Below are positions 1 to 64,000 of a DNA stretch of 64,000 nucleotides, piece by piece (the stretch's first letter is position 1; each line of letters opens with the position of its first letter). The notes under the pieces were generated by a model, which saw only the letters and a program-made list of their open reading frames with translations, did not search any database and was not told the DNA's origin. The DNA is taken from assembly GCA_039707465.1 (NCBI GenBank), contig CM077645.1:163608003-163672002 (forward strand). Direction: 5' to 3'. Source of the DNA: Rhabdophis nuchalis (taxonomy: Eukaryota; Chordata; Lepidosauria; Squamata; Natricidae). The position numbers and the translations under genes are program-made.

Positions 1-2417
1 CTAGGCCGGCTTGTTGGAAGAGGTATGTCTTTAGATATTGGCGGAAGAGGCGGAGGTCGGTGATGGTGCGTAATTCAGGGGGTAGGTCGTTCCAAAGGGC
101 TGGGCCCGCCACAGAGAAGGCTCTTCCCCTGGGTGTCGCCAGTCGGCATTGTCCGGCCGACGGCACCCTGAGAAGGCCCTCTCTGTGGGAGCGGATCGGT
201 CTAAGGGATGTATGGGGCAGGAGGCGGTCTCGCATATAACTAGGCCCCGAGCCATGGAGCGCTTTAAAGATGGTTGTCAAAACCTTGAAGCGCACCCGAA
301 AGGCTACAGGAAGCCAATGCAGCTCGCGCAGGATCGGTGTTATGTGGGAGCATCTGGTGGCTCCCGTAATTACCCGCGTGGCTGCGTTTTGGACTAGCTG
401 TAGCTTTCGAGTGCACCTCAAGGGAAGCCCCATGTAGAGAGCATTACAGTAGTCGAGTCGGGACGTCACGAGAGCTTGAGTGACTGTGCGAAGGGCAGCC
501 CGGTCCAGTAAGGGGCGCAATTGGCGCATCAGGCATACCTGATGAAACATCCCCCTGGCCATGGTCCTCCAAGGACAGCCGGGAATCCAGGAGGACACCT
601 AAATTGCGCGCCCTCTCCACGGGGGCCAGTGTTTCGCCCCCAATGGCCAGAGTTGGAGTAATCTGGCTGAACCGGGGTGCCGGAAACCACAGCCACTCAG
701 TCTTGGCAGGGTTGAGCTTGAGTTTGTTGCCACCCATCCAGATCCGTACGGCTTCCAAACACCGGGACAGCACTTCAACGGCATCGTTGGGGTGGTCTGG
801 GGTGGATATGTATAGCTGGGTGTCATCAGCGTACAGATGGTACTCCACCCCAAAACCATGGATGATCTCACCCAGCGGCTTCATATATGTGTTAAACAGG
901 AGGGGCGAGAGGACCGACCCCTGAGGCACCCCACATAAGAGGGGTCTCGAGGTCGACCTCTGCCCTCCCGTCAACACATATTGCGACTGACCAGAGAGGT
1001 AGGACGAGAACCACCGCAAAACGGTGCCTCCCAGCCCCAACCCCCCCAGTCAGTGCAATAGGATACCATGGTCGATGGGATCAAAAGCCGCCGAGAGGTC
1101 TAATAGGACTAGGATAGAGGAATAACCTCTATCCCGCGCCCTCCAGAGATCATCAACCAACGCGACCAATGCCGTCTCGGTACTGTGACCGGGTCGGAAG
1201 CCGGACTGGTGCAGGTCTAGATAATCAACTTCCTCCAGGTGTCGCGGAAACTGTTGGGCTACCACACTCTCAACAACCTTCACCAAAAAGTGAAGGTTGG
1301 AGACCGGACAATAGTTCTCCAGCAACGACCGGACGATAGTTCTCCAGCAACGAAGCGGTCCAGGGACGGCTTCTTGAGGAGGGGCCTCACTACCGCCTCT
1401 TTCAAGACGGCAGGTAAGGACCCCTCACTCAAAGATGCGTTGACAATGCCCTGGAGCCAGCCTCGTGTCGTCTCCCAGGATGCCAGTACAAGCCAGGAGG
1501 GACACGGGTCCAATAAACATGTGGTCGCCCTAAGTTTCCTTGACAACCTGTCCATATCCTCGGTGGTAACAAAATCAAACTCCTCCCAAGATGGAACCTC
1601 AAGACTAGTCTCGGACAGTCCCACAGGACCACTGTCGATGGAGGGTAGCTCATTCCGAATCCGAGTGATTTTCTCCTGCAGATAAATCCCAAATTCCTCT
1701 GCTCGCCCTTGTAGAGGGGCTTCCCGCGACCTCTGTTGAAGGAGAGAGCGGGTCACCCCAAACAGGGCGGCAGGGCGGTTATCTGCGGATGCAATAAGGG
1801 TGGCACAATATTCACATTTGGCCACCCTTATCGCCACTAAGTAAGCCCTAATATGGGTTCTCACTAGTGTTCGGTCGGCTTCGGAGCGAGAAGATCTCCA
1901 TCTGCTCTCTAGGCGTCTCTTGTGGCGTTTCATCCCTCGAAGCTCCTCGGTAAATCAGGGAGCCTGGGTGGTTCGTCGCCGCAAGAGAGGCCGCAAGGGC
2001 GCGACTCGGTCCAAGGCCCCCGTGGCCGCACTTAACCATGCGGCCACTAGGTCCTCAGTCGAGTCGCGGGGCAGGGTCACAGGAATTGGCCCAAGTTCCC
2101 TCTGGAACCTTTCCGGGTCCATTAGAAGCCTGGGGCGGAACCATCTAAGAGTATCCGGTTCCGCCTCCCCACGGTGAGGTGAAGCGATTGGAAAGTCCAG
2201 CCGAAGGAGAGCGTGATCTGTCCATGACAAGGGAGTGATGACTAAATCCCCTATTCCCAGATCACAGCTCCACTGTCCCGAGACAAAGATCAAATCCAGC
2301 GTGTTTCCCCCCTCGTGAGTAGGGCCTAAAACTACCTGGGTCAGGTCCATGGCCGTCATGGAGGCCATGAACTCCCGAGCTGCTCCAGAGTCTTCGTCCG
2401 CCGACGGCAAGGATTTG
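1..2417 (-). mobile_element. L2-clade LINE fragment, minus strand
   Basis: This is a long non-LTR retrotransposon copy read from about 2410 down to 1; its 3' end lies off the left edge. Broken frames encode part of the endonuclease (about 2410-1955, including the motif TLDLIFVS and a retained TDH triad ahead of ALLRLDF), a linker (1933-1280), the reverse transcriptase (about 1325-444, with the catalytic YADD at 822-833 and the VPQGSVLSPLLF motif), and the LWNDLP-like C-terminus near 31-255. The [10 protein letters not shown] and CGVPQGSVLSPLL signatures are typical of L2/Maui-type elements. A 25-bp tandem duplication (1304-1353) and several frame changes show it is dead. The endonuclease N-terminus is missing, so the copy is 5'-truncated. 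It probably sits in a TMX3 intron. The L2 clade is firm; the subfamily is not determined. Confidence 0.88.
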
Positions 2418-2582
2418 GTATGTATGTCTCTCTAAACTTTCAAACTATTCTTGAAAGAGCAGTGCAAACTTTTAATATTGCACTAAGGACCTGACAGACA
2501 AATCCGAAAACTGAAACAAGTAAAAGGAGGTTATTACTCATGATCTTAAGATCTTGTATGTATGTCTCTCTAAACTTTCAAA
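2418..2582. repeat. 27-bp direct repeat flanking 111 bp
   Basis: The 27-bp sequence starting GTATGTATGTCTCTCTAAAC occurs identically at 2418-2444 and 2556-2582. It flanks a 111-bp segment that I do not recognise. The left copy abuts the 5' truncation point of the L2 LINE. It may be a duplication made during that insertion or remnants of an older element. Confidence 0.8.
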
Positions 2583-3070
2583 GTATAACAGAGCCCTATG
2601 TTGCTATTACATGTAAATAGTACTGTATATTGCCTCACTCTAGTTTCATAGCTTAGAGGTACCATCACTTTACTTGCCCTAATTGGTTTCTGAAGCTCAG
2701 GAACAAATCCTGTTTGTTTTCAAGGCTATTCCAGGAGCATGTAAATAAAATTTTGGAACAAAAATCTCATGTAAGTTGAAAGGATGAAATACTACATTTG
2801 CAGTTATTTCCATTCCAAATCCTTAGTTGCTTTTTTTTCCTTAGGCAAGTTCTTTTATTATCAATGATTGCAATAGGCTGTTTTGAGTAGGTAATATTTG
2901 ATAATCAGTTTTCTTTATCTATTTCTGCTATCATAAAAATTGAATCACCTTCCTTTTCCTCTTTGAATTTTCCTTTCACTAAATTTATTGGTTGATGTCA
3001 TATTTTTTGTTTAGTAAGATTATTATTTATTTCAAATCAGGATAATATTGTGAATTGCTTTTTAATAGAA
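2583..3070 (+). other. TMX3: TMX3 intron, 3' part
   Basis: This AT-rich stretch ends in TTTTTAATAG, the acceptor of the exon at 3071. I see no repeat, RNA or coding feature in it. The intron presumably also contains the L2 copy to its left. Confidence 0.6.
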
Positions 3071-3127
3071 ACTTCCAGTTTGGCTATATGGATGGAAATG
3101 AATACATTAATAGTTTACTAATGGAGT
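3071..3127 (+). CDS. TMX3: TMX3 coding exon (end of lumenal thioredoxin-like region)
   Basis: This 57-bp exon encodes one base of a split codon, then NFQFGYMDGNEYINSLLM, then two bases (GA) completed by the next exon to give Asp. It follows the acceptor TTTTTAATAG and is followed by the strong donor GTGAGT at 3128. From family knowledge, the peptide aligns with TMX3, where FQFG(H/Y)MDGN(D/E)YIN(T/S)LLMD precedes the LT(V/I)PT(V/I)VVLNTSNQQYF segment. TMX3 is a type I ER membrane protein of the protein disulfide isomerase family. This part belongs to the last redox-inactive thioredoxin-fold domain; the CxxC active-site domain is encoded upstream of the window. The exon was assigned from splice sites and homology because it is too short for an ORF call. 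Confidence 0.9.
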
Positions 3128-3243
3128 GAGTAAAACCATTTTTGTATTGTTTTCAGATGGAGAAAAAGTTGTTTGTTTCTTTCAATTAAACTCTTTAAAC
3201 AAAGATAACAGAAACATTAAAAAAAACACATTTAAATATGTTT

Positions 3244-3259
3244 CCACTAGATGGCAGCA
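3244..3259 (+). promoter_or_regulatory. CTCF-binding-site-like motif
   Basis: The sequence CCACTAGATGGCAGCA matches the core CTCF consensus CCASYAGRKGGCRS at every position. It lies 116 bp into a TMX3 intron. The match is seen directly; occupancy is unknown, and similar words also occur by chance or inside old repeats. Confidence 0.5.
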
Positions 3260-3666
3260 TTAAATAACTAATTTCCAGGAGCTGAGAAGATTTAGCATTT
3301 ATATGTATGTATGAAGTATGCACTGTGCCTACACCATGGTGACATCAAATCATGTACTATATGTCTTTCAGAAGGCCACATGGGTTTTTTTGTGATTGAC
3401 AACTAAACAAATACACCTCCTTCTATAATAGTTAGCAATGAATTGTAGTGACACCTTAAAAAGGGAAGATTCTCTTATCAGTACTTACTGCTGCTTTTGC
3501 CTTTTCTATTATATACTGTTTCCACTATTGCTATTAATGTTCTAGGAATTCAGTTATAATACTATTAATTTCTTAGCAGTGGCATTTGTTGGATAAATAT
3601 TAAAATTGAAAAACAGAAGTACCATCCGTTTGTAGCATAAAAACTTTTTAAACTTTTATATATTTG

Positions 3667-3725
3667 TTTTACTCTGGCTGTATACCGCCCTGAGTCCTTC
3701 GGGAGTAGGGCGGTATAAAAAACCA
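3667..3725 (+). mobile_element. L2/CR1-type LINE 3' tail
   Basis: This short fragment contains ACCGCCCTGAGTCC, a small stem, then GGGCGGTATAAAAAACC, which is the stereotyped 3' terminus of squamate L2/CR1-type LINEs and the SINEs they mobilise. The long L2 copy at 20.4-23.2 kb ends in a related motif. No body sequence is recognisable upstream. Confidence 0.65.
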
Positions 3726-4035
3726 ATAACCTAATTAATGCCTGATTCATTGGCCTGATAGGCTAATGCAGATGTTGAGTAGAATGAAATACTAGACAGA
3801 ACTGTGAATACTTTAGAACCTTTGAAAAGGATGATTATAATTATTACATTTATATAAGAAATAAGTTAAACCAACCACTACCCAGGATTATTCCATAAAG
3901 ATTTAGTAGTAAGTAATATGATAGAAAAACCCTTATCTTCCTAGTTATTTTGATATGAATGTGATCATTCTTCAAGTTTTTATTAATGAACTAGTTATAT
4001 TTCAGTTTCTGAATTGTTTGGTTTTACTGTTTCAG

Positions 4036-4165
4036 TGATTTGACAATCCCCACTATTGTTGTCCTGAATACATCCAATCAACAATATTTCCTACCTCATA
4101 AACCGGTAGAGAGCACTGAAGATTTGGTCCAGTTCATTAATAATATTTTGGAAGGCACAACTGAA
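4036..4165 (+). CDS. TMX3: TMX3 coding exon (NTSNQQYF segment)
   Basis: This 130-bp exon follows CTGTTTCAG and ends before donor GTAAGT at 4166. Its first base completes the Asp codon begun in the previous exon, and 43 codons follow, from DLTIPTIVVLNTSNQQYF to NNILEGTTE. TMX3 orthologues carry LTVPTVVVLNTSNQQYF and VQFINNILDGT at this position, so the gene identity is firm. The segment closes the third lumenal thioredoxin-like domain. NTS is a potential N-glycosylation sequon. The exon ends in phase 0, which agrees with the next exon starting in phase 0. The surface stretch HKPVESTED differs most from the mammalian protein, as expected of a loop. Confidence 0.95.
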
Positions 4166-4752
4166 GTAAGTATTGTACATTTATTCAAAAATCTCAGTAG
4201 TTTTTCAAATGACCAAAATATGAGAGTAGTTCATTAATTATCTTACTTCATTTGAATTGTCTTGCTTGAAGCATTTTTAAATATATTTAATTGAAAAGCA
4301 TAGCAGACTCCTTGGAGAGTCGCTAATCTCATTATTTGAAATGTGTCTGTGCTTGATTGTAAAAATCATGGAAAGATTTTGGGTTTTGCAAAGGAATAAG
4401 ACTGATGTGATGGGAGAATTAGAAGGAATAAAAAAGAGCAGAATTTTCCAAGAAACACATATGGAAACCCACTTAGGTATAGAATTGGAATGACATTATT
4501 ATTACTTTAGGCTTTCTCAAATAATAGCACGGAAAGGATTAAAATAATAGCATGGACAGGGCTATCCAACTGTACTACTCAGCAGGAATAAGATAGAATC
4601 CCCAACTCTACATGAGGTAATTTCTCTTCAGTGAAATAATATTTCTGTAATGAAGTATTGGTAAGATGACATTGTAAAATAAAGTAATTGAAAACTGAAA
4701 ATATAAATAAATAATACTGATCTCCTTTAATCTTTTATCTTTCAAATTTCAG
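4166..4752 (+). other. TMX3: TMX3 intron (587 bp)
   Basis: The intron runs from GTAAGT to an acceptor ending TTTCAG. It is AT-rich, with no repeat or other feature recognised. Confidence 0.85.
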
Positions 4753-4821
4753 GCATATGGTGGAGATGGAATTCTTCAACGAATCAAGAGAATAATTTAT
4801 GATGCCAAGTCTACAGTGGGA
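4753..4821 (+). CDS. TMX3: TMX3 coding exon (juxtamembrane lumenal segment)
   Basis: This 69-bp phase-0 exon encodes 23 residues, AYGGDGILQRIKRIIYDAKS followed by TVG. The acceptor is TTTCAG. The donor chosen is GTACGT at 4822, because this keeps the same length as the orthologous segment (QGGDSILQRLKRIVFDAKSTI in mammals) and joins to SVFKSSP in frame. An alternative donor a few bases on (GTAAAG) would add bases and break the phase. The segment links the last thioredoxin-like domain to the membrane helix. Reading through the donor gives an open frame of 63 codons that is intronic after TVG. Confidence 0.9.
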
Positions 4822-5970
4822 GTACGTAAAGTATTAGAAAATATTTATATCCATCAAGTTAAAGTAGGTGCACCACTTGCTAAGCACAGAAATAAATCCG
4901 GAAAGGTTTCATTCAGTCGTATTATTAAGTTTGTTGGATTTATCTTGGTTACAGTACATTTTGTTTTTGAAACAAACCTGTTGACATATAAAATGTGTCA
5001 TTGGTAGTAATTGCATAGCATTTGAATCTGTCATAGTACACATGAATAGTTGACAGGTAGAGCGTGGACACGTTTTTTCCAAATCAGTCTTCTCTTGTAT
5101 GTTTCTTCCCACAGAGAACGTAACATTTAACTATTTCAATTTTGTTTTCCTTCTCTGATTGGAATACACTTCTATTACTTTAAATATGTTCAATTGGATG
5201 TTGTGCTGTTGGAAATTGTGCTGCTAGATATTATACTGGACAAGGAAGGATATTATCCTTTTTTCTTTCAGATTGTACAGTTTTCTTTCCATTTCTTTAT
5301 TACCTTGTACATATGCATGCATTTTGAGCTTACTTTTTTATGTCCAATTATTTCTGATTCATTTGAGTGCACATAAAAAGTTAATGTTGATAGTTGTTGT
5401 CCATGAACACCAGTTGCCATAGGACCAGTTTTGTGTAGACCTCAACACAGTTCTTCATATGTATGTTGTGTACTTCTGTAGGATTTAAGCTGTTAAATAA
5501 TCTAAATCTAGGCCATCCTCCACCTATGGAATATGTTCTGACAGAATTTTAAGTGCAAAAGAGTAACATTTGCATGCATGTACTTTAAAAGCCACCTTGC
5601 AAATTCCTGTAACAAAAATTAAATACAATACTTTTTACAAAGGTAGATGAGGCAAAATATAAAGAAGAAAAAAATGGGTAGTAACACCTAGGCTTTCTCT
5701 GAAACCTGTTTTAAAGAATATTGTGCATATTCCTTGAGCTACTGGGAATTGTTTCTGGCAATGTTGCTAGTTCTAAGGGTGAATCATGACAAAAAGGGTG
5801 TAGGGTTACTAGCAAAGGAATAACAGTCTTCCCACTTCTTTCATTCAGTGACATTCTCCATGTCTTGATTCTTCTTAAAATACACGGTGGGAATCATCTT
5901 CTCCAAGTTATTCAAAATGTTATGAAAATATATATGAAAATATAACTGATGGCCAATTATTTCTCTACAG
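4822..5970 (+). other. TMX3: TMX3 intron (1149 bp)
   Basis: The last coding intron runs from GTACGT to acceptor TTCTCTACAG. No repeat or other feature is recognised in it. Confidence 0.85.
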
Positions 5971-6234
5971 TCCGTTTTCAAGAGTTCGCCACTTCTTGGT
6001 TGCTTTCTCTTTGGTCTACCACTGGGTGTCATTAGCATCATGTGTTACGGGATTTGCACTGCTGACTCGGGAGGATCAGATGAATCTGAGACATCTAAGA
6101 AGGAATCCACAAGCAGGGATCTAACTGATGAAGGCACTGAAGAGGAAGCAGAGGAGGAAAGCAGTGAAAGTCCTGTAGAATTTCCAGAGAAAGAGCAAGA
6201 ACAGAAAACTATATTGGAAAAAAAGAGAGACTAA
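5971..6234 (+). CDS. TMX3: TMX3 terminal coding exon: transmembrane helix, acidic tail, KKRD
   Basis: The last coding exon gives 87 residues and ends at TAA (6232-6234). It begins SVFKSSPLLG and runs into the hydrophobic helix CFLFGLPLGVISIMCYGIC, which matches TMX3 orthologues almost residue for residue. The cytosolic tail is strongly acidic and serine-rich (about 55 residues, with EE and ES runs near residues 50-65). The protein ends EKKRD, where the lysines at -3 and -4 form a KKXX dilysine signal for retrieval from the Golgi to the ER. The membrane region is conserved while the acidic tail is poorly alignable with mammals, the usual pattern for this gene. The frame joins the preceding exon in phase 0. 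Confidence 0.95.
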   Translation, partial: SVFKSSPLLGCFLFGLPLGVISIMCYGICTADSGGSDESETSKKESTSRDLTDEGTEEEAEEESSESPVEFPEKEQEQKTILEKKRD

Positions 6235-6679
6235 ACTGTTAATGTTTTTTTTTTGCTGTAGAATTTCCAAATAGAGACTTATTTATTGAATTCAATGATA
6301 CCTGTGATCTTCAGAGATAAGAACTTTTTCATTTATTTGTGTTATGTGCATGCATTCAAGTTGCTTGACTGTGAAGAAGAATAGAGTTGGAGTTGGGGTT
6401 TTGAGGTCTCTTATTGCCTCTGTTCTGCATAAAAAGGAAATTCAAGAGAGTAGGTGGGTTATTTTATATAATGAATTCTGAGTTGGGTGAAAAAAACCCT
6501 CTTATTTCTTTTTTGGATACTGATATGTACATTAAAAAATTTTTTTCCATTATGGCCAAAATCTTCCTTCCTTCCTTCCTTCCTTCCTTCCTTCCTTCCT
6601 TCCTTCCTTCCTTCCTTCCTTCCTTCCTTCCTTCCTTCCTTCCTTCCTTCCTTCCTCTCCCCCCCCCCCTTGCAATAAA
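6235..6679 (+). other. TMX3: TMX3 proximal 3' UTR with candidate poly(A) signal
   Basis: Sequence after the stop codon is AT-rich and contains a TTCC microsatellite (6563-6656). A canonical AATAAA lies at 6674-6679 and another at 7101-7106. Which one is used cannot be decided from sequence, and the UTR may run further. Confidence 0.5.
6563..6656 (+). repeat. (CTTC)n microsatellite
   Basis: About 23 perfect tetranucleotide units are followed by a run of C and then a possible poly(A) signal. The FLPS-repeat open frames here are artefacts of the repeat. Confidence 0.98.
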
Positions 6680-8641
6680 ACCTATAAATACTGAGCTGTA
6701 GAAATCTTTTACAGGAAATATGCTTTGAGATATTACATATTTTAGTGGCTATACTTTCAAAACAGTATTTTTTATTTTTTAAGAAAATGCTTTAGAATTT
6801 CTCTTTAGAAAATGGGATAGCTAAAGAGAAGTATCCCTGGCTTTAAAGATATAGAAATAGCATTTATTTACTTACTTTCTGTTTGATCTTTGGGTCCAGT
6901 TGGTTACTTTTATATTATATTGGTCCAATGTGTTAAATCTTTTTCCTTTACAGGAAATTTCCCTATGTTTTAACCATATGACAGTCTCAGGATTCTGTTT
7001 GTTAATTGCTGCACTAGCATAATAGTTTGATGAATGTGGCTTCTTCATAGTTAATTGCAAATCTTTTTTTTTTTAACTTTAAACAATATTTAAGCTATTT
7101 AATAAAACCCTTGCTACATCTTTGGTTTCTGCAGCTGAAAAAAAAATTAATATTTTATTGATTTACTTACATTGAAAATTCACTTGACATCTTTATATGG
7201 CCAGCATTTTTTTTAAAAAAAGAATACTTTTTGCCATATGTTTAATTATATATATATCATCCCTCATACTGTCCCATGATATGAATAGGGACCATGTCTC
7301 CAAGGTTGAGATCTCAAAGGATAAGCCATAAGGTTATACTTGGAATATTGAAACCATGGTGATTGCCATAGCAATCAAGCTTATGCTGCTGATTTTTAAG
7401 ACTATGGCTGCATAACATTCAGTTTAACGACTGAAAATAAAAATTGTAACCTTATGTCTGTCTCATAGTGGAATACTTGGCTTTAATCAGCAGTTTCTTA
7501 TATACTTTGCCAAATAAATATTAAGTTTAATGTTTTTTTTTTTAAATATAACATTAGGGCTAAGGAATCTGCTTCCTATTTCAATTAATTTCCTTATCTA
7601 TAACAAATTTTAACTCTAGAATTACTCTAAAGCAAAGTTGTCAAGCCTAATTCTTTGTCATACAGTATTCTATTAATTGGAAAGAAATTATACGATCCTT
7701 ATTGCAGTTGTTTTGAAAAATAATCATACACACTTTTTAGAAGAAGACCCCCTTTCCTTGGTCTTTAAAAACACTTTATATTTCTTGTGTTTTCATACCA
7801 AGTACTTTTACTAGGAGTTACTATCTTTCCAAAGAATAAATGGTTTTCTTCTAAATATAGTGAATGGAAATGTTTTAACTATTACTGCTGGGTTATATAT
7901 AAAATGGTTTATTTTTTATTGAAGCTTATTGAAAATTCAACTAGTCTATGAATGTAGAAATATTTTATAAATATTTTCCCCTCAGGTGTTTCAGACATCT
8001 GTTCAAATCTAGCTTTGACTCATGTTGCAGAGATCACTTCTAATTGCTTCAAAATAGTTGCTCAAAATGCCAAAGGATAGTTTGTAGTTCTGCACATGAT
8101 GCCTGTTGCCCAGTGCAGTTTAAAGGGAATTATAGGTCTCTTGTTACTACCATTTCTGTGCCCACTAGATACTCTTAATCAGTTGTCGAGTGTCTCAAAC
8201 AATAACATTTAGACTAAATATAGTTTATCATTTTTTCCTTTTGAATGACTAAACTTCCAGATATTTACTAAACTGAAATATATTCCCATTTTCACTCGCA
8301 ACATTTTAACATTATAATAATTAGAATGAAAAGCCTCTGGTAAAAACAAAGTGAGCGATCACATGAAGTGCTTCACTCAGTAGCTATTATGACTTGAATT
8401 GGAAGTGCTCTAATAACTTAAATCTAAAATAAACGTTATCAAGTGTAAATTGGCTGTGTGTGTTGGAGGGGGTATATACTGTATATTAACAAAGGTTGGT
8501 ACTGCATTTATGTGTATTTTGGCACTAATTTTTCTAATAAAGGATATAAGATTCCTTTTGGATCAGACTAAAGTGTCATATAAACACATAATCTTTCCCA
8601 GAGACACCAGGAGATGCTTAATGCAAAGTCCATAAGTAGTA
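6680..8641. other. Distal TMX3 3' UTR or intergenic, no feature recognised
   Basis: AT-rich unique-looking sequence with a second AATAAA at 7101-7106 and a short TA run near 7245. No repeat family or exon is recognised. Confidence 0.5.
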
Positions 8642-9022
8642 CAGGTAGTCCTCGACTTACAACAGTTCACTTAGTGACCATTTGACATTACAACAGCATT
8701 GAAAAAAGGGACTGACTGTTTTTCCACACTTATGACCGTTGCAGCATTCCCATGATCATGCGATCAAAATTCAGAAGCTTGGCAAGTGACTCATATTTAT
8801 GACTGTTGCAGTGTCCCACAGCCATGTAATCACTTTTTGTGACTTTCAGAGAAGTAAAATCAAATTCACTTAACATCTGTGCTACTAACTTAACAACTGC
8901 AGTGAATTACTTAATAACTGTGGTAGTAAAGGTTGTAAAATGGGTTGTAAAACTCACTTAACTGTTTTGCTTAACAACAGCAATTTTGGAGTCGGTTGTG
9001 GCTGTAACTGAAGAAGTACCTG
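8642..9022. mobile_element. Non-autonomous DNA transposon, AGGTAGTCCTCGACTTA family
   Basis: This 381-bp element starts CAGGTAGTCCTCGACTTAC and ends near AAGTACCTG. It is filled with the characteristic words of this common squamate small transposon (CACTTAGTGACC, TTAACAACTGCAGTGAATTA, TCACTTAACTG). The terminal inverted repeat is clear on the left and decayed on the right. It has no coding capacity. Other copies lie at 20265-23818 (interrupted), 37697-38106 and 55712-56081. Confidence 0.75.
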
Positions 9023-10812
9023 CATGTAAGACAGACATCTAGCAACTAATATTTAGTTACCCTTTTATCTCCATATGTCCCCAACACTTTTCCTATTGGT
9101 CTATTTACTGATATCCTGGCAGTAGCCATGGTAATATCCACACATACTGTACCTCCATCAGTTTAATTTATTTCAATGTGAAACCAGGTCTCTTGGTGGT
9201 GCTGACAGGTGTTTTTCATACTTCTTCACACCTTTTGCCTGGACAATGCAAAGTTGTTTACTCCATCCTGAGAGCCCGTTGCCATGCAATCAAATTGTTT
9301 GCTGCCTGTTTAATAATGTATCTTTAACATACAGTTCCGTTTATCTAAACATCCACTTAAAGATAAAAATCATAGGGTTGTCAATTTTTTATCTGTTTCT
9401 GTGCTAAAAAATAGTCTTGCATGAGCAGATCTTCTATTGCTCAATAATTGGTCCTTGTGGAAACAATGCTGTGTTCACACTGTCAAAAATGGGTAGGAGG
9501 GAGATCACCTGTAAGAATGTAACTCAGATTAGGTTCAATTTGTTGCTCTTACAAATCTTTGCAGAGCCTTCAGATAAATCTTCCATTTAAATGGCATCTT
9601 GTTAAAAAGTGAGAACTATGCATTGTTTCTAATATTAGAGTCAAATGTAAGATAATCAAATTTATCTTACAATTACACAATTAAGATAATTGTGAAATAA
9701 TTGCATTTGGAGGGTGGACAGGAAGACTGCAATTTGATTTTTCTTTGTAGCTTCCAAATATGCGATGATTGCCAAGAAATCTCAGAATCAAATTGATGTG
9801 CGTAAAGAGGTAGTCTTCACTTAACCTTCCAATACTACAGTGTCAGTTCCATGGATGCAGAAATGGGAATAAACTGTTTGCTTAGACTACTCCATAATTT
9901 TGAGTTCAGCCTCAGACAATTTAGATAGGAAAATACTATGAAGCAAAAAGGATTGCTTACTAGGTATAATCTGTTATAATGTCATTTTCAAAGTCACATA
10001 GAACCGATATCTCTAAATCCTGTGCATATGCTCAAAATAATCATTTATAATCTGGGTTGTAGTGAAGCTGTTTGGAAATGCACTAGCTGCGGGAAGGTAT
10101 ATATAAATCATAAAAGTATATATAAATCATTGGATAGGGCGAATTTACTAAAACGACAGTAATGTAATAAGGATGCATGCCCTACATGTGTAATGGCATG
10201 TGGACTCTTCATTTTATTAATCTTGGTAACGTATTGTGGGAAATGAAACACTTCAACAGTGAAGCATATTTAATAGGACGTGGGCCAGTGTGTATTTCTT
10301 ACAGCGGTGCACATTTTGTTAAGGAACATCAAGAGAAAAGCTGTCAGTGCTGCTAACTAGAAACATGATCTGTATATTTTCCCTCAAGTGCAAAGCAGAA
10401 CTATGTTATTCCCTTTGAATAGGTCATAATCATCTGTCATCCTTACTAGAAACAAGGAAACCTGCTGGCAAAACAATTGTCCACTGCTTGTTGTATGGTT
10501 ACATTTAAGTGCAAAACCTTTGGTCTAAGGCCTCTATATACAGGCCATTTCCATGTACTATGTTTTTATTTTATAGAGATCCCCAGACACCAGGGAAAAT
10601 ATAATTTGCCTGGTGTGTGACCCACCTTGTACAACTGGTAACTCTGAAAATATATCTTTGCCTCTGATACACCCACCTCTATTTCTGTGTGACTAATATT
10701 AATCTGAGTGTCAAATAAGTGCTAAATTAAACCAAGTTACAGTTAGCGGCTAAGACTATTTTGCTTTTCAAAACAATTAGGATTTTTTCTTTCTTTCTGA
10801 GATTTCTTCTCA
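9023..10812. other. Intergenic, no feature recognised
   Basis: AT-rich sequence without a recognisable gene or repeat. A short word of about 15 bp is duplicated near 10098-10132. Confidence 0.5.
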
Positions 10813-10820
10813 CTCTAGAC

Positions 10821-11154
10821 TAGTGGTCCCCAACTTTTCTAGCTTGGTGGCTCAGCCCGGTGGTGTGTGTGTGTGTGAGTAGCAGGTGCACGTGTGCGCA
10901 CACAGGTCCATGTGTGCATGCACCCTCCATTCGCACAAATGGAGTTTTGCGCATGAGCGAAGGATGCTTGCATTCATATGTGAAGTGCTACTTATATGAG
11001 CAGAGGTGCATGCACACAAAGGTGCATGAATGGAGCTTTGCATGTGAGCGTAAGCACCCTCCACTCTCACAAGTGGAGCATTACATGCGTGTGTTTGCCC
11101 ATATCTCTCGTCGCCCAGTTTCAAAAAGACCGCGGTAGGGGATGGGGACTCCTG
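10821..11154. mobile_element. hAT-like non-autonomous transposon with perfect 8-bp TSD
   Basis: The left end TAGTGGTCCCCAAC and the right end GATGGGGACTCCTG are decayed inverted repeats of the CAGGGGTCCCCAAC type. CTCTAGAC occurs at 10813-10820 and again at 11155-11162, a perfect 8-bp target duplication as expected for hAT transposition. The interior is GT/CA-rich with repeated GGAG(C/T)(T/A)TT.GCAT motifs. The open frames on both strands are low-complexity by-products. Confidence 0.85.
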
Positions 11155-11162
11155 CTCTAGAC

Positions 11163-11929
11163 AGAGAAGTATTTTGCCTAGCAGGAATTTTATTAGAAAT
11201 AGTTAAGCAACTCAACTTCCTGTTCTCAACCCAGACTTTAAGCTCCATGAAGAAGTAGCCTGATTGAAGTGATGACTGGGCAATCATAGTTCACCTTGCT
11301 GTAAACAGGCCATTGCAAATTTGTCCCAAATTGTTATTTTAAAATCATTTTGTACCCTTAAGGTGTAATATGAATTTGATCGAACTTTAACCCTTAATTC
11401 TAACCCTCATTCTTCAGCTTTCTGTTATGTGTTTATTTTACCCACTAAACATTAATAAATAGGAACCTCGGGATGGTAGGAAACCTAGGGAAGTTTTGAT
11501 AATGCAATTGTTATTGGAAAGTGCACCTTTTCATAGTATCTTTCTCTTCAGTAATGCAAAGTGATGTGAATCTGGTCACAGAAGGTGGATCTTTCATTCT
11601 TCTACCATGATTGATAATACCTAATGGCTTAACTTCAAATTCTGTTCCAATTATGATTTTCAGTCCTAGGAACAGTCACCATCATGTGAGATCGGTTTTA
11701 TTTTTGAAATGGGTCAGTTCTAGTAGAACTACACTTGCAATATACCAACTGGGGCATCTGCACAGATGTGTAAGAGAGGATTCTCTTTAGAGCAAAGAAT
11801 GCCCTTTTCTTCCCATTGTTACAAAAAAATGTTATATGAAAATAAAAATTAAATTAAAATGAAATTAAATAATTAAAATCAATTAAAATATATAATGCTT
11901 ACTTTTTTCTAATCCTAATTATACCTTGA
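11163..11929. other. Intergenic, no feature recognised
   Basis: AT-rich sequence; an A-rich AAATTAAAAT tract lies near 11840-11890. Confidence 0.5.
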
Positions 11930-12130
11930 TTGATTATGTACTGTCATTTGATTATGTACAAGTCATTTTCGAATCCTAGTGACCATATGCATCGATATTC
12001 TCCTACTGATCTATCCTTAACCTGGTGTTTCAATTCTCCCAATGGTGTACTCATTGCCACTGTGTCCTTTTTGCTGTTGGTCGTCCTTTTTGACTCTTGC
12101 CTTCCAGTATTATACCTACATTTATTTACC
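11930..12130 (-). mobile_element. Possible BovB-like LINE remnant
   Basis: Words such as TACAAGTCATTTTCGA, CCTAGTGACCATATGCAT and GTTGGTCGTCCTTTT resemble the 3' region of BovB/RTE LINEs read in antisense. The match is from memory and partial, with no detectable protein. Confidence 0.4.
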
Positions 12131-12341
12131 TATTTCTATATGTGTTACATGTCTGATTTTAAGGATTCTTATGTAGGGTTATTGTGAGCCTTCATAAATT
12201 CCCCCTTTCCCCTTCCTTCTTTATAGGCAGACTTGAATTGCCTAGATCTGTATAAAATAACTTACTTAGATATTATTTAGTCACTCGAGACACCTCTTAC
12301 CCAGCTCCCTTCCATATACTGCAGTGTCCCTTCTCACGTAC

Positions 12342-12680
12342 CAGTGGTGGGATTCATTTTTTGTTTTACTGCCGGGTCTGTGGGTGTGGCTTGGTGGGCA
12401 TAGTGTGGCTTGGTGGTCATGGCATGAGAAGGATACTGTAAAAATCACCATTCCCACCCCACAACAGGGGAAGGATACTGTAAAATCTCCATTCCCGCCC
12501 CACATCAGGGGAAGGATATTGCGAAATCCCCATTCCCTCCTGATCACCTGGGACCCGGGAGGCAGAGAATAGATGGGGATGGGGCCAGTCAGAGGTGGTA
12601 TTTACCAGTTCTCCAACCTACTCAAAATTTTCGTTACCGGTTCTCCAGAACTGGTCATAACCTGATGAATACCACCTCTG
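12342..12680. mobile_element. hAT-like non-autonomous transposon with internal tandem repeats
   Basis: The left end CAGTGGTGGGATTCA and right end TGAATACCACCTCTG are inverted repeats with few mismatches. The interior holds about three tandem units of roughly 50 bp containing GGATACTGTAAAATC.CCATTCCC (12430-12540) and the words GGTTCTCCAGAACTGG near the right end. No convincing target duplication remains. Confidence 0.75.
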
Positions 12681-12688
12681 GTATATAC

Positions 12689-14754
12689 ACATATTCAAGT
12701 ACTGAAAATATCCTCTTCCCATATAGGTGTGGTCTGCTGTCTTATACTGAGCGGGAAGCAGAGAAGAAAAGGGAAAGGAAGGGCTTATGTTGATCCCTCT
12801 GATTTTCTTCCGGGTTTGTTTCTTCTTTGTGAGTCACATAGTACCCTTTATGTCCATTGTATTGTCCTACTTTTAATTTTTGTTGCTCTTCTCTGCATTC
12901 TTTCTTGTATATACTTGCATTGATTTATATTGGCAACCAAGCCTAGACCCAGTATTCCAGCTCAGTCTGATCGGAACAGATAGAGTAGAGCAATCAGGGA
13001 GTTTGAGGTTGATGGGTGACTATACTAGAATAACATTTAAGATTGGCATGTTTCTGGTGTCTACATTGCAATTTTAAACAAACAAAGGGATTTGGTATAT
13101 GGCAGATCAGAATTGCTGTATTTATCTCCTGTACCTTGAATTGCATGGTGCAGCCAAATTTCAGCCCTTGTATGCCCTATTGATTTTAATCAGAGGATTA
13201 AATATGAATTAGGAAAATTTAACCTTTAGGTGTTGAAAATGATGTATGGTCTAGTGACCAAGACCATGATTACTACAGCTATTCTTTTGAAGGCTCCCTC
13301 CCAACAATTTATGACTTGTTATTGAATCCAAAAAATGTTTTCTAGGATTCAGTAAGCACATAATCCCTCCTTCAGTCTTTACATTGGGGCTTAATTTCTT
13401 TTCCCATTCAATTTCTTCCAGAAGCAAATCATTTTACTGACAATTGTTGGGATGTGCCTGGGAGATGATCCAGGCACATCTATTCACCATGATGAAGCCA
13501 GCAAATTGTTTCTTCAACATTGTCTTCACCCATTCAATTTTCAAATCCCATATTTTAAATAGATTTCACTGGTAGCTGGTTTCATGAGTAAAATAGACAA
13601 GCATAGGATGTTGATTGCATCTTCTTTAAAACTGGAAAAGGATCAAAGCTCAAATCTTGCAGAGTTAAAAACATTTCCTTGAAATTCTTGGTATTGTATG
13701 AATTAGAGTTCATGTTCACCAACTTTTAAAGAAAGAATTCCTTTAAAAGTCAATATGCCAGTTCATGTGTAACTGTAAGGATTTGTCTGACTGCAATACT
13801 TTTTTTTTAGAAATGTCAAAGTGACAGGTATGTGATTTCTGTTTAACAAATATTGTTTATTCTGAGTGACAAATGAAAAAAATGCAAAGAAAGAAATTGT
13901 GGTATTTAAATTTAATTTCAACGTAACATCCTACTTTTTCAGTACATACCTATTGATTTTACAAGAGCTTGAGTAGTTCTCAAATATGAATTACCAAGCT
14001 TTATTATGACAAATATTCAGTTATGACAAGCACTCAAGCTACATCAAACAGATTTGGCTTTAAGAATTCTAGTTTCAGTTTAAAAATATTTCACTAATAT
14101 CTTTATTTGTTGTATGCCAGGGCAGATAAACAATGAGTGAATAGTTTCATCTTGACCTTGGGTGTTAAATATATTCCAGCAAATTACTATTTTGTCACTA
14201 GTCAAATGCTAATTTCTCTGATTAAAACACTGCATACACTCAGTTATCATTTTTGCAAGTACTGATCATGCATGCAAGTAATTACCAAATCTCTAATTAG
14301 GACACAGGGCATATGTTTTTCAGAATGGAAAAAATATATATTTTCCACTGCATCTTTGTGTCTATGCTGATAGTGAAGTTTCATTCTAATAATGGAGCTA
14401 ACTAAAATGTATTAACTATTCAGATTCTGGAAATAACTAGCACACTTTTTGTAATAATAGAGAAAAGGAGAGCTATCAGAGAGCTAAGTATGAATCATTC
14501 TTATCTAGGTTACAAACATCTAGAGTGTCACTAGGTAGAACGGAAATGTTATAAAAAAAATCCCTCCTTTTGAGCCACTTAGCAGTTATTTGAATTTTTG
14601 CAGCCCAAATCAATACCTCTGTTTATAAAGGTAGCTTAACAACTTTTATACCTTTACATGAGAAATGTGAAGTATCATAGAAATGAATCAGTGTGGCCTA
14701 GTTCATCACTGTTAACTTGAGCAGTTGATTGCAGGGTGCACCTACCATCTAGGA
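12689..14754. other. Intergenic, no feature recognised
   Basis: AT-rich sequence. Words near 12935-13060 weakly resemble a very old CR1 fragment, but not enough to call it. Confidence 0.45.
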
Positions 14755-15510
14755 CAGGGATGCCAAGCTCAAGGTCCATGGGGTGCTTAGATCTGGCCCA
14801 TAGGGCCACCCAGAAAACAGTGAAGGACTAACCCACAGTGCCTCTGCCAGTGAAAATGGAGCTCATAAGCTCTGTTTTCATGGCAGAGGGTTGCAGGAGG
14901 CCACCTCAGCTGAAAACAGAGCTTGGGAACTCATTTTCACTAGCATAGCACTCAGATCACAGGCGCCCCTGACATTATTATTTATTTATTTATTATTTTA
15001 TTACATTTATATCCCGCCCTTCTCCGCAAAGGACCCAGGGCGGCGCACAGGAGATTTAAAAAACATACAAAAATAGAACATAAATAATTTAAAATATATA
15101 TTAGATCCCAAACCTGTGCTAAAACCAATTATTAATTAAAACCCAATTTAAAACTTTTCTACAGTCCCCATGGGAGGTTAGGCTAGGCCGGCTTGATGAA
15201 AAAAGTATGTCTTTAGACATTGGCGGAAGAGGCGGAGGTCGGTGATGGTCCGGAGTTCAGGGGGTAGGTCGTTCCAAAGGGCAGGGCCCACCACAGAGAA
15301 GGCTCTTCCCCTGGGTGTTGCCAGTCGGCATTGTCCGGCCGACGGCACCCTGAGAAGGCCCTCTCTGGGAGCATATCGGTCTAAGGGATGTATGGGGCAC
15401 GAGACGGTCTCGCATATAACATGAATGACATCAAGCTGGCCATGACCACCCTGGCCACACCCACCCCAGCCCCCAAGGTCAAACAACCCTAATGCAGTCC
15501 TCAATGAAGA
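14755..15510. mobile_element. hAT-like element (GGGTGTCAAACTCG type) interrupted by an L2 copy
   Basis: The left part (14755-14974) begins CAGGGATGCCAAGCTCAAGG and carries CCACCCAGAAAACAGTGAAG and GTGCCTCTGCCAGTGAAAAT. The right part (15421-15510) resumes with ATGAATGACATCAAGCTGGC and GGCCACACCCACC. These are the two halves of a well-spread squamate element that normally ends in GAGTTTGACACCC; the right terminus is decayed here. The L2 fragment at 14975-15420 splits it, so it is older than that insertion. Confidence 0.65.
14975..15420 (-). mobile_element. L2-clade LINE 3' fragment, minus strand
   Basis: The left edge is a TTTA-rich tail, then the antisense of the L2 3' UTR (CCCGCCCTTCTCCGCAAAGG) and the antisense ORF end. 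The minus frame 15561-15178 includes GRAFSVVGPALWNDLPPELR, the usual L2 C-terminus. It is a 5'-truncated insertion in a hAT-like element; TGACAT on both sides may be part of the target duplication. Confidence 0.88.
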
Positions 15511-16984
15511 CTGCCAGGCAGCTTTAAATTTTGGCGATTTAAAAACAAAACAAAACAGCAAATTGGTTTAACTGCTTTGTTTGAAAACCTTGATTTGAGT
15601 TCTGAAAGTTGTTGATGTTTTGCCTACAAAGTTGATAATTAGTTTTATATTTTATAGCCTTAAATAATGATGATCCATGTTTCCGATTTGACACCGTGGT
15701 TTTCATCAAAGAGTTGTGGTACATTTTAATGACAGAACAATAAATGTAGAATTGTTACTGTGGTTGAAAAGCTTGATTAGTCATTAGGGTTAAGAAGTTA
15801 TCCAGTGGTTTTCTATTTGTTTCGAAAGGGCATTTCGGTTTCTATACACCCTGAATAAAACATAAGCTATGTCATTAAAATGCATTGCTAACTATGCTTT
15901 TCCAATATTGCCATCTATTCATGAATGCAAGAAACTAAAAAGCTATTAATATTAATCACAAAAGCATTGCATTTTTATATTTCTGTAAATGGATTAAACA
16001 GGATTTTTTTTAGGAAAGCAAGAAGGTTTTCATCTTTTCCTCCTCAAAATTTCATAGTTAATATAAGAGAGTTGGCTCTCTGTAAATTGAAGGGGAAAGT
16101 CATTTGATGGCAGATGACTTGTTCTACTGAACAAAAACTGCAGTTATATTAAAATAACTGCTCCATAGAACTAACTTTCTATAATGCATTCTATTTCAAA
16201 TCCTTTTGAAGATAATAGTTTAACATAATAATAATAATAAAACACCCAGAGTGTCATTATCTAGCAGCTATCATTAAATACCACATTATAAGAAAAATGG
16301 AAAACTGAAACATCATGGTGTTCTTGAACAATTAACCATATTTAGAGGTACTAAATTTGGCTTCAAAAGTCTGAATAGTCAATAGACAGCAGTAGTTTTC
16401 TCTCTGCTGTCATCTAGTGGTTGGTTGTATTTTTGGCAGTCCAGATCAGGTACCCTGGTCTATATGAGCATGTGATATGAAAATTAATGTGGATGAATTC
16501 ATAATTTGCTATGGAAAGCTGTGTATGTTTATTCAGAAATAAGTTCTTTGAGGCAAATTTAAAAAGCGAATGGTATGGTGTGGTACATGTAAAACAAAAT
16601 TAAAATCCAGCTAAGTACAGAATTGTAGGAAGCAATTATATATAATGTTGAATTTGTCTTTTATCCAGGCCAATGATATCAGATTTTTAACCAGTAAAAC
16701 CTTTTCTGGCAAAATGACTACACTGCAATGTACTGATAATACTCATATTACCAAAACTTGGCATGAAAGAATATGAATTTCATTGCCTCATATCTCTTAG
16801 AGTTCCTTTGGGGAAGGATTGTAAAATATTCAAAAAATACTACTACAGATATGAATTTGGTAACTCTAATCAACTGTGTTTAGTACATTACAAAAAGGGG
16901 TAAAAAGTAAAACAGAAGTATATTTTCTGCAGAAAGGCCGGAGAAATTCTTCTATTTAAAATGTGGTATTATAGAAGATTGTAG
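15511..16984. other. Intergenic; CTCF-like motif at 16405-16420
   Basis: AT-rich sequence with an AATAAT run near 16225. The minus-strand word CCACTAGATGACAGCA at 16405-16420 matches the CTCF core with one mismatch (A in place of G). Nothing else is recognised. Confidence 0.45.
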
Positions 16985-17580
16985 CTCAATTGGCAAATTG
17001 AAATGTGCAGAATATCGTGTGGCCTGCCAGCGGAGCTGGTGGCAGACTCAGACAGTGAGGAGGATGGGGAAGAACATGGGTCAGTCCTGGAAACTGAGGA
17101 AGGCTCTGATGAGGGCTCTGCGTCAGAGGCAGAGATGGGGCCAGAGCTGTCTGACAGATATCAGCTGCCTTCAGAGTCGGAGATCAGTGGGGGTAGAAGA
17201 ACATTGGAGCCTGTTCCGATGTGTGCATGCACAGAGCTGCCAGGAGAAGGAAACAGTTAAGGAACAAGGGCCAACTTGGGAGTAAAGGCACAGGTGGATG
17301 GTGAATGGCCCCTCCCATGGGGAATAAAGAGGAGCCAAAGGGGAGTGGAGTTTGCAGGAGACAATTAGTTTGCTTAATTAGTGTGAATATTTGTTTGTAA
17401 CTCTCACAGACTCTGCGCCAAGTATTCTCTGGTACAGTGTTGCGTTTGGAAGATATCGACCTAGCAACTCTCCAAGTCTGATAAGGTCTGGTGTAAATTC
17501 ACCCTTGAAAGACTGTTTGCCGGGACTTTTCTGGGTGTGAAAGAGAAATTCACATTAGCTTAATAAAAAAGGGTTTTCTT
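16985..17580 (+). mobile_element. LTR-like retroelement fragment
   Basis: The left part has an open frame (17003-17260) encoding a very acidic serine/glutamate-rich peptide (for example DSDSEEDGEEHG). It is followed by GC-richer, LTR-like sequence containing CCCCTCCCATGGGGAATAAAGAG and later a second AATAAA near 17560. Composition is unlike its AT-rich surroundings. I read this as the end of an internal region plus an LTR of a squamate retroelement, but no flanking LTR pair or integrase motif is visible, so it could be another repeat type. Confidence 0.4.
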
Positions 17581-17814
17581 TACCAAGCAGAATTATAAAT
17601 CCATTTATAGACTATGATGCATGACCTCTTCTTGGTCATCTTTCTAGGCAGGATAGATACATTTATTTTTCTATTATTTTATGTAATTGATTACAAAGAA
17701 GTATATGCTCTCTGTTTCACCAGACCATAAAACAATAACGGCATATAAATCCTCTACATCAGGGGTCTCCAAATGGTTAATATTAATTTCCCAAGGTCAA
17801 TAAGGCTATCCAAG
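17581..17814. other. Intergenic; orphan hAT-type end
   Basis: CAGGGGTCTCCAAA near 17759-17772 resembles one terminus of the CAGGGGTCCCCAAC hAT-like family, with no partner end found nearby. Confidence 0.35.
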
Positions 17815-18030
17815 ATAGCAATACCAATAGCGTTTAGACTTACATACTACTTCATGGTGCTTTACAGTCCTCTCTAAGTGATTTACAGAGTCAGCATACT
17901 GTATTTACCCCAACAATCTGGCTCCTCATTTTATTGACCTTGGAAAAAAAGTCAGGATCGATCTCGTGGCAGTGAGTAGAGTTAGCCTGCCGTACTGTAG
18001 TCTAACCACTACGTCACCATGGCTCTTGTT
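17815..18030 (-). mobile_element. tRNA-derived SINE (family with TAAGTCTAAGTGCTATTGCTATT tail)
   Basis: Read on the minus strand, the head AGAGCCATGGTGACGTAGTGG is a decayed tRNA-like start. The body holds AATGAGGAGCCAGATTGTTGG and GCTGACTCTGTAAATC, and the tail resembles TAAGTCTAAACGCTATTGG. The same family is seen at 33057-33303 and 48331-48562. Confidence 0.8.
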
Positions 18031-18206
18031 TAATACTACTATTAAATTAGGAGTTATTAAATTATTACATTATTTTCATAGCATAAATATTTGGAGCCTG
18101 ATGGACAATCTGAAACTTTATGGAGGAGTTGGTGAGCTGAAGAGTTTGTAATGTAATAATTTAATAACTCCTAATTTAATAGTAGTATTAAACAAGAGCC
18201 ATGGTG
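18015..18206. repeat. Perfect 56-bp inverted repeat, 80-bp spacer
   Basis: The arm 18015-18070 (starting CACCATGGCTCTTG) is the exact reverse complement of 18151-18206 over all 56 bases. The left arm begins in the head of the SINE ending near 18030 and continues into unique sequence, so the right arm is a copied inverted segment and not a second SINE insertion. Confidence 0.95.
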
Positions 18207-18940
18207 TTCTATATGTTCTTATATACAATTAAAGGTCATCCATCCCAAATGCTGGAAGAGGAAAAGGATAGCTTTTACCACTTTTCTAGATTAGCAAAAT
18301 GAGGACTAATCTGGCTTCAGTGAAACACACAGTTACATAAGAAAGGGGATTATCACAGTTCATCCTCTGGGCCACTTTAGTCAGCTCAGTGGAAAAAAAG
18401 ATGATATGCTTAGGAAATGTAGTGTCTTTTCATATCCCAAATAACAAAATTTAAACTTGAAGAGACTATGGAATAAATAACAACTGAGTCAACTTTGCTT
18501 CATAAAGGTTGATGGACTGGCTATGTTAAGTAGTCACAGGAAGATGGTTTTGGAATTCTTGCAGGAAATGGTTAATGTTTCATATGTTTCCAAGATGAGC
18601 TATAAAGTATCGTTAGCAGATTTTCTATTTCAGAAGTGAAAGTCTTATGAAATCTTGAATGATTGAAGTCATCGCCAAAGAAAGAGGAGTGAAACACTAG
18701 CATTTCTTAGCTTTTCAGCATGTCAGCAGTTTTTCTGAGATATGAGACATATTAGTGATGATTGTGACTTTGTCAAGAGAAAACTGTTATTATTAAAATC
18801 TACCTATAACTAGTGGTAATGAGTTTGGGAATCATGATATTAAATGGCAGAAGAAATAGAGGTGGGCGCAAGAGATGAGAAGGAGGTGAGTACCAACTTT
18901 ACTTTTTTTTGTCTTTTAATGGCCCTGTAATCCTTTGCAT
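18207..18940. other. Intergenic, no feature recognised
   Basis: AT-rich sequence without recognisable elements. Confidence 0.5.
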
Positions 18941-19130
18941 CAGGGTGGAATCAAGGCAGCTGAATGCAACTGGCCAGATGGCCTTCCTTCCGCCAATGCA
19001 GAGTTCACAGCAGATATTTACTCATTGAGCCCAGGGAGAGGAATGTCTGCCGCTACCTAGGATCAAACTCAGTCTCCTGATTGTGAGGTGAGAGCTTCAC
19101 CTTGAGGCCACTGACAGCATCACTACCAAC
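18941..19130 (-). mobile_element. tRNA-derived SINE, second type
   Basis: On the minus strand the sequence GTCAGTGGCCTCAAGGTGAAG resembles a tRNA D-arm with an A box, and GAGTTTGATCC resembles a B box, followed by an unrelated body. It lacks a tRNA-like 3' acceptor strand. The tail end is not clear. Confidence 0.5.
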
Positions 19131-20264
19131 TTTACTTTCAGGGTACCTATAATCTCTCCAGACTTGGTAGAGCAAAAATATTGGTCCTTTATTGCATTTG
19201 TAATAGAGTTGAGGCTGAGATTTAAGAAATTAAATGGGTCCTTTATGTTTAAGCACCCGTTTCACCTCTTAAAACCTTCTCCAAAAATTGTGAAGTAAAG
19301 ATCTTCAAAACTGGAAGTTTCAAATCTGCTTTTCTATCATTTTGCTGTCTTTTCACCATTTTGCTATATCTTATTCCATCCCAATCTTGCTATTCTTTAT
19401 GAGCTCAACATTGGCCGTGGCATTGGTACAGCATAGGCAGGGGGGTGGGAATTGTCAGCAGAGAGAGGAAGTGGTGCAGTGGCTTTGCTAAATTCCCATC
19501 ACAGATAGGAAGCAAGATTCCAATGTTTTTGCTTAGACTTCATGCAGTGATTTCCCCCAAAAATGTGTTACTTATTGTAAAGCATTTTTGGGGACCAACC
19601 CTCTCCCCACCCCAACATGTGTTCACAGATTTCTGAATGCTTTGGGGAATTTTCTCCAACACCATGTCACTTGACCTAAATACCACTTAATATTGTTTTA
19701 GCTGTGGGTTGCGAGAGAAGGTTGAACAATCTTATTTCCTGCAATTTAGAATTGTCTCCAGAGAAATTGCATTGGTTTCTTGCCTGGTTTCTGCAACCCT
19801 CACTGATTTCTAACTGCAGCTTACAGTAATATTGGGAATGGAAGTTGAGAAAGTATGTCTATAAATTGGGAAACTGTAGGGGGGGGAAAACCACCCTGAA
19901 ACTAGGCCTTCCATATAATGTGATGCAAATGTTGCACAAGGCATAATAAGCAGGAAAATTAGAATGCAGCAAAACATCTGGCAACTAAAAATATATTTCA
20001 GCCCAAGTAAACAAGCTTCTAAGATATATGAAACCAAAATATGGCCAAACAGGAAGAAAATAGGAAATTATTTTGACATGCATGGTAGTGTGGATTTATT
20101 TTGATTTTAGTTTGCACATTCCAAGCATTTTCAATTTGTTTCATTTCATTTTTATAACTTCATTTGTGAAACATCTGTGTCATTCTGAAACATTTTTTCT
20201 TTTCCATTAAATTAAGGCGGAGGGAGAAATAGTGAAATATATTACATTACAGTAAATTGTTTGC
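19131..20264. other. Intergenic, no feature recognised
   Basis: AT-rich sequence without recognisable elements. Confidence 0.5.
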
Positions 20265-20419
20265 AAGTAGTCCTTGACTTATGATCACAACTGAGTTTAA
20301 AACTTCTGTTGCTAAGTAAATCATGTGTTAAGTGAGTTTTGCCCCAATTTTGACCTTTCTTGCCTCAGTTGTTAAGTGAATCACTGCAGTTGTTAGGTTA
20401 ATGGGGCCTAGGGAGGCAG

Positions 20420-22929
20420 TTGGGCTTGCTGGTTGTATACCTGGCTCCCCGCTATGTAGCAGCAGCCCTGCCCGAGCTCCTGGAGGTGATCGCTACGGTG
20501 GCAGTTGAGACCCCCAGACTTTTAGTCATGGGGGACTTTAATCTGCCATCGGTGGGCGAATCATCCGAGGTAGCTCGGGAGTTCATGGCTTCCATGACGG
20601 CCATGGACCTGACCCAACTAATTCAAGGCCCCACTCACGAGGGTGGACATACACTGGATCTCATCTTTGTCTCAGGCCAATGGAAGAGTGATCTGGGTAT
20701 AGGGGATATAGTCATCACACCCTTGTCATGGTCAGGCCACTCACTTCTCCGGCTCGACTTTCCGACCGCTGCTCCCCTCCGCGGGGAGGCGGAACCTGAG
20801 TCACCAATCTGGTTCCGCCCCAGGCGCCTGATGGACCCGGATGGGTTCCAAATGGCGCTTGGGCCAGTTCCTGTACCCCTGACCCGCGCCCCGATGGAGG
20901 ACCTCGTGGCCGCATGGAATATTGCGACCACGGGAGCCTTAGATCGGGTCGCGCCCTTGCGGCCTCTCTTGCGGCGCCGAAACACCCTGGCTCCTTGGTT
21001 TACCGAGGAGCTGAGGGTGATGAAACGCCGCAAGAGATGCCTAGAGGGAAGATGGAGGTCTACCCATTCTGAATCTGACCGGACACAGGTAAGAGCCCAT
21101 TTACGGACTTACATTGTGGCGCTGAGAGTAGCCAAACGTCATCATTGTGCTACTCTCATAGCATCCGCAGACAACCGCCCTGCCGCCCTGTTTAGGGTGA
21201 CCCGCTCCCTCCTTCAACAGAGGGTGCGGGAAGCCCCGTTACAGGGTAGAGCAGAGGAATTTGTGATTTTTCTGCAGGAGAAAATCGCTCAGATACAGAA
21301 CGAGTTAGCCCCCATTCATGGCCCAGTGGGATGCCACGGGACAGATCTTGTTTGGGAGGAGTTTGACTCCGTTACTTCTGAGGATATGGACAGGTTACGT
21401 GGGCGACTGCGAGCCACCACATATTTATTGGACCCGTGTCCCTCCTGGCTTGTACTGGCATCCTGGGAGGTGACACGAGGCTGGCTCCAAGAGGTTGTCA
21501 ACGCATCCTTAAGCGAGGGTTCCTTGCCTGCTTCCCTAAAAGAAGCTATGGTGAGGCCCCTCCTTAAGAAGCCCTCTTTGGATCCAGCTCTTTTGAACAA
21601 CTACCATCCAGTCTCCAACCTTCCCTTTTTGGCGAAGGTTGTTGAGAGTGTGGTGGCACAACAGTTTCCCCGTCACCTGGAGGAAGTTGATTATCTAGAT
21701 CCGCGCCAGTCCGGCTTTCGGCCCGGGCATAGCACCGAGACGGCATTGGTCGCGTTGGTTGATGATCTCTGGAGGGCCAGAGATGGGGGTTGTTCCTCCA
21801 TCCTGGTCCTATTAGACCTCTCGGCGGCTTTCGATACCATCGACCATGGTATCCTATTGCATCGGCTGGGGGGGTTGGGGGTGGGAGGCACCGTTTTACG
21901 GTGGTTCTCCTCCTACCTCTCTGGCCGATCGCAATTTGTGTTGGCAGGGGGGCAGAGGTCGACCGCGAGACCCCTCACATGTGGGGTGCCTCAGGGGTCG
22001 GTCCTCTCGCCCCTCCTGTTTAACACATATATGAAGCCGCTGGGTGAGATCATCCGTGGTTTTGGGGTAGAGTACCATCTATACGCTGATGACACTCAGC
22101 TGTATATATCTACCCCAAACCACCCCAACGATGCCGTAGCAGTGATGTGCCAGTGCCTGGAAGCCGTGCGGATCTGGATGGGAAGTAACGGACTCAGGCT
22201 CAACCCGACCAAGACCGAGTGGCTGTGGTTTCCGGCTGCCCGATTCAACCAGCTTACTCCATCGCTGGCCATAGGGGGCGAACATCTTGCCCTTGTGGAT
22301 GGGGCGCGCAATTTGGGTGTCCTCCTGGATGCCCGGCTGTCCATGGAAGATCAAGTGACAGCCGTGGCCAGGAGGGCGTTTTACCAGGTTCGCCTGGTTC
22401 GCAATTGCGCCCCCTATTGGATCGGGACGCCCTTCGCACAGTCACTCATGCGCTCGTGACATCCCGACTGGACTATTGTAACTCTCTCTACATGGGGCTT
22501 CCCTTGAGGTGCACCCGGAGACTTCAGCTAGTCCAGAATGTAGCCGCGCGAGCAATTATGGGGACCGCAAGGTCTACCCACGTAACACCGCTCTTGCGCG
22601 AGCTGCCCTGGCTACCTGTCGTCTTCCGGGTGCGCTTCAAGGTGTTAATTATCATCTTTAAAGCGCTCCATGGCTCGGGACCTAGCTATCTGCGGGATCG
22701 GATCCTGCCTCATACATCCTCACGGCCGATTCGCTCCCACAGAGAGGGACTTCTCTGGGTGCCGTCCACTAGACCTTGTCAGCGGGCGACGCCCAGGGGA
22801 AGGGCTCTCTCTGTGGCGGGCCCGGCCCTCTGGAACGACCTTCCCGCCGATATTAGAACGACCACGGACCTCCGCTCTTTCCGTCTTAAATTAAAAACTC
22901 ACTTTTTCTGTCTGGCCGGCCTGGGATAG
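20420..22929 (+). pseudogene. L2 endonuclease/reverse transcriptase ORF, truncated and frameshifted
   Basis: The first frame, 20420-22459, encodes 679 residues. Near residue 41 is GDFNLP, part of the endonuclease fold. TLDLIFVS follows at about residue 77, and the catalytic SDH triad region reads SGHSLLRLDF, so the Asp is replaced by Gly. The reverse transcriptase begins near residue 395 (PVSNLPFLAKVVE), with DLSAAFDTIDH, CGVPQGSVLSPLLF and YADD (22082-22093). The frame ends in LMRS, while an overlapping frame (to 22929) carries the expected DYCNSLYMGLP and GPALWNDLP tail, so one base was gained or lost near 22.4 kb. The endonuclease start is missing, so the copy cannot be autonomous. Confidence 0.9.
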
Positions 22930-23107
22930 TCTCCCTATCTTGGGGGTTTTACTGGGTAGTTTTAATATAGTTAGTTTTATGGAAATTTTAGCACAGGTTT
23001 AGTTTAATTTGGTTTTAGAATTGTTTGTATATTTCTTATTGTTTTTATTCTGCCTGTGCACCGCCCCGAGTCCCCATGGGGAGAGGGAGCGGTTTATAAG
23101 TATTAAA

Positions 23108-23183
<76 letters not shown>
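23108..23183 (+). repeat. (ATT)n tail of the L2 copy
   Basis: About 25 trinucleotide units follow the L2 3' terminus directly. LINEs of this clade end in short tandem tails, so the array probably grew from that tail. Confidence 0.95.
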
Positions 23184-23186
<3 letters not shown>

Positions 23187-23441
23187 ACGCAGTTGTTAAT
23201 GAATCAGTTGTTAAGTTAATTTACTGACTTGGCTTGTCAGAAGGTTACAAAGGGTAAATCACATGTCACACACACACATACACTGCAACTGTCATACATA
23301 TGTCAATTGCCAAATCCGTGTGTTTTGATCACATGACCGTGGGGATATTGCAATGGTTGTATAAAAAATGGTCATGTCACTTTTTTCAGTCTCGTCGTAA
23401 CTTTGAATAGTGCACTAAATGAACTGTTGTAAATCCAGGAC

Positions 23442-23798
23442 AAGGAATGTGGTGGCTCAGTGGCTAAGACGCTGAGCTTGTCAATCAGAAAGATCAGCAG
23501 TTCAGCGGCTCGAATCCCTAGTACCGCGTAACCGAGTGAGCTCCTGTTACTTGTCCCAGCTTCTGCCAACTGAGCAGTTCGAAAGCATTTAAAAATGCAC
23601 GTAGAAAAATAGGAACCACTTTTGGTGGGAAGGTAACAGCATTCCATGCACCCTCGGCATTTAGTCATGCGGGTCACATGACCACGGAGATGTGGTTCAG
23701 ACAGCACTGGCTCGTCGGCTTTGAAACAGAGATGAGCATCGACCCTTAGAATCGGGAACACTAGCACATATGTGTGAGGGAAACCTTTACCTTTACCT
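23442..23798 (+). mobile_element. tRNA-derived SINE with perfect 11-bp TSD
   Basis: The head GTGGTGGCTCAGTGGCTAAG is tRNA-like, with an A box and a decayed B box near CGGCTCGAATCC. The body contains CAGTTCGAAAGCAT and GGTGGGAAGGTAACAGCATT, and the tail is CCTTTACCTTTACCT. AAATCCAGGAC flanks it at 23431-23441 and 23799-23809, a perfect target duplication. Related copies lie at 28612-29040 (minus), 31391-31742 and 46043-46276. Confidence 0.92.
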
Positions 23799-24060
23799 AA
23801 ATCCAGGACTACCTGTACTATTTCTTTTTCCTCTTATCCTCCTTTAAAAACAGGATTGGGTGTATTGGACTAATAAAAGACTTTTTGGGGAGGGGGGGGT
23901 GTTGGCATATCCTGCAACACTTCACAAATCCCAGTAGTGTGAGATACCAGAAGCCATAATTACTATCACCAGGAAATTCTGATCAAGGAAAGAAAGTGAG
24001 ATAGAGATTGATTTTTCCCTAAATTAAGAAAGGACAAGCTGAAGTACAGTGATTCATATT

Positions 24061-24200
24061 TGACAGCTGGTATAGTACGATGATTAAAGTCGGCTAGCTG
24101 CAAGAACTCCAGGTTTTAATCTCAGCCATGACTGGGCAACTTTGGTCTACTAACTCACTCACTCTTTCAGCCCAACCTACCTCCCTGGATTGATCAGAAT
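24061..24200 (+). mobile_element. tRNA-derived SINE fragment
   Basis: AGCTGGTATAGTACGATGATTAAAG resembles a decayed tRNA-like head, followed by CAGCCATGACTGGGCAACTT, CTCACTCACTCTTTCAGCCC and CCTACCTC. It matches the same SINE type as 63257-63520. The 3' part is missing. Confidence 0.6.
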
Positions 24201-24210
24201 CACTTTAACT

Positions 24211-24435
24211 CAGTGGTAGTCAACCTGGTCCCTACCGCCCACTAGTGGATGTTCCAGCTTTCATGGTGGGTGGTAGGGGTTTTGTCCAATACTGAAGCAC
24301 TTTACTTTTTAAATTTAATTGCCTTCTCTACTTTATAAATCACCATTACTGTGGAACCGGTGGGCGGTTAGAAAATTGTACTACTAACAGAGATACTAAA
24401 GTGGGCGATAGGTATAAAAAGGTTGACTACCCCTG
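24211..24435. mobile_element. hAT-like small transposon (GTAGTCAACC ends)
   Basis: The ends CAGTGGTAGTCAACCTGG and AAAGGTTGACTACCCCTG are inverted repeats. The flanks CTTTAACT (24203-24210) and CTTTAATT (24436-24443) match at 7 of 8 bases, as expected of an old hAT target duplication. The 225-bp interior is non-coding. Confidence 0.85.
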
Positions 24436-24443
24436 CTTTAATT

Positions 24444-26689
24444 GATGGCAGATGCATACTGACTACTATTTTTTAAAAACAGTCTGAAAGTGATTGGTTA
24501 ATTCTGAACACAGCCACATCCTACTTACTGTATAGGAGGGCATGAACACCTTTGCAGCCACATTATTCTATTTTTTATTGTTATCCCCCCCCCCTAATAT
24601 TTCAGTATGTTTTTCAATTAACTGCACAGTTTATATGTTATATTAAAGGGGGAAATAATTTTAAAGTGATTTATCTAGATCTGATTTGTTTATATTTCAA
24701 ACACCAGGCATTTTATCAGGGGTGTATAGACTTTCTATATCCACTGTATATGCATGCTATTTTATTTCTCCATCATAAATTAGGGCCCACATAGAAGAAT
24801 AGCATTTCTCTCTCTTACCCAATCAAAATACGAGCCCCTTTTTCTTTGATGATGGTGAGTATAACTTTTTATCTTAGTTTCTTCTGTAGAGAGCAAGAAA
24901 GATTATTCTTGATATGCGATATGCCAGAATTGTTTCTTAGACAAATGGACTGAAGCATTTTTAAAGCTCATAATAGTGAAATAACATCTAGAAATTACAC
25001 AGGCTGACACCTTAATCTACTCAATTCTAAGAAGAGACGATACGAATCAAATTTACAGGATTCTGTTATTCTATTAAATCTCAATAAAACTAATTTTTGC
25101 CTTCAGAGGAGTTGATTTGGTCAGGTCTACCTAGTGGGGCTGATACCAAGCCCTCTTCAATGATTAGTAATGGTGGATCCCCACTTTTTCTTCTCTTCTG
25201 GCTTTCATCATGCTTTTTCAGATTATACACAACAGCTTTCTCTACTTTCTTCAGCGTGCAAGCACTGCCCAATGTTTTCCAGCCCACATACGGTAGTTCT
25301 TTTTATAAAAGCAATATTAACAGTCTACAATCTACTTCATTTTTGTTGCCAAACCTCCACTCCAATTGCCCTTCTCCTTTTCCTCCTCCTGGCATCCTAA
25401 TTGGAGCTCAACCCCTGTAGTTCTTCCTTATGTCTTGAGTAAGATGGCTTTCTTACGAGAATCTAAACTAAGTCTGAACAAATGTGTGGGTTGTTAACAG
25501 ATATACCAGAATAATATCCAAGAAAAAGAGTGCTATTGTTGAAAAGTAGGCATCAACTGAAAAACAAAAGTAACCACACAGCTTTTGTGTAGAAAACGTT
25601 CACTAGATAAAGGGCTATGTGTAAGCAAATACTTATTTCTTGCATTTGGGCAATAATATGTTACATACTGTATGCTATAACCCAGAGTCTGAACACAAAG
25701 TTGGGAAAAACTATGTCCCCTATTCTCTGGTTTTAAGTAGAAAAGTCCCAAGTTCATCTGGCAGGTAGCACTGAGTGAAAATATATATTTATGAAACTTT
25801 AAGAGCAATGGATAAATAAAGGTCACTATAGATTTAGATGGACCCATAATCTGACTGAAGATAAGAATTATTGCTGATTTCCCAATCATTTTCACAGAGC
25901 TACTTTGTTACTCACTGTTACTCCTGAAAACCTTTAACAAATAAAAGAGGATCACATGTGAAGAAGTGCTATTATGCTGAAGACATTTAGACTAACAGCC
26001 TGGAATTACTTGAAATGAGAAATTGCATTTTGTTAAAATATGGGGATCTTAGACAAATGTTATGCCTATTTTAACTATGGTATGTTATCAAGTATTTTGA
26101 TTATTGTCTTATTTGTCTGGTTTTATTGATCATGGGATACATATTCCATTTACTCATTGGCATCTGTGTGATCAGTGACAACATCTATAGTACATGGTCA
26201 ACCATGCAATTCTAGAATAATATATGTAATATATAGTGTTCAATAATAGTCAGAGAAAGAATCCATAAAAATACCACCAGATTTAGATGATTGATTTAAT
26301 ATTTTGATGATATTACTTCTGCAATGAATGGATAAGCATTTTTAGCCTTTCTATTTTCCAATTTACTCAATTAAGTTGAATACCAATTCCTATTAGAATT
26401 GGAATTGATTTTTACGTTCTCCATTTTTTTGCCACAAGAATGGGAATGTTCACTGGTAATGTTTTTACATGGATGATAGACTAATTCACCCCTCAAGTCT
26501 CAAAAGATGCTTAAAACTTTCAAGAAATTTGAATTCCCTTTGATGCTCCTAGGGATGCTCCCTAGGAGCATCTAAGCCTCTCTCCATACCTTACATATGC
26601 AGTCCAGGAGAGTCACAGCTTTAGTAAGTTAAAGCACCAGGGATCATCTCATCTGCTTGGAATCCACACTGTATATTGGACGCTAATAC
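24444..26689. other. Intergenic; one short perfect hairpin
   Basis: AT-rich sequence with no recognised gene or transposon. A perfect 13-bp inverted repeat with a 5-base loop (arms GATGCTCCTAGGG and its complement) lies at 26542-26572. Confidence 0.5.
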
Positions 26690-27232
26690 AGTTGAGCAGG
26701 TCCAGAAGTACTGTATTTCACAAGAAGAGTACTCCATTCCTCTGCTCACAATAGAATCCCTTATGCCATCAGGCTTAACATTTTGGGCTTGGATAATCTG
26801 GAACTGTGCTGCCTGCGGTTGGGCCTAAGCATAGTACACAAAATTGCCTGCTACAATGTCCTACCTGTCAACAACTTCTTCAGCTTCAACCTCAATAATA
26901 CATGGGCAAACAATTCATGCAAACTCAAGGTAAACCGCTCCAAACTTGATTGTAGAAAATATGACTTCAGCAACAGAGTGGTCAATGCCTGGAATGCTCT
27001 ACCTCTATCATCAAACCCCCCACAGCTTCAACCTTAAACTGTCTACCGTGGACCTCACCCCATTCCCAAGAGGTCCATAAAGGGGGCATGCAGAAGCACA
27101 CCAGCGTGCCTACCGTCTCTGTCCTATTGTCTCCATTTATTTGTACTCATTTCCCTTGTTCATGTCCATGTTTATACTTACACCTGTTATCTTGTACATG
27201 TTTGACAAATAAAATAAAAAATAAATAAAATG
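26690..27232 (+). mobile_element. CR1/L3-type LINE 3' end
   Basis: The open frame 26783-27037 includes KLDCRKYDFSNRVVNAWNAL, typical of the C-terminus of Jockey-superfamily LINEs. The following 3' UTR ends CTTGTACATGTTTGACAAAT and an A-rich TAAA tail. The copy is strongly 5'-truncated. The clade (CR1 against L3) is not resolved. Confidence 0.7.
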
Positions 27233-28205
27233 GTCTGACAAATTTTGTTTTCAAAAGATTGTATCTATCACTAACCCTTAAAGCAGACCTGTGCTATGGG
27301 AAGATCTATCTCTCCCCATTCAGCCTGCTTTATCTATTATCTATCTTTATATACACACGGACTTCTCAGCTCCTTTTCTTCCTTTTTCATATCCTCTCTC
27401 TTTCCACTTTTCTTTCTTTCTCCTGTTCTTCAGGACTCACTATCTCTCTTAAGACAAAGAAGAGGGTTTGTTTAGAACCAGTATTGACTTCCTGTCTTCC
27501 TTAAACACTGCATTGTATTTGCTGGTCTATCACTATCCCTCAGTGATCTGATTGCTCATTGTTATTCTCTCAGTACTGTTTAAGTGTTATTTCCCCATTG
27601 AATCCTACTTCTTCCATGATTGCTGCTTTCTCCTTCCTTGCCATTTCCCACTGATATGGTTTCATTGTGTTATTCTGCAATAAAATTCAATCCCTTTGTT
27701 TGAGGTCTATACTGTCACCGTTTTTAGGTCTGCATTCACTCTGGGATGTATAGTTTTTAAATACTCTTTAGTTAAAAGATTTTGCTTTTATATAGTTCCC
27801 TGCTGTATAGTCCCAACATAATAGTATATATACACAGATCCTTGGAGGCATTACTGATAATGTATTTTGTGGTGCACACAGAATGCTTTTATATGAATCT
27901 TGCTGTGTTTGCTGTGATAATGGACTCTTCCATTTATTATAGGATTCCCTGAAGGTACTTTACTTTGCTATGTCTTGTCTAGCCACTTTTAAGGAATCTC
28001 TAAACTGTTCCAGTCACTACGATAATGTCATAAGCTTTTTGAGATGGAACAAATATAACATCTATAGGGAGCAATATCTTAAATCAGCAGGTCAGAACGG
28101 AAGTCTTTCAGCAACACTATTTCTGAGATATGTAGCATCTTGCAAAATTCCAATTTTCCTTTTTTTAGTTATTTAGCTAACGCTAACCAAGTGTCTGCCT
28201 TTACT
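27233..28205. other. Intergenic, no feature recognised
   Basis: A CT-rich patch near 27380-27430; otherwise no feature. Confidence 0.5.
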
Positions 28206-28610
28206 TAAGCATCATTCATTCATTCGTTTGTTCGTTCGTTCGTTCATTCGTTCGTTCATTCGTTCATTCATTTTGAGTGGCCGCCCAATACATGACTCTG
28301 GGTGGCTAACAATAAATGAAAGCAACTTAAAAGCCTCATAACAACATAATAAATTACACACATAGCCGCTAGAATAAAAAACCCAATCAACATTTACATA
28401 ACCATGATAGGGGATGAGACACACACTTCAGGTCCCAGGAACAGTAATAAGAACAGGTCTTAAAAGAACTTATAAGGGTGATGGAATGGTGTTCCAGAAA
28501 AGAGCACTTTGATAGGAAAAGCTCTCTTTCTGGGTTTTGCCAGACAGATCTATTGCTGTAGATGGGCCCTGTAGCAAGTCTTTTTTTTTGCCTGGGTTAA
28601 TGTGATAAAG
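28206..28610 (-). mobile_element. L2-type LINE 3' end with (TGAA/CGAA)n tail, minus strand
   Basis: The left edge is a tandem ATTC/GTTC array (28212-28271), the complement of a GAAT/GAAC tail. Next come GAGTGGCCGCCCAATACATG and, farther right, the antisense of an L2-like C-terminal region (GGTGTTCCAGAAAAGAGCAC, GGAAAAGCTCTCTTTCTGGG). The copy differs from the other L2 pieces in the window, so it belongs to another subfamily. Confidence 0.65.
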
Positions 28611-28611
28611 C

Positions 28612-29040
28612 TAAAGGTTCCTCTTGCACATATGTGCTAGTCGTTCCCGACTCTAGGGAGTGATGCTCATCTCCATTTCTTTTTATGAGAAAAAAGTTTT
28701 ATTGGTTTTTACAAAATTTTTAAAAATAGGAAAAGGGTATAAGGTATTGCTCATCTCCATTTCAAAGCCAAAGAACCAGCACTGTCCAAAAACATCCCCA
28801 TGGTCATGTGGCCGGCATGACTAAATGCCAAAGGTGCACGGAACACTGTTACCTTCCCACCAAAGATGGTTCCTATTTTTCTACTTGCATTTTACATGCT
28901 TTCAGGCTGCTAGGTTGGCAAGAGGTGGAACAAGTAACAGGAGCACACTTCGTTACGCGGCACTAGGATTCAAACCGCCAAACTGCTGACCTTTCTGATC
29001 GGCAAGCTCAGCGTCTTACATTTCTGTAGCTTGGGCCCAT
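28612..29040 (-). mobile_element. tRNA-derived SINE, minus strand, with nested insertion
   Basis: This is the antisense of the GTGGCTCAGTGGCTAAG SINE. It starts AAAGGTTCCTCTTGCACATA and contains ACCTTCCCACCAAAGATGG and CTTTCTGATCGGCAAGCTC at the head end. A 69-bp piece at 28680-28748, flanked by a 15-bp duplication of SINE sequence, splits it. Confidence 0.88.
28680..28748 (-). mobile_element. Very short retrotransposed tail inside a SINE
   Basis: GCTCATCTCCATTTC occurs at 28665-28679 and 28749-28763, a perfect 15-bp target duplication. The 69 bp between them start TTTTT on the plus strand, so the insert is minus-strand and ends in a short poly(A). Its sequence (AAACCAATAAAAC near the end) resembles a LINE 3' end, perhaps L1. 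Confidence 0.75.
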
Positions 29041-30411
29041 GCCATGGGGTATAATTTTAAAAATATATTAAGCTTGTTGTAGCAAAAATTTAACCTTAAT
29101 TAACTGTCCAGTTTTGCAGTGGTGATGTTATTTGGCCCCACGCTGAACAACCTATCTGTTTGGTCAGATAAAGGATGGAATAAGTTATAAGTTCAATGAA
29201 AAATAAAAAGATGAAAAAAAAATAGCTAGCTTCTTCACCAACTAGCAACAGCTCTTTGAGTCTAGAGAAAATGCTGAGATGTGATGAAACTTCCTTTCAT
29301 TTCCTTGCATAAGTTAATGTAATGAAGTCTTTAAAGATAGTCTGGGTCTGTCCAAATAGATTTCCCATTTTTATTTATTAAATAATTATTTCTGATCCTC
29401 CCAATCATGAGAACAACCCATGTGTGAGTGAGAGGAGATAAAGCAGAAACTGGAGAAAGTAGCAAAAAGGACAAAGGGGGTATTCATAGGGATTACTTAA
29501 TAGCAGGGAGGACCATAGTCAGTCTAATTCCAAGGGAAATCTGTACAGAAGCATCTGCAGCAAACTGCAATGACCCTGAAATAATGACAAATGTTTGATG
29601 ACATCATACATAAAGGCCACAATCATGTCCTTGCCTCCTGATGACTAATGCTGGTATATAAACCATGGCATCAGTGCAATGATGTTGTGATGCATGCTTC
29701 GCAAGAGGAAAATAACTATGGATAAGCACTGCATGTAAATAATATATCAATTACCTCTTAGCCAGGCATGTACATTGCTGATTTTTACATTTTGAACATG
29801 AACAGAAGACTGTGATACTGTGCTTAAATAATTCTTTTTCATCATCTCTACATAGCAGAATGGCAAATGCTACCATAAACAAGCAAGCCATCCTAATTTA
29901 TGTTGCTTTTTTGATACGCTGACAAAAGAAATATTTTCATAGGTCAACAGAATGGAGAATGCAGGATTTACATTGCTTTACCCAAAATGTTTCCAGAAAA
30001 CATTTATGAATGGATTATATTGATAAGTGTAAATATTTAACTCGGAAAATTACTTAATTCAAACTCAGGATGATAAACCATTTCTAAAGTAGCCAGCATG
30101 ATCAATTATTATCTCGTAGAGCATAGATAGTTTGTGTATGCAGGCCTTAAATTGTGCTAACTGAAATCTTCAAAGATTTAAATCCAGAGCAGTATTGAGG
30201 AACTTTTAAATATCTGTCTTACAATGACAGTCAGCAAAGGCATTCTAGTAATTAATTCGGAATTCAGAAACAATCTTGCTGAATACTATAAATGATAGAT
30301 CTACCATATTCGGGCTGCAAAAATCTGGACAACCCCAAATCAAGTATTAAGATTTTTATATTCTTTTCTGCCTACTAGTTGTCCAGCTCTAATATAATAT
30401 ATAGAATGGTG
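29041..30411. other. Intergenic, no feature recognised
   Basis: AT-rich sequence without recognisable elements. Confidence 0.5.
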
Positions 30412-30742
30412 CAGTGTGGGTTCCGGATCCCTTTCTAATGAGTATGATTGCAATGGGCCCGGCATCCAGATGGATGTGTGCAGCCCATGCGCGGACAACG
30501 CACACATGCATCTTAGCCTCTAGTGATGCCTCCGCAAGACTCCGCAAGACTCCAGTTGCTTGGCGGAGTGTCGCGCAGGTGATGTATGCGCCATGTGCGG
30601 AAGCGCCAAAGAGTTTAAAGACAGATAGGGAGCGCAGGTGGGTGGGTGGACCCTCCACAGCACTGTACCTGAATGGTACCCGGTGCTCCAGGCAGGCACT
30701 GGTATGCTCGTACTGGGGTGTACTGCCTGCAACCCACCACTG
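30412..30742. mobile_element. GC-rich non-autonomous transposon
   Basis: The left end CAGTGTGGGTTCCGG and right end GCAACCCACCACTG are imperfect inverted repeats of the CAGTGGTGGGTT type. The 331-bp body is much richer in G+C than its flanks and contains a local tandem GCAAGACTCC. No clean target duplication is visible. Open frames on both strands are by-products. Confidence 0.65.
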
Positions 30743-31390
30743 GAACTGTACCATTTTCAGTTATGAAAAAGAGCAATGTTGAAGAAATAGAACAAAGTTT
30801 GCAAACTATATTACAGGGATAGATACTATTTCACAGACCTGAGGTTACATCATTTTTGTATTTTATTATATTTTAGGCTCCAAAGGTCATGGAAGGGCTT
30901 AGATTATTTAAGAAGATGGCCATTGGTATCCCATTTCCCAATCTGATTTGGGCCCTACCGTATAGCAAAGCTTGTTGGTTCCTTCAAGCTGTGAAATTCA
31001 AGTCTATAGGGATACTCGTTAGATTTGAGAAGGGTGTAAGTGGACAAGGCTGCATCCTCCTTTGAGTTGGACTGGCAAGTCCTCTTTAATGGAGGGCACC
31101 CAAAGTCCTTTTCCCACTTCCTGATTGTGCTGGCTGGACTCACATGGCTACCAAGGCTTGGTTTCAGGTAGCTCCAAGAGTTTGCCTGGGATAAGCAAAG
31201 GCTTGTAAGGAGAGGGAAATACTGTAGAATGATCAGAGCTGCTGCTGCTGTTCCTCCTCCTCCTCTGGAATTACTTGAATTACAAGTGGAAATGAGATCT
31301 TAAAATAGGGAAAAGCAAAAACAAGGAAAGGAAAGGAATAGGGAAAAGCAAAAACAAGGAAAGGAATGATTTGGAACTCGCTACCCAGCT
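30743..31390. other. Intergenic, short tandem motifs
   Basis: GCTGCTGCTG/CCTCCTCCTC runs lie near 31240-31265. A word of about 28 bp (AATAGGGAAAAGCAAAAACA...) is repeated at about 31304 and 31337. No gene is recognised. Confidence 0.5.
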
Positions 31391-31742
31391 TTGTGGTAGC
31401 TTAGTGGCTAAGAGGCTGAGCTTGTCGATCAGAAGATCAGCAGTTCAGGGGTTCGAATCCCCAGCATCACATAACGGAGTGAACTCCCTTTACTTGTCCC
31501 AGCTTCTGCCAATCTAGCAGTTCGAAAGCATGTAAAAAATGCAAGCAGAAAAATAGGGACTGCCTTGGTGGGAAGGTAACAGCACTCCATGTGCCTTCGG
31601 TGTTTAGTCATGCCAACCACATGTCCATGGAGACATGTTTGGACAGTGTTAGCTCTTTGGCTTTGAAACTGAGATTAGCACACACACCCCTAGAGTCGAG
31701 AACAACTAGCACACGTGTGTGTGGGGGAAAACTTTATCTTTA
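31391..31742 (+). mobile_element. tRNA-derived SINE
   Basis: The same family as 23442-23798: head GTGGTAGCTTAGTGGCTAAG, B box GGGTTCGAATCCC, body CAGCTTCTGCCAATCTAGCA, end AACTTTATCTTTAC. CAGCTTTG on both sides is a plausible target duplication. Confidence 0.9.
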
Positions 31743-33056
31743 CTCAGCTTTGCAATTTCCTTTTTTTCTCTTCTCCAGACAGACAAGGGAGGGGGGAGGC
31801 AGAACTCAAATGGTTTCTTCACCCCTTCTCTAAGCGATGGGTGAAAAAGTTAATTTTGTTTGTTTTTTATGGTGACTGCCCCATGTTGATTATTCAGAGG
31901 AGTTCCTAATTGTCCCTCAATCATGGGCATATCCATAGTTGCCTTTAAAATGTGACATCCCCTTCTCTGTTCATTAATGAGATTTGCAATCCAGCCAGCC
32001 TTTTCAACAGGATGCCTGGACGCTTGCTTTCAAGAGGCTACTTGGAATTAAGCACTGAGTAAAAGGCAAGGTTAGCAAGGGGAGGGAAGTAAAGGAAGGA
32101 GGACTCTTCAAAAGCATTGCCGGTAGTATTCTCCTGTCTCATCGAAATACTGCCAAATTATAGAGGCTTTTTCTACTGTATCATCCTAATTGCATCCTAA
32201 TGCAGGACTGGAACTTCAGAGAATAATCTGTCTGAGGACAAGCTGAAGGGCAGAGGTTTTCTGATCAAACTGGGGGTTTCATTACAATTCTATAATCTCT
32301 CTTCCACCAGAGGAATAGAAAAAAATATTAAATATGATGATATTTTCAGCATGGCATTATGATGTTAAAATGCAAAGAGCTGAAGCTTTGCAATACGAGT
32401 GGTTTAACTATCTGAATTTAGATCAGGATACGAGAGCATTGTTGAACTGACTAATGTGTCACTGTACCATTTCTTCCCACTCTGTAGCTTATTCTGTCAA
32501 TTGTCGGATCCCAGAGGCGACTGTAGCAAAAAGCTGGGCTTTAAGTTAGAGCCGATCAAGGAGCTTTTCTGGTTTCCACCACAACTCAGCATTGGTTTTA
32601 AATAGAATTTCCTTCACATTATTTTTTTCACTCCTCACCAGATAGATTGTTCTCATGTTTCTGAAGAAGTAATGGCATTGAAGGCTTGCTGTTTCACATA
32701 ATGTAGTGGAATCTTCTCCCTATGTTCTTTACTGTCTGCTCTTTCTGTGGACTTATTCTCAAGTATCAGCAGTGCTGCTATTCATCTCTTCATGGATAGC
32801 TCCTGGATCACCCAATAGCATTGTAAAGCAAAGTGGCTTTGCAACTTGATGATGATCAAACCCTGACTCAGAGCAAAAACCATATAGTCATAGTCATAGC
32901 TAGTGTGGCAATAATCACATCCACAGAGCCATATGTTAAATAGAATGAAGCAGCCGGGCCAGTTGATTCATAGGGAGGGCAGCAGGTGTGATCATTACCC
33001 CAATTTACCACTTTTCCACTTAGCTAATATGTGGCTGCTTATATTACCTCACGAAT
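31743..33056. other. Intergenic, no feature recognised
   Basis: No recognisable gene or repeat. Confidence 0.5.
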
Positions 33057-33303
33057 AGAGCTGAGGTGGCATAGACGTTTACAGTGCAGTACTTCAGACT
33101 ACTTCAGCTGACTGCTAGCTGCAGTTTGGCAGTTCAAATCTTACCGGCTCAAGGTTCACTCGGCCTGCCATCCTTCCGAGGTGGGTAAAATGAAGAGCCA
33201 GATTGTTGGAGGCAATATGCTGACTCTGTAAACTGCTTAGAGAGTGCTGTAAAAGCACTATGAATGGTATATACAGTAAGTCTAAGTGCTATTACTATTT
33301 TCT
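33057..33303 (+). mobile_element. tRNA-derived SINE (GTCTAAGTGCTATT tail)
   Basis: Head AGAGCTGAGGTGGCATAGACG, B box AGTTCAAATCTTACC near 33131, body TCCGAGGTGGGTAAAATGA and GCTGACTCTGTAAACTGC, tail AAGTCTAAGTGCTATTACTA. This is the most complete copy of this family in the window. Confidence 0.9.
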
Positions 33304-33760
33304 TGGTTTCCTGCATGCCTTCCTTCTGCATATAAACAGATACAGAAATAAAGAGGAGGTGTGGGAAGGGGAGTTGATTTATTTCAGTTTCTCCCAAATT
33401 AAAATATCCTTTGGTCAGCTTGGCCAAATAAGTATTTGGTGGGGTGACAAGAGCACAAAACCCCCATTATCGTGAGGAGGGAAAGAGTTTAATGACAGTA
33501 TACGCAAAGGTATTAATAAGCTATTACATGCATGGTAGAAGTGGGAACAGGATTGATTAAAATATTAAAAGGAAGAACGGGGAGGGGGAAAATCAATGAG
33601 GTATTTTAAAAAATGAGGAAGAATACAAGCAGGCGTCTTAGAGGAGCAGAAAAATTCAGAATGAATACAATTCTAGTAAAATCGAAAACTAATATTTGGT
33701 CAGCAAGGGCAAAAGGTTTGTCAAAAGATCTTTTTAGTCTACTGTCAGCCTGCAAAAGGA
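33304..33760. other. Intergenic, no feature recognised
   Basis: No recognisable gene or repeat. Confidence 0.5.
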
Positions 33761-33763
33761 TGT

Positions 33764-33810
<47 letters not shown>

Positions 33811-33885
33811 TTGGACTTCTAGACTGCCCCCTCTCCCCGGAGCCAGGCCTGCAGACTGTACATTATCAAGGGAAAACTGGTGAAG
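33761..33885 (-). mobile_element. (TTTA)n array with LINE 3' terminus, minus strand
   Basis: About 13 TTTA units are followed by GGACTTCTAGACTGCCCCCT and a small GC stem. This is the antisense of a LINE 3' end with its short tandem tail. Confidence 0.6.
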
Positions 33886-34455
33886 TTGACTAAATGGTCA
33901 TCTGATTTAAAAAATGCAAGTACCTACTGTTTTCTTTTATGCTTCTGATATAACTAATAATTTTTTTTCAAGGCCTATTTTAATTTTGCTCTTTTTGGCG
34001 GGGGGGGGCATTCTGATTGAAACAATTCATGTGCCTTCTGACATTCCCATTACAATTTCAGTAGTACTGTTATTTCTCAAAAGATTTTATCCTGCTGTCA
34101 ATTCCTGTGACTATTCCATTGTTCCCAAGTACAGAATTACATGTTATCCTGGCCCTGGTAATTCAGCCTATGATTTTTTCTTTCCCTGATTTTCATGTCT
34201 TGCATCCTCTTCAATTTCATTGTGTGAAAATGATGGTTATTCACAGCCTGACACCTTTTGCAGGAACAGCTCTTGATTGGTTCAAAGCCTATTACTGAAT
34301 TTCAATTAGGTTGCTTTACAAAAGTCCTAAACACCACATGCCATTCTTTTGATTTTCAACATATGAACAAACTTAATTCAGATAATAAACAATCATGCAT
34401 CATTTTAATTGGGCTGTAATTGCATCACCTGTTCATATTTAATTTGAATAGTCAT
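33886..34455. other. Intergenic, no feature recognised
   Basis: A G9 run near 34000; nothing else recognised. Confidence 0.5.
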
Positions 34456-35128
34456 GTTTATTTATTTTATTTATTTCGATTTATATAACCGCTCCTTCTC
34501 CATCGAAATGGACCCAGGGCAGTGCACAGGGAGTTAAAATCAATAAATAACAATAAATACAGTAATAATGTCTAAAATGAATTAAACTAAGGACCTGTGC
34601 TAAAACATTCCCATTAAAATTCTAAAATACATTTACTCGTTGGCTGAGGTTGAATTATATCAGAGCTCTAAGCTCTAAGCTAGACCGGCTTGATGGAAAA
34701 GATATGTCTTAAGTGAGCGGCGAAAGAGGGGAAGGTCTGTGATAGTCCGAAGTTCGGGGGGTAGGTCGTTTCAGAGGGATGGCCCTGCCACCGAGAAGAC
34801 CCTTCCCCTGGGCACTGCTAGCCGGCATTGACCAGCGGATGGTACCCTGAGGAGGCCCTCCCTATGGGAGTGGATCAGACGGTGGGAGGTATGCGGCAGG
34901 AGACGGTCCCACAAATAACTAGGCCCCGTGCTATGGAGCGATTTGAAGATGGTAACAAGCACCTTGAAGCACACCCGGAAGGCCACCGGCAGCCAGTGCA
35001 GCTCGCGCAGGAGAGGTGTTACGTGGGAGCTTCGAGATGCTCCCAGAATCCCCCGTGCGGCCGCATTCTGCACTAACTGGAGCCTCTGGATGCACCTCAA
35101 GGGGAACCCCATGTAGAGAGCCCCATGT
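34456..35128 (-). mobile_element. L2-clade LINE 3' fragment, minus strand
   Basis: A TTTA-rich tail is followed by the antisense 3' UTR and ORF end. The minus frame 35112-34771 gives MGFPLRCIQRLQLVQNAAAR and LLRELHWLPVAFRV, the L2 C-terminal domain. It breaks off at CATGTAGAGAG, the equivalent of codons just before that region, so the copy is about 0.67 kb and 5'-truncated. Confidence 0.9.
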
Positions 35129-36095
35129 TAACTTGCATTCTATATCCTCTCTTTATTTTCAATGACCAAGATAAAGCTTTCCATATTTCTATGGGGAAAA
35201 TACATATATTTCACTTCTGAAATGCTAAAGGCCAAAATAAAGATAAGCAAGGTTGTTTGAATGTGCTCACAAAAAGCCTTTGTCCTGCATAAAGTCATAC
35301 CATATCTCAAATTTTGGCATTGTCACCCCTACGTTTTAATCCAAAATTGCCAAACACATCCCCAGCACATTTAAAATCTAATCTCATAAAGGGAAAATGA
35401 TTTCATCAATATGATGAAAGCATTGTTGCACCATTGTGCTCAAAATTTAACCTTTTTGTATGTATCTGTGGTACCATGATGTGCAGAGGAAAGGTGTGAA
35501 CTTGTGTCACAACAACACAATGTTGCCTTTGTCACTTGTCTCCCTTGATCCCCACAGCAAATCTATTTTTCCCAGAGAAAGCAAAAACAATTATCTTTTA
35601 TAATTCAATGGTATTTTGCTTTTCAGATAGGTATATTTAATTACAGCTGCAAAATAATAGATGAAGCCACATTTTAAAGCAAGAGCTTACAGATAAAAGA
35701 ATATGAAGGCTTTTATCAAAATGTTAATGCTTTCTTTTGATGTATTCAACAACACCATCTAACTACAATATATTGGACAGAAATGTCATTTTTAAAAATA
35801 AATTCCCATTACTCCACAGAAAAATATTAAACATATAATATTGAATATTATAATTCCTCAAAACAACATTATGCCATGCATTAATTAATGTGACAAATAA
35901 ACCTCAGCATTTTGAGTCAGAATGGAAGGGAAAAAAATAGGGGAACTGCTGTGTACAGTACCTGTTTTATTTGTGGTAATAAACAAATAGTCTTGGATAA
36001 TAAAATATGAGTCTCCAGAATTTCTTTTTTTTTTTAAGTAACACTCCCACCCCGTGGATTAGTTAACTAGCATTTGCATCATATTTACAATATGT
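35129..36095. other. Intergenic, no feature recognised
   Basis: Very AT-rich, no recognisable element. Confidence 0.5.
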
Positions 36096-36512
36096 AATAA
36101 TAATCCAAGGGCCTTGAGGGCCTGTCTTTTTCCAAGAATCTCTATCCTTCCAATTCAGCTTGCTTCACTGGATCTCATTAGTCAAAGAGTTTGGGCTGGT
36201 GGGGATCAAAAGATGGCCTTCTCTGTTGTAGTCCCTGCTTTGTAGAATCTTTTGCCTTCAGAGATTAAAATAGTCCCAACCATGTTGATCTTTCAGAAAG
36301 CTTTAAAAAGTTGGCTGTTTATCCAGGCTTGAGCTCCAAAGTTGTTATGGGCCCTGTCTCTGGCTTTATTGTTAATAGGGCAATTACCTCAGCTGCTATA
36401 CATACAGTATTTGTTTAGATTGCTTTATTGTTGTATAATTTTAGAACTGTAAACTGCCAGCAGCATTTAGTTGTGATGAGTGGCCAGATTAAATAAATAA
36501 ACAAACAAATCA
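36096..36512 (+). mobile_element. Old L2-type LINE 3' end
   Basis: A decayed frame reads roughly ALWNLLPSEIKIV and KALKSWLFIQA, matching the L2 C-terminal LWN.LP motif. The 3' end GTGAGTGGCCAGATTAAATA with a short AAAT/AAAC tail follows. It is clearly older than the other L2 pieces. Confidence 0.6.
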
Positions 36513-36998
36513 TTGCTAATAATTACTGACTCTGTAAGAATATGTGTGATGGCGAACATCATTAAATTCTACTGAAACCTCACCAATTGATTTGTCCCAC
36601 CATCAAACGATGAAGAAATTCTTGAATAGGAGTATGACTAATGTTCATAGTGATTTTCCTATGTGTTGTGTGATGAAGAATATTATTGGTATGGAACACA
36701 CTTCTTTGTACTTTAGATCTCTGAGATCTAGCAATTGAGCAGAGGTATAAAGAGTTAGGTTAAATCTTGTTGAGATGAAAGGAGTGTAAGTATTTTGAAT
36801 CTATTTTGAGACTTTTTTTTTAAAAAAAAGCAAAAAATTGCACCATCAATAATATGATATTTGTCATGAAATCTTGGCAGTATAATCTCATAAGGATGCC
36901 AAGCAGTATAATTTTCTACCATCTGATTTTAATTAGAGTTGAATTCAGGAAAGGACTTATCAATTGATAGGCTTCCTCATGTTAATTATGTGGAAGCT

Positions 36999-37050
36999 GG
37001 CCACCTATGTCATGTCGCAGAGGCGTGCGACATGACATAGGCCACCTATG
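36999..37050. repeat. 30-bp hairpin insertion between 11-bp direct repeats
   Basis: GGCCACCTATG occurs at 36999-37009 and 37040-37050. The segment between forms, with the edges of the repeats, a perfect 15-bp stem (CTATGTCATGTCGCA at 37005-37019 with 37026-37040) and a 6-base loop. It borders the tail of the hammerhead-bearing SINE. Confidence 0.9.
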
Positions 37051-37092
37051 TTTTTTAGTTTTATGAGCTGATCAATAAATTAAATTAGAAGA

Positions 37093-37139
37093 GACCAGGA
37101 TAGATCTATTTCGAGCTTATTAGCTCTCATCAGCTGGCC
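37093..37139 (-). ncRNA. Hammerhead self-cleaving ribozyme motif, copy 1
   Basis: On the minus strand the core CUGAUGA (37133-37127) is followed by stem II GAGCU/AGCUC with an AAUA loop (37126-37113), then GAAA (37112-37109). Stem III is AUA/UAU closed by a GAUC loop (37109-37100), ending in the cleavable triplet AUC, with C17 at 37099. Stem I pairs GGCCAG (37139-37134) with CUGGUC (37098-37093). Every conserved core base of a type I hammerhead is present. Predicted cleavage is between 37099 and 37098. Cleavage activity is inferred from structure. Confidence 0.85.
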
Positions 37140-37142
37140 ATA

Positions 37143-37220
37143 CCCCTTACTGGGATTCGAACCGGGGCTATGTTGCATGCAAGGCGAGAAACCTCACACT
37201 TAAGCCAAACCAGTTCCCCT
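37143..37220 (-). other. tRNA-like head with A and B boxes (SINE promoter)
   Basis: The minus strand folds partly like a tRNA, with A box at 37207-37197 and B box at 37163-37153. It is an internal pol III promoter of a SINE, not a functional tRNA gene: no matched acceptor stem is seen and it runs straight into the ribozyme. A transcript from it would include the hammerhead. Confidence 0.65.
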
Positions 37221-37369
37221 ATTACATCAGCTTAGACAGGGTATATTAGTATAGGTAATTGTTTCACAACAACCTGTTATTATTAGGCCCCAATTAAAGG
37301 GAGGAGACATACTGTTTCCCTTACTGCCCATCGGCTCATCGCTAGAGATGCTAGAAACATATATATATG
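37221..37369. other. Spacer between the two hammerhead repeats
   Basis: This 149-bp segment lies between the SINE head and the second hammerhead repeat. It has no recognised motif. The period between equivalent bases of the two ribozymes is exactly 315 bp. Confidence 0.5.
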
Positions 37370-37461
37370 TTAGTTTTATGAGCTGATCAATAAATTTAAA
37401 TTTGAGAGACCAAGATAGATCTATTTCGAGCTTATTAGCTCTCATCAGTTGGCCACACCCC
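37370..37461 (-). mobile_element. Second hammerhead-bearing repeat, headless
   Basis: This 92-bp direct repeat of 37055-37146 keeps the hammerhead and the GATCAGCTCATAAAACTAA tail but lacks the tRNA-like head. It differs from copy 1 at a handful of positions, mainly in the AT-rich part. It could be a 5'-truncated neighbour or the upstream half of a tandem unit. Confidence 0.75.
37408..37454 (-). ncRNA. Hammerhead self-cleaving ribozyme motif, copy 2
   Basis: It has the same layout as copy 1: CUGAUGA (37448-37442), stem II (37441-37428), GAAA (37427-37424), stem III with the AUC triplet (37424-37414), and stem I GGCCAA (37454-37449) with UUGGUC (37413-37408). The innermost stem I pair is A-U here and G-C in copy 1, a compensatory change that supports selection for the fold. 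Predicted cleavage is between 37414 and 37413. Confidence 0.85.
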
Positions 37462-37696
37462 ACTGTATATATATATATTCCATGATATTCAGTTGATTTT
37501 AATTTATTGATGCCTTTGATAAGATATTCTTGCTAAGAAATGTATCCCTCATTCTGATATTTTTACAATCTTTCTAATTGCTTTCTTTAATTTGTCTTTT
37601 ACTTATTTCCTCCTTACAGGGAGAAAAAATCAGCAATTCAATTCAGGTAAACAATAATTCAACTAGACACTTTCAAAATTGTTACTACAATTACTA

Positions 37697-38106
37697 CAGG
37701 TAGTCTTCAACTAATGACCAACACTGGTACTAGAAATCTGGTCATAAATCATTGTGGTCATAACTAGAGGCACCCAGGTGAGCAGACCTATTTTCTGACA
37801 TTTTTTTAATGTAGTTCTTGAGCAAATCATTATGGTCCTTAAACAAACAGTATAATCATTAAGTGAAACCAGTTTCCCTCACAGGTGTTTTTTGTTGGAA
37901 ACCAGCAAAAAATACCAGAAACTAGCAGGCTGTCACAAATTGTGGTTATGTGACCATGGAACACTGCAACTGATTGCATATGTGATCCAATTGTCAAGCT
38001 CTTGAAGTGACATTTCACAACAGCTGGAAGTCTGGACCCCATTCTGAGGTCATCGTAACTCCAAACCATCATAAATCAGGTGGTCATAAATTGAGGACTA
38101 CCTCTG
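37697..38106. mobile_element. AGGTAGTCCTC-family small transposon
   Basis: The left end CAGGTAGTCTTCAACTAATG and the right end AATTGAGGACTACCTCTG form a clear inverted repeat. The interior has the family words GTGACCATGGAACACTGCAA and GGTCATCGTAACTC. It is non-coding and diverged from the copy at 8642. Confidence 0.75.
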
Positions 38107-38614
38107 CAACAGATTCCATTGACTCTTCTGGCATCTACAGTATAATAGCGAATCACATTATTCAATGTGATATCTACAAGAAACTACGAAAAACCAAATC
38201 GAAATGGTCCATGAACTTGCTTGTTATTCTTATTTGTAGACATTTCATTACCATGCTAGGCAATTTGATCCGTGTAACTCTTACTCTTTGTTTCTATTTG
38301 GCACCCTCCTGTCTTTCTATTTGTTCTTATTCCTTCTTTCTGGCACCCATTTTCCCTCTTTCTCATTTTGTCCTTCCCAGTTCAGGCTGTCACAAATCAG
38401 CAGATCAAGTCTAGATGCTTGGGGCTTTTGAAATTGGATCAGGGACTGCAATGTTCTAACATTGAATTTTGTCCTTGACCACCTCATACTTACCTTGACC
38501 ACTTCACACTTGAAGAGTGTGTGCCGTAAACAATTTTCTCTACTTGCTTGTACCTACTTCTTTTGTACCCCCTTGTTTCACATGCACCATTACATGTTTC
38601 AAAATTTGGTTTCT
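38107..38614. other. Intergenic, no feature recognised
   Basis: No recognisable gene or repeat. Confidence 0.45.
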
Positions 38615-39000
38615 CTAAGTTGAAAGTCTGTAGAGATTCTCAGTCATGCAGGTCATGGTTGTCCCAAAGGTGCTTTTTCAGGAAGCAACTTGATTTTCTC
38701 ATTTTTTCTTTGGAAGACAATTCATTTCTTATCCAAGAAGCTTCTTCAGCTCTGACTGGATAGTGGGGAATGGAAAGATTTACATTCCTTGCAAACAGCT
38801 GGTAATTTGCAACTTTTTAGAGGGCTGTTGAAGCACTTGGAGGTTTATCTGTGTCCTCAGGGTCACTTGAGTACTGCTCCTGGTTCCTGTAGTCTGCAAT
38901 GAATTTGAAAATTTTCCCAGAGGAAAAATCCATTGAATTTGATGTGAAAATGTTGTCCTGGTATTCATTGTTTTTTTGGTACGCCAACAATGTGATAGGA
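38615..39000 (-). repeat. Dispersed-repeat-like sequence of unknown class
   Basis: Words such as TCCAAGAAGCTTCTTCAGCT, GAGATTCTCAGTCATGCAGG and AAAGGTGCTTTTTCAGGAAG are familiar from a repeat spread in fish and reptile genomes, possibly linked to Penelope-like elements. No reverse transcriptase frame is visible, so the class is left open. Confidence 0.4.
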
Positions 39001-41652
39001 AAAGGGGGACAGCCCTGGAGAGTAGACAGGAAGTCATCCATGCCAGGAAGATCACTGCAAAAAGGAAGAGAATGATGGTCACAGAAGGCAAGACAGGAAA
39101 TCAGCCATGCTGGAAAGGTTGCTGACAAAGGAAAAAGGACAGACAGGAAGTCTTTCCAGGCTGGAACAAAGGGTCACATGGTAAATCACATGGTTTGCTT
39201 GGCACTCATCATTTTTAATACTCATCATGCCTCCCAGAACCAATTAACAATGAGTATCGAGGCACCATTATATCTTTTTTAGTTTTATGCTCAAGTATAG
39301 TTTTATGCTCAAGAAGGAATTTTAATTGAGGTATTTTCACTGGTTCTTTTTTCTTCTTCTACAAACTGAGAAATAAGGAGATAGTGGCCAGTGAATATGA
39401 AGGCAGATTCTGTCATTCTTCCTTCCACAGCATATCTAAGATCAAAGACAACTATAGAGAATGATTACTTTATAGATTCGGAGTTTTTCCAACAGTGATA
39501 ACTATAGAGGCTTCTATATCCAAGGTTTTCAAAGTCCTATAATCAGAAATAAGGAAAGGGAACTTAGCTTTCATGTCCAGACCTGAAATCAACTTAACTA
39601 AAATCCACCTATGTATTCTGGGCCACTGTTTGATTGTAAAAACTGTCCAATTATCTCACCAAAAGCCAAGCATCTCAGTCTTTTTGGATTTTTTATAAAA
39701 ATTATGATTGGTGAATGCTTTATATTTCATATGCATTCTTATCACTTCTCTATGCTTTAGAAAGTTATTAGCTGAACCATGCAGAGTGACCAAAAGTGAA
39801 CATTGAATCATTATGTTTTCAGCTCATCTTACAGCAAGCTAGGTGTTAAATTCAAGCCAGTGAAGAAGAAAGTGATGGTTGAAAGTAATATCTAATAAGT
39901 TAGGTCCAAATTATTTCTAAGGCAGGGTGGTGTCCACACTCAACTTCAATGTTATAAAAGAGAAATATGTAGCATTGATAGTTATGCTAGAACATAGGAG
40001 AAAAAAAATTAATGGAATTCATGTAGGAGAGTTCTGTCAATTATTTGATAAACACTTCAAATAAATAGTTCATTCATAAGCTGCAAGTAATATCCAGGTC
40101 CTCAGTCCCAAATAATTGGATTTTTTTTCTTTCCAATGTTGAAGAACAAGTCCCTTAATAATAAAAACAATGTCAAGAATCCATTTCCATTCCCCTATTA
40201 TTAATTTCCATGTAGCAATTTAAGTAATTCTAAAGAATGCTAATATCCAATTATACTATAATCTGTAAAAAAAAGTAAGTCTCAACATTTTGAGGTACCC
40301 CAAATATATCCATGAATGAAGAATTCATTTTACAGCATCTCCCAAAATGCAATCATTTAATTATTCATGTACAAATACAGTTTGGTCTAATAAGAGAAAC
40401 ACTCATTTAGTTTGTTGAATAAGCCGCAGTCTAAGATGTGATATATTTCAAGACAGTCTTCCATTGTTTCGACAAAATAAGGCTCTCCAATTTCTTATTC
40501 CACTTAATTTTTAAAATTTGCATGTCAAGTTGACTTATTGCTAGCATGTGCGCATAAAGATTGATTGTGAGATTTTAAGACTCAAAAGCGTTCGCAATTT
40601 CAGGTGTTACTGATGCTAAAGATGCTGCAGGCTCAAATGAAGATGTTGTAGGTGTAAATACTGCTAGTGGGTAGCAAAAGACAAAATATATTAGTGTTTC
40701 AACACAGACATTAATCACTGTAATTCAATAATTAGTCAAAGGTAAAAACCCTAGCATTCATTCCAAATCTCCCACATAGCTAATTTCTCATCAATTGTAA
40801 GGTAGGGATCTCTCCATAAAGTCAATTTAACATAAGAATAATATATTTTTTGCAGATGCCACAGTATTCAAATTGATGCAGTAGTTACAGGAACTATGTT
40901 TCACTGATCATATTTGAACTTAAAATGGTCTAATTAAGCAAAAGTACTATGTGTGAACATTTCAGTGGACCTAAGGAGAATAATTTATGCTAAGGAAAGC
41001 TGTCCAAAATTTGATACCAATTAAAAGACATGCATAACAATATAATTCAATATTTGGAAAACCACGCCAGTCTCCTTAACTGACAACTGCATTGTTTTCA
41101 AGACTATCTTCTGAAGAACATCATATGGATCTATGGAACAATTTATCAAGTTTTTAAATATATTTTCCTAATAGATAGCTACATGGGAATTTCATCTGCA
41201 GAACTACATTCATTTTGAGAGTATTTATGCTACCCCAAAGTTTAAGGTTCAAATACTTCCATTTATCAATAACCCAAACTTAGATATCTTTATTCATCTT
41301 ATTCTGTACTGCAATTTTCAAATATGTACATGAAGTATAGAATACCAGTATATATAAAATATATATTTAAAATGTTATGTTGTAATGTATCAATACATTT
41401 TTAGCTTTGGGCATCTATTCCAATTTAAACTAATTAATTGAACATCCTACAACTTGCCTAAACACATTAATCAAATGCATCAAAGCCAGAATTGAACTAT
41501 AAATTTCTGAGAAAAAACAAATTATCATCAGCATATAATGCTAGTCTTGTATGATTATTATGATTTTGTCTAATAGCACACGATAGAGTTTCTAATCACA
41601 TATTAGTCAAAAGATAAAATGATCATCATTGTCTATTACCTTTGCCATAAAA
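39001..41652. other. Intergenic, no feature recognised
   Basis: A long AT-rich stretch with no recognised gene, RNA or repeat. Confidence 0.5.
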
Positions 41653-42245
41653 TAGGATAGAGTTGGAAGGGACCTTGGAGATCTTCTAGTTCAGCCCCAT
41701 GCTCAAGCAGGAGAACCTGCTGTATACCATTTCAGATAAGTGACTGTCTAGTCCAGTGATGGCTAACCTTTTTTGGTTCGCGTGCCAAAAGCGGGGGGAG
41801 CGCAGGGGGGTTGTGCATGGGCGTGCCACACCTATAATGCTATGTGCGCAACTCCCTGCTTTTGGTGCATTTCCCCCCCCCCTTCCCAGGCTCCAGAGGC
41901 TTTCTAGGAGACTGGGGAGGTTGAAAACAGCATCCCCCCCACCTCCAGAGACTTCAGGAGCTTCCCTGAAGCCTCCAGAGGGCAGAAAACAGCCTCAAAA
42001 GAAGGCCTTAGTCAGCTGGCCAGCGCACACATGCGTGCTGGAGCTGACGGGGCAGTGCCTCACGTGCCCTGTGAAATGGTTCCGCATGCCATAGGCTCAC
42101 CATCACTGGTCTAGTCTCTTCTTAAAAACCTCCAGTGCTCACAATTTCTGAAGGCAAGCTGTTCCACTGGTTAATTGTCCCCACTGTTAGGAAGTTTCTC
42201 CTTAATTCGAGATTGCTTCTCTCTTTAATTAGTTTCCAACCATCA
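41653..42245 (-). mobile_element. CR1 LINE 3' fragment, split by a hAT-like element
   Basis: The left part is AGGATAGAGTTGGAAGGGAC and CTTGGAGATCTTCTAGTTCA; the right part after 42116 holds AAGGCAAGCTGTTCCACTGG and TTAGGAAGTTTCTCCTTAAT. This is the antisense of the CR1 3' region shared by birds and reptiles. The 355-bp element at 41754-42108 is inserted in it. Confidence 0.88.
41754..42108. mobile_element. hAT-like transposon with perfect 8-bp TSD
   Basis: The ends CAGTGATGGCTAACC and GGCTCACCATCACTG are inverted repeats with few mismatches. GTCTAGTC is present at 41746-41753 and 42109-42116. The body includes CGCGTGCCAAAAGCGG and GCATGCCATAGGCTCACC, typical of a common reptile hAT-derived element. 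The 112-residue open frame is a by-product. Confidence 0.92.
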
Positions 42246-42657
42246 TCATCATCTTTATGGATAACTCCTTGTCATGGGGGTGGGCGGGGGGGTGGGCTTT
42301 TGATACTCTGTGAGGTTAAGAGTTACAGCCTTGGACAAGACTGTATACTGTGTTTGAACATTGCACAACATTGCACAATTATACGTCAGAACTAACAAAG
42401 TGAGAGGACTTAAAGAGAATGTTTGAACTGTGGGAAAGAATTTATCCAGACTCAAATATCACTGAACACAATTAGCAGATCAAAGGAGATTCATTACCAG
42501 AAATAAAATATTCAGGAATACAGAATTGGAAGAGATTCAGAAAACTTGTGCAAATGAAAGATCCTTGAACAATAGTAGAACAGTAGAAGAAATGTAGATT
42601 ATAACAATTAGAAATATAGAGGAAAACTGTCATGAACTACTTATATGATATCTTGCT
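42246..42657. other. Intergenic, no feature recognised
   Basis: G-rich run near 42278-42296; otherwise nothing recognised. Confidence 0.45.
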
Positions 42658-42805
42658 GTAGAATATAGAATCATAAGGAAGGGACCTTGGAGGCCTTCTA
42701 GCCTAACCCTGTGCTTAAGACAGAAGACTTTATATCATCCTGGTCAAACGGTTGTCTAGTCTATTTTGGACAATCTCCAGTAATGGATCACACAAAAGAC
42801 AAACT
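42658..42805 (-). mobile_element. CR1 LINE 3' fragment, minus strand
   Basis: AATCATAAGGAAGGGACCTT, GGAGGCCTTCTAGCCTAACC and CTCCAGTAATGGATCACA are a short, older copy of the same antisense CR1 3' region as at 41653. Confidence 0.75.
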
Positions 42806-42812
42806 ATTCCAT

Positions 42813-42940
42813 GGGTGTCAAACTCGCAGCATCACTTTGCTGTCACATGACATTTCATGATATTTTCCCCCTTCATGGAGCTGGGGAAAGCGTGACCTGC
42901 ATGTGATCCAACTGGCCTGTGGGCCACCAGTTTGACACCC
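42813..42940. mobile_element. Small hAT-like transposon (GGGTGTCAAACTCG ends)
   Basis: GGGTGTCAAACTCGC on the left and ACCAGTTTGACACCC on the right are inverted repeats around a 128-bp non-coding element. It shares its end type with the interrupted element at 14755-15510. Confidence 0.8.
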
Positions 42941-45900
42941 CTGAGCTATTCTACTGAAGTAATAACAACAGAACCAGTACAGGGGGAAAAAACCCCAATG
43001 AATTAACCTGCCAACAATAAGAATTAAAAGCAATAAAATACAGTGTGTGAAGAATTACCAGTACAAAACCAAAGACTGCCACATTGAAAGTATTTCCTCA
43101 CAAAAATCTTTCCTTATAATGAAGGACATGCATAAGGTACTTGCAAGGATTAAATAACATCTATAGAACAGACCAATTAGCTTGCCTATAGTACAACAGT
43201 GGTGGTTACCGAAGAAATGGGCATAAAACTTAGAAAACCAGAAACAAACCATTCAATCCCAAAATGGAGGATCAGATGGAGGCCAAGATAAAGAAATTAA
43301 GATTAAATGTGAGTAATTTAAAGAACATGACAGAGTAAAAAAAAAATAGGAATATAATTATTAGACAAGACTAATTAAAAAATATTGACATAGCACCAGA
43401 AAAAGAGGCTTTGGAAATGATAAAGCAACAAATAGCAGCAATAGTTGGAAAACTGAATGCTCTGAGGTACAAATGATCTAATTTGAGCAAAGTCAGCTAC
43501 ATCAGACCAGAGGCGATTCTACCAACATATAAATGGCAATAGACATTCTGACAATGAAAAACCAAATAAAAAGGAAATAATCCACGTTTGGAAAGATCTA
43601 TAGGAAATGCAAGAAGACTGTAATAATATTACTAATTGAATAAATGAATTTGAAGATGGATTTAATTTAAAAAAAGCAGAACCAATAATAACAGAAATGG
43701 TTAAAATGGGGTGCAAAGTATTAGAAACTGGACATGTCTTGGAAATGATCAAATGTATGACTTTAGCTCAAATATCTGACTAGCTGACATCCAATTATAA
43801 ACCTCTGGTTGTCACAGATGCCTGGGACCCTCAGGCACTTTGCTTCAAGATGGGGAGGGGGCTTATTTCACACAGAAGAGATGCTAGGATTGCTAGTTAT
43901 CCTATAGCAATCCAAGGAAACAGCAATTTCAGAGAAAAAAAAAGTCTCATGCTTTGTCATTTAATATTCATTTCAGCAGCCAAGGTTTTTTTTTAAGCGA
44001 ACTTTGTTTATAGGACACAACAGTGGCTGTTATAGAGCAATATATATTATTAGCTGGTTTAGTGTTTGCAAAATGCAAAAATACAGTACTGAATAAACAG
44101 CTTGAAAAATGCCCTGACTTGCTGGTGACTTTTAATAGGTTTAGTTTCCTGATGAAATACCCACAGGAGTCTTGTAGTGTAAGATTTGTTTTATTTTTCT
44201 GTTTAAACATGTCAGATGAAAAAGTTGAACTGGTTGGCTCTGAGCTTAGCAGAGTTATATTCAGTGCAGCAGCCTCTGTCATCTGAAAGTGATCCTGTAT
44301 ATTCTGTCATTTCCCAAACTGAATACCAACTATTTAACCACCAAACTCCAACCGCCACTTCTTACACAACTAGTTTAATGCGGTTGTTTTTGAGGAAACA
44401 GATGCTGTTTGTAAGGAAATCACTTCAGAGAGCGGGAAGAAAGACTCTTTCTATAAAAGAGATGCCACTCACGCAGAAAATTATCATGTCAGAAAGATAA
44501 CTAGGATTGGATTTTTATCCCTGACATCTAGTTTCAATGAGCAGCAAATGCTTTTGAGTTGAAGAAGTTTCAATCATGTGATCCTTTAAAGCACTGTAAG
44601 AGAAAAAAAAAGGTTATCTAATGTCCTGTTTGTAGATTAAAGCTTCAGTCGATTTCCAGCTCCATCTTTCTTTCCTTCTCCCTTCATTTGATTCGAATTT
44701 GCCTCTTTAAAATCCTTTTAGCCAAAATATTGTTTTCAGACATGATTTTATATACACCGGTGACCATATTTTCTTGAGAAAAAACCCAGAAAGAACAAAC
44801 CTGAAAAAGAGGCAAACCTTGAAAGAGGTTCATAAAGATAAACAAAAAATCTGTATGCTTAAAACTTTGCTTTACAAAGGAAAATTTCAAATAAAACCAA
44901 GATTATAAAAGCTTAAATAAATCTAAAGGAGAACTTTTTTTTTTTTAAAGGCCTTCTTTATAAGTATGAACAATTCTAGTTGGCCCAAAGCCAAGACTGA
45001 ACAGGATACCTTATATGCTAGATCTATTCCAGTATATGTGAATTCCCATTATTCTACAGGAAAGTCCACAGCATCTCTAATTAAACTTTGGAATATTGTG
45101 CAATCAGGACTGGTTATCATGCCAACGTTCAATTGAACTCCTTGCAAACTTTCTGTTTTAAAACAGCAACAGTGGATATTTTGAAACTTGAACCTTCTTA
45201 ATCTGCTCTCTTACTCTTTTGAGTCAGAATATCTAAACTGGGCCATTAAGAAAGGACCTTCAAATTTGTGACATATGTCAGTCAATCAATCTTATTTGGA
45301 CATACTGTAGACCAGAAAATGATGATATATTCAAAAAGTTAAATGAAGGTCATTTCTGATTAGTTTGGGGAAATTTGATGTAGATGTTTGACTCAGGAGG
45401 CATTCCATTCTACCTTGATGGCTAGCAATAGAGTGAAATTTGTTAAAAAGAAAGGTTTGCTATCCCAAAATCTATGTTTGTCTTAAAGGTTTCTAAACTA
45501 TGCCCTTTAAATATATCATGGTGACTTTGGGACAGAATGAGATGAAATCTGCAGTGATAATAGATGCTGCATTTGGAGAAGCTGTGTTAAAAATGTGTAC
45601 AAAGGAAAATATGTGCCCACAATCAGTAGTAACTTTCACTGCAATTGGGGTTATTGATGGAGTTTGAAACTAAGCTGTAAAAATTATCTTACCGGGTGAT
45701 CTATTATAAGAAATAAAATACAGGGAAAATAGATAAATATTTGAACCTGAGGTAAAATGAAGACATGTTACAGGAGGGAAAAGAGTCAGGTACAAGAGAC
45801 AGAGACTCACAAAGAAATTGTTCCTCAAAATCAAGCCAGACTGGAGGATAGCAATCAAAGATAAAATAGCTAACAGTCAACCACCATGCAAATGGTCATG

Positions 45901-46042
45901 AAACGATCAGCAAAAGGCTGAGCTGAACATGGAAAAGAAGATATATGGAATATTTCTGGTAAAGGATAAAGGGATAACTCTACATATTTCTGTTGGAATC
46001 CCCCTAATATGTCCACAGAACTATCATCATTGAAGTGCTCTT
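42941..46042. other. Intergenic; A-rich stretch of uncertain origin
   Basis: The plus strand from about 43260 to 43760 is A-rich with broken open frames (EAKIKKLRLNVSNL, ALEMIKQQIAAIVGKLNAL) that might be a very old L1 first-ORF remnant. This is not firm. Nothing else is recognised. Confidence 0.35.
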
Positions 46043-46276
46043 GCTCAGTGGCTAAGACACTGAGCTTGTCGACCAGAAAGGTCGGCAGTTCAGCGGTTCT
46101 AATCCCTAGCACTGCCGACCTAGCAGTTCGAAAGAATGTAAAAATGCTAGTAGAAAAATAGGGACCACCTTTGGTGGGAAGCACTGGCTCTTTGGCTTTG
46201 AAATGGAGACGAGCACCACCCCCTAGAGTCAGGAACAACTAGAACATATGTGCGAGGGGAACCTTTACCTTTATGT
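46043..46276 (+). mobile_element. tRNA-derived SINE with internal deletions
   Basis: The same family as 23442: TTGCTCAGTGGCTAAGACAC, CTAGCAGTTCGAAAGAATG, GACCACCTTTGGTGGGAAGC, AGGGGAACCTTTACCTTTA. Segments present in other copies (the CGTTACTTG part and the ACATGACCA part) are missing. Confidence 0.88.
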
Positions 46277-46672
46277 GGGTGTCTACATGTGTGTGTATGA
46301 TGTTTAATTAATTGTAAATGCTATTTTTCTAATCAACAGACTTTGTATGTCCTGCTTGTTCCCTTGATCATATTTGCATTACTTCACAAAAACCTGAACT
46401 GTTGTATTTCTGTTGAAAGTATGACTGACCACTAAAAAATCCCACATATTGTATATACTTGGATTAGCCTTTGAATAAAATCTCATTCTAATCTTATTAG
46501 AGGTATTTGTGTAGTTGATTTGACATCATTGTATAGGGAATATGTGGAGAAATTCAAGTTGTCTGAGTTGGAGGGCACTAAAGCCTTCCTGGAGAGTGTC
46601 ACCTTCACTGCAAAGGTGGGTTTTTCTGTTTGCTGAAAAACCCACCTGCAATGGCATGCAAGCCCTTTTGAG
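46277..46672. other. Intergenic; one perfect short hairpin
   Basis: AGGTGGGTTTTTC (46614-46626) is exactly complementary to 46635-46647 across an 8-base loop. No gene is recognised. Confidence 0.5.
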
Positions 46673-46680
46673 CTTTAAAC

Positions 46681-46815
46681 CAGGGGTCCCCAACCTTTGC
46701 AACTTTAAGTCTGAAGGACCTCAGCTCCCAGAATTCTCCAGCCAGCTTTGCTGGCTGGAGAAGTGTGGGAGCTGAAGTCCTTCAGACTTAAAGTTGCAAA
46801 GGTTGGAGACCTCTG
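46681..46815. mobile_element. Palindromic hAT-like MITE with perfect TSD
   Basis: This 135-bp element starts CAGGGGTCCCCAACCTTTGC and its right half is nearly the reverse complement of its left half, with the axis in the CAGCCAGCTTTGCTGGCTG region. CTTTAAAC flanks it at 46673-46680 and 46816-46823. Confidence 0.92.
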
Positions 46816-46823
46816 CTTTAAAC

Positions 46824-48330
46824 ATTAGCATTAACTTTCCAGTTGTTAGATTCTGTTTTGCCAAAATAGAACTGTAGTGTTGGCATAACATTACGTATCT
46901 TTTGTGATTTAAATATATACACAGCAGGTGGATGCTAAGTATACAACATGTCATTTGTTGATGCAGCTATTCAGAAAAATCCATAGAGGTATAAAGAAAG
47001 AACAGCTGCTATTACAAGCTAGCTAACTGGGTGCCCTATTGAACTAACAGTAGTAGTAGTAGTAGTAGTAATCAAGTTCAATTTAAATTCAGCCTTAGAT
47101 ATACAGTACCTGGCCTGGAACATGTACATTGTGCCCAGTTCTCTTTAACAATCATATGTTTATCATCTCATGAAAGTAAACATGAGGAAAATTCTAAGAA
47201 ATATGCAGATTATTGTGTACTGTATTACTACTCAGAGAAATGTAAAAATGGAAATGCTTTGCTTTTTACTCATGTTGCACTGTTTTAGACCACAGTAATC
47301 TTGGATCTGAGAAACTGGTCTGCAAGATTTCTGTGTGGTTTTTCCTCCAGCAATTTGGCAGTTTACTTCAAATAAAACCTGTCACCAAATCTTTAGGTAC
47401 ACAATTTGATGCTACATAACCTTCCACATAACCCCACCCACACCCCTACAAATAAAGCTCTTGGTTATGAATTGTTCTAGTTTTGATTGCTGTAATTAAG
47501 AAGCAGTGTATAGACATCAAATAGCATCACACAGGTATAAAAAACCCACCAAGGCAGTGAACTCAGATTTGTTCTGCAAAAGTGGTTGCTGATAAGCCAA
47601 CATTTCATGCTCCGTCCCTTATCTGCTGAGTGAGCAATTTGATACCAATCTCTCTCTTAAGTATACCCATCTCTATGCTTTTACACCTTTCCTAATTCTT
47701 GAGTTCATTCCTCCCTCTTTACCTCTGGAGCAAACTTTTCCAGTCTGGGGATCCTTAATTCTAATTCTCTCACTAGCTCCACTATGTTTAACAGCAGATA
47801 CCCTGACGCATTCTTAATATAACTTTGTTTACTTTCCACTTCACTTTCCGTTCTTTACTTTTGCTCCACCTAGAGATCTTTGGCAACCAGAGCTAGTACT
47901 ATGATGTACTCATATAGCAAACCCTTACTAGTTTGCATCTAAATTTAACTCCACTCATTATTCCTTTTAAAAATGTTTTCATTAGAATTTTTCCATACAA
48001 TAAAAGTATGAATATTAAAAGAAAAAGGAGAAAAAGAAGATAGAAACTAAGAAAAAAAAGACATAAAAGAAAGAAAACGATTATAAATTCTGCCCTTCTT
48101 TTTATTGGGAAATCATTTTATTCTTTCCCCTTCTCTCTGATCTATTTTAATCCCCCAATTTAAATCTTTAGTCTATCTTTTTTCCCCCATCAAAATGTCC
48201 GCATAAAACTTCTAGTCTACATAATAAAAGGGTTTGTCTGTTTTATTGTTTTTCCCTGACCAGTATTTATTTCTCAAATCTAACCCAATCATTGGGATTG
48301 CATTTACATAACTGTTTTATCTTTATGTTT
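46824..48330. other. Intergenic; (AGT)n and purine-rich tract
   Basis: A short AGT array lies at about 47049-47071. From 47975 to 48075 the plus strand is purine-rich after TTTTCATTAGAATTTTTCC, perhaps an antisense LINE 3' UTR, but this is unproven. Confidence 0.4.
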
Positions 48331-48562
48331 ATAGCAATAGCACTTAGACTTATATACTACTTCATAGTGTTTTACAGCCCTCTCTAAGCAATTTACAAAA
48401 TCAGCCTATTGCTCCCAATAATTTAGGTCTTCATTTTACCCACCTCAGAAGGATAGAAGGCTGAGTCAACCTTGAGCTGATGAGATTTGAACTGCCGAAC
48501 TGCAGCTAGCAGTCAGCTGGTTGCAGTACTGCACTCTAACCACTGTACCACCTTGGCTCTTT
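48331..48562 (-). mobile_element. tRNA-derived SINE (GTCTAAGTGCTATT family), minus strand
   Basis: ATAGCAATAGCACTTAGACT, CAGCCCTCTCTAAGCAATTT, GATTTGAACTGCCGAACTGC (antisense B box region) and CACTGTACCACCTTGGCTCT show a nearly complete antisense copy of the SINE at 33057. Confidence 0.9.
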
Positions 48563-49010
48563 ACTTGCATCAAGATATCTGTTCAATGCTAGTTGCAGAA
48601 TTTACATGATTACATTAATTGTGTACATGTTATTTGTCTCCCACCTAACAGGTATTCATAAAGATATGGCAGACAAAAAATGTTTCTGTATATGCTTATT
48701 ACATAGATACAACCAAGTGTATCCATGGAATACACTAAATGCAGTGGGTCTCCAGGCTACTGGGTTAGTTTGTGGTTGAAAGTATTATCCAGAATACATC
48801 CAGAAACTCAGTACAGTACCTAGGATATGCATGCTGGGTGAACCAGCCAGAGTGAATGTAGCATTAAATCAATCTTAATAAGAGATTGATGATCCAGCTG
48901 TAATGTTTGAATTGGTCAATTTTTGTACTATATAACAGAGAAGAATTATATTATTGAAATATTACAGTACCGATGAATCTGCAATTTGGATAGGCCTTTT
49001 CTAGTAACGA
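48563..49010. other. Intergenic, no feature recognised
   Basis: No recognisable gene or repeat. Confidence 0.45.
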
Positions 49011-49084
49011 CCATATTTTTCGGAGTATAAGACGCACTGGAGTATAAGACACACCCAGGTTTTGAAGAGGCAATTTTTTTAAAA

Positions 49085-49375
49085 AAAGTAGGTAGGTAGG
49101 TATAGGGAGAGAGAGGGAGAGAGAGAAATATAGTAGGTAGGTAAGGAGAGAGAGTAACTAGGTAGGTAGGTGGGTAGGTAGAGGGGGGGGGGAGAGAGAG
49201 AAATACAGTAGGTAGGTAAGGAGAGAGAGTAACTAGGTAGGTAGGTAGGTAGAAGGGGGGAGAGAGAGAGAGAGAAATACAATAGGTAGGGAGACAGAGC
49301 GTGTAGTTAGGTAGGTAGGTAGATAAAGGGATAGGGAGAAGAGAGAGAAATACAGTAGGTAGGTAAATAAGGAGA
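49085..49375 (+). repeat. (GTAG)n/(GA)n minisatellite, left block
   Basis: Units of roughly 60 bp alternate GTAGGTAGGTAGG with GGGAGAGAGAGAAATACAG. The block belongs to the TIR element and continues on the right of the nested insertion at 51003-51290. Its complement appears at 60385-60845. Confidence 0.9.
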
Positions 49376-49623
49376 GTGTGTGTCAGGGGTGGGTTCCTGA
49401 GGGCTCGCAGGGGTTCGCGCGAGCCCTTTCGTCAAATTTCCGGATCCCAAGCGAGCCCTTTGGATCGTGGACCCGGAAGTATCTAAGGAACACGTGGCTC
49501 GCTCGTGTATCCCTAGCAGGGAAAGTTTCAAGACCCAGGCGCTTTAGTTTTGAAGCTGCCGGGCCTGCTTTCCCTGTTGGCGCGGGGGGGGGGGGCGGAA
49601 GAGCGCGCTAGGCTGCGCGAACC

Positions 49624-50487
49624 CCGCCCATCTATCACTCTGTGTTTGTGTGTGTGTCTGTCTGTCTCGCATTCACGCACTTAATCACTTTCTGCGTCTC
49701 TCTCTTTCTCTCCCTCCCTCCCTCTCTGTCTCTGTGTGTGTGTCTGTCACTCTCTGATTCCCCCCTCCGCTCCCTGTCTCTCTCTGTGTCTGTGCCTCTC
49801 TCTGTCTGCCTGTCGTGGTGCCCACCCGCCCGCCCGTCCCCCGCGGAGCCTCTTCATCCCGGGGCCGCTGTGCTCACTCACCTTAGCTTGCCCTCCCCGC
49901 CGCCCGGCCGCCTGCAGCTGAGAAGCGTGTGTGTGTGTGTGGGAACAGGGAGAGTTTTGCTGCGAGTGGCGGGGGGTGGGGTGGGGGTTTGCGCAGCTTA
50001 GCGGCTCTTGTTTCGCCGCCCCTAGCCGGCAGGCTTCAAAGGCCGAGCCCTTCAGCGAGCATTCGGCCTTTGAAGCCTGCCGGCTAGGGGCGGCGAAACA
50101 AGAGCCGCTAAGCTGCGCAAACCCCCACCCCACCCCCCGCCACTCGCGGCAAAACTTTCCCTGTTCCCACACACACACACATGCTTCTCAGCTGCAGGCG
50201 GCCGGGCGGCGGGGAGGGCAGGCTAAGGTGAGTGAGCACAGCGGCCCCGGGATGAAGAGGCTCCGTGGGGGACGGGCGGGCGGGCGGGCACCACGACAGA
50301 CAGACAGAGAGAGGCACAGACACAGAGAGAGACAGGGAGCGGAGGGGGGAATCAGAGAGTGACAGACACACACACAGAGACAGAGAGGGAGGGAGGGAGA
50401 GAAAGAGAGAGACGCAGAAAGTGATTAAGTGCGTGAATGCGAGACAGACACACACACACACACAAACACAGAGTGATAGATGGGCGG
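49624..50487. repeat. Inverted repeat with ~430-bp arms and ~20-bp loop
   Basis: The left arm from CCGCCCATCTATCACTCTGTG (49624) is mirrored by the right arm ending CAGAGTGATAGATGGGCGG (50487). The axis is near 50055, between TTCAAAGGCC and GGCCTTTGAA. The arms differ only by scattered substitutions and small indels. The interior is GC-rich (CGGCTCTTGTTTCGCCGCC) and the outer parts are CT/GT simple repeats. The nearly identical 143-residue open frames on the two strands are mirror products of the palindrome. Confidence 0.95.
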
Positions 50488-50499
50488 ATGAAGGGGAGA

Positions 50500-50668
50500 G
50501 AGACAGAGAGAGAAAGAAAGAAAGAGAAAGAAAGAAAGAAAAAAAGTGAGAGAGAAGAAAGAGAGAGAGAAAGACAGAGAAAGAGAGACAGAAAGGAAAG
50601 AGAGAAAAAAAGAAAGAAAAAGAGAAAGCGAGAAAGAAAGAAAGAGAAAGAAAAAGAGGGAAAGAAAG

Positions 50669-50701
<33 letters not shown>

Positions 50702-50790
50702 GAAAGAGAAAGAGGGAAAGAGAGAGAGAAAGAAAGAGAGAGAGAAAGAGGGAAAGAGAGAAAGAAGGAAAGAAAGAGAAAGAAAGAAAG
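50500..50790 (+). repeat. Purine-rich (GAAA/GA)n tract
   Basis: About 290 bp of almost pure A/G on the plus strand. Long open frames on both strands (for example 235 residues rich in Ser, Leu and Phe) are artefacts of this tract. Confidence 0.97.
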
Positions 50791-51002
50791 AACGTATGAC
50801 CACAATTGAGCCCAAAAGTTTAGTTGTTAACCAAGACCATTGTTAAGTGAGTTTCACATTTTCCAAGTTGGCCACTCCCACCCGGTCACATGGCTGGCAA
50901 GCCACTCCCACCCAGTCACATGGCCAACAAGCCACTCCCACAAAGCAGGCCACACCCACAGAACCTGTTCCAAAAATTTTGAAACCCACCCCTGGTGTGT
51001 GT

Positions 51003-51194
51003 GTGTAGATAGATAAGTAGGTAGAGGGATAGAGAGAGAGAAATAGAAAGAGAGAGAGAAATACAGTAGATAGGTATGGGGAGAGAGAGAGTAGGTAGAT
51101 AGGTAGATAGAGTGGGGAGAGAAAGAGAAATACAGTAGGTAGGGAGAGAGAGAGTGTATATAGATAGTAGATAGAGGGAAAGAGAGAGAAAAAT

Positions 51195-51237
<43 letters not shown>

Positions 51238-51290
51238 CAGTAGATAGGTAGGGAGAGAGAGAGAGATAGAGTAGGTAGGTAGATGTTTCC
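51003..51290 (+). repeat. (GTAG)n/(GA)n minisatellite, right block
   Basis: Continuation of the minisatellite of the TIR element, with GATAG and GTAGG units, GAGA runs and AGAAATACAGTAG. Confidence 0.9.
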
Positions 51291-51770
51291 AGGTGTATTT
51301 ACCCATGTGCTGGAGAAGGAAATCACTGACCACCTTTGGAACAAATCTTTGTTTCTGCAGGCACAGTACTTGACCAACGTAATTCTCATCAATCACTCTA
51401 AGTAAACAGCTTTCCGAAAGGAGGAAAAAAACCCTTTTTGCACTTTGCAAACCTCCCCTGGGCATGTTTTTCGCAAAAATGGGCCTATTTTTCTTCAAAT
51501 AAAAAGCATGAATAGCCTTGGTGGGGGGGGCTTGCATAGTGCTCCTGGGGGGTTGGGGGGTCCAAAGTGAGGGAAAATGGCCCTTTTGTGTGAAAATGGG
51601 CCGTTTTTTTTGTCAAAAAATAGTATGCATAGCCTTATGGAGGCTTATAGAGTGCTGCTGGGGACAGGGGTGGTGGTGTAAAAATGCTGTATTTGATGTA
51701 TAAGACACACCCAGATTTTCAGCCTCTTTTTAGAGGAAAAAAGGTGTGTCTTATACTCTGAAAAATACAG

Positions 51771-52640
51771 TGTATATTTGATAATAGGAAATAGTGGCAA
51801 GTCTTATGTAGAATAATTACATGATAAATCTCCTTCCTTTGCTTGGTTGCACAGACATGCACAGTATATCTGAATCAGAATCAGAATAGAGCTGGAAAGG
51901 ACCTTGGAGGTCTTCTAGCCCAACTCCCTGCTCTGATATTATGGAATGTCACTGGGAGAAGATCAGAGCTAATTAATGTCTGTATCTGATAGGTTTGAAA
52001 ATACAGAAAATGAAACTTTGGCTCCTGCCATTTTTTGTCCCTGTAGAATCCTTAAGTTGTACATGATGATGAGAAAAATATTACTTTGATCAGGGGGTTT
52101 GCTAGACAAGATAGCACAAACATAGCCACAAAGCTTCAGCTGGAATTCTTCAGGGGCCTTAAACCTGCCAACTGCTAGGAGGACTCAGTGGGATCAAAGC
52201 CAGCTTAAGTATATATTGCTGACTGATTTCTGTGAGTTATTGGAATTCTCCTGGGGAAGTTGTGGGTTTTTTTTTTTTTTTAAATCTCTCTCAAGCAGTA
52301 GTACTTTGTTGATTCTAACAGAAAATGATGCGCATTCATTTGGAGGACTATTAGAATACAGCAGCAAAAAACAACACTTAAACGTTGAAACACTTAAAAG
52401 ACTAATTATTCTGAAACAGATTATGTGCATTTTCAAAAAGTATGTGGTCAGCATGTACACCAGAGTAGTCACTGGAGTACATTTTTTTCCTTTCCTTTTC
52501 TATAATTTTATTAAAACATTTTTTTAAAAGAAGATAAAATTAATACAAACTAATATAAAGTGAGAAAAGGAAAAGAGAAAGCTAAAAGTCTAAGAAAGGG
52601 GGAAGTAAAACAAAAACCAGAAAGAAGATAGAAAGAAGTA
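51771..52640. other. Intergenic with CR1 remnant and purine-rich tract
   Basis: A CR1 piece lies at 51880-51940. TTTATTAAAACATTTTTTT at about 52507 is followed by a purine-rich stretch to 52640, similar in style to 47975-48075 and perhaps an antisense LINE 3' UTR. No gene is recognised. Confidence 0.45.
51880..51940 (-). mobile_element. CR1 LINE 3' remnant, minus strand
   Basis: GAATAGAGCTGGAAAGGACC and TTGGAGGTCTTCTAGCCCAA match the antisense CR1 3' region seen at 41653 and 42658. Confidence 0.7.
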
Positions 52641-53243
52641 CCGTATTTGCCGGCGTATAAGACGACTGGGCGTATAAGACGACCCCCCATCATTTCCACT
52701 CAAAATATAGAGTTTGTTATATACTCCCCGTATAAGACTACCTCCTCTTCCGCACACCTTCCACACACCAAATAAAACGTTTGACTGCTGGACAAATATC
52801 AACAATACAATGACTGAAATTTGTTTCAATCCGTCCCTCATTCACCCAATACTTCAAACTCCCGGCAAATTAATCTCTCTACAGGCCACATCACCCTGAT
52901 TCTACCGATTTCTTGGGGGAAAGGTGCAGAGCAGGCAGAGAAACGGTGAGGAGGGGGGTGGGTGGAAAGGAGCGATCCAAGGCCACATAGGAAAAGCCCC
53001 AGCCACCAGCTTCCCGGGAAAGCAACTCACCCACCCTTCCTTCTTTCCCTCCCCCCCCTCTTCCACCATATAACCAGGGTTTGGCAAGGGGTGAGGCGGA
53101 GAGGGGAGCAGCAGCAGCAGAGGCACCTGCTTGGGCACGACAGCGACAAGATCGCTTGCCTGCTTACCGTCCAGCTCCCACGCTGCTGGTGCCGGGGGAG
53201 GAGGGATGCTTCCCCGTTCCCCTTGGCAACTAGGCCCTCCACT

Positions 53244-54225
53244 TCTGGATTCCCTTCCTTTCCTTTCCATTCCTTTCCATTCCATTCCTTTCGATTCCCT
53301 TCCTTTCCTTTCCTTTCCTTTCCATTCCTCTCCATTCCTCTCCATTCCTTTCCTTTCCATTCCTTTCCTTTCCTTTCCATTCCTTTCGATTCCCTTCCTT
53401 TCCTTTCCTTTCCTTTCCATTCCTCTCCATTCCTCTCCATTCCTTTCCTTTCCTTTCCTCTCCATTCCTCTCCATTCCTTTCCATTCCTCTCCATTCCTT
53501 TCCTTTCCATTCCTTTCCTTTCCTTTCGATTCCCTTCCTTTCCTTCCCTTTCCATTCCTCTCCATTCCTCTCCATTCCTTTCCTTTCCTTTCCATTCCTC
53601 TCCATTCCTCTCCATTCCTTTCCATTCCTCTCCATTCCTTTCCTTTCCATTCCTTTCCATTCCTTTCCTTTCCTTTCGATTCCCTTCCTTTCCTTTCCTT
53701 TCCTTTCCATTCCTCTCCATTCCTCTCCATTCCTTTCCTTTCCTTTCCTCTCCATTCCTCTCCATTCCTTTCCATTCCTCTCCATTCCTTTCCTTTCCAT
53801 TCCTTTCCATTCCTTTCCTTTCCTTTCGATTCCCTTCCTTTCCTTTCCTTTCCTTTCCATTCCTCTCCATTCCCCTCCATTCCTTTCCTTTCCTTTCCAT
53901 TCCTCTCCATTCCTCTCCATTCCTTTCCATTCCTCTCCATTCCTTTCCTTTCCATTCCTTTCCATTCCATTCCTTTCGATTCCCTTCCTTTCGATTCCCT
54001 TCCTTTCCTTTCCTTTCCATTCCTCTCCATTCCTCTCCATTCCTTTCCTTTCCTTTCCATTCCTTTCCTTTCCATTCCTTTCCATTCCTCTCCATTCCTC
54101 TCCATTCCTTTCCATTCCTTTCCATTCCATTCCTCTCCATTCCTTTCCATTCCTTTCCATTCCATTCCTTTCGATTCCTTTCCTTTCCTTTCCTCTCCAT
54201 TCCTTTCCTTTCCTTTCCTTCCTTC
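53244..54225 (+). repeat. ATTCC/TTTCC pentamer satellite with 150-bp higher-order period
   Basis: Almost 1 kb is built from TTTCC, ATTCC and TCTCC pentamers. The marker TTTCGATTCCC recurs with its G at 53293, 53388, 53528, 53678, 53828 and 53978, so the last three intervals are exactly 150 bp. Because 15 bp is both three pentamers and five codons, both strands stay open for hundreds of codons. These frames (up to 671 residues) are not genes. Confidence 0.95.
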
Positions 54226-54560
54226 CATTGCTTCCCTCCCCCTCCCTCCCTTCTTTCCTTCCTTCCCTCTTACCCTCCATCCCTCTTTCTTTTTCTTTCT
54301 TTCTTTCCTTCCTTCCTTCTTTCACTGCTCCCTTCCTCCTCCCTCCCCCTTCTTTCTTTCATTCCCTCCCTCCCACCCTCCATTCATCTCTTTTCCTATT
54401 TTTCTTTCTTTCTCCTTCTCTGTTTCTCTCTCTCTCTCTCCTCCTCCCCCACCGATCTGTCACTCTGTGTGTGTGTGTGTGTGTGTCTGGGTGTGTGTCT
54501 GTTTCCCCCTCTCTCTCTTTCTGTCTCTCTAAGTCTGCCTCTCTGTGCGTCTGCCATTCT
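54226..54560 (+). repeat. Pyrimidine tract with (CTTC)n, (CT)n and (GT)n
   Basis: Simple CT-rich sequence continuing from the pentamer satellite and ending in a GT run at 54467-54486 and more CT repeats. Confidence 0.93.
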
Positions 54561-54660
54561 CTCCCTCCCTCAACCCGGGGAAGCAGCATGTCGGTTGCGG
54601 AGGTTATCCCGCAACGAGCGGACAGAAGACCCAAGCTGCGGCTAGTGCAGGCGAGGAGAA

Positions 54661-54847
54661 GGGGCCAGCATGTCGACTGGGAAGGTTATCCCGCAGTGGG
54701 CGGGTGGGCGGGCGAAGGACCCAAGCTGTGTGCTGCCGAAGCCGTCCGGGGCTGGGCGTGTGGCGCCCGGATGGCTTTGGCGGCACGCAGCTTGGGTCCT
54801 TCGCCCGCCCGCTGCGGGATAACCTCCCCAGTCGAGATGCTGGCCCC
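54661..54847. repeat. GC-rich inverted repeat with ~85-bp arms
   Basis: The left arm (GGGGCCAGCATGTCGACTGG onwards, to about 54750) is mirrored by the right arm (about 54765-54847, ending GTCGAGATGCTGGCCCC). A partial direct copy of the left arm (GCATGTCGGTTGCGGAGGTT) precedes it at 54587. Open frames here are by-products. Confidence 0.88.
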
Positions 54848-54961
54848 TCCAGGAAGCCCTGGAAAGTGCAGGGCGCTGAGGTGGCCGTCGGAAGGAGGCG
54901 TGGAGGCGCGCTCGCCCATCCTCTGCCCAGGGCGCTGCTCCCTCCTCCTCGCCGGCCCTGC

Positions 54962-55027
54962 GGCCCGGTTCCTATGAAGCCGCGGACCGGCACCGGTCCG
55001 CGGACCAGGGGTTGGGGACCCCTGGTC
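54962..55027. mobile_element. Orphan hAT (Charlie-like) right end
   Basis: GGTTCCTATGAAGCCGCGGA, a local palindrome ACCGGCACCGGT, GGTCCGCGGACC and the terminus GGGTTGGGGACCCCTG are the end of a widespread hAT-derived repeat. No matching CAGGGGTCCCCAAC start is present to its left inside the TIR element. Confidence 0.65.
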
Positions 55028-55029
55028 TA

Positions 55030-55593
55030 ACAGACACACAGAGGGGGAAGAGAGAGGGGGAAGGAGGAAACCCTCCACAGCCGCGCGGAGACGGCGTGGA
55101 GTCTCCACGCGGCTGTGGAGGGTTTCCTCCTTCCCCCTCTCTCTTCTCCCTCTGTGTGTCTGTAGAAAGACGGGGGGGAGGGAATCAGAGTCTAACAGAC
55201 ACACAGAGGGGGAAGAGACAGAGGGGGAAGGAGGAAACCCTCCACAGCCGCGCGGAGACAGCGTGGAGTCTCCGCGCGGCTGTGGAGGGTTTCCTCCTTC
55301 CCCCTCTCTCTTCTCCCTCTGTGTGTCTGTTAGACTCTGATTCCCTCCCCCCCGTCTTTCTACAGACACACAGAGGGAGAAGAGAGAGGGGGAAGGAGGA
55401 AACCCTCCACAGCCGCGCGGAGACGGCGTGGAGTCTCCGCGCGGCTGTGGAGGGTTTCCTCCTTCCCCCTCTCTCTTCTCCCTCTGTGTGTCTGTTAGAC
55501 TCTGATTCCCTCCCCCCCGTCTTTCTCTCGCTCTGGGCAGAGAGCGAGAGAAAAACGGGGGGGGAGGGAATCAGAGTCTAACAGACACACAAC
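55030..55593. repeat. Array of three tandem palindromes plus a fourth partial one
   Basis: Three hairpin modules lie at 55030-55163, 55195-55330 and 55362-55495 (134, 136 and 134 bp). Each runs ACAGACACACAGAGGG to its own reverse complement across a CGCGCGGAGAC/GTCTCCGCGCG core. The 31-bp spacer 55164-55194 is the reverse complement of the spacer 55331-55361, so larger palindromes span neighbouring modules. After 55495 another inverted repeat (TAGACTCTGATTCCC to GGGAATCAGAGTCTA) closes around CTCTGGGCAGAG. Confidence 0.95.
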
Positions 55594-55711
55594 AGGACCT
55601 CGCGGATGACCCGGCGTATAAGACGACCCCCCCACTTGGAGGCATGTTTTTCGGGGCCAAAAAGTCGTCTTATGCGCTGGCAAATACGGTAACTTCTGAT
55701 CTTCGCAGTAG

Positions 55712-56081
55712 CAGTAGTCCTCGACTTACAACAGTTTGTTTAGTGACTGTTCAATGTTACAATGGAGCTGAAAAATGTGACTTATGATTGTCTTTCATAT
55801 CATGTGATCAAAATGTGGGTGCTTGGAAACTGGTTCATAGATATGATCTTGGCTGTGTCCTAAGGTCATGTGATTACTTTTATGACCTTTTGACAAGCAA
55901 ACTCAATGGGGAAGCTAGATTCACTTAACAACCAGGTTATTAACTTAATAATTGCAGTGATTCACTCAACAACTGTGGCAAGAAAAGTTGCAAAATGGGA
56001 CAAAACTCCCTTAACAAATGAAATTTGTTAACAACAGAAATTTTGTGCTTGCTTGCAGTCGTATTTCAAGGACTACCTATA
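55712..56081. mobile_element. AGTAGTCCTCGACTTA-family small transposon
   Basis: Starts CAGTAGTCCTCGACTTACAA and ends TTTCAAGGACTACCTATAG, a clear inverted repeat, with family words CACTTAACAACCAGGTTATT and AAAATGGGACAAAACTCCCT. Non-coding, in the same orientation as the copy at 8642. Confidence 0.82.
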
Positions 56082-56173
56082 GTTATCAGTACAATTATAA
56101 ACTTATTTCTTACTCTATGCTTACAATGGAACTCTCTTCTTTTTTTAATCTGTTCTGTCTAATCAAAATCATA

Positions 56174-56535
56174 ATGCCAGCGGGCGACTCCCAGGGGAAG
56201 GGCCTTCTCTGTTGCAGGCCCCATCCTATGGAATGACCTACCCCCCGACCTCAGAACAACTCCGGACCTCTGCTCCTTCCGCTGAAAGTTCAAAACATAT
56301 TTCTTCCAACAGGCCGGCCTGGCCTAATCTATTTCTCACACCTCCGGTCTGTACATTTAAAATTTTAATTGGGTTTTTAAGGGTTTAAGGTTTTAGGTTT
56401 TTTAGGTTTTAGTGCAGGGTCATTGTAATTTAATTTAATTTTAGATATTTATATTGTATGTTTTATGTTTTATATTCCCTGTGCACCACCCCGAGTCCCT
56501 TCAGGGAGAGGGAGTGGTATACAAATAAACATTCC
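56174..56535 (+). mobile_element. L2-clade LINE 3' end
   Basis: Starts inside the ORF end (GCGACTCCCAGGGGAAGGGC, giving a RAFSVAGP.LWNDLP-like reading). The 3' UTR has repeated GGTTTTAGG words and ends CACCCCGAGTCCCTTCAGGG, a stem, GTGGTATACAAATAAACATTCC. The copy is about 0.36 kb, strongly 5'-truncated. Confidence 0.9.
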
Positions 56536-56609
56536 ATTCCATTCCATAAATCTTAAGTTCATTATTTTATGTTTCACACAAAAAGTCTGCAAGAGGTTTT
56601 CAGTCGCTA

Positions 56610-56830
56610 ACAAATGTTGTTGTTGTTAGTTGCAAAGTTGTGTCTGACCCATCACAACCCCATTGACAATGTTCCTCCAGGCCTTCTTGTCCTCTAACCA
56701 CCCTCTGGAGTCCATTTAAGATCACGCCTACTGCTTCGGTGACTCCATCCAGCCACCTCATTCTCTGTCATCCCCTTCTTCAAATGTAGCTATTGTCTTT
56801 TTTCTATCGAACTGAATTTAGCTATTGCAG
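56610..56830 (-). mobile_element. BovB-like LINE 3' end, minus strand
   Basis: TTAGTTGCAAAGTTGTGTCTG, ACCCATCACAACCCCATTG, CCTCCAGGCCTTCTTGTCCT and GACTCCATCCAGCCACCTCA match the antisense of the BovB (RTE clade) 3' region that squamates and ruminants share. It could also be a SINE with a BovB-type tail; no reverse transcriptase frame is present. Confidence 0.75.
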
Positions 56831-59137
56831 CAATTTCCACCATCTTCATCAATCATTCATCCATTGCAGATAATGCCAAATCTTTCCATCTTTGTGTGTA
56901 TAATAGAGTATGTACTTTTCAGGAAGACAAAAGAAACTTCTTGCTTGTCACCTTAACTAACATTTTAATGGTTTGCCAAATCATGTGAAGATATATAACA
57001 ATCCAAATAGTCACAATCAATAAAAGCAGAAATGTCTTGGTTTTTGTTTTTTTTAAGTATTAGGGATTTTTAAAAATATCCTACAGTTTTTTGGGGCTTA
57101 GGCATAATAACTAAGAATGTATTTTCTTAAAATATACTTCAGATAGCCAATTATGAAAATCTGAAAAAAGTTTTTATTAAAGAGATTTTGCAAGAGATTG
57201 TTCGTATTTCCACACAAAAGGTACAATAAAATTAGTGTACAATACTCACAGAGGTTGGTGAGTTATTCACTACTCCGATGATGCTACATACATGTTAAGG
57301 ATGCATGCTACATACATGTAAAGGAGAAGTTAATCTTATTGTAGTGTTACCTTTGTAGCTGGAGTGCTAAATTAACATTTGAGGTTCAACTCTACCCAGT
57401 AGCTATGAAACTCAGTGAGTGACTCTTCTACTGTGCAGCACAATGAGTTGCCATGTTAACGGCTTCACAGTAGTCCCCAAGGGGGCTCCCTCATTAGAAA
57501 TTACGTTTGGTCTGGAGATTTTCCCCTTATAAATAAATACTCGGGCAACAGTGTGTTATTGGCTAGTGATCTATAAATTCAGCACTCTTCAGTAATATAT
57601 AGCACTTACAAACACATTAATGTCAGATGGAGGTCTTGATCCAGAAGACTCTTGCATGAAAAATAAAACCCCTTATTATTTTTAATTAAATATTCTTAGT
57701 ATTTAGGAAATCATGGGAAGTTTCCATTTTATGTAGAGCAGTAAAGATATTGTTGCTTGTCATTTTTTTCTTTAATGTAGGTTTGTTTTTCTTTTTTAAA
57801 TCCCATTAATTAACTATGAATTATTTATTTTCTAACAAGATTGAGATAAAAATGCAACCCCAAATTGTGCTTTTAAAGTGTATCAGTTCATTACACAGGG
57901 ATTTGTTTTGTTTTGGCACCAAAATACTCACCGGGAGGAGGAGTCAGTCCTAAGGTTCTGTAGTTATTTCTAAAACTGACAGTGGGATGATGACAAGGAC
58001 AAGATAACATTTACAGTTGAGACAGGAAATTCTCGTAGATAATGCAAGAATATTTCTTAGATTCATGGAGATTCTCCTGACACTCTTTAAAAAAATAAAA
58101 GGGTTTCTAAAATCTGGCTTTATAGAGCACATTTAACACTTACATAACTCTTGATTTCTCATCAAAGTACATACATTTCCAGCCAATTAATATTATATTT
58201 TCTATGCATCCACCTGCATTGTGTGAGTGCTGTAACATTAGGGGATTTTACTCTTGAAAGCTGCATAACTGTGCAGCTGTTTTTTCTCAACAGAGAGTCA
58301 TTGTATTTTTGCTGAATTGTGTATAATATTCCACAAGCATTCTTCTCAAGGACTATACTTGGATCAAATGTGATTATTTTTATCATTTTATTGAGAAATG
58401 AATGATGTATTATAAGTGCATTGGCTTGCTAGCTTACTCATAGTATGCTTTTTAGTGTTCAATTTTAACCATATAACTAAAATTGTAATTCCACTGAATT
58501 CATGGGCAAAGCTGCATTAAAATAAGAATGCAATAACATGCTGATATTAAAACAAAACCGAATAAAACAGCAAAACTTTCCTTCATAAATAGGGAGGGCT
58601 TCCATTATTGCTCTATAAATCTCTGTATTCCTCAATCATTTCCTTTTGCTCTTCCATATTTCTTCCTATGTATTTTATACTACTTTCACATAATTCTCAA
58701 AAAACGTTTCCTGCATTATTCTCCACAAATTTAGCACTGTAAGTAGCTTTCAGCAAAATAGGCCTGCCTAACACTCCTAAAGTTTTATAAGCTTCATTAA
58801 ACAGGGCCCAAACCTTGTGAATACCTAGAGACAAAGTCTCTTTTTTTTCTTTAGGTGACTATCCAGATGATAGCCTATGAAGTGCTTGCTATAGATATCA
58901 TGATGAAAGATGTCTGTTAAAATGTGATATTGAAATCATTAAAATCTGGGAGATTTTGATTGTCCTTTCAATCATTGGTATTGGCTTTGGTAAATATCAT
59001 TAAAATGATATTGGTAAATTGATAAATATCAGCAGGATATTGCAGTAAGCCTCTTTAGATTAAAAATTGACTATTAAAATGTACATTTATGTGAATAGTG
59101 ATGGTGAAATCTTGCTTTTGCTTTGAAATCAAAAAGA
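56831..59137. other. Intergenic, no feature recognised
   Basis: AT-rich; a small duplicated word GCTACATACATGT lies near 57288 and 57308. No gene or family is recognised. Confidence 0.5.
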
Positions 59138-59575
59138 GTGCAGAGAAGAACAACAAGGATGATTAGGGGACTGGAGAATAAAACATATGAAAAATGGTTG
59201 CAGGAACTGGATATGTCTTGTTTAATGGAAAGACAGGGGTGACACGATAGCAATGTTCTAGTATCTAAGATGCTACTACAACGAAGAGGGGGTTAACCTG
59301 TTCTCCAAAGCACCTGAAAGCTGGATGAGAAGCAACAGATGGAAACTAACCAAGGAGAGAACCAATCTAGAACTAAGGACAAATTTCCTGACATTTAGAA
59401 CAATTAATCAGTGGTATGCCTTGCCTCCAGAAGTTGTGGGTGCTCCAACACTCAAGATTTTAAAGAAGAGATTGGATAGTCTTATGTCTAAAATGGCAGA
59501 GGGTCTCCTGCTTGAGCAGGAGTTGGACTAGAAGATATCCAAGGTTCCTTCTAACTATGTTATCCTGTTACATAT
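59138..59575 (+). mobile_element. CR1 LINE 3' end
   Basis: The frame 59325-59531 includes RTNFLTFRTINQWYALPPEV and APTLKILKKRLDSL, the C-terminus of the CR1 protein. It is followed by GAGTTGGACTAGAAGATATC and CAAGGTTCCTTCTAACTATG, the CR1 3' UTR. Upstream words (GAAGAACAACAAGGATGATT) fit CR1 as well. Confidence 0.9.
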
Positions 59576-59824
59576 TTATATAGGCAAGTATTAATTAGGA
59601 TACAGAAAGAAAGACATTATCCCATACCTATTGTTATACAGAAGACACTAAAAATTCTCCACCGTATACAAATATGGTATATTTAATGAAAATCCATGGA
59701 AAGCACTGGTACACTTTTTTATCAAATAGTTTTTAAATTAGATTCTTAAAACCACAACACTGCATACTTCCATAGCCGTCCCTAAATTATCATTCTCTTC
59801 ATCTGATATTATGCCGTTTCAAAT

Positions 59825-60922
59825 TACCAGACTTTTCAGAGTATAAGATGCACCTATTTTCCTCTAAAAACAGGCGGAATACAGCATTTTTTGCCTCCTG
59901 AAGCCCCACCCCTTCATCTAAATGGCCATGCATAGCCTTATGAAGGCTTTCAGATAGCCCCTGGGGACTGGGGAGGGCAAAAATGAGCCTAAAATGGGTA
60001 GGTCCCCCCCCCAGACCCCAGCAGCACTCCATAAGGCTATGCATGCATTTTTTTTGACAAAAAAAAAAAAAACCAGCCCGTTTTTGCAAAAAATTAGCCA
60101 TTTATTTGCTCATTTTTGGTCCCCCACACCACAGGAGCACTCTGCAAGCCCCCCCCCCCCGGCTATTCATACCTTTTTTTGAAAAAAAAAACCCACATGA
60201 ATAGCCTGGGGGAGGTTTGCAGAGTGCAACACCCCCCCTCCGCTTTTCGGAAAGCTGTTTAGTTAGTGGTAGATGATAATTACATTGATCAAGTGCTGTC
60301 CCAGCAGAAACAAAGTTTTAGGTGCTAACAGGTTGTCAGCTATTTACTTCTCCAGCACATGGATAAATACACCTGGAAATATCTACCTACCTACCTACTC
60401 TCTCTCTCTACCTACCTACTGTATTTCCTTCTCCCCCCTCTATCTACCTATATACCTACCTACCTTCTCTTTCTCTCTCTCTCTCTCCCCCTACCTATCT
60501 ACTGTATTTCTCTCTATTTCTCTCTCTCTATCCTTCTACCTACCTACCTATCTACACTCTTGGCCTCCCTCCCTCCCTCCCTATTGTATTTCTCTCTCTC
60601 TATTTCTCTCTCTCTATCCCTCTACCTACCAACCTACCTACTCTCTCTCCCTCCCTATCTACTGTATTTCTCTATCCCTCTCTCTATTTCTCTCTCTCTC
60701 TATCCCTCTACCTACCTACCTATCTACACTCCCTCCCTCCCTACTGTATTTTACCTCTTTCTCTCTCTCTATTTCTCTCTCTCTACCTACTGTATTTCTC
60801 TCTTTTTTTCTCCCTCTCTATCCCTCTATCTACCTACCTACTTTTTTTTAAAAAAAATTGCCTCTTAAAAACCTGGGTGCGTCTTATAGTCTGATGTGTC
60901 TTATACTTCAAAAAATATGGTA
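59825..60922 (-). mobile_element. Short TIR element, reverse-oriented relative of 49011-51770
   Basis: The ends TACCAGACTTTTCAGAGTATAAG and CTTATACTTCAAAAAATATGGTA are decayed inverted repeats. The body (TGCATAGCCTTATGAAGGC, GGAAAGCTGTTTAGTTAGTG, CTCCAGCACATGGATAAATA, then CTAC/CT minisatellite) is the reverse complement of the body at 49011-51770 without the nested hAT-like element. It is about 1.1 kb. The Ser/Leu/Tyr-rich frames are repeat artefacts. Confidence 0.8.
60385..60845 (-). repeat. (CTAC)n/(CT)n minisatellite
   Basis: Repeated blocks of CTACCTACC, TCTCTCTCT and TACTGTATTTCTCTC make up the complement of the minisatellite at 49085-49375. Confidence 0.93.
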
Positions 60923-62138
60923 GTATGTCAGTTTCATACCAAACTTGATAATAAATATTATCAACAGCTGTTTAATATAGGAAACCATACTAAAGAATTA
61001 TTAGACAAACTCAATCCCCTTGTTAATTCATTATTCAGACTTAAAAAGTGTGAAATATCATCACTGAAAAGTATTGATATAGTGATGGCTATAATATATG
61101 TTTCTGTGCTTATGAACAACTATATTTGTTGAGAAGAGGCTGTCCAGAATGATTAGGGGATGGCATTTCAGCATCTTTTCAAATACATAACCATCCACTT
61201 ATGGCATCTTGAACAGGTACGCTTAACATTTACAATAGGTAATATTAAATTACCTATTGTAGCTAAGATTTGTTAGAGGGATAAGAGATCATTTGAAAAT
61301 CAGTTTGGAAGCTCTAGCTATTTTGGGCCAAGTCAAGATCATAGAAATCTATCTATTTTCACATTCTTCATATCTATCCGGCTATGTCCCCGGGAGAAAA
61401 TGAAAAGAAAGATATTTAACCTATGCCTCATGAAGGTGCAGAATTTAGAAAAGATGTAGGAAGCGATAAGGACATTCATGAAAGAGAATCCTAGATTTCA
61501 CTTAGGACTATCAGGATGAAGAAAGGGCAAGCAGTTATTATTTCTCTCTCTCTGAAAATGCCAAATGCATCTGTATTTGAACTTACATACGTCTATCTAT
61601 GAAAGAACAAAGATTCTGTGAAAAGTGAAAAGCAAGGGAGAAGGAGACAATATTTATATTGAAAAATTCTAAGGTCATTCCAGACAGCACGACTAGTAAA
61701 TATCTCCTATAAATGGAATATCTAACCTTTATTGATAACAATTCCTCTTCCAACGCTTGGAAAACTTATGAGAAAAGCTACATTACGGAAGCATGTGAAA
61801 TTTCCCCTTAACTATTCCACAGGTAAAGAGTGCATTGTTAGGAGACAACTCTGAAAGATGGGCTGATCCCATTAAAAAAAACTTAAGATGTTTTTTGAAA
61901 ATCAAAAAAAAGTATGTTTTTTTTCTTTTTTCTGATAATGTATGGATATTTATCATAATTATTTTTGTGGGTTTAATTTTTTTTAGTCATTAGTTTAAAA
62001 CCAATAAAATAAATAAATAAATAAAATCCAGGTGATTGCATTTAAGACTCATGTCTCTTTTTAGGCAGCACAATTTAGTTTGTATAGGCTAATTGCAGGA
62101 GTTGATTGGCTCCCTTGCAATGGTAGAAACATCATTTT
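60923..62138. other. Intergenic; possible LINE tail and one hairpin
   Basis: A perfect 12-bp inverted repeat with a 5-base loop lies at 61232-61260. Sequence at 61880-62027 ends AAACCAATAAAATAAATAAA, which may be a LINE 3' end, but no body is recognised. Confidence 0.4.
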
Positions 62139-62190
62139 CCTTCCTTCCTCCCTCCCTCCCTCCCTCCCTCCCTCCCTCCCTCCCTCCCTC
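62139..62190 (+). repeat. (CCTT)n/(CCCT)n microsatellite
   Basis: TTCC units pass into about 11 CCCT units. Confidence 0.97.
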
Positions 62191-63256
62191 TTTCAATTAG
62201 TTGGAAACCATCCCCCCAATACTCAATAATTATGGCTGAACAGGATTTGAAGGGGCCATTTAACCTGAGTAACCCATTCCTTCTTTCAAATTTCAATTTG
62301 TACAATTTAATAAATTAAACATGAAAACTCAGTAAAACACGACAAGCCAAAGACTGTAGTTGTGAAACTCTTTTTAGAAGAAATAATATTGTAGGGAAAT
62401 GAATTTGGAATTCTGGATATTGAATATAGATTTGCCACCCCGAACATTGGTGCTTTTTGTTATTTTGTATAGTATATATTCCCAATGTGAACAGGGTTAT
62501 ATGAATAAAAATTAAAGAATTCTGACTAAACATCTTACAAGTAAGCAATGCTATATGAACTAGAGTGGAAAGGCAGTTAAAGACAGTTTGCATGCAGCTA
62601 GATGCTGTCAACATAATTATAGTAATTACATATTCGAAAGTTCTCTATAAAATAGGAAAACAATGCTAGCATATGATACATTTTGAAAGGCAACAATTTA
62701 CCAGCTAAATCCTTTACTAATAACAAGGTTATTTTAAATAAATTAATTTGCACCAAGAACCCAAATATGTCTGGCAGATCTTGAAAGATCAAATAGCCAG
62801 AATAAAAACTGCCGTCAGACCAATGATAGACATGGACAAATTATAAATAACCTAATTGAATTGTTGCTCTTTTGCACAAAATGAAGATCCACTTAATCTC
62901 ATTTCAGAGATGGTGATGAAAATATCAAGTTATTTCTTAATAATGAACATGCAATTAAACTTAATAAAACACAAGACTGGAAGACTGCCTAATTATAAAA
63001 TTTATTCTAATCACTGGAATTTTTCAATTTCCTGTTTACAGGGCTTTATGAAGCATCTTCCTTTTTACAATTTAAAAACACTGAATAGCTTTGTAAAGAT
63101 TTTTTTCATTATTTGGTAACTATTTAAAAATTGATACAGGTGAAATCAGTATTAAGATACTACAGATAAGGAAAATTCATTAAATGTGAAAAAGGCAAGT
63201 GGAACTTTGATTGCTGTTAAGGTATATATTTTGCTATTATCTTAGTTGTAAATAAA
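62191..63256. other. Intergenic, no feature recognised
   Basis: AT-rich, no recognisable gene or repeat. Confidence 0.5.
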
Positions 63257-63520
63257 AGAACCAGTTGGTGCAGTGGTTAAGGCAAAAGACTAAAAATAGG
63301 AGACCTATGAATTAAGTCCTACCTTAGTCATGAAAATTAGCTGGGTGACTTTTGGCCAAAAATTCTCTCTCAGTGCAAGCCACCTCACAGGGTTAGGGTG
63401 ATGGGAGGGTAATTGATTGGGGGGGGGGGAATGGGAGGAGGAAGATATGTTGGATATATTAGTCACCACTTGAGTTATTTGTAAAAATAATAAAGGCGCG
63501 ATATAAATAAATACATAAAA
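63257..63520 (+). mobile_element. tRNA-derived SINE (GTGGTTAAGGC head)
   Basis: Head GAACCAGTTGGTGCAGTGGTTAAGG has a good A box. The B box region is AATTAAGTCCTACC, followed by AGCTGGGTGACTTTTGGCC, CACCTCACAGGGTTAGGG and the tail AATAATAAAGGCGCGATATA with AAAT repeats. It is a common squamate SINE type whose tail is LINE-derived. Confidence 0.88.
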
Positions 63521-64000
63521 TAAAGTACTGAGGAAAAGTGGTACATTGTTGTCAGCATTTCAAAGTAGGTCAAGTCAAAAACAGACACTTCAACTTTGGC
63601 TGGACCTATAGTTTATTAGTGTAAATAGTATATACTAAAGAATAGAAAAATAAAACTTAACTAATTCTTTAATTAGTGATACACAAATATATTTCCATTT
63701 GAGATATTCCTTTACCATAATTTCACTGGAAATAATTTAGATGACCTGCAAGGTCTCTTCCAACTCTGTTAATCTGTTAATCTGAGCACAGAATAAATGG
63801 TATTCAAATTCTCAAAAATTCCATGTAATCAATGTTATCTTATAATAAAGATAATTGTAATAGATATACCATAAGATAATTCTGAATCCTATCTCCAGCT
63901 CATAATAGTATGAGTTGTGGTCTAAGTGCTAACCCCTTAAGGAGAAATCATGATTTCAGATGGTTTTACCATTACAGCAGGGGTGAAATCAACTTTCCTT
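63521..64000. other. Intergenic, no feature recognised
   Basis: AT-rich. CAGCAGGGGTGAAATC near 63975 may be the start of another hAT-like element (CAGGGGTG.. end) cut by the window edge. Confidence 0.4.

Follow-up and report, generated by a model that had tools for sequence, protein, structure and literature searches.

Two type I hammerhead ribozyme motifs in a candidate short retroposon of the snake Rhabdophis nuchalis

Hammerheads in introns and mobile repeats

Hammerhead ribozymes of amniotes have been reviewed as intronic motifs of reptiles, birds and mammals, with DTNB of birds and reptiles among their locations, and were found to resemble the hammerheads in retroelements of metazoans up to the coelacanth and amphibians (PMC6155905). 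In Xenopus, type I hammerheads lie in interspersed repeats, and because these hammerheads resemble the two that are conserved in human introns, the human motifs were proposed to have been retained from such an element (PMC3088659). Animal retrozymes are given as about 170–400 nt long, with a GC content under 45%, and as present from dimers upward; the hammerheads of axolotl and newt, in which helix III is short, show poor cleavage as monomers that improves in the dimer, and one axolotl hammerhead family has a palindromic tetraloop (PMC7229834). For an Aedes hammerhead, a supplementary figure legend describes that loop III can pair fully in the dimer, which gives a 10-bp stem (PMC3088659). The tRNA-related SINEs of squamates include Squam1 (Sauria), Squam2 and Squam3 with lengths of about 190–350 nt, and the main text of the article on these three families contains neither 'ribozyme' nor 'palindrom' (PMC10702118).

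Here, we describe two type I hammerhead motifs on the minus strand of a 64-kb window of the snake Rhabdophis nuchalis, i.e., the whole stretch of 64,000 nucleotides that was analysed (assembly GCA_039707465.1, contig CM077645.1, forward-strand positions 163,608,003 to 163,672,002); all coordinates below are positions in this window. The motifs share with the newt satellite and the axolotl retrozymes the type I fold, a short helix III and a favoured dimer, which in the snake is predicted (PMC7229834). However, the axolotl elements are tandem units of 330–350 bp with one or two stem III pairs, whereas the snake element has three stem III pairs, forms no tandem array in the 64 kb and possesses a tRNA-like head. 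A likeness by description only exists to SMalpha of schistosomes, a SINE-like retroposon with a type I hammerhead (PMC8490949), although the host of SMalpha is a flatworm. Likewise by description only, the snake element compares to Squam1-3 as tRNA-related SINEs of squamates. Sjalpha, a schistosome SINE-like retroposon, reportedly also contains a hammerhead. Penelope-like elements had been named as carriers of type I hammerheads in the first-pass annotation of this locus. The comparison holds in that both are type I hammerheads in a retroelement, but Penelope hammerheads are described as usually minimal, without helix III and tertiary contacts (PMC6155905), and the helix III present here and the outer stem I predicted for copy 1 fit this less well. 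An origin from a Penelope element was rejected on the helix III of both copies, as opposed to the minimal Penelope hammerheads.

Two motifs with a complete core

The two motifs lie on the minus strand where the first-pass annotation had placed them and contain every part that it had listed (Table 1). Each consists of CUGAUGA, a 5-bp stem II with an AAUA loop, GAAA, a 3-bp stem III with a GAUC loop, the AUC triplet and a 6-bp inner stem I that includes one G-U pair. All core bases are present in both motifs, with GAA plus A15.1 in each copy and C17 preceding the return strand of stem I, and a core of 35 nt is exactly common to both copies (minus strand, 37448-37414 and 37133-37099). The core CUGANGA...GAAA...UH, three helices and the opening at helix I were found in both copies, and the descriptor scan thereby supports the type I topology as well. 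This is a real motif that had been described correctly, and the cleavage sites predicted for it earlier follow from the motif layout.

Table 1 Features of the hammerhead locus (window coordinates)
Feature	Position	Strand	Basis
Hammerhead copy 1, type I	37093..37139	-	motif, descriptor scan, HH9 match
Hammerhead copy 2, type I	37408..37454	-	motif, descriptor scan, HH9 match
Predicted cleavage site, copy 1	37098..37099	-	motif position 41 = C17
Predicted cleavage site, copy 2	37413..37414	-	motif position
Copy 1, consisting of a tRNA-like head, the hammerhead and a short 3' tail that ends in AAACTAA	37047..37231	-	5' limit presumed
Copy 2: apparent 97-bp insertion CAGTGGGG...AAACTAAC, without tRNA-like head	37369..37465	-	alignment, AT edges
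Shared 3' tail, ATTTATTGATCAGCTCATAAAACTAA and next bases	37047..37080	-	alignment of both copies
Pol III A-box-like sequence TGGCTTAAGTG	37197..37207	-	regular-expression scan
Pol III B box GGTTCGAATCC	37153..37163	-	regular-expression scan
10-nt palindrome ATAGATCTAT (stem III plus loop), copy 1	37100..37109	-	sequence
10-nt palindrome ATAGATCTAT, copy 2	37415..37424	-	sequence
AT run at the 5' edge of copy 2, probably a target-site duplication or a microsatellite that was split	37466..37478	.	(AT)5+ scan
AT run, 3' side of copy 2	37359..37368	.	(AT)5+ scan
Copy 1 with predicted outer stem I (37147-37143 with 37091-37087) and UAU/U internal loop (37142-37140 / 37092)	37087..37147	-	RNAfold prediction

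A descriptor that combines the core with at least 5, 3 and 3 pairs in stems I, II and III, respectively, was scanned over both strands of the 64-kb window and matched at exactly two places, i.e., at these two motifs. The same descriptor found two matches in 200 dinucleotide-preserving shuffles, which corresponds to 0.01 per window. At this level of 0.01 per shuffled window, a chance origin of the match is refuted; it is also opposed by the presence of two copies of one repeat. The lack of an Rfam match at gathering score is the point on its side, and the probability that we leave to chance is negligible.

At gathering scores, Rfam gave no match for either motif. In E-value mode, Hammerhead_HH9 (RF02275) matched copy 1 with 33.5 bits (E = 1.4e-4) and copy 2 with 25.8 bits (E = 0.041) in the search of the whole window; on a 701-bp stretch alone, the E-values were 1.5e-6 and 4.5e-4, respectively. 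The gathering score of RF02275 is 52, and thus neither copy reaches the threshold in the Rfam check that had been proposed along with the motifs. The HH9 score of copy 1 is nevertheless well above chance. HH9, which we take to be the hammerhead of the RECK intron, resembles the snake motifs in the core and the A-rich loop II and, for copy 1, also in CAG/CUG beside the core in stem I. It differs from them in that the motifs here are two copies in a repeat block, with a palindromic stem III plus loop, and stay below the HH9 gathering score. The window yielded 90 sub-threshold Rfam rows, most of them miRNA models on inverted repeats at 55.0–55.6 kb and 46.7 kb, and several of these miRNA rows have lower E-values than HH9. 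Sub-threshold E-values alone therefore prove no family, and it is the complete core, rather than the Rfam E-value, that carries the hammerhead assignment.

The inverted repeats themselves comprise a cluster of inverted and tandem repeats with a 165-bp period (55025-55591), which accounts for many of the sub-threshold miRNA matches, and a 149-bp self-complementary element (46674-46822, 90%), either strand of which has mir-5408-like matches below threshold. Elsewhere in the window are a near-perfect palindrome of about 864 bp (49624-50487, 96.3% identical to its own reverse complement) and a 975-bp TTCCT/TTCCA tandem array (53250-54224).

The 47-nt motifs of the two copies differ at just two positions, 6 (G/A) and 42 (C/U), and both differences are partners of the innermost stem I pair, which is G-C in copy 1 (37134-37098) and A-U in copy 2 (37449-37413), as had been noticed from the start. 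For two random differences among 47 positions, the probability of hitting both partners of any one of the 14 pairs is 0.013. In a formal control, the same covariation count was reached in 249 of 500 letter shuffles. The first-pass annotation had regarded the paired change as strong evidence that the fold was maintained, a wording too firm for a single changed pair between two sequences; the covariation between the copies appears real but weak.

Carrier element and predicted folding

The two copies have a block of about 100 bp in common (37146-37047 and 37461-37362), with 91% identity over 101 columns. Chosen blocks of both copies were aligned with MAFFT, and in a gapped local alignment the shared block reaches CAGT on the 5' side and fades after AACTAA. 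Immediately upstream of the hammerhead of copy 1, and of this copy only, an A and a B box of RNA polymerase III are placed at tRNA-like spacing. The regular expression for A/B pairs matched three places in the window, with the pair at copy 1 as the sole one on the minus strand, and 0.033 places per window in 300 shuffles, for which the B box was slightly looser than in the window scan. The other two places overlap at 31397-31405, within a different dispersed repeat. The family of this repeat (23448-23796, 28748-29018, 31392-31743 and 46043-46273), one copy of which has A/B-box-like sequences (31397-31460), showed no BLAST similarity to the hammerhead region. ARAGORN found no tRNA gene at the head of copy 1, and the head had no match to the Rfam tRNA model at E ≤ 10 either. 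As numerous SINE heads have diverged too far to be recognized by tRNA models, these misses lower the SINE claim without excluding it.

Copy 2 starts at CAGT, where the T arm would be, and we take the shared CAGT to continue a T arm, as expected from tRNA anatomy. The 64 kb contain only three (AT)5+ runs, two of which edge copy 2, as compared to 0.13 per window in shuffles. From its sequence, copy 2 looks like an insertion of its own, 97 bp long and 5'-truncated, with either an AT target-site duplication or an AT microsatellite as target. As AT runs edge copy 2 on both sides, the 215-bp spacer between the copies reads as host DNA. No clear target-site duplication was found at copy 1. Directly downstream of copy 1, the stretch 36999-37051 contains a hairpin with perfect 16+16 arms (37004-37041), and the 12-bp sequence GGCCACCTATGT is directly repeated at 36999 and 37040.

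Beyond these two, the 64-kb window contained no further hammerhead copies; a third match of model R1 (57001-57042; 9.8 bits, E = 4.1) is without stem II. At 39271-39289, 19 bp resemble the end of the tail (CATAAAACTAAAAAA; E = 0.037), with GAGCATAAAACTA twice in succession and no hammerhead seen alongside. Exact motif patterns had no match in collections of viral or prokaryotic contigs, a miss that says little, and a looser pattern matched one viral contig (L001), in which the 171 bases around the match show no hammerhead stems by eye. The element had no blastn match among phages, and of the 135 and 6 candidates from protein searches with two translated pieces of it, none reached E ≤ 10. Sequence strings of the element retrieved 2 and 22 papers, whose titles point to unrelated subjects. 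With regard to a Penelope-type reverse transcriptase beside the element, no Pfam family was found at E ≤ 0.001 in three open reading frames within about 3 kb of the locus (37986-38414 on the plus strand, 38817-39173 and 34771-35127 on the minus strand).

Folded as monomers, the hammerhead structures have predicted energies of −9.4 kcal/mol for copy 1 and −7.7 kcal/mol for copy 2, versus minimum free energies (MFE) of −13.2 and −11.3 kcal/mol, respectively, and the hammerhead fold has a Boltzmann probability of 0.0004 in each copy (ViennaRNA). Stems I and II are probable in the monomer, and the pairs of stem III have probabilities near 0. The advantage of the monomers over shuffles is modest: the MFE has a z of −2.09 for copy 1 and −1.53 for copy 2, with 5 and 14 of 200 shuffles, respectively, being as good. 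Energy models leave the hammerhead core unscored, which makes the poor monomer fold a weak negative. For copy 1 only, and with its flanks included, an outer helix with a UAU/U internal loop is predicted to extend stem I; this internal-loop position is the site at which natural hammerheads form the contact between stem I and loop II. Folded together with its flanks, copy 2 misfolds in prediction.

Both copies possess the palindromic stem III plus loop that characterizes repeat-type dimeric hammerheads. In the predicted double hammerhead, the palindrome AUAGAUCUAU forms a 10-bp intermolecular stem III. This double hammerhead is the predicted MFE homodimer of both copies, at −35.0 kcal/mol for copy 1 and −31.6 kcal/mol for copy 2 versus −26.4 and −22.6 kcal/mol for two separate monomers, and the heterodimer of copy 1 and copy 2 (MFE −30.7 kcal/mol) has the same layout with one stem I pair open. 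With each of the 256 possible tetraloops placed in copy 1, the double hammerhead was the MFE dimer for 13 of the 16 palindromic sequences and for 5 of the 240 others. A favoured dimer of this kind has been published for some hammerheads in repeats, such as those of axolotl and newt, and is paralleled by the dimer described for Aedes.

Further pairing is conceivable within the element. Base pairing between its 5' end, GCUGAUGUAAUAGG, and its tail, UUUAUUGAUCAGC, would enclose the element in full (z −2.57, with 2 of 200 shuffles as good), and the tail pairs as well or better with 1.4% of 25,590 25-nt windows. Alternatively, the tail pairs with the hammerhead core, and 4.2% of windows match the pairing of a 21-nt core piece. 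The modelled head-tail and tail-core pairings are leads, neither of which is strong.

Origin and proposed life cycle

The reading that we favour, with some reserve, is that of a short non-autonomous squamate retroposon, a tRNA-headed SINE in which dimers of the type I hammerhead probably do most of the cleaving. A SINE carrier had already been considered for the motifs, and this part of the first-pass annotation is favoured by the Pol III boxes and the AT-flanked insertion, while the tests of the head against tRNA models speak against it. Only two copies are present and only one has the head, which leaves the head and the hammerhead unproven as a single element, and for a family that is otherwise absent, independent insertions of two copies within 315 bp would be odd. 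The scores of both copies under the Rfam gathering threshold, the lack of a clear target-site duplication at copy 1, the weak monomer fold and the predicted misfolding of copy 2 with its flanks also count against the SINE.

The two copies could alternatively belong to a vertebrate non-LTR retrozyme, in which a self-cleaved circular RNA would have been reverse-transcribed into a partial dimer, with copies 2 and 1 at the ends of one 315-nt unit. Their spacing of 315 nt and a GC content of 40.6% are within the published range of animal retrozymes, both are on the same strand with no third copy in 64 kb, and the hammerhead is dimeric in prediction. However, a tandem unit of 315 nt was demoted because of the AT runs at both edges of copy 2, which make the 215 bp between the copies look like host DNA; the local alignment begins at CAGT and fades after AACTAA; and both partners of one pair differ between the copies, although units of one circle should start out identical. 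We consider a retrozyme rather unlikely. The start of the shared block, just a few bases inside the tRNA-like part, would suit a headless hammerhead repeat of about 100 bp, of which copy 1 adjoins tRNA-like sequence by chance, and ARAGORN and Rfam did not recognize this tRNA-like part. Still, the shared CAGT would continue a T arm naturally, given the general anatomy of tRNAs, a 5' truncation inside the head would be ordinary for a reverse-transcribed element, and A/B boxes at such spacing are rare in shuffles. A headless repeat is an unlikely explanation.

A relic of an older mobile element, neither copy of which cleaves, is compatible with the SINE reading, so that the probabilities of the two overlap, and we regard it as a tentative but serious possibility. 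It is consistent with the weak predicted monomer fold, the misfolding of copy 2 with its flanks and the divergence of the copies, which are about 91% identical over the 101 columns, although the core bases are all intact in both copies and both differences within the motif keep the pairing. Very improbable, by comparison, is a conserved intronic hammerhead of reptiles of the kind already reported, e.g., in DTNB, in place of a mobile repeat. Reptile intronic hammerheads, DTNB included, are reported in the review (PMC6155905), and the top Rfam match is to the amniote intronic model HH9, but the same 100-bp block is found twice, 315 bp apart and once edged by AT runs, and its scores are well under the HH9 gathering score.

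Read from 5' to 3', the SINE that we favour would start with a tRNA-like Pol III head, followed by the type I hammerhead and by a short tail with AAACTAA at its end. Head and hammerhead would be transcribed jointly by RNA polymerase III, and the transcript could extend well past the tail, as the first TTTT on the minus strand past the A box is at 36837. A cut after C17 (37099) would leave the tail on one fragment and the tRNA-like head with most of the ribozyme on the other. With only 3 bp in its stem III, a single hammerhead is expected to be weak, and a double hammerhead could form when two RNA molecules, or two units within a long transcript, join via the 10-nt palindromic stem III, as is reported for newts and axolotl. 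The RNA would remain mostly uncut at low concentration, and double hammerheads would form and cut once the RNA is abundant or its units follow each other in tandem on a transcript. If copy 2 was inserted by retroposition, the RNA that was reverse-transcribed would have been uncut, because copy 2 spans both sides of the cut.

Mobilisation would be provided by a LINE. Among the other features of the window is an open LINE frame of 685 aa (20402-22459) with a reverse transcriptase domain (RVT_1, E = 3.3e-34). A protein search with this frame returned 7,982 candidates and 2,336 relatives, the best 120 of which are mostly squamate, with a few fish, coelacanth and unnamed proteins; the highest identities among the matches listed are to the snakes Pituophis, Ahaetulla and Naja, at 83%, 83% and 78% over 30%, 33% and 49% of the query, respectively, which supports a squamate host and makes a snake likely.

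A reptile hammerhead in itself is already known, and one in a mobile repeat would be new. Among the papers listed in our literature search, there was no report of a hammerhead in a squamate SINE or a reptile mobile repeat, which is a weak negative with subscription journals mostly outside its coverage. Amniote intronic hammerheads are proposed to descend from mobile repeats, for which amphibians and the coelacanth are named as living carriers (PMC6155905, PMC3088659). A squamate mobile hammerhead repeat, if true, would be a carrier inside the amniotes, and the intronic origin would become testable by comparison of copies. It is a distinctly unlikely, more far-reaching proposal that an amniote SINE family with a dimer-only hammerhead has a built-in brake, in that cleavage dependent on RNA concentration would remove the tail needed for reverse transcription, and that the same mobile lineage could be the source of the amniote intronic hammerheads of the HH9 type. 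A self-cutting Pol III SINE, if true, would pose the question of how its spread continues when cleavage removes the 3' end.
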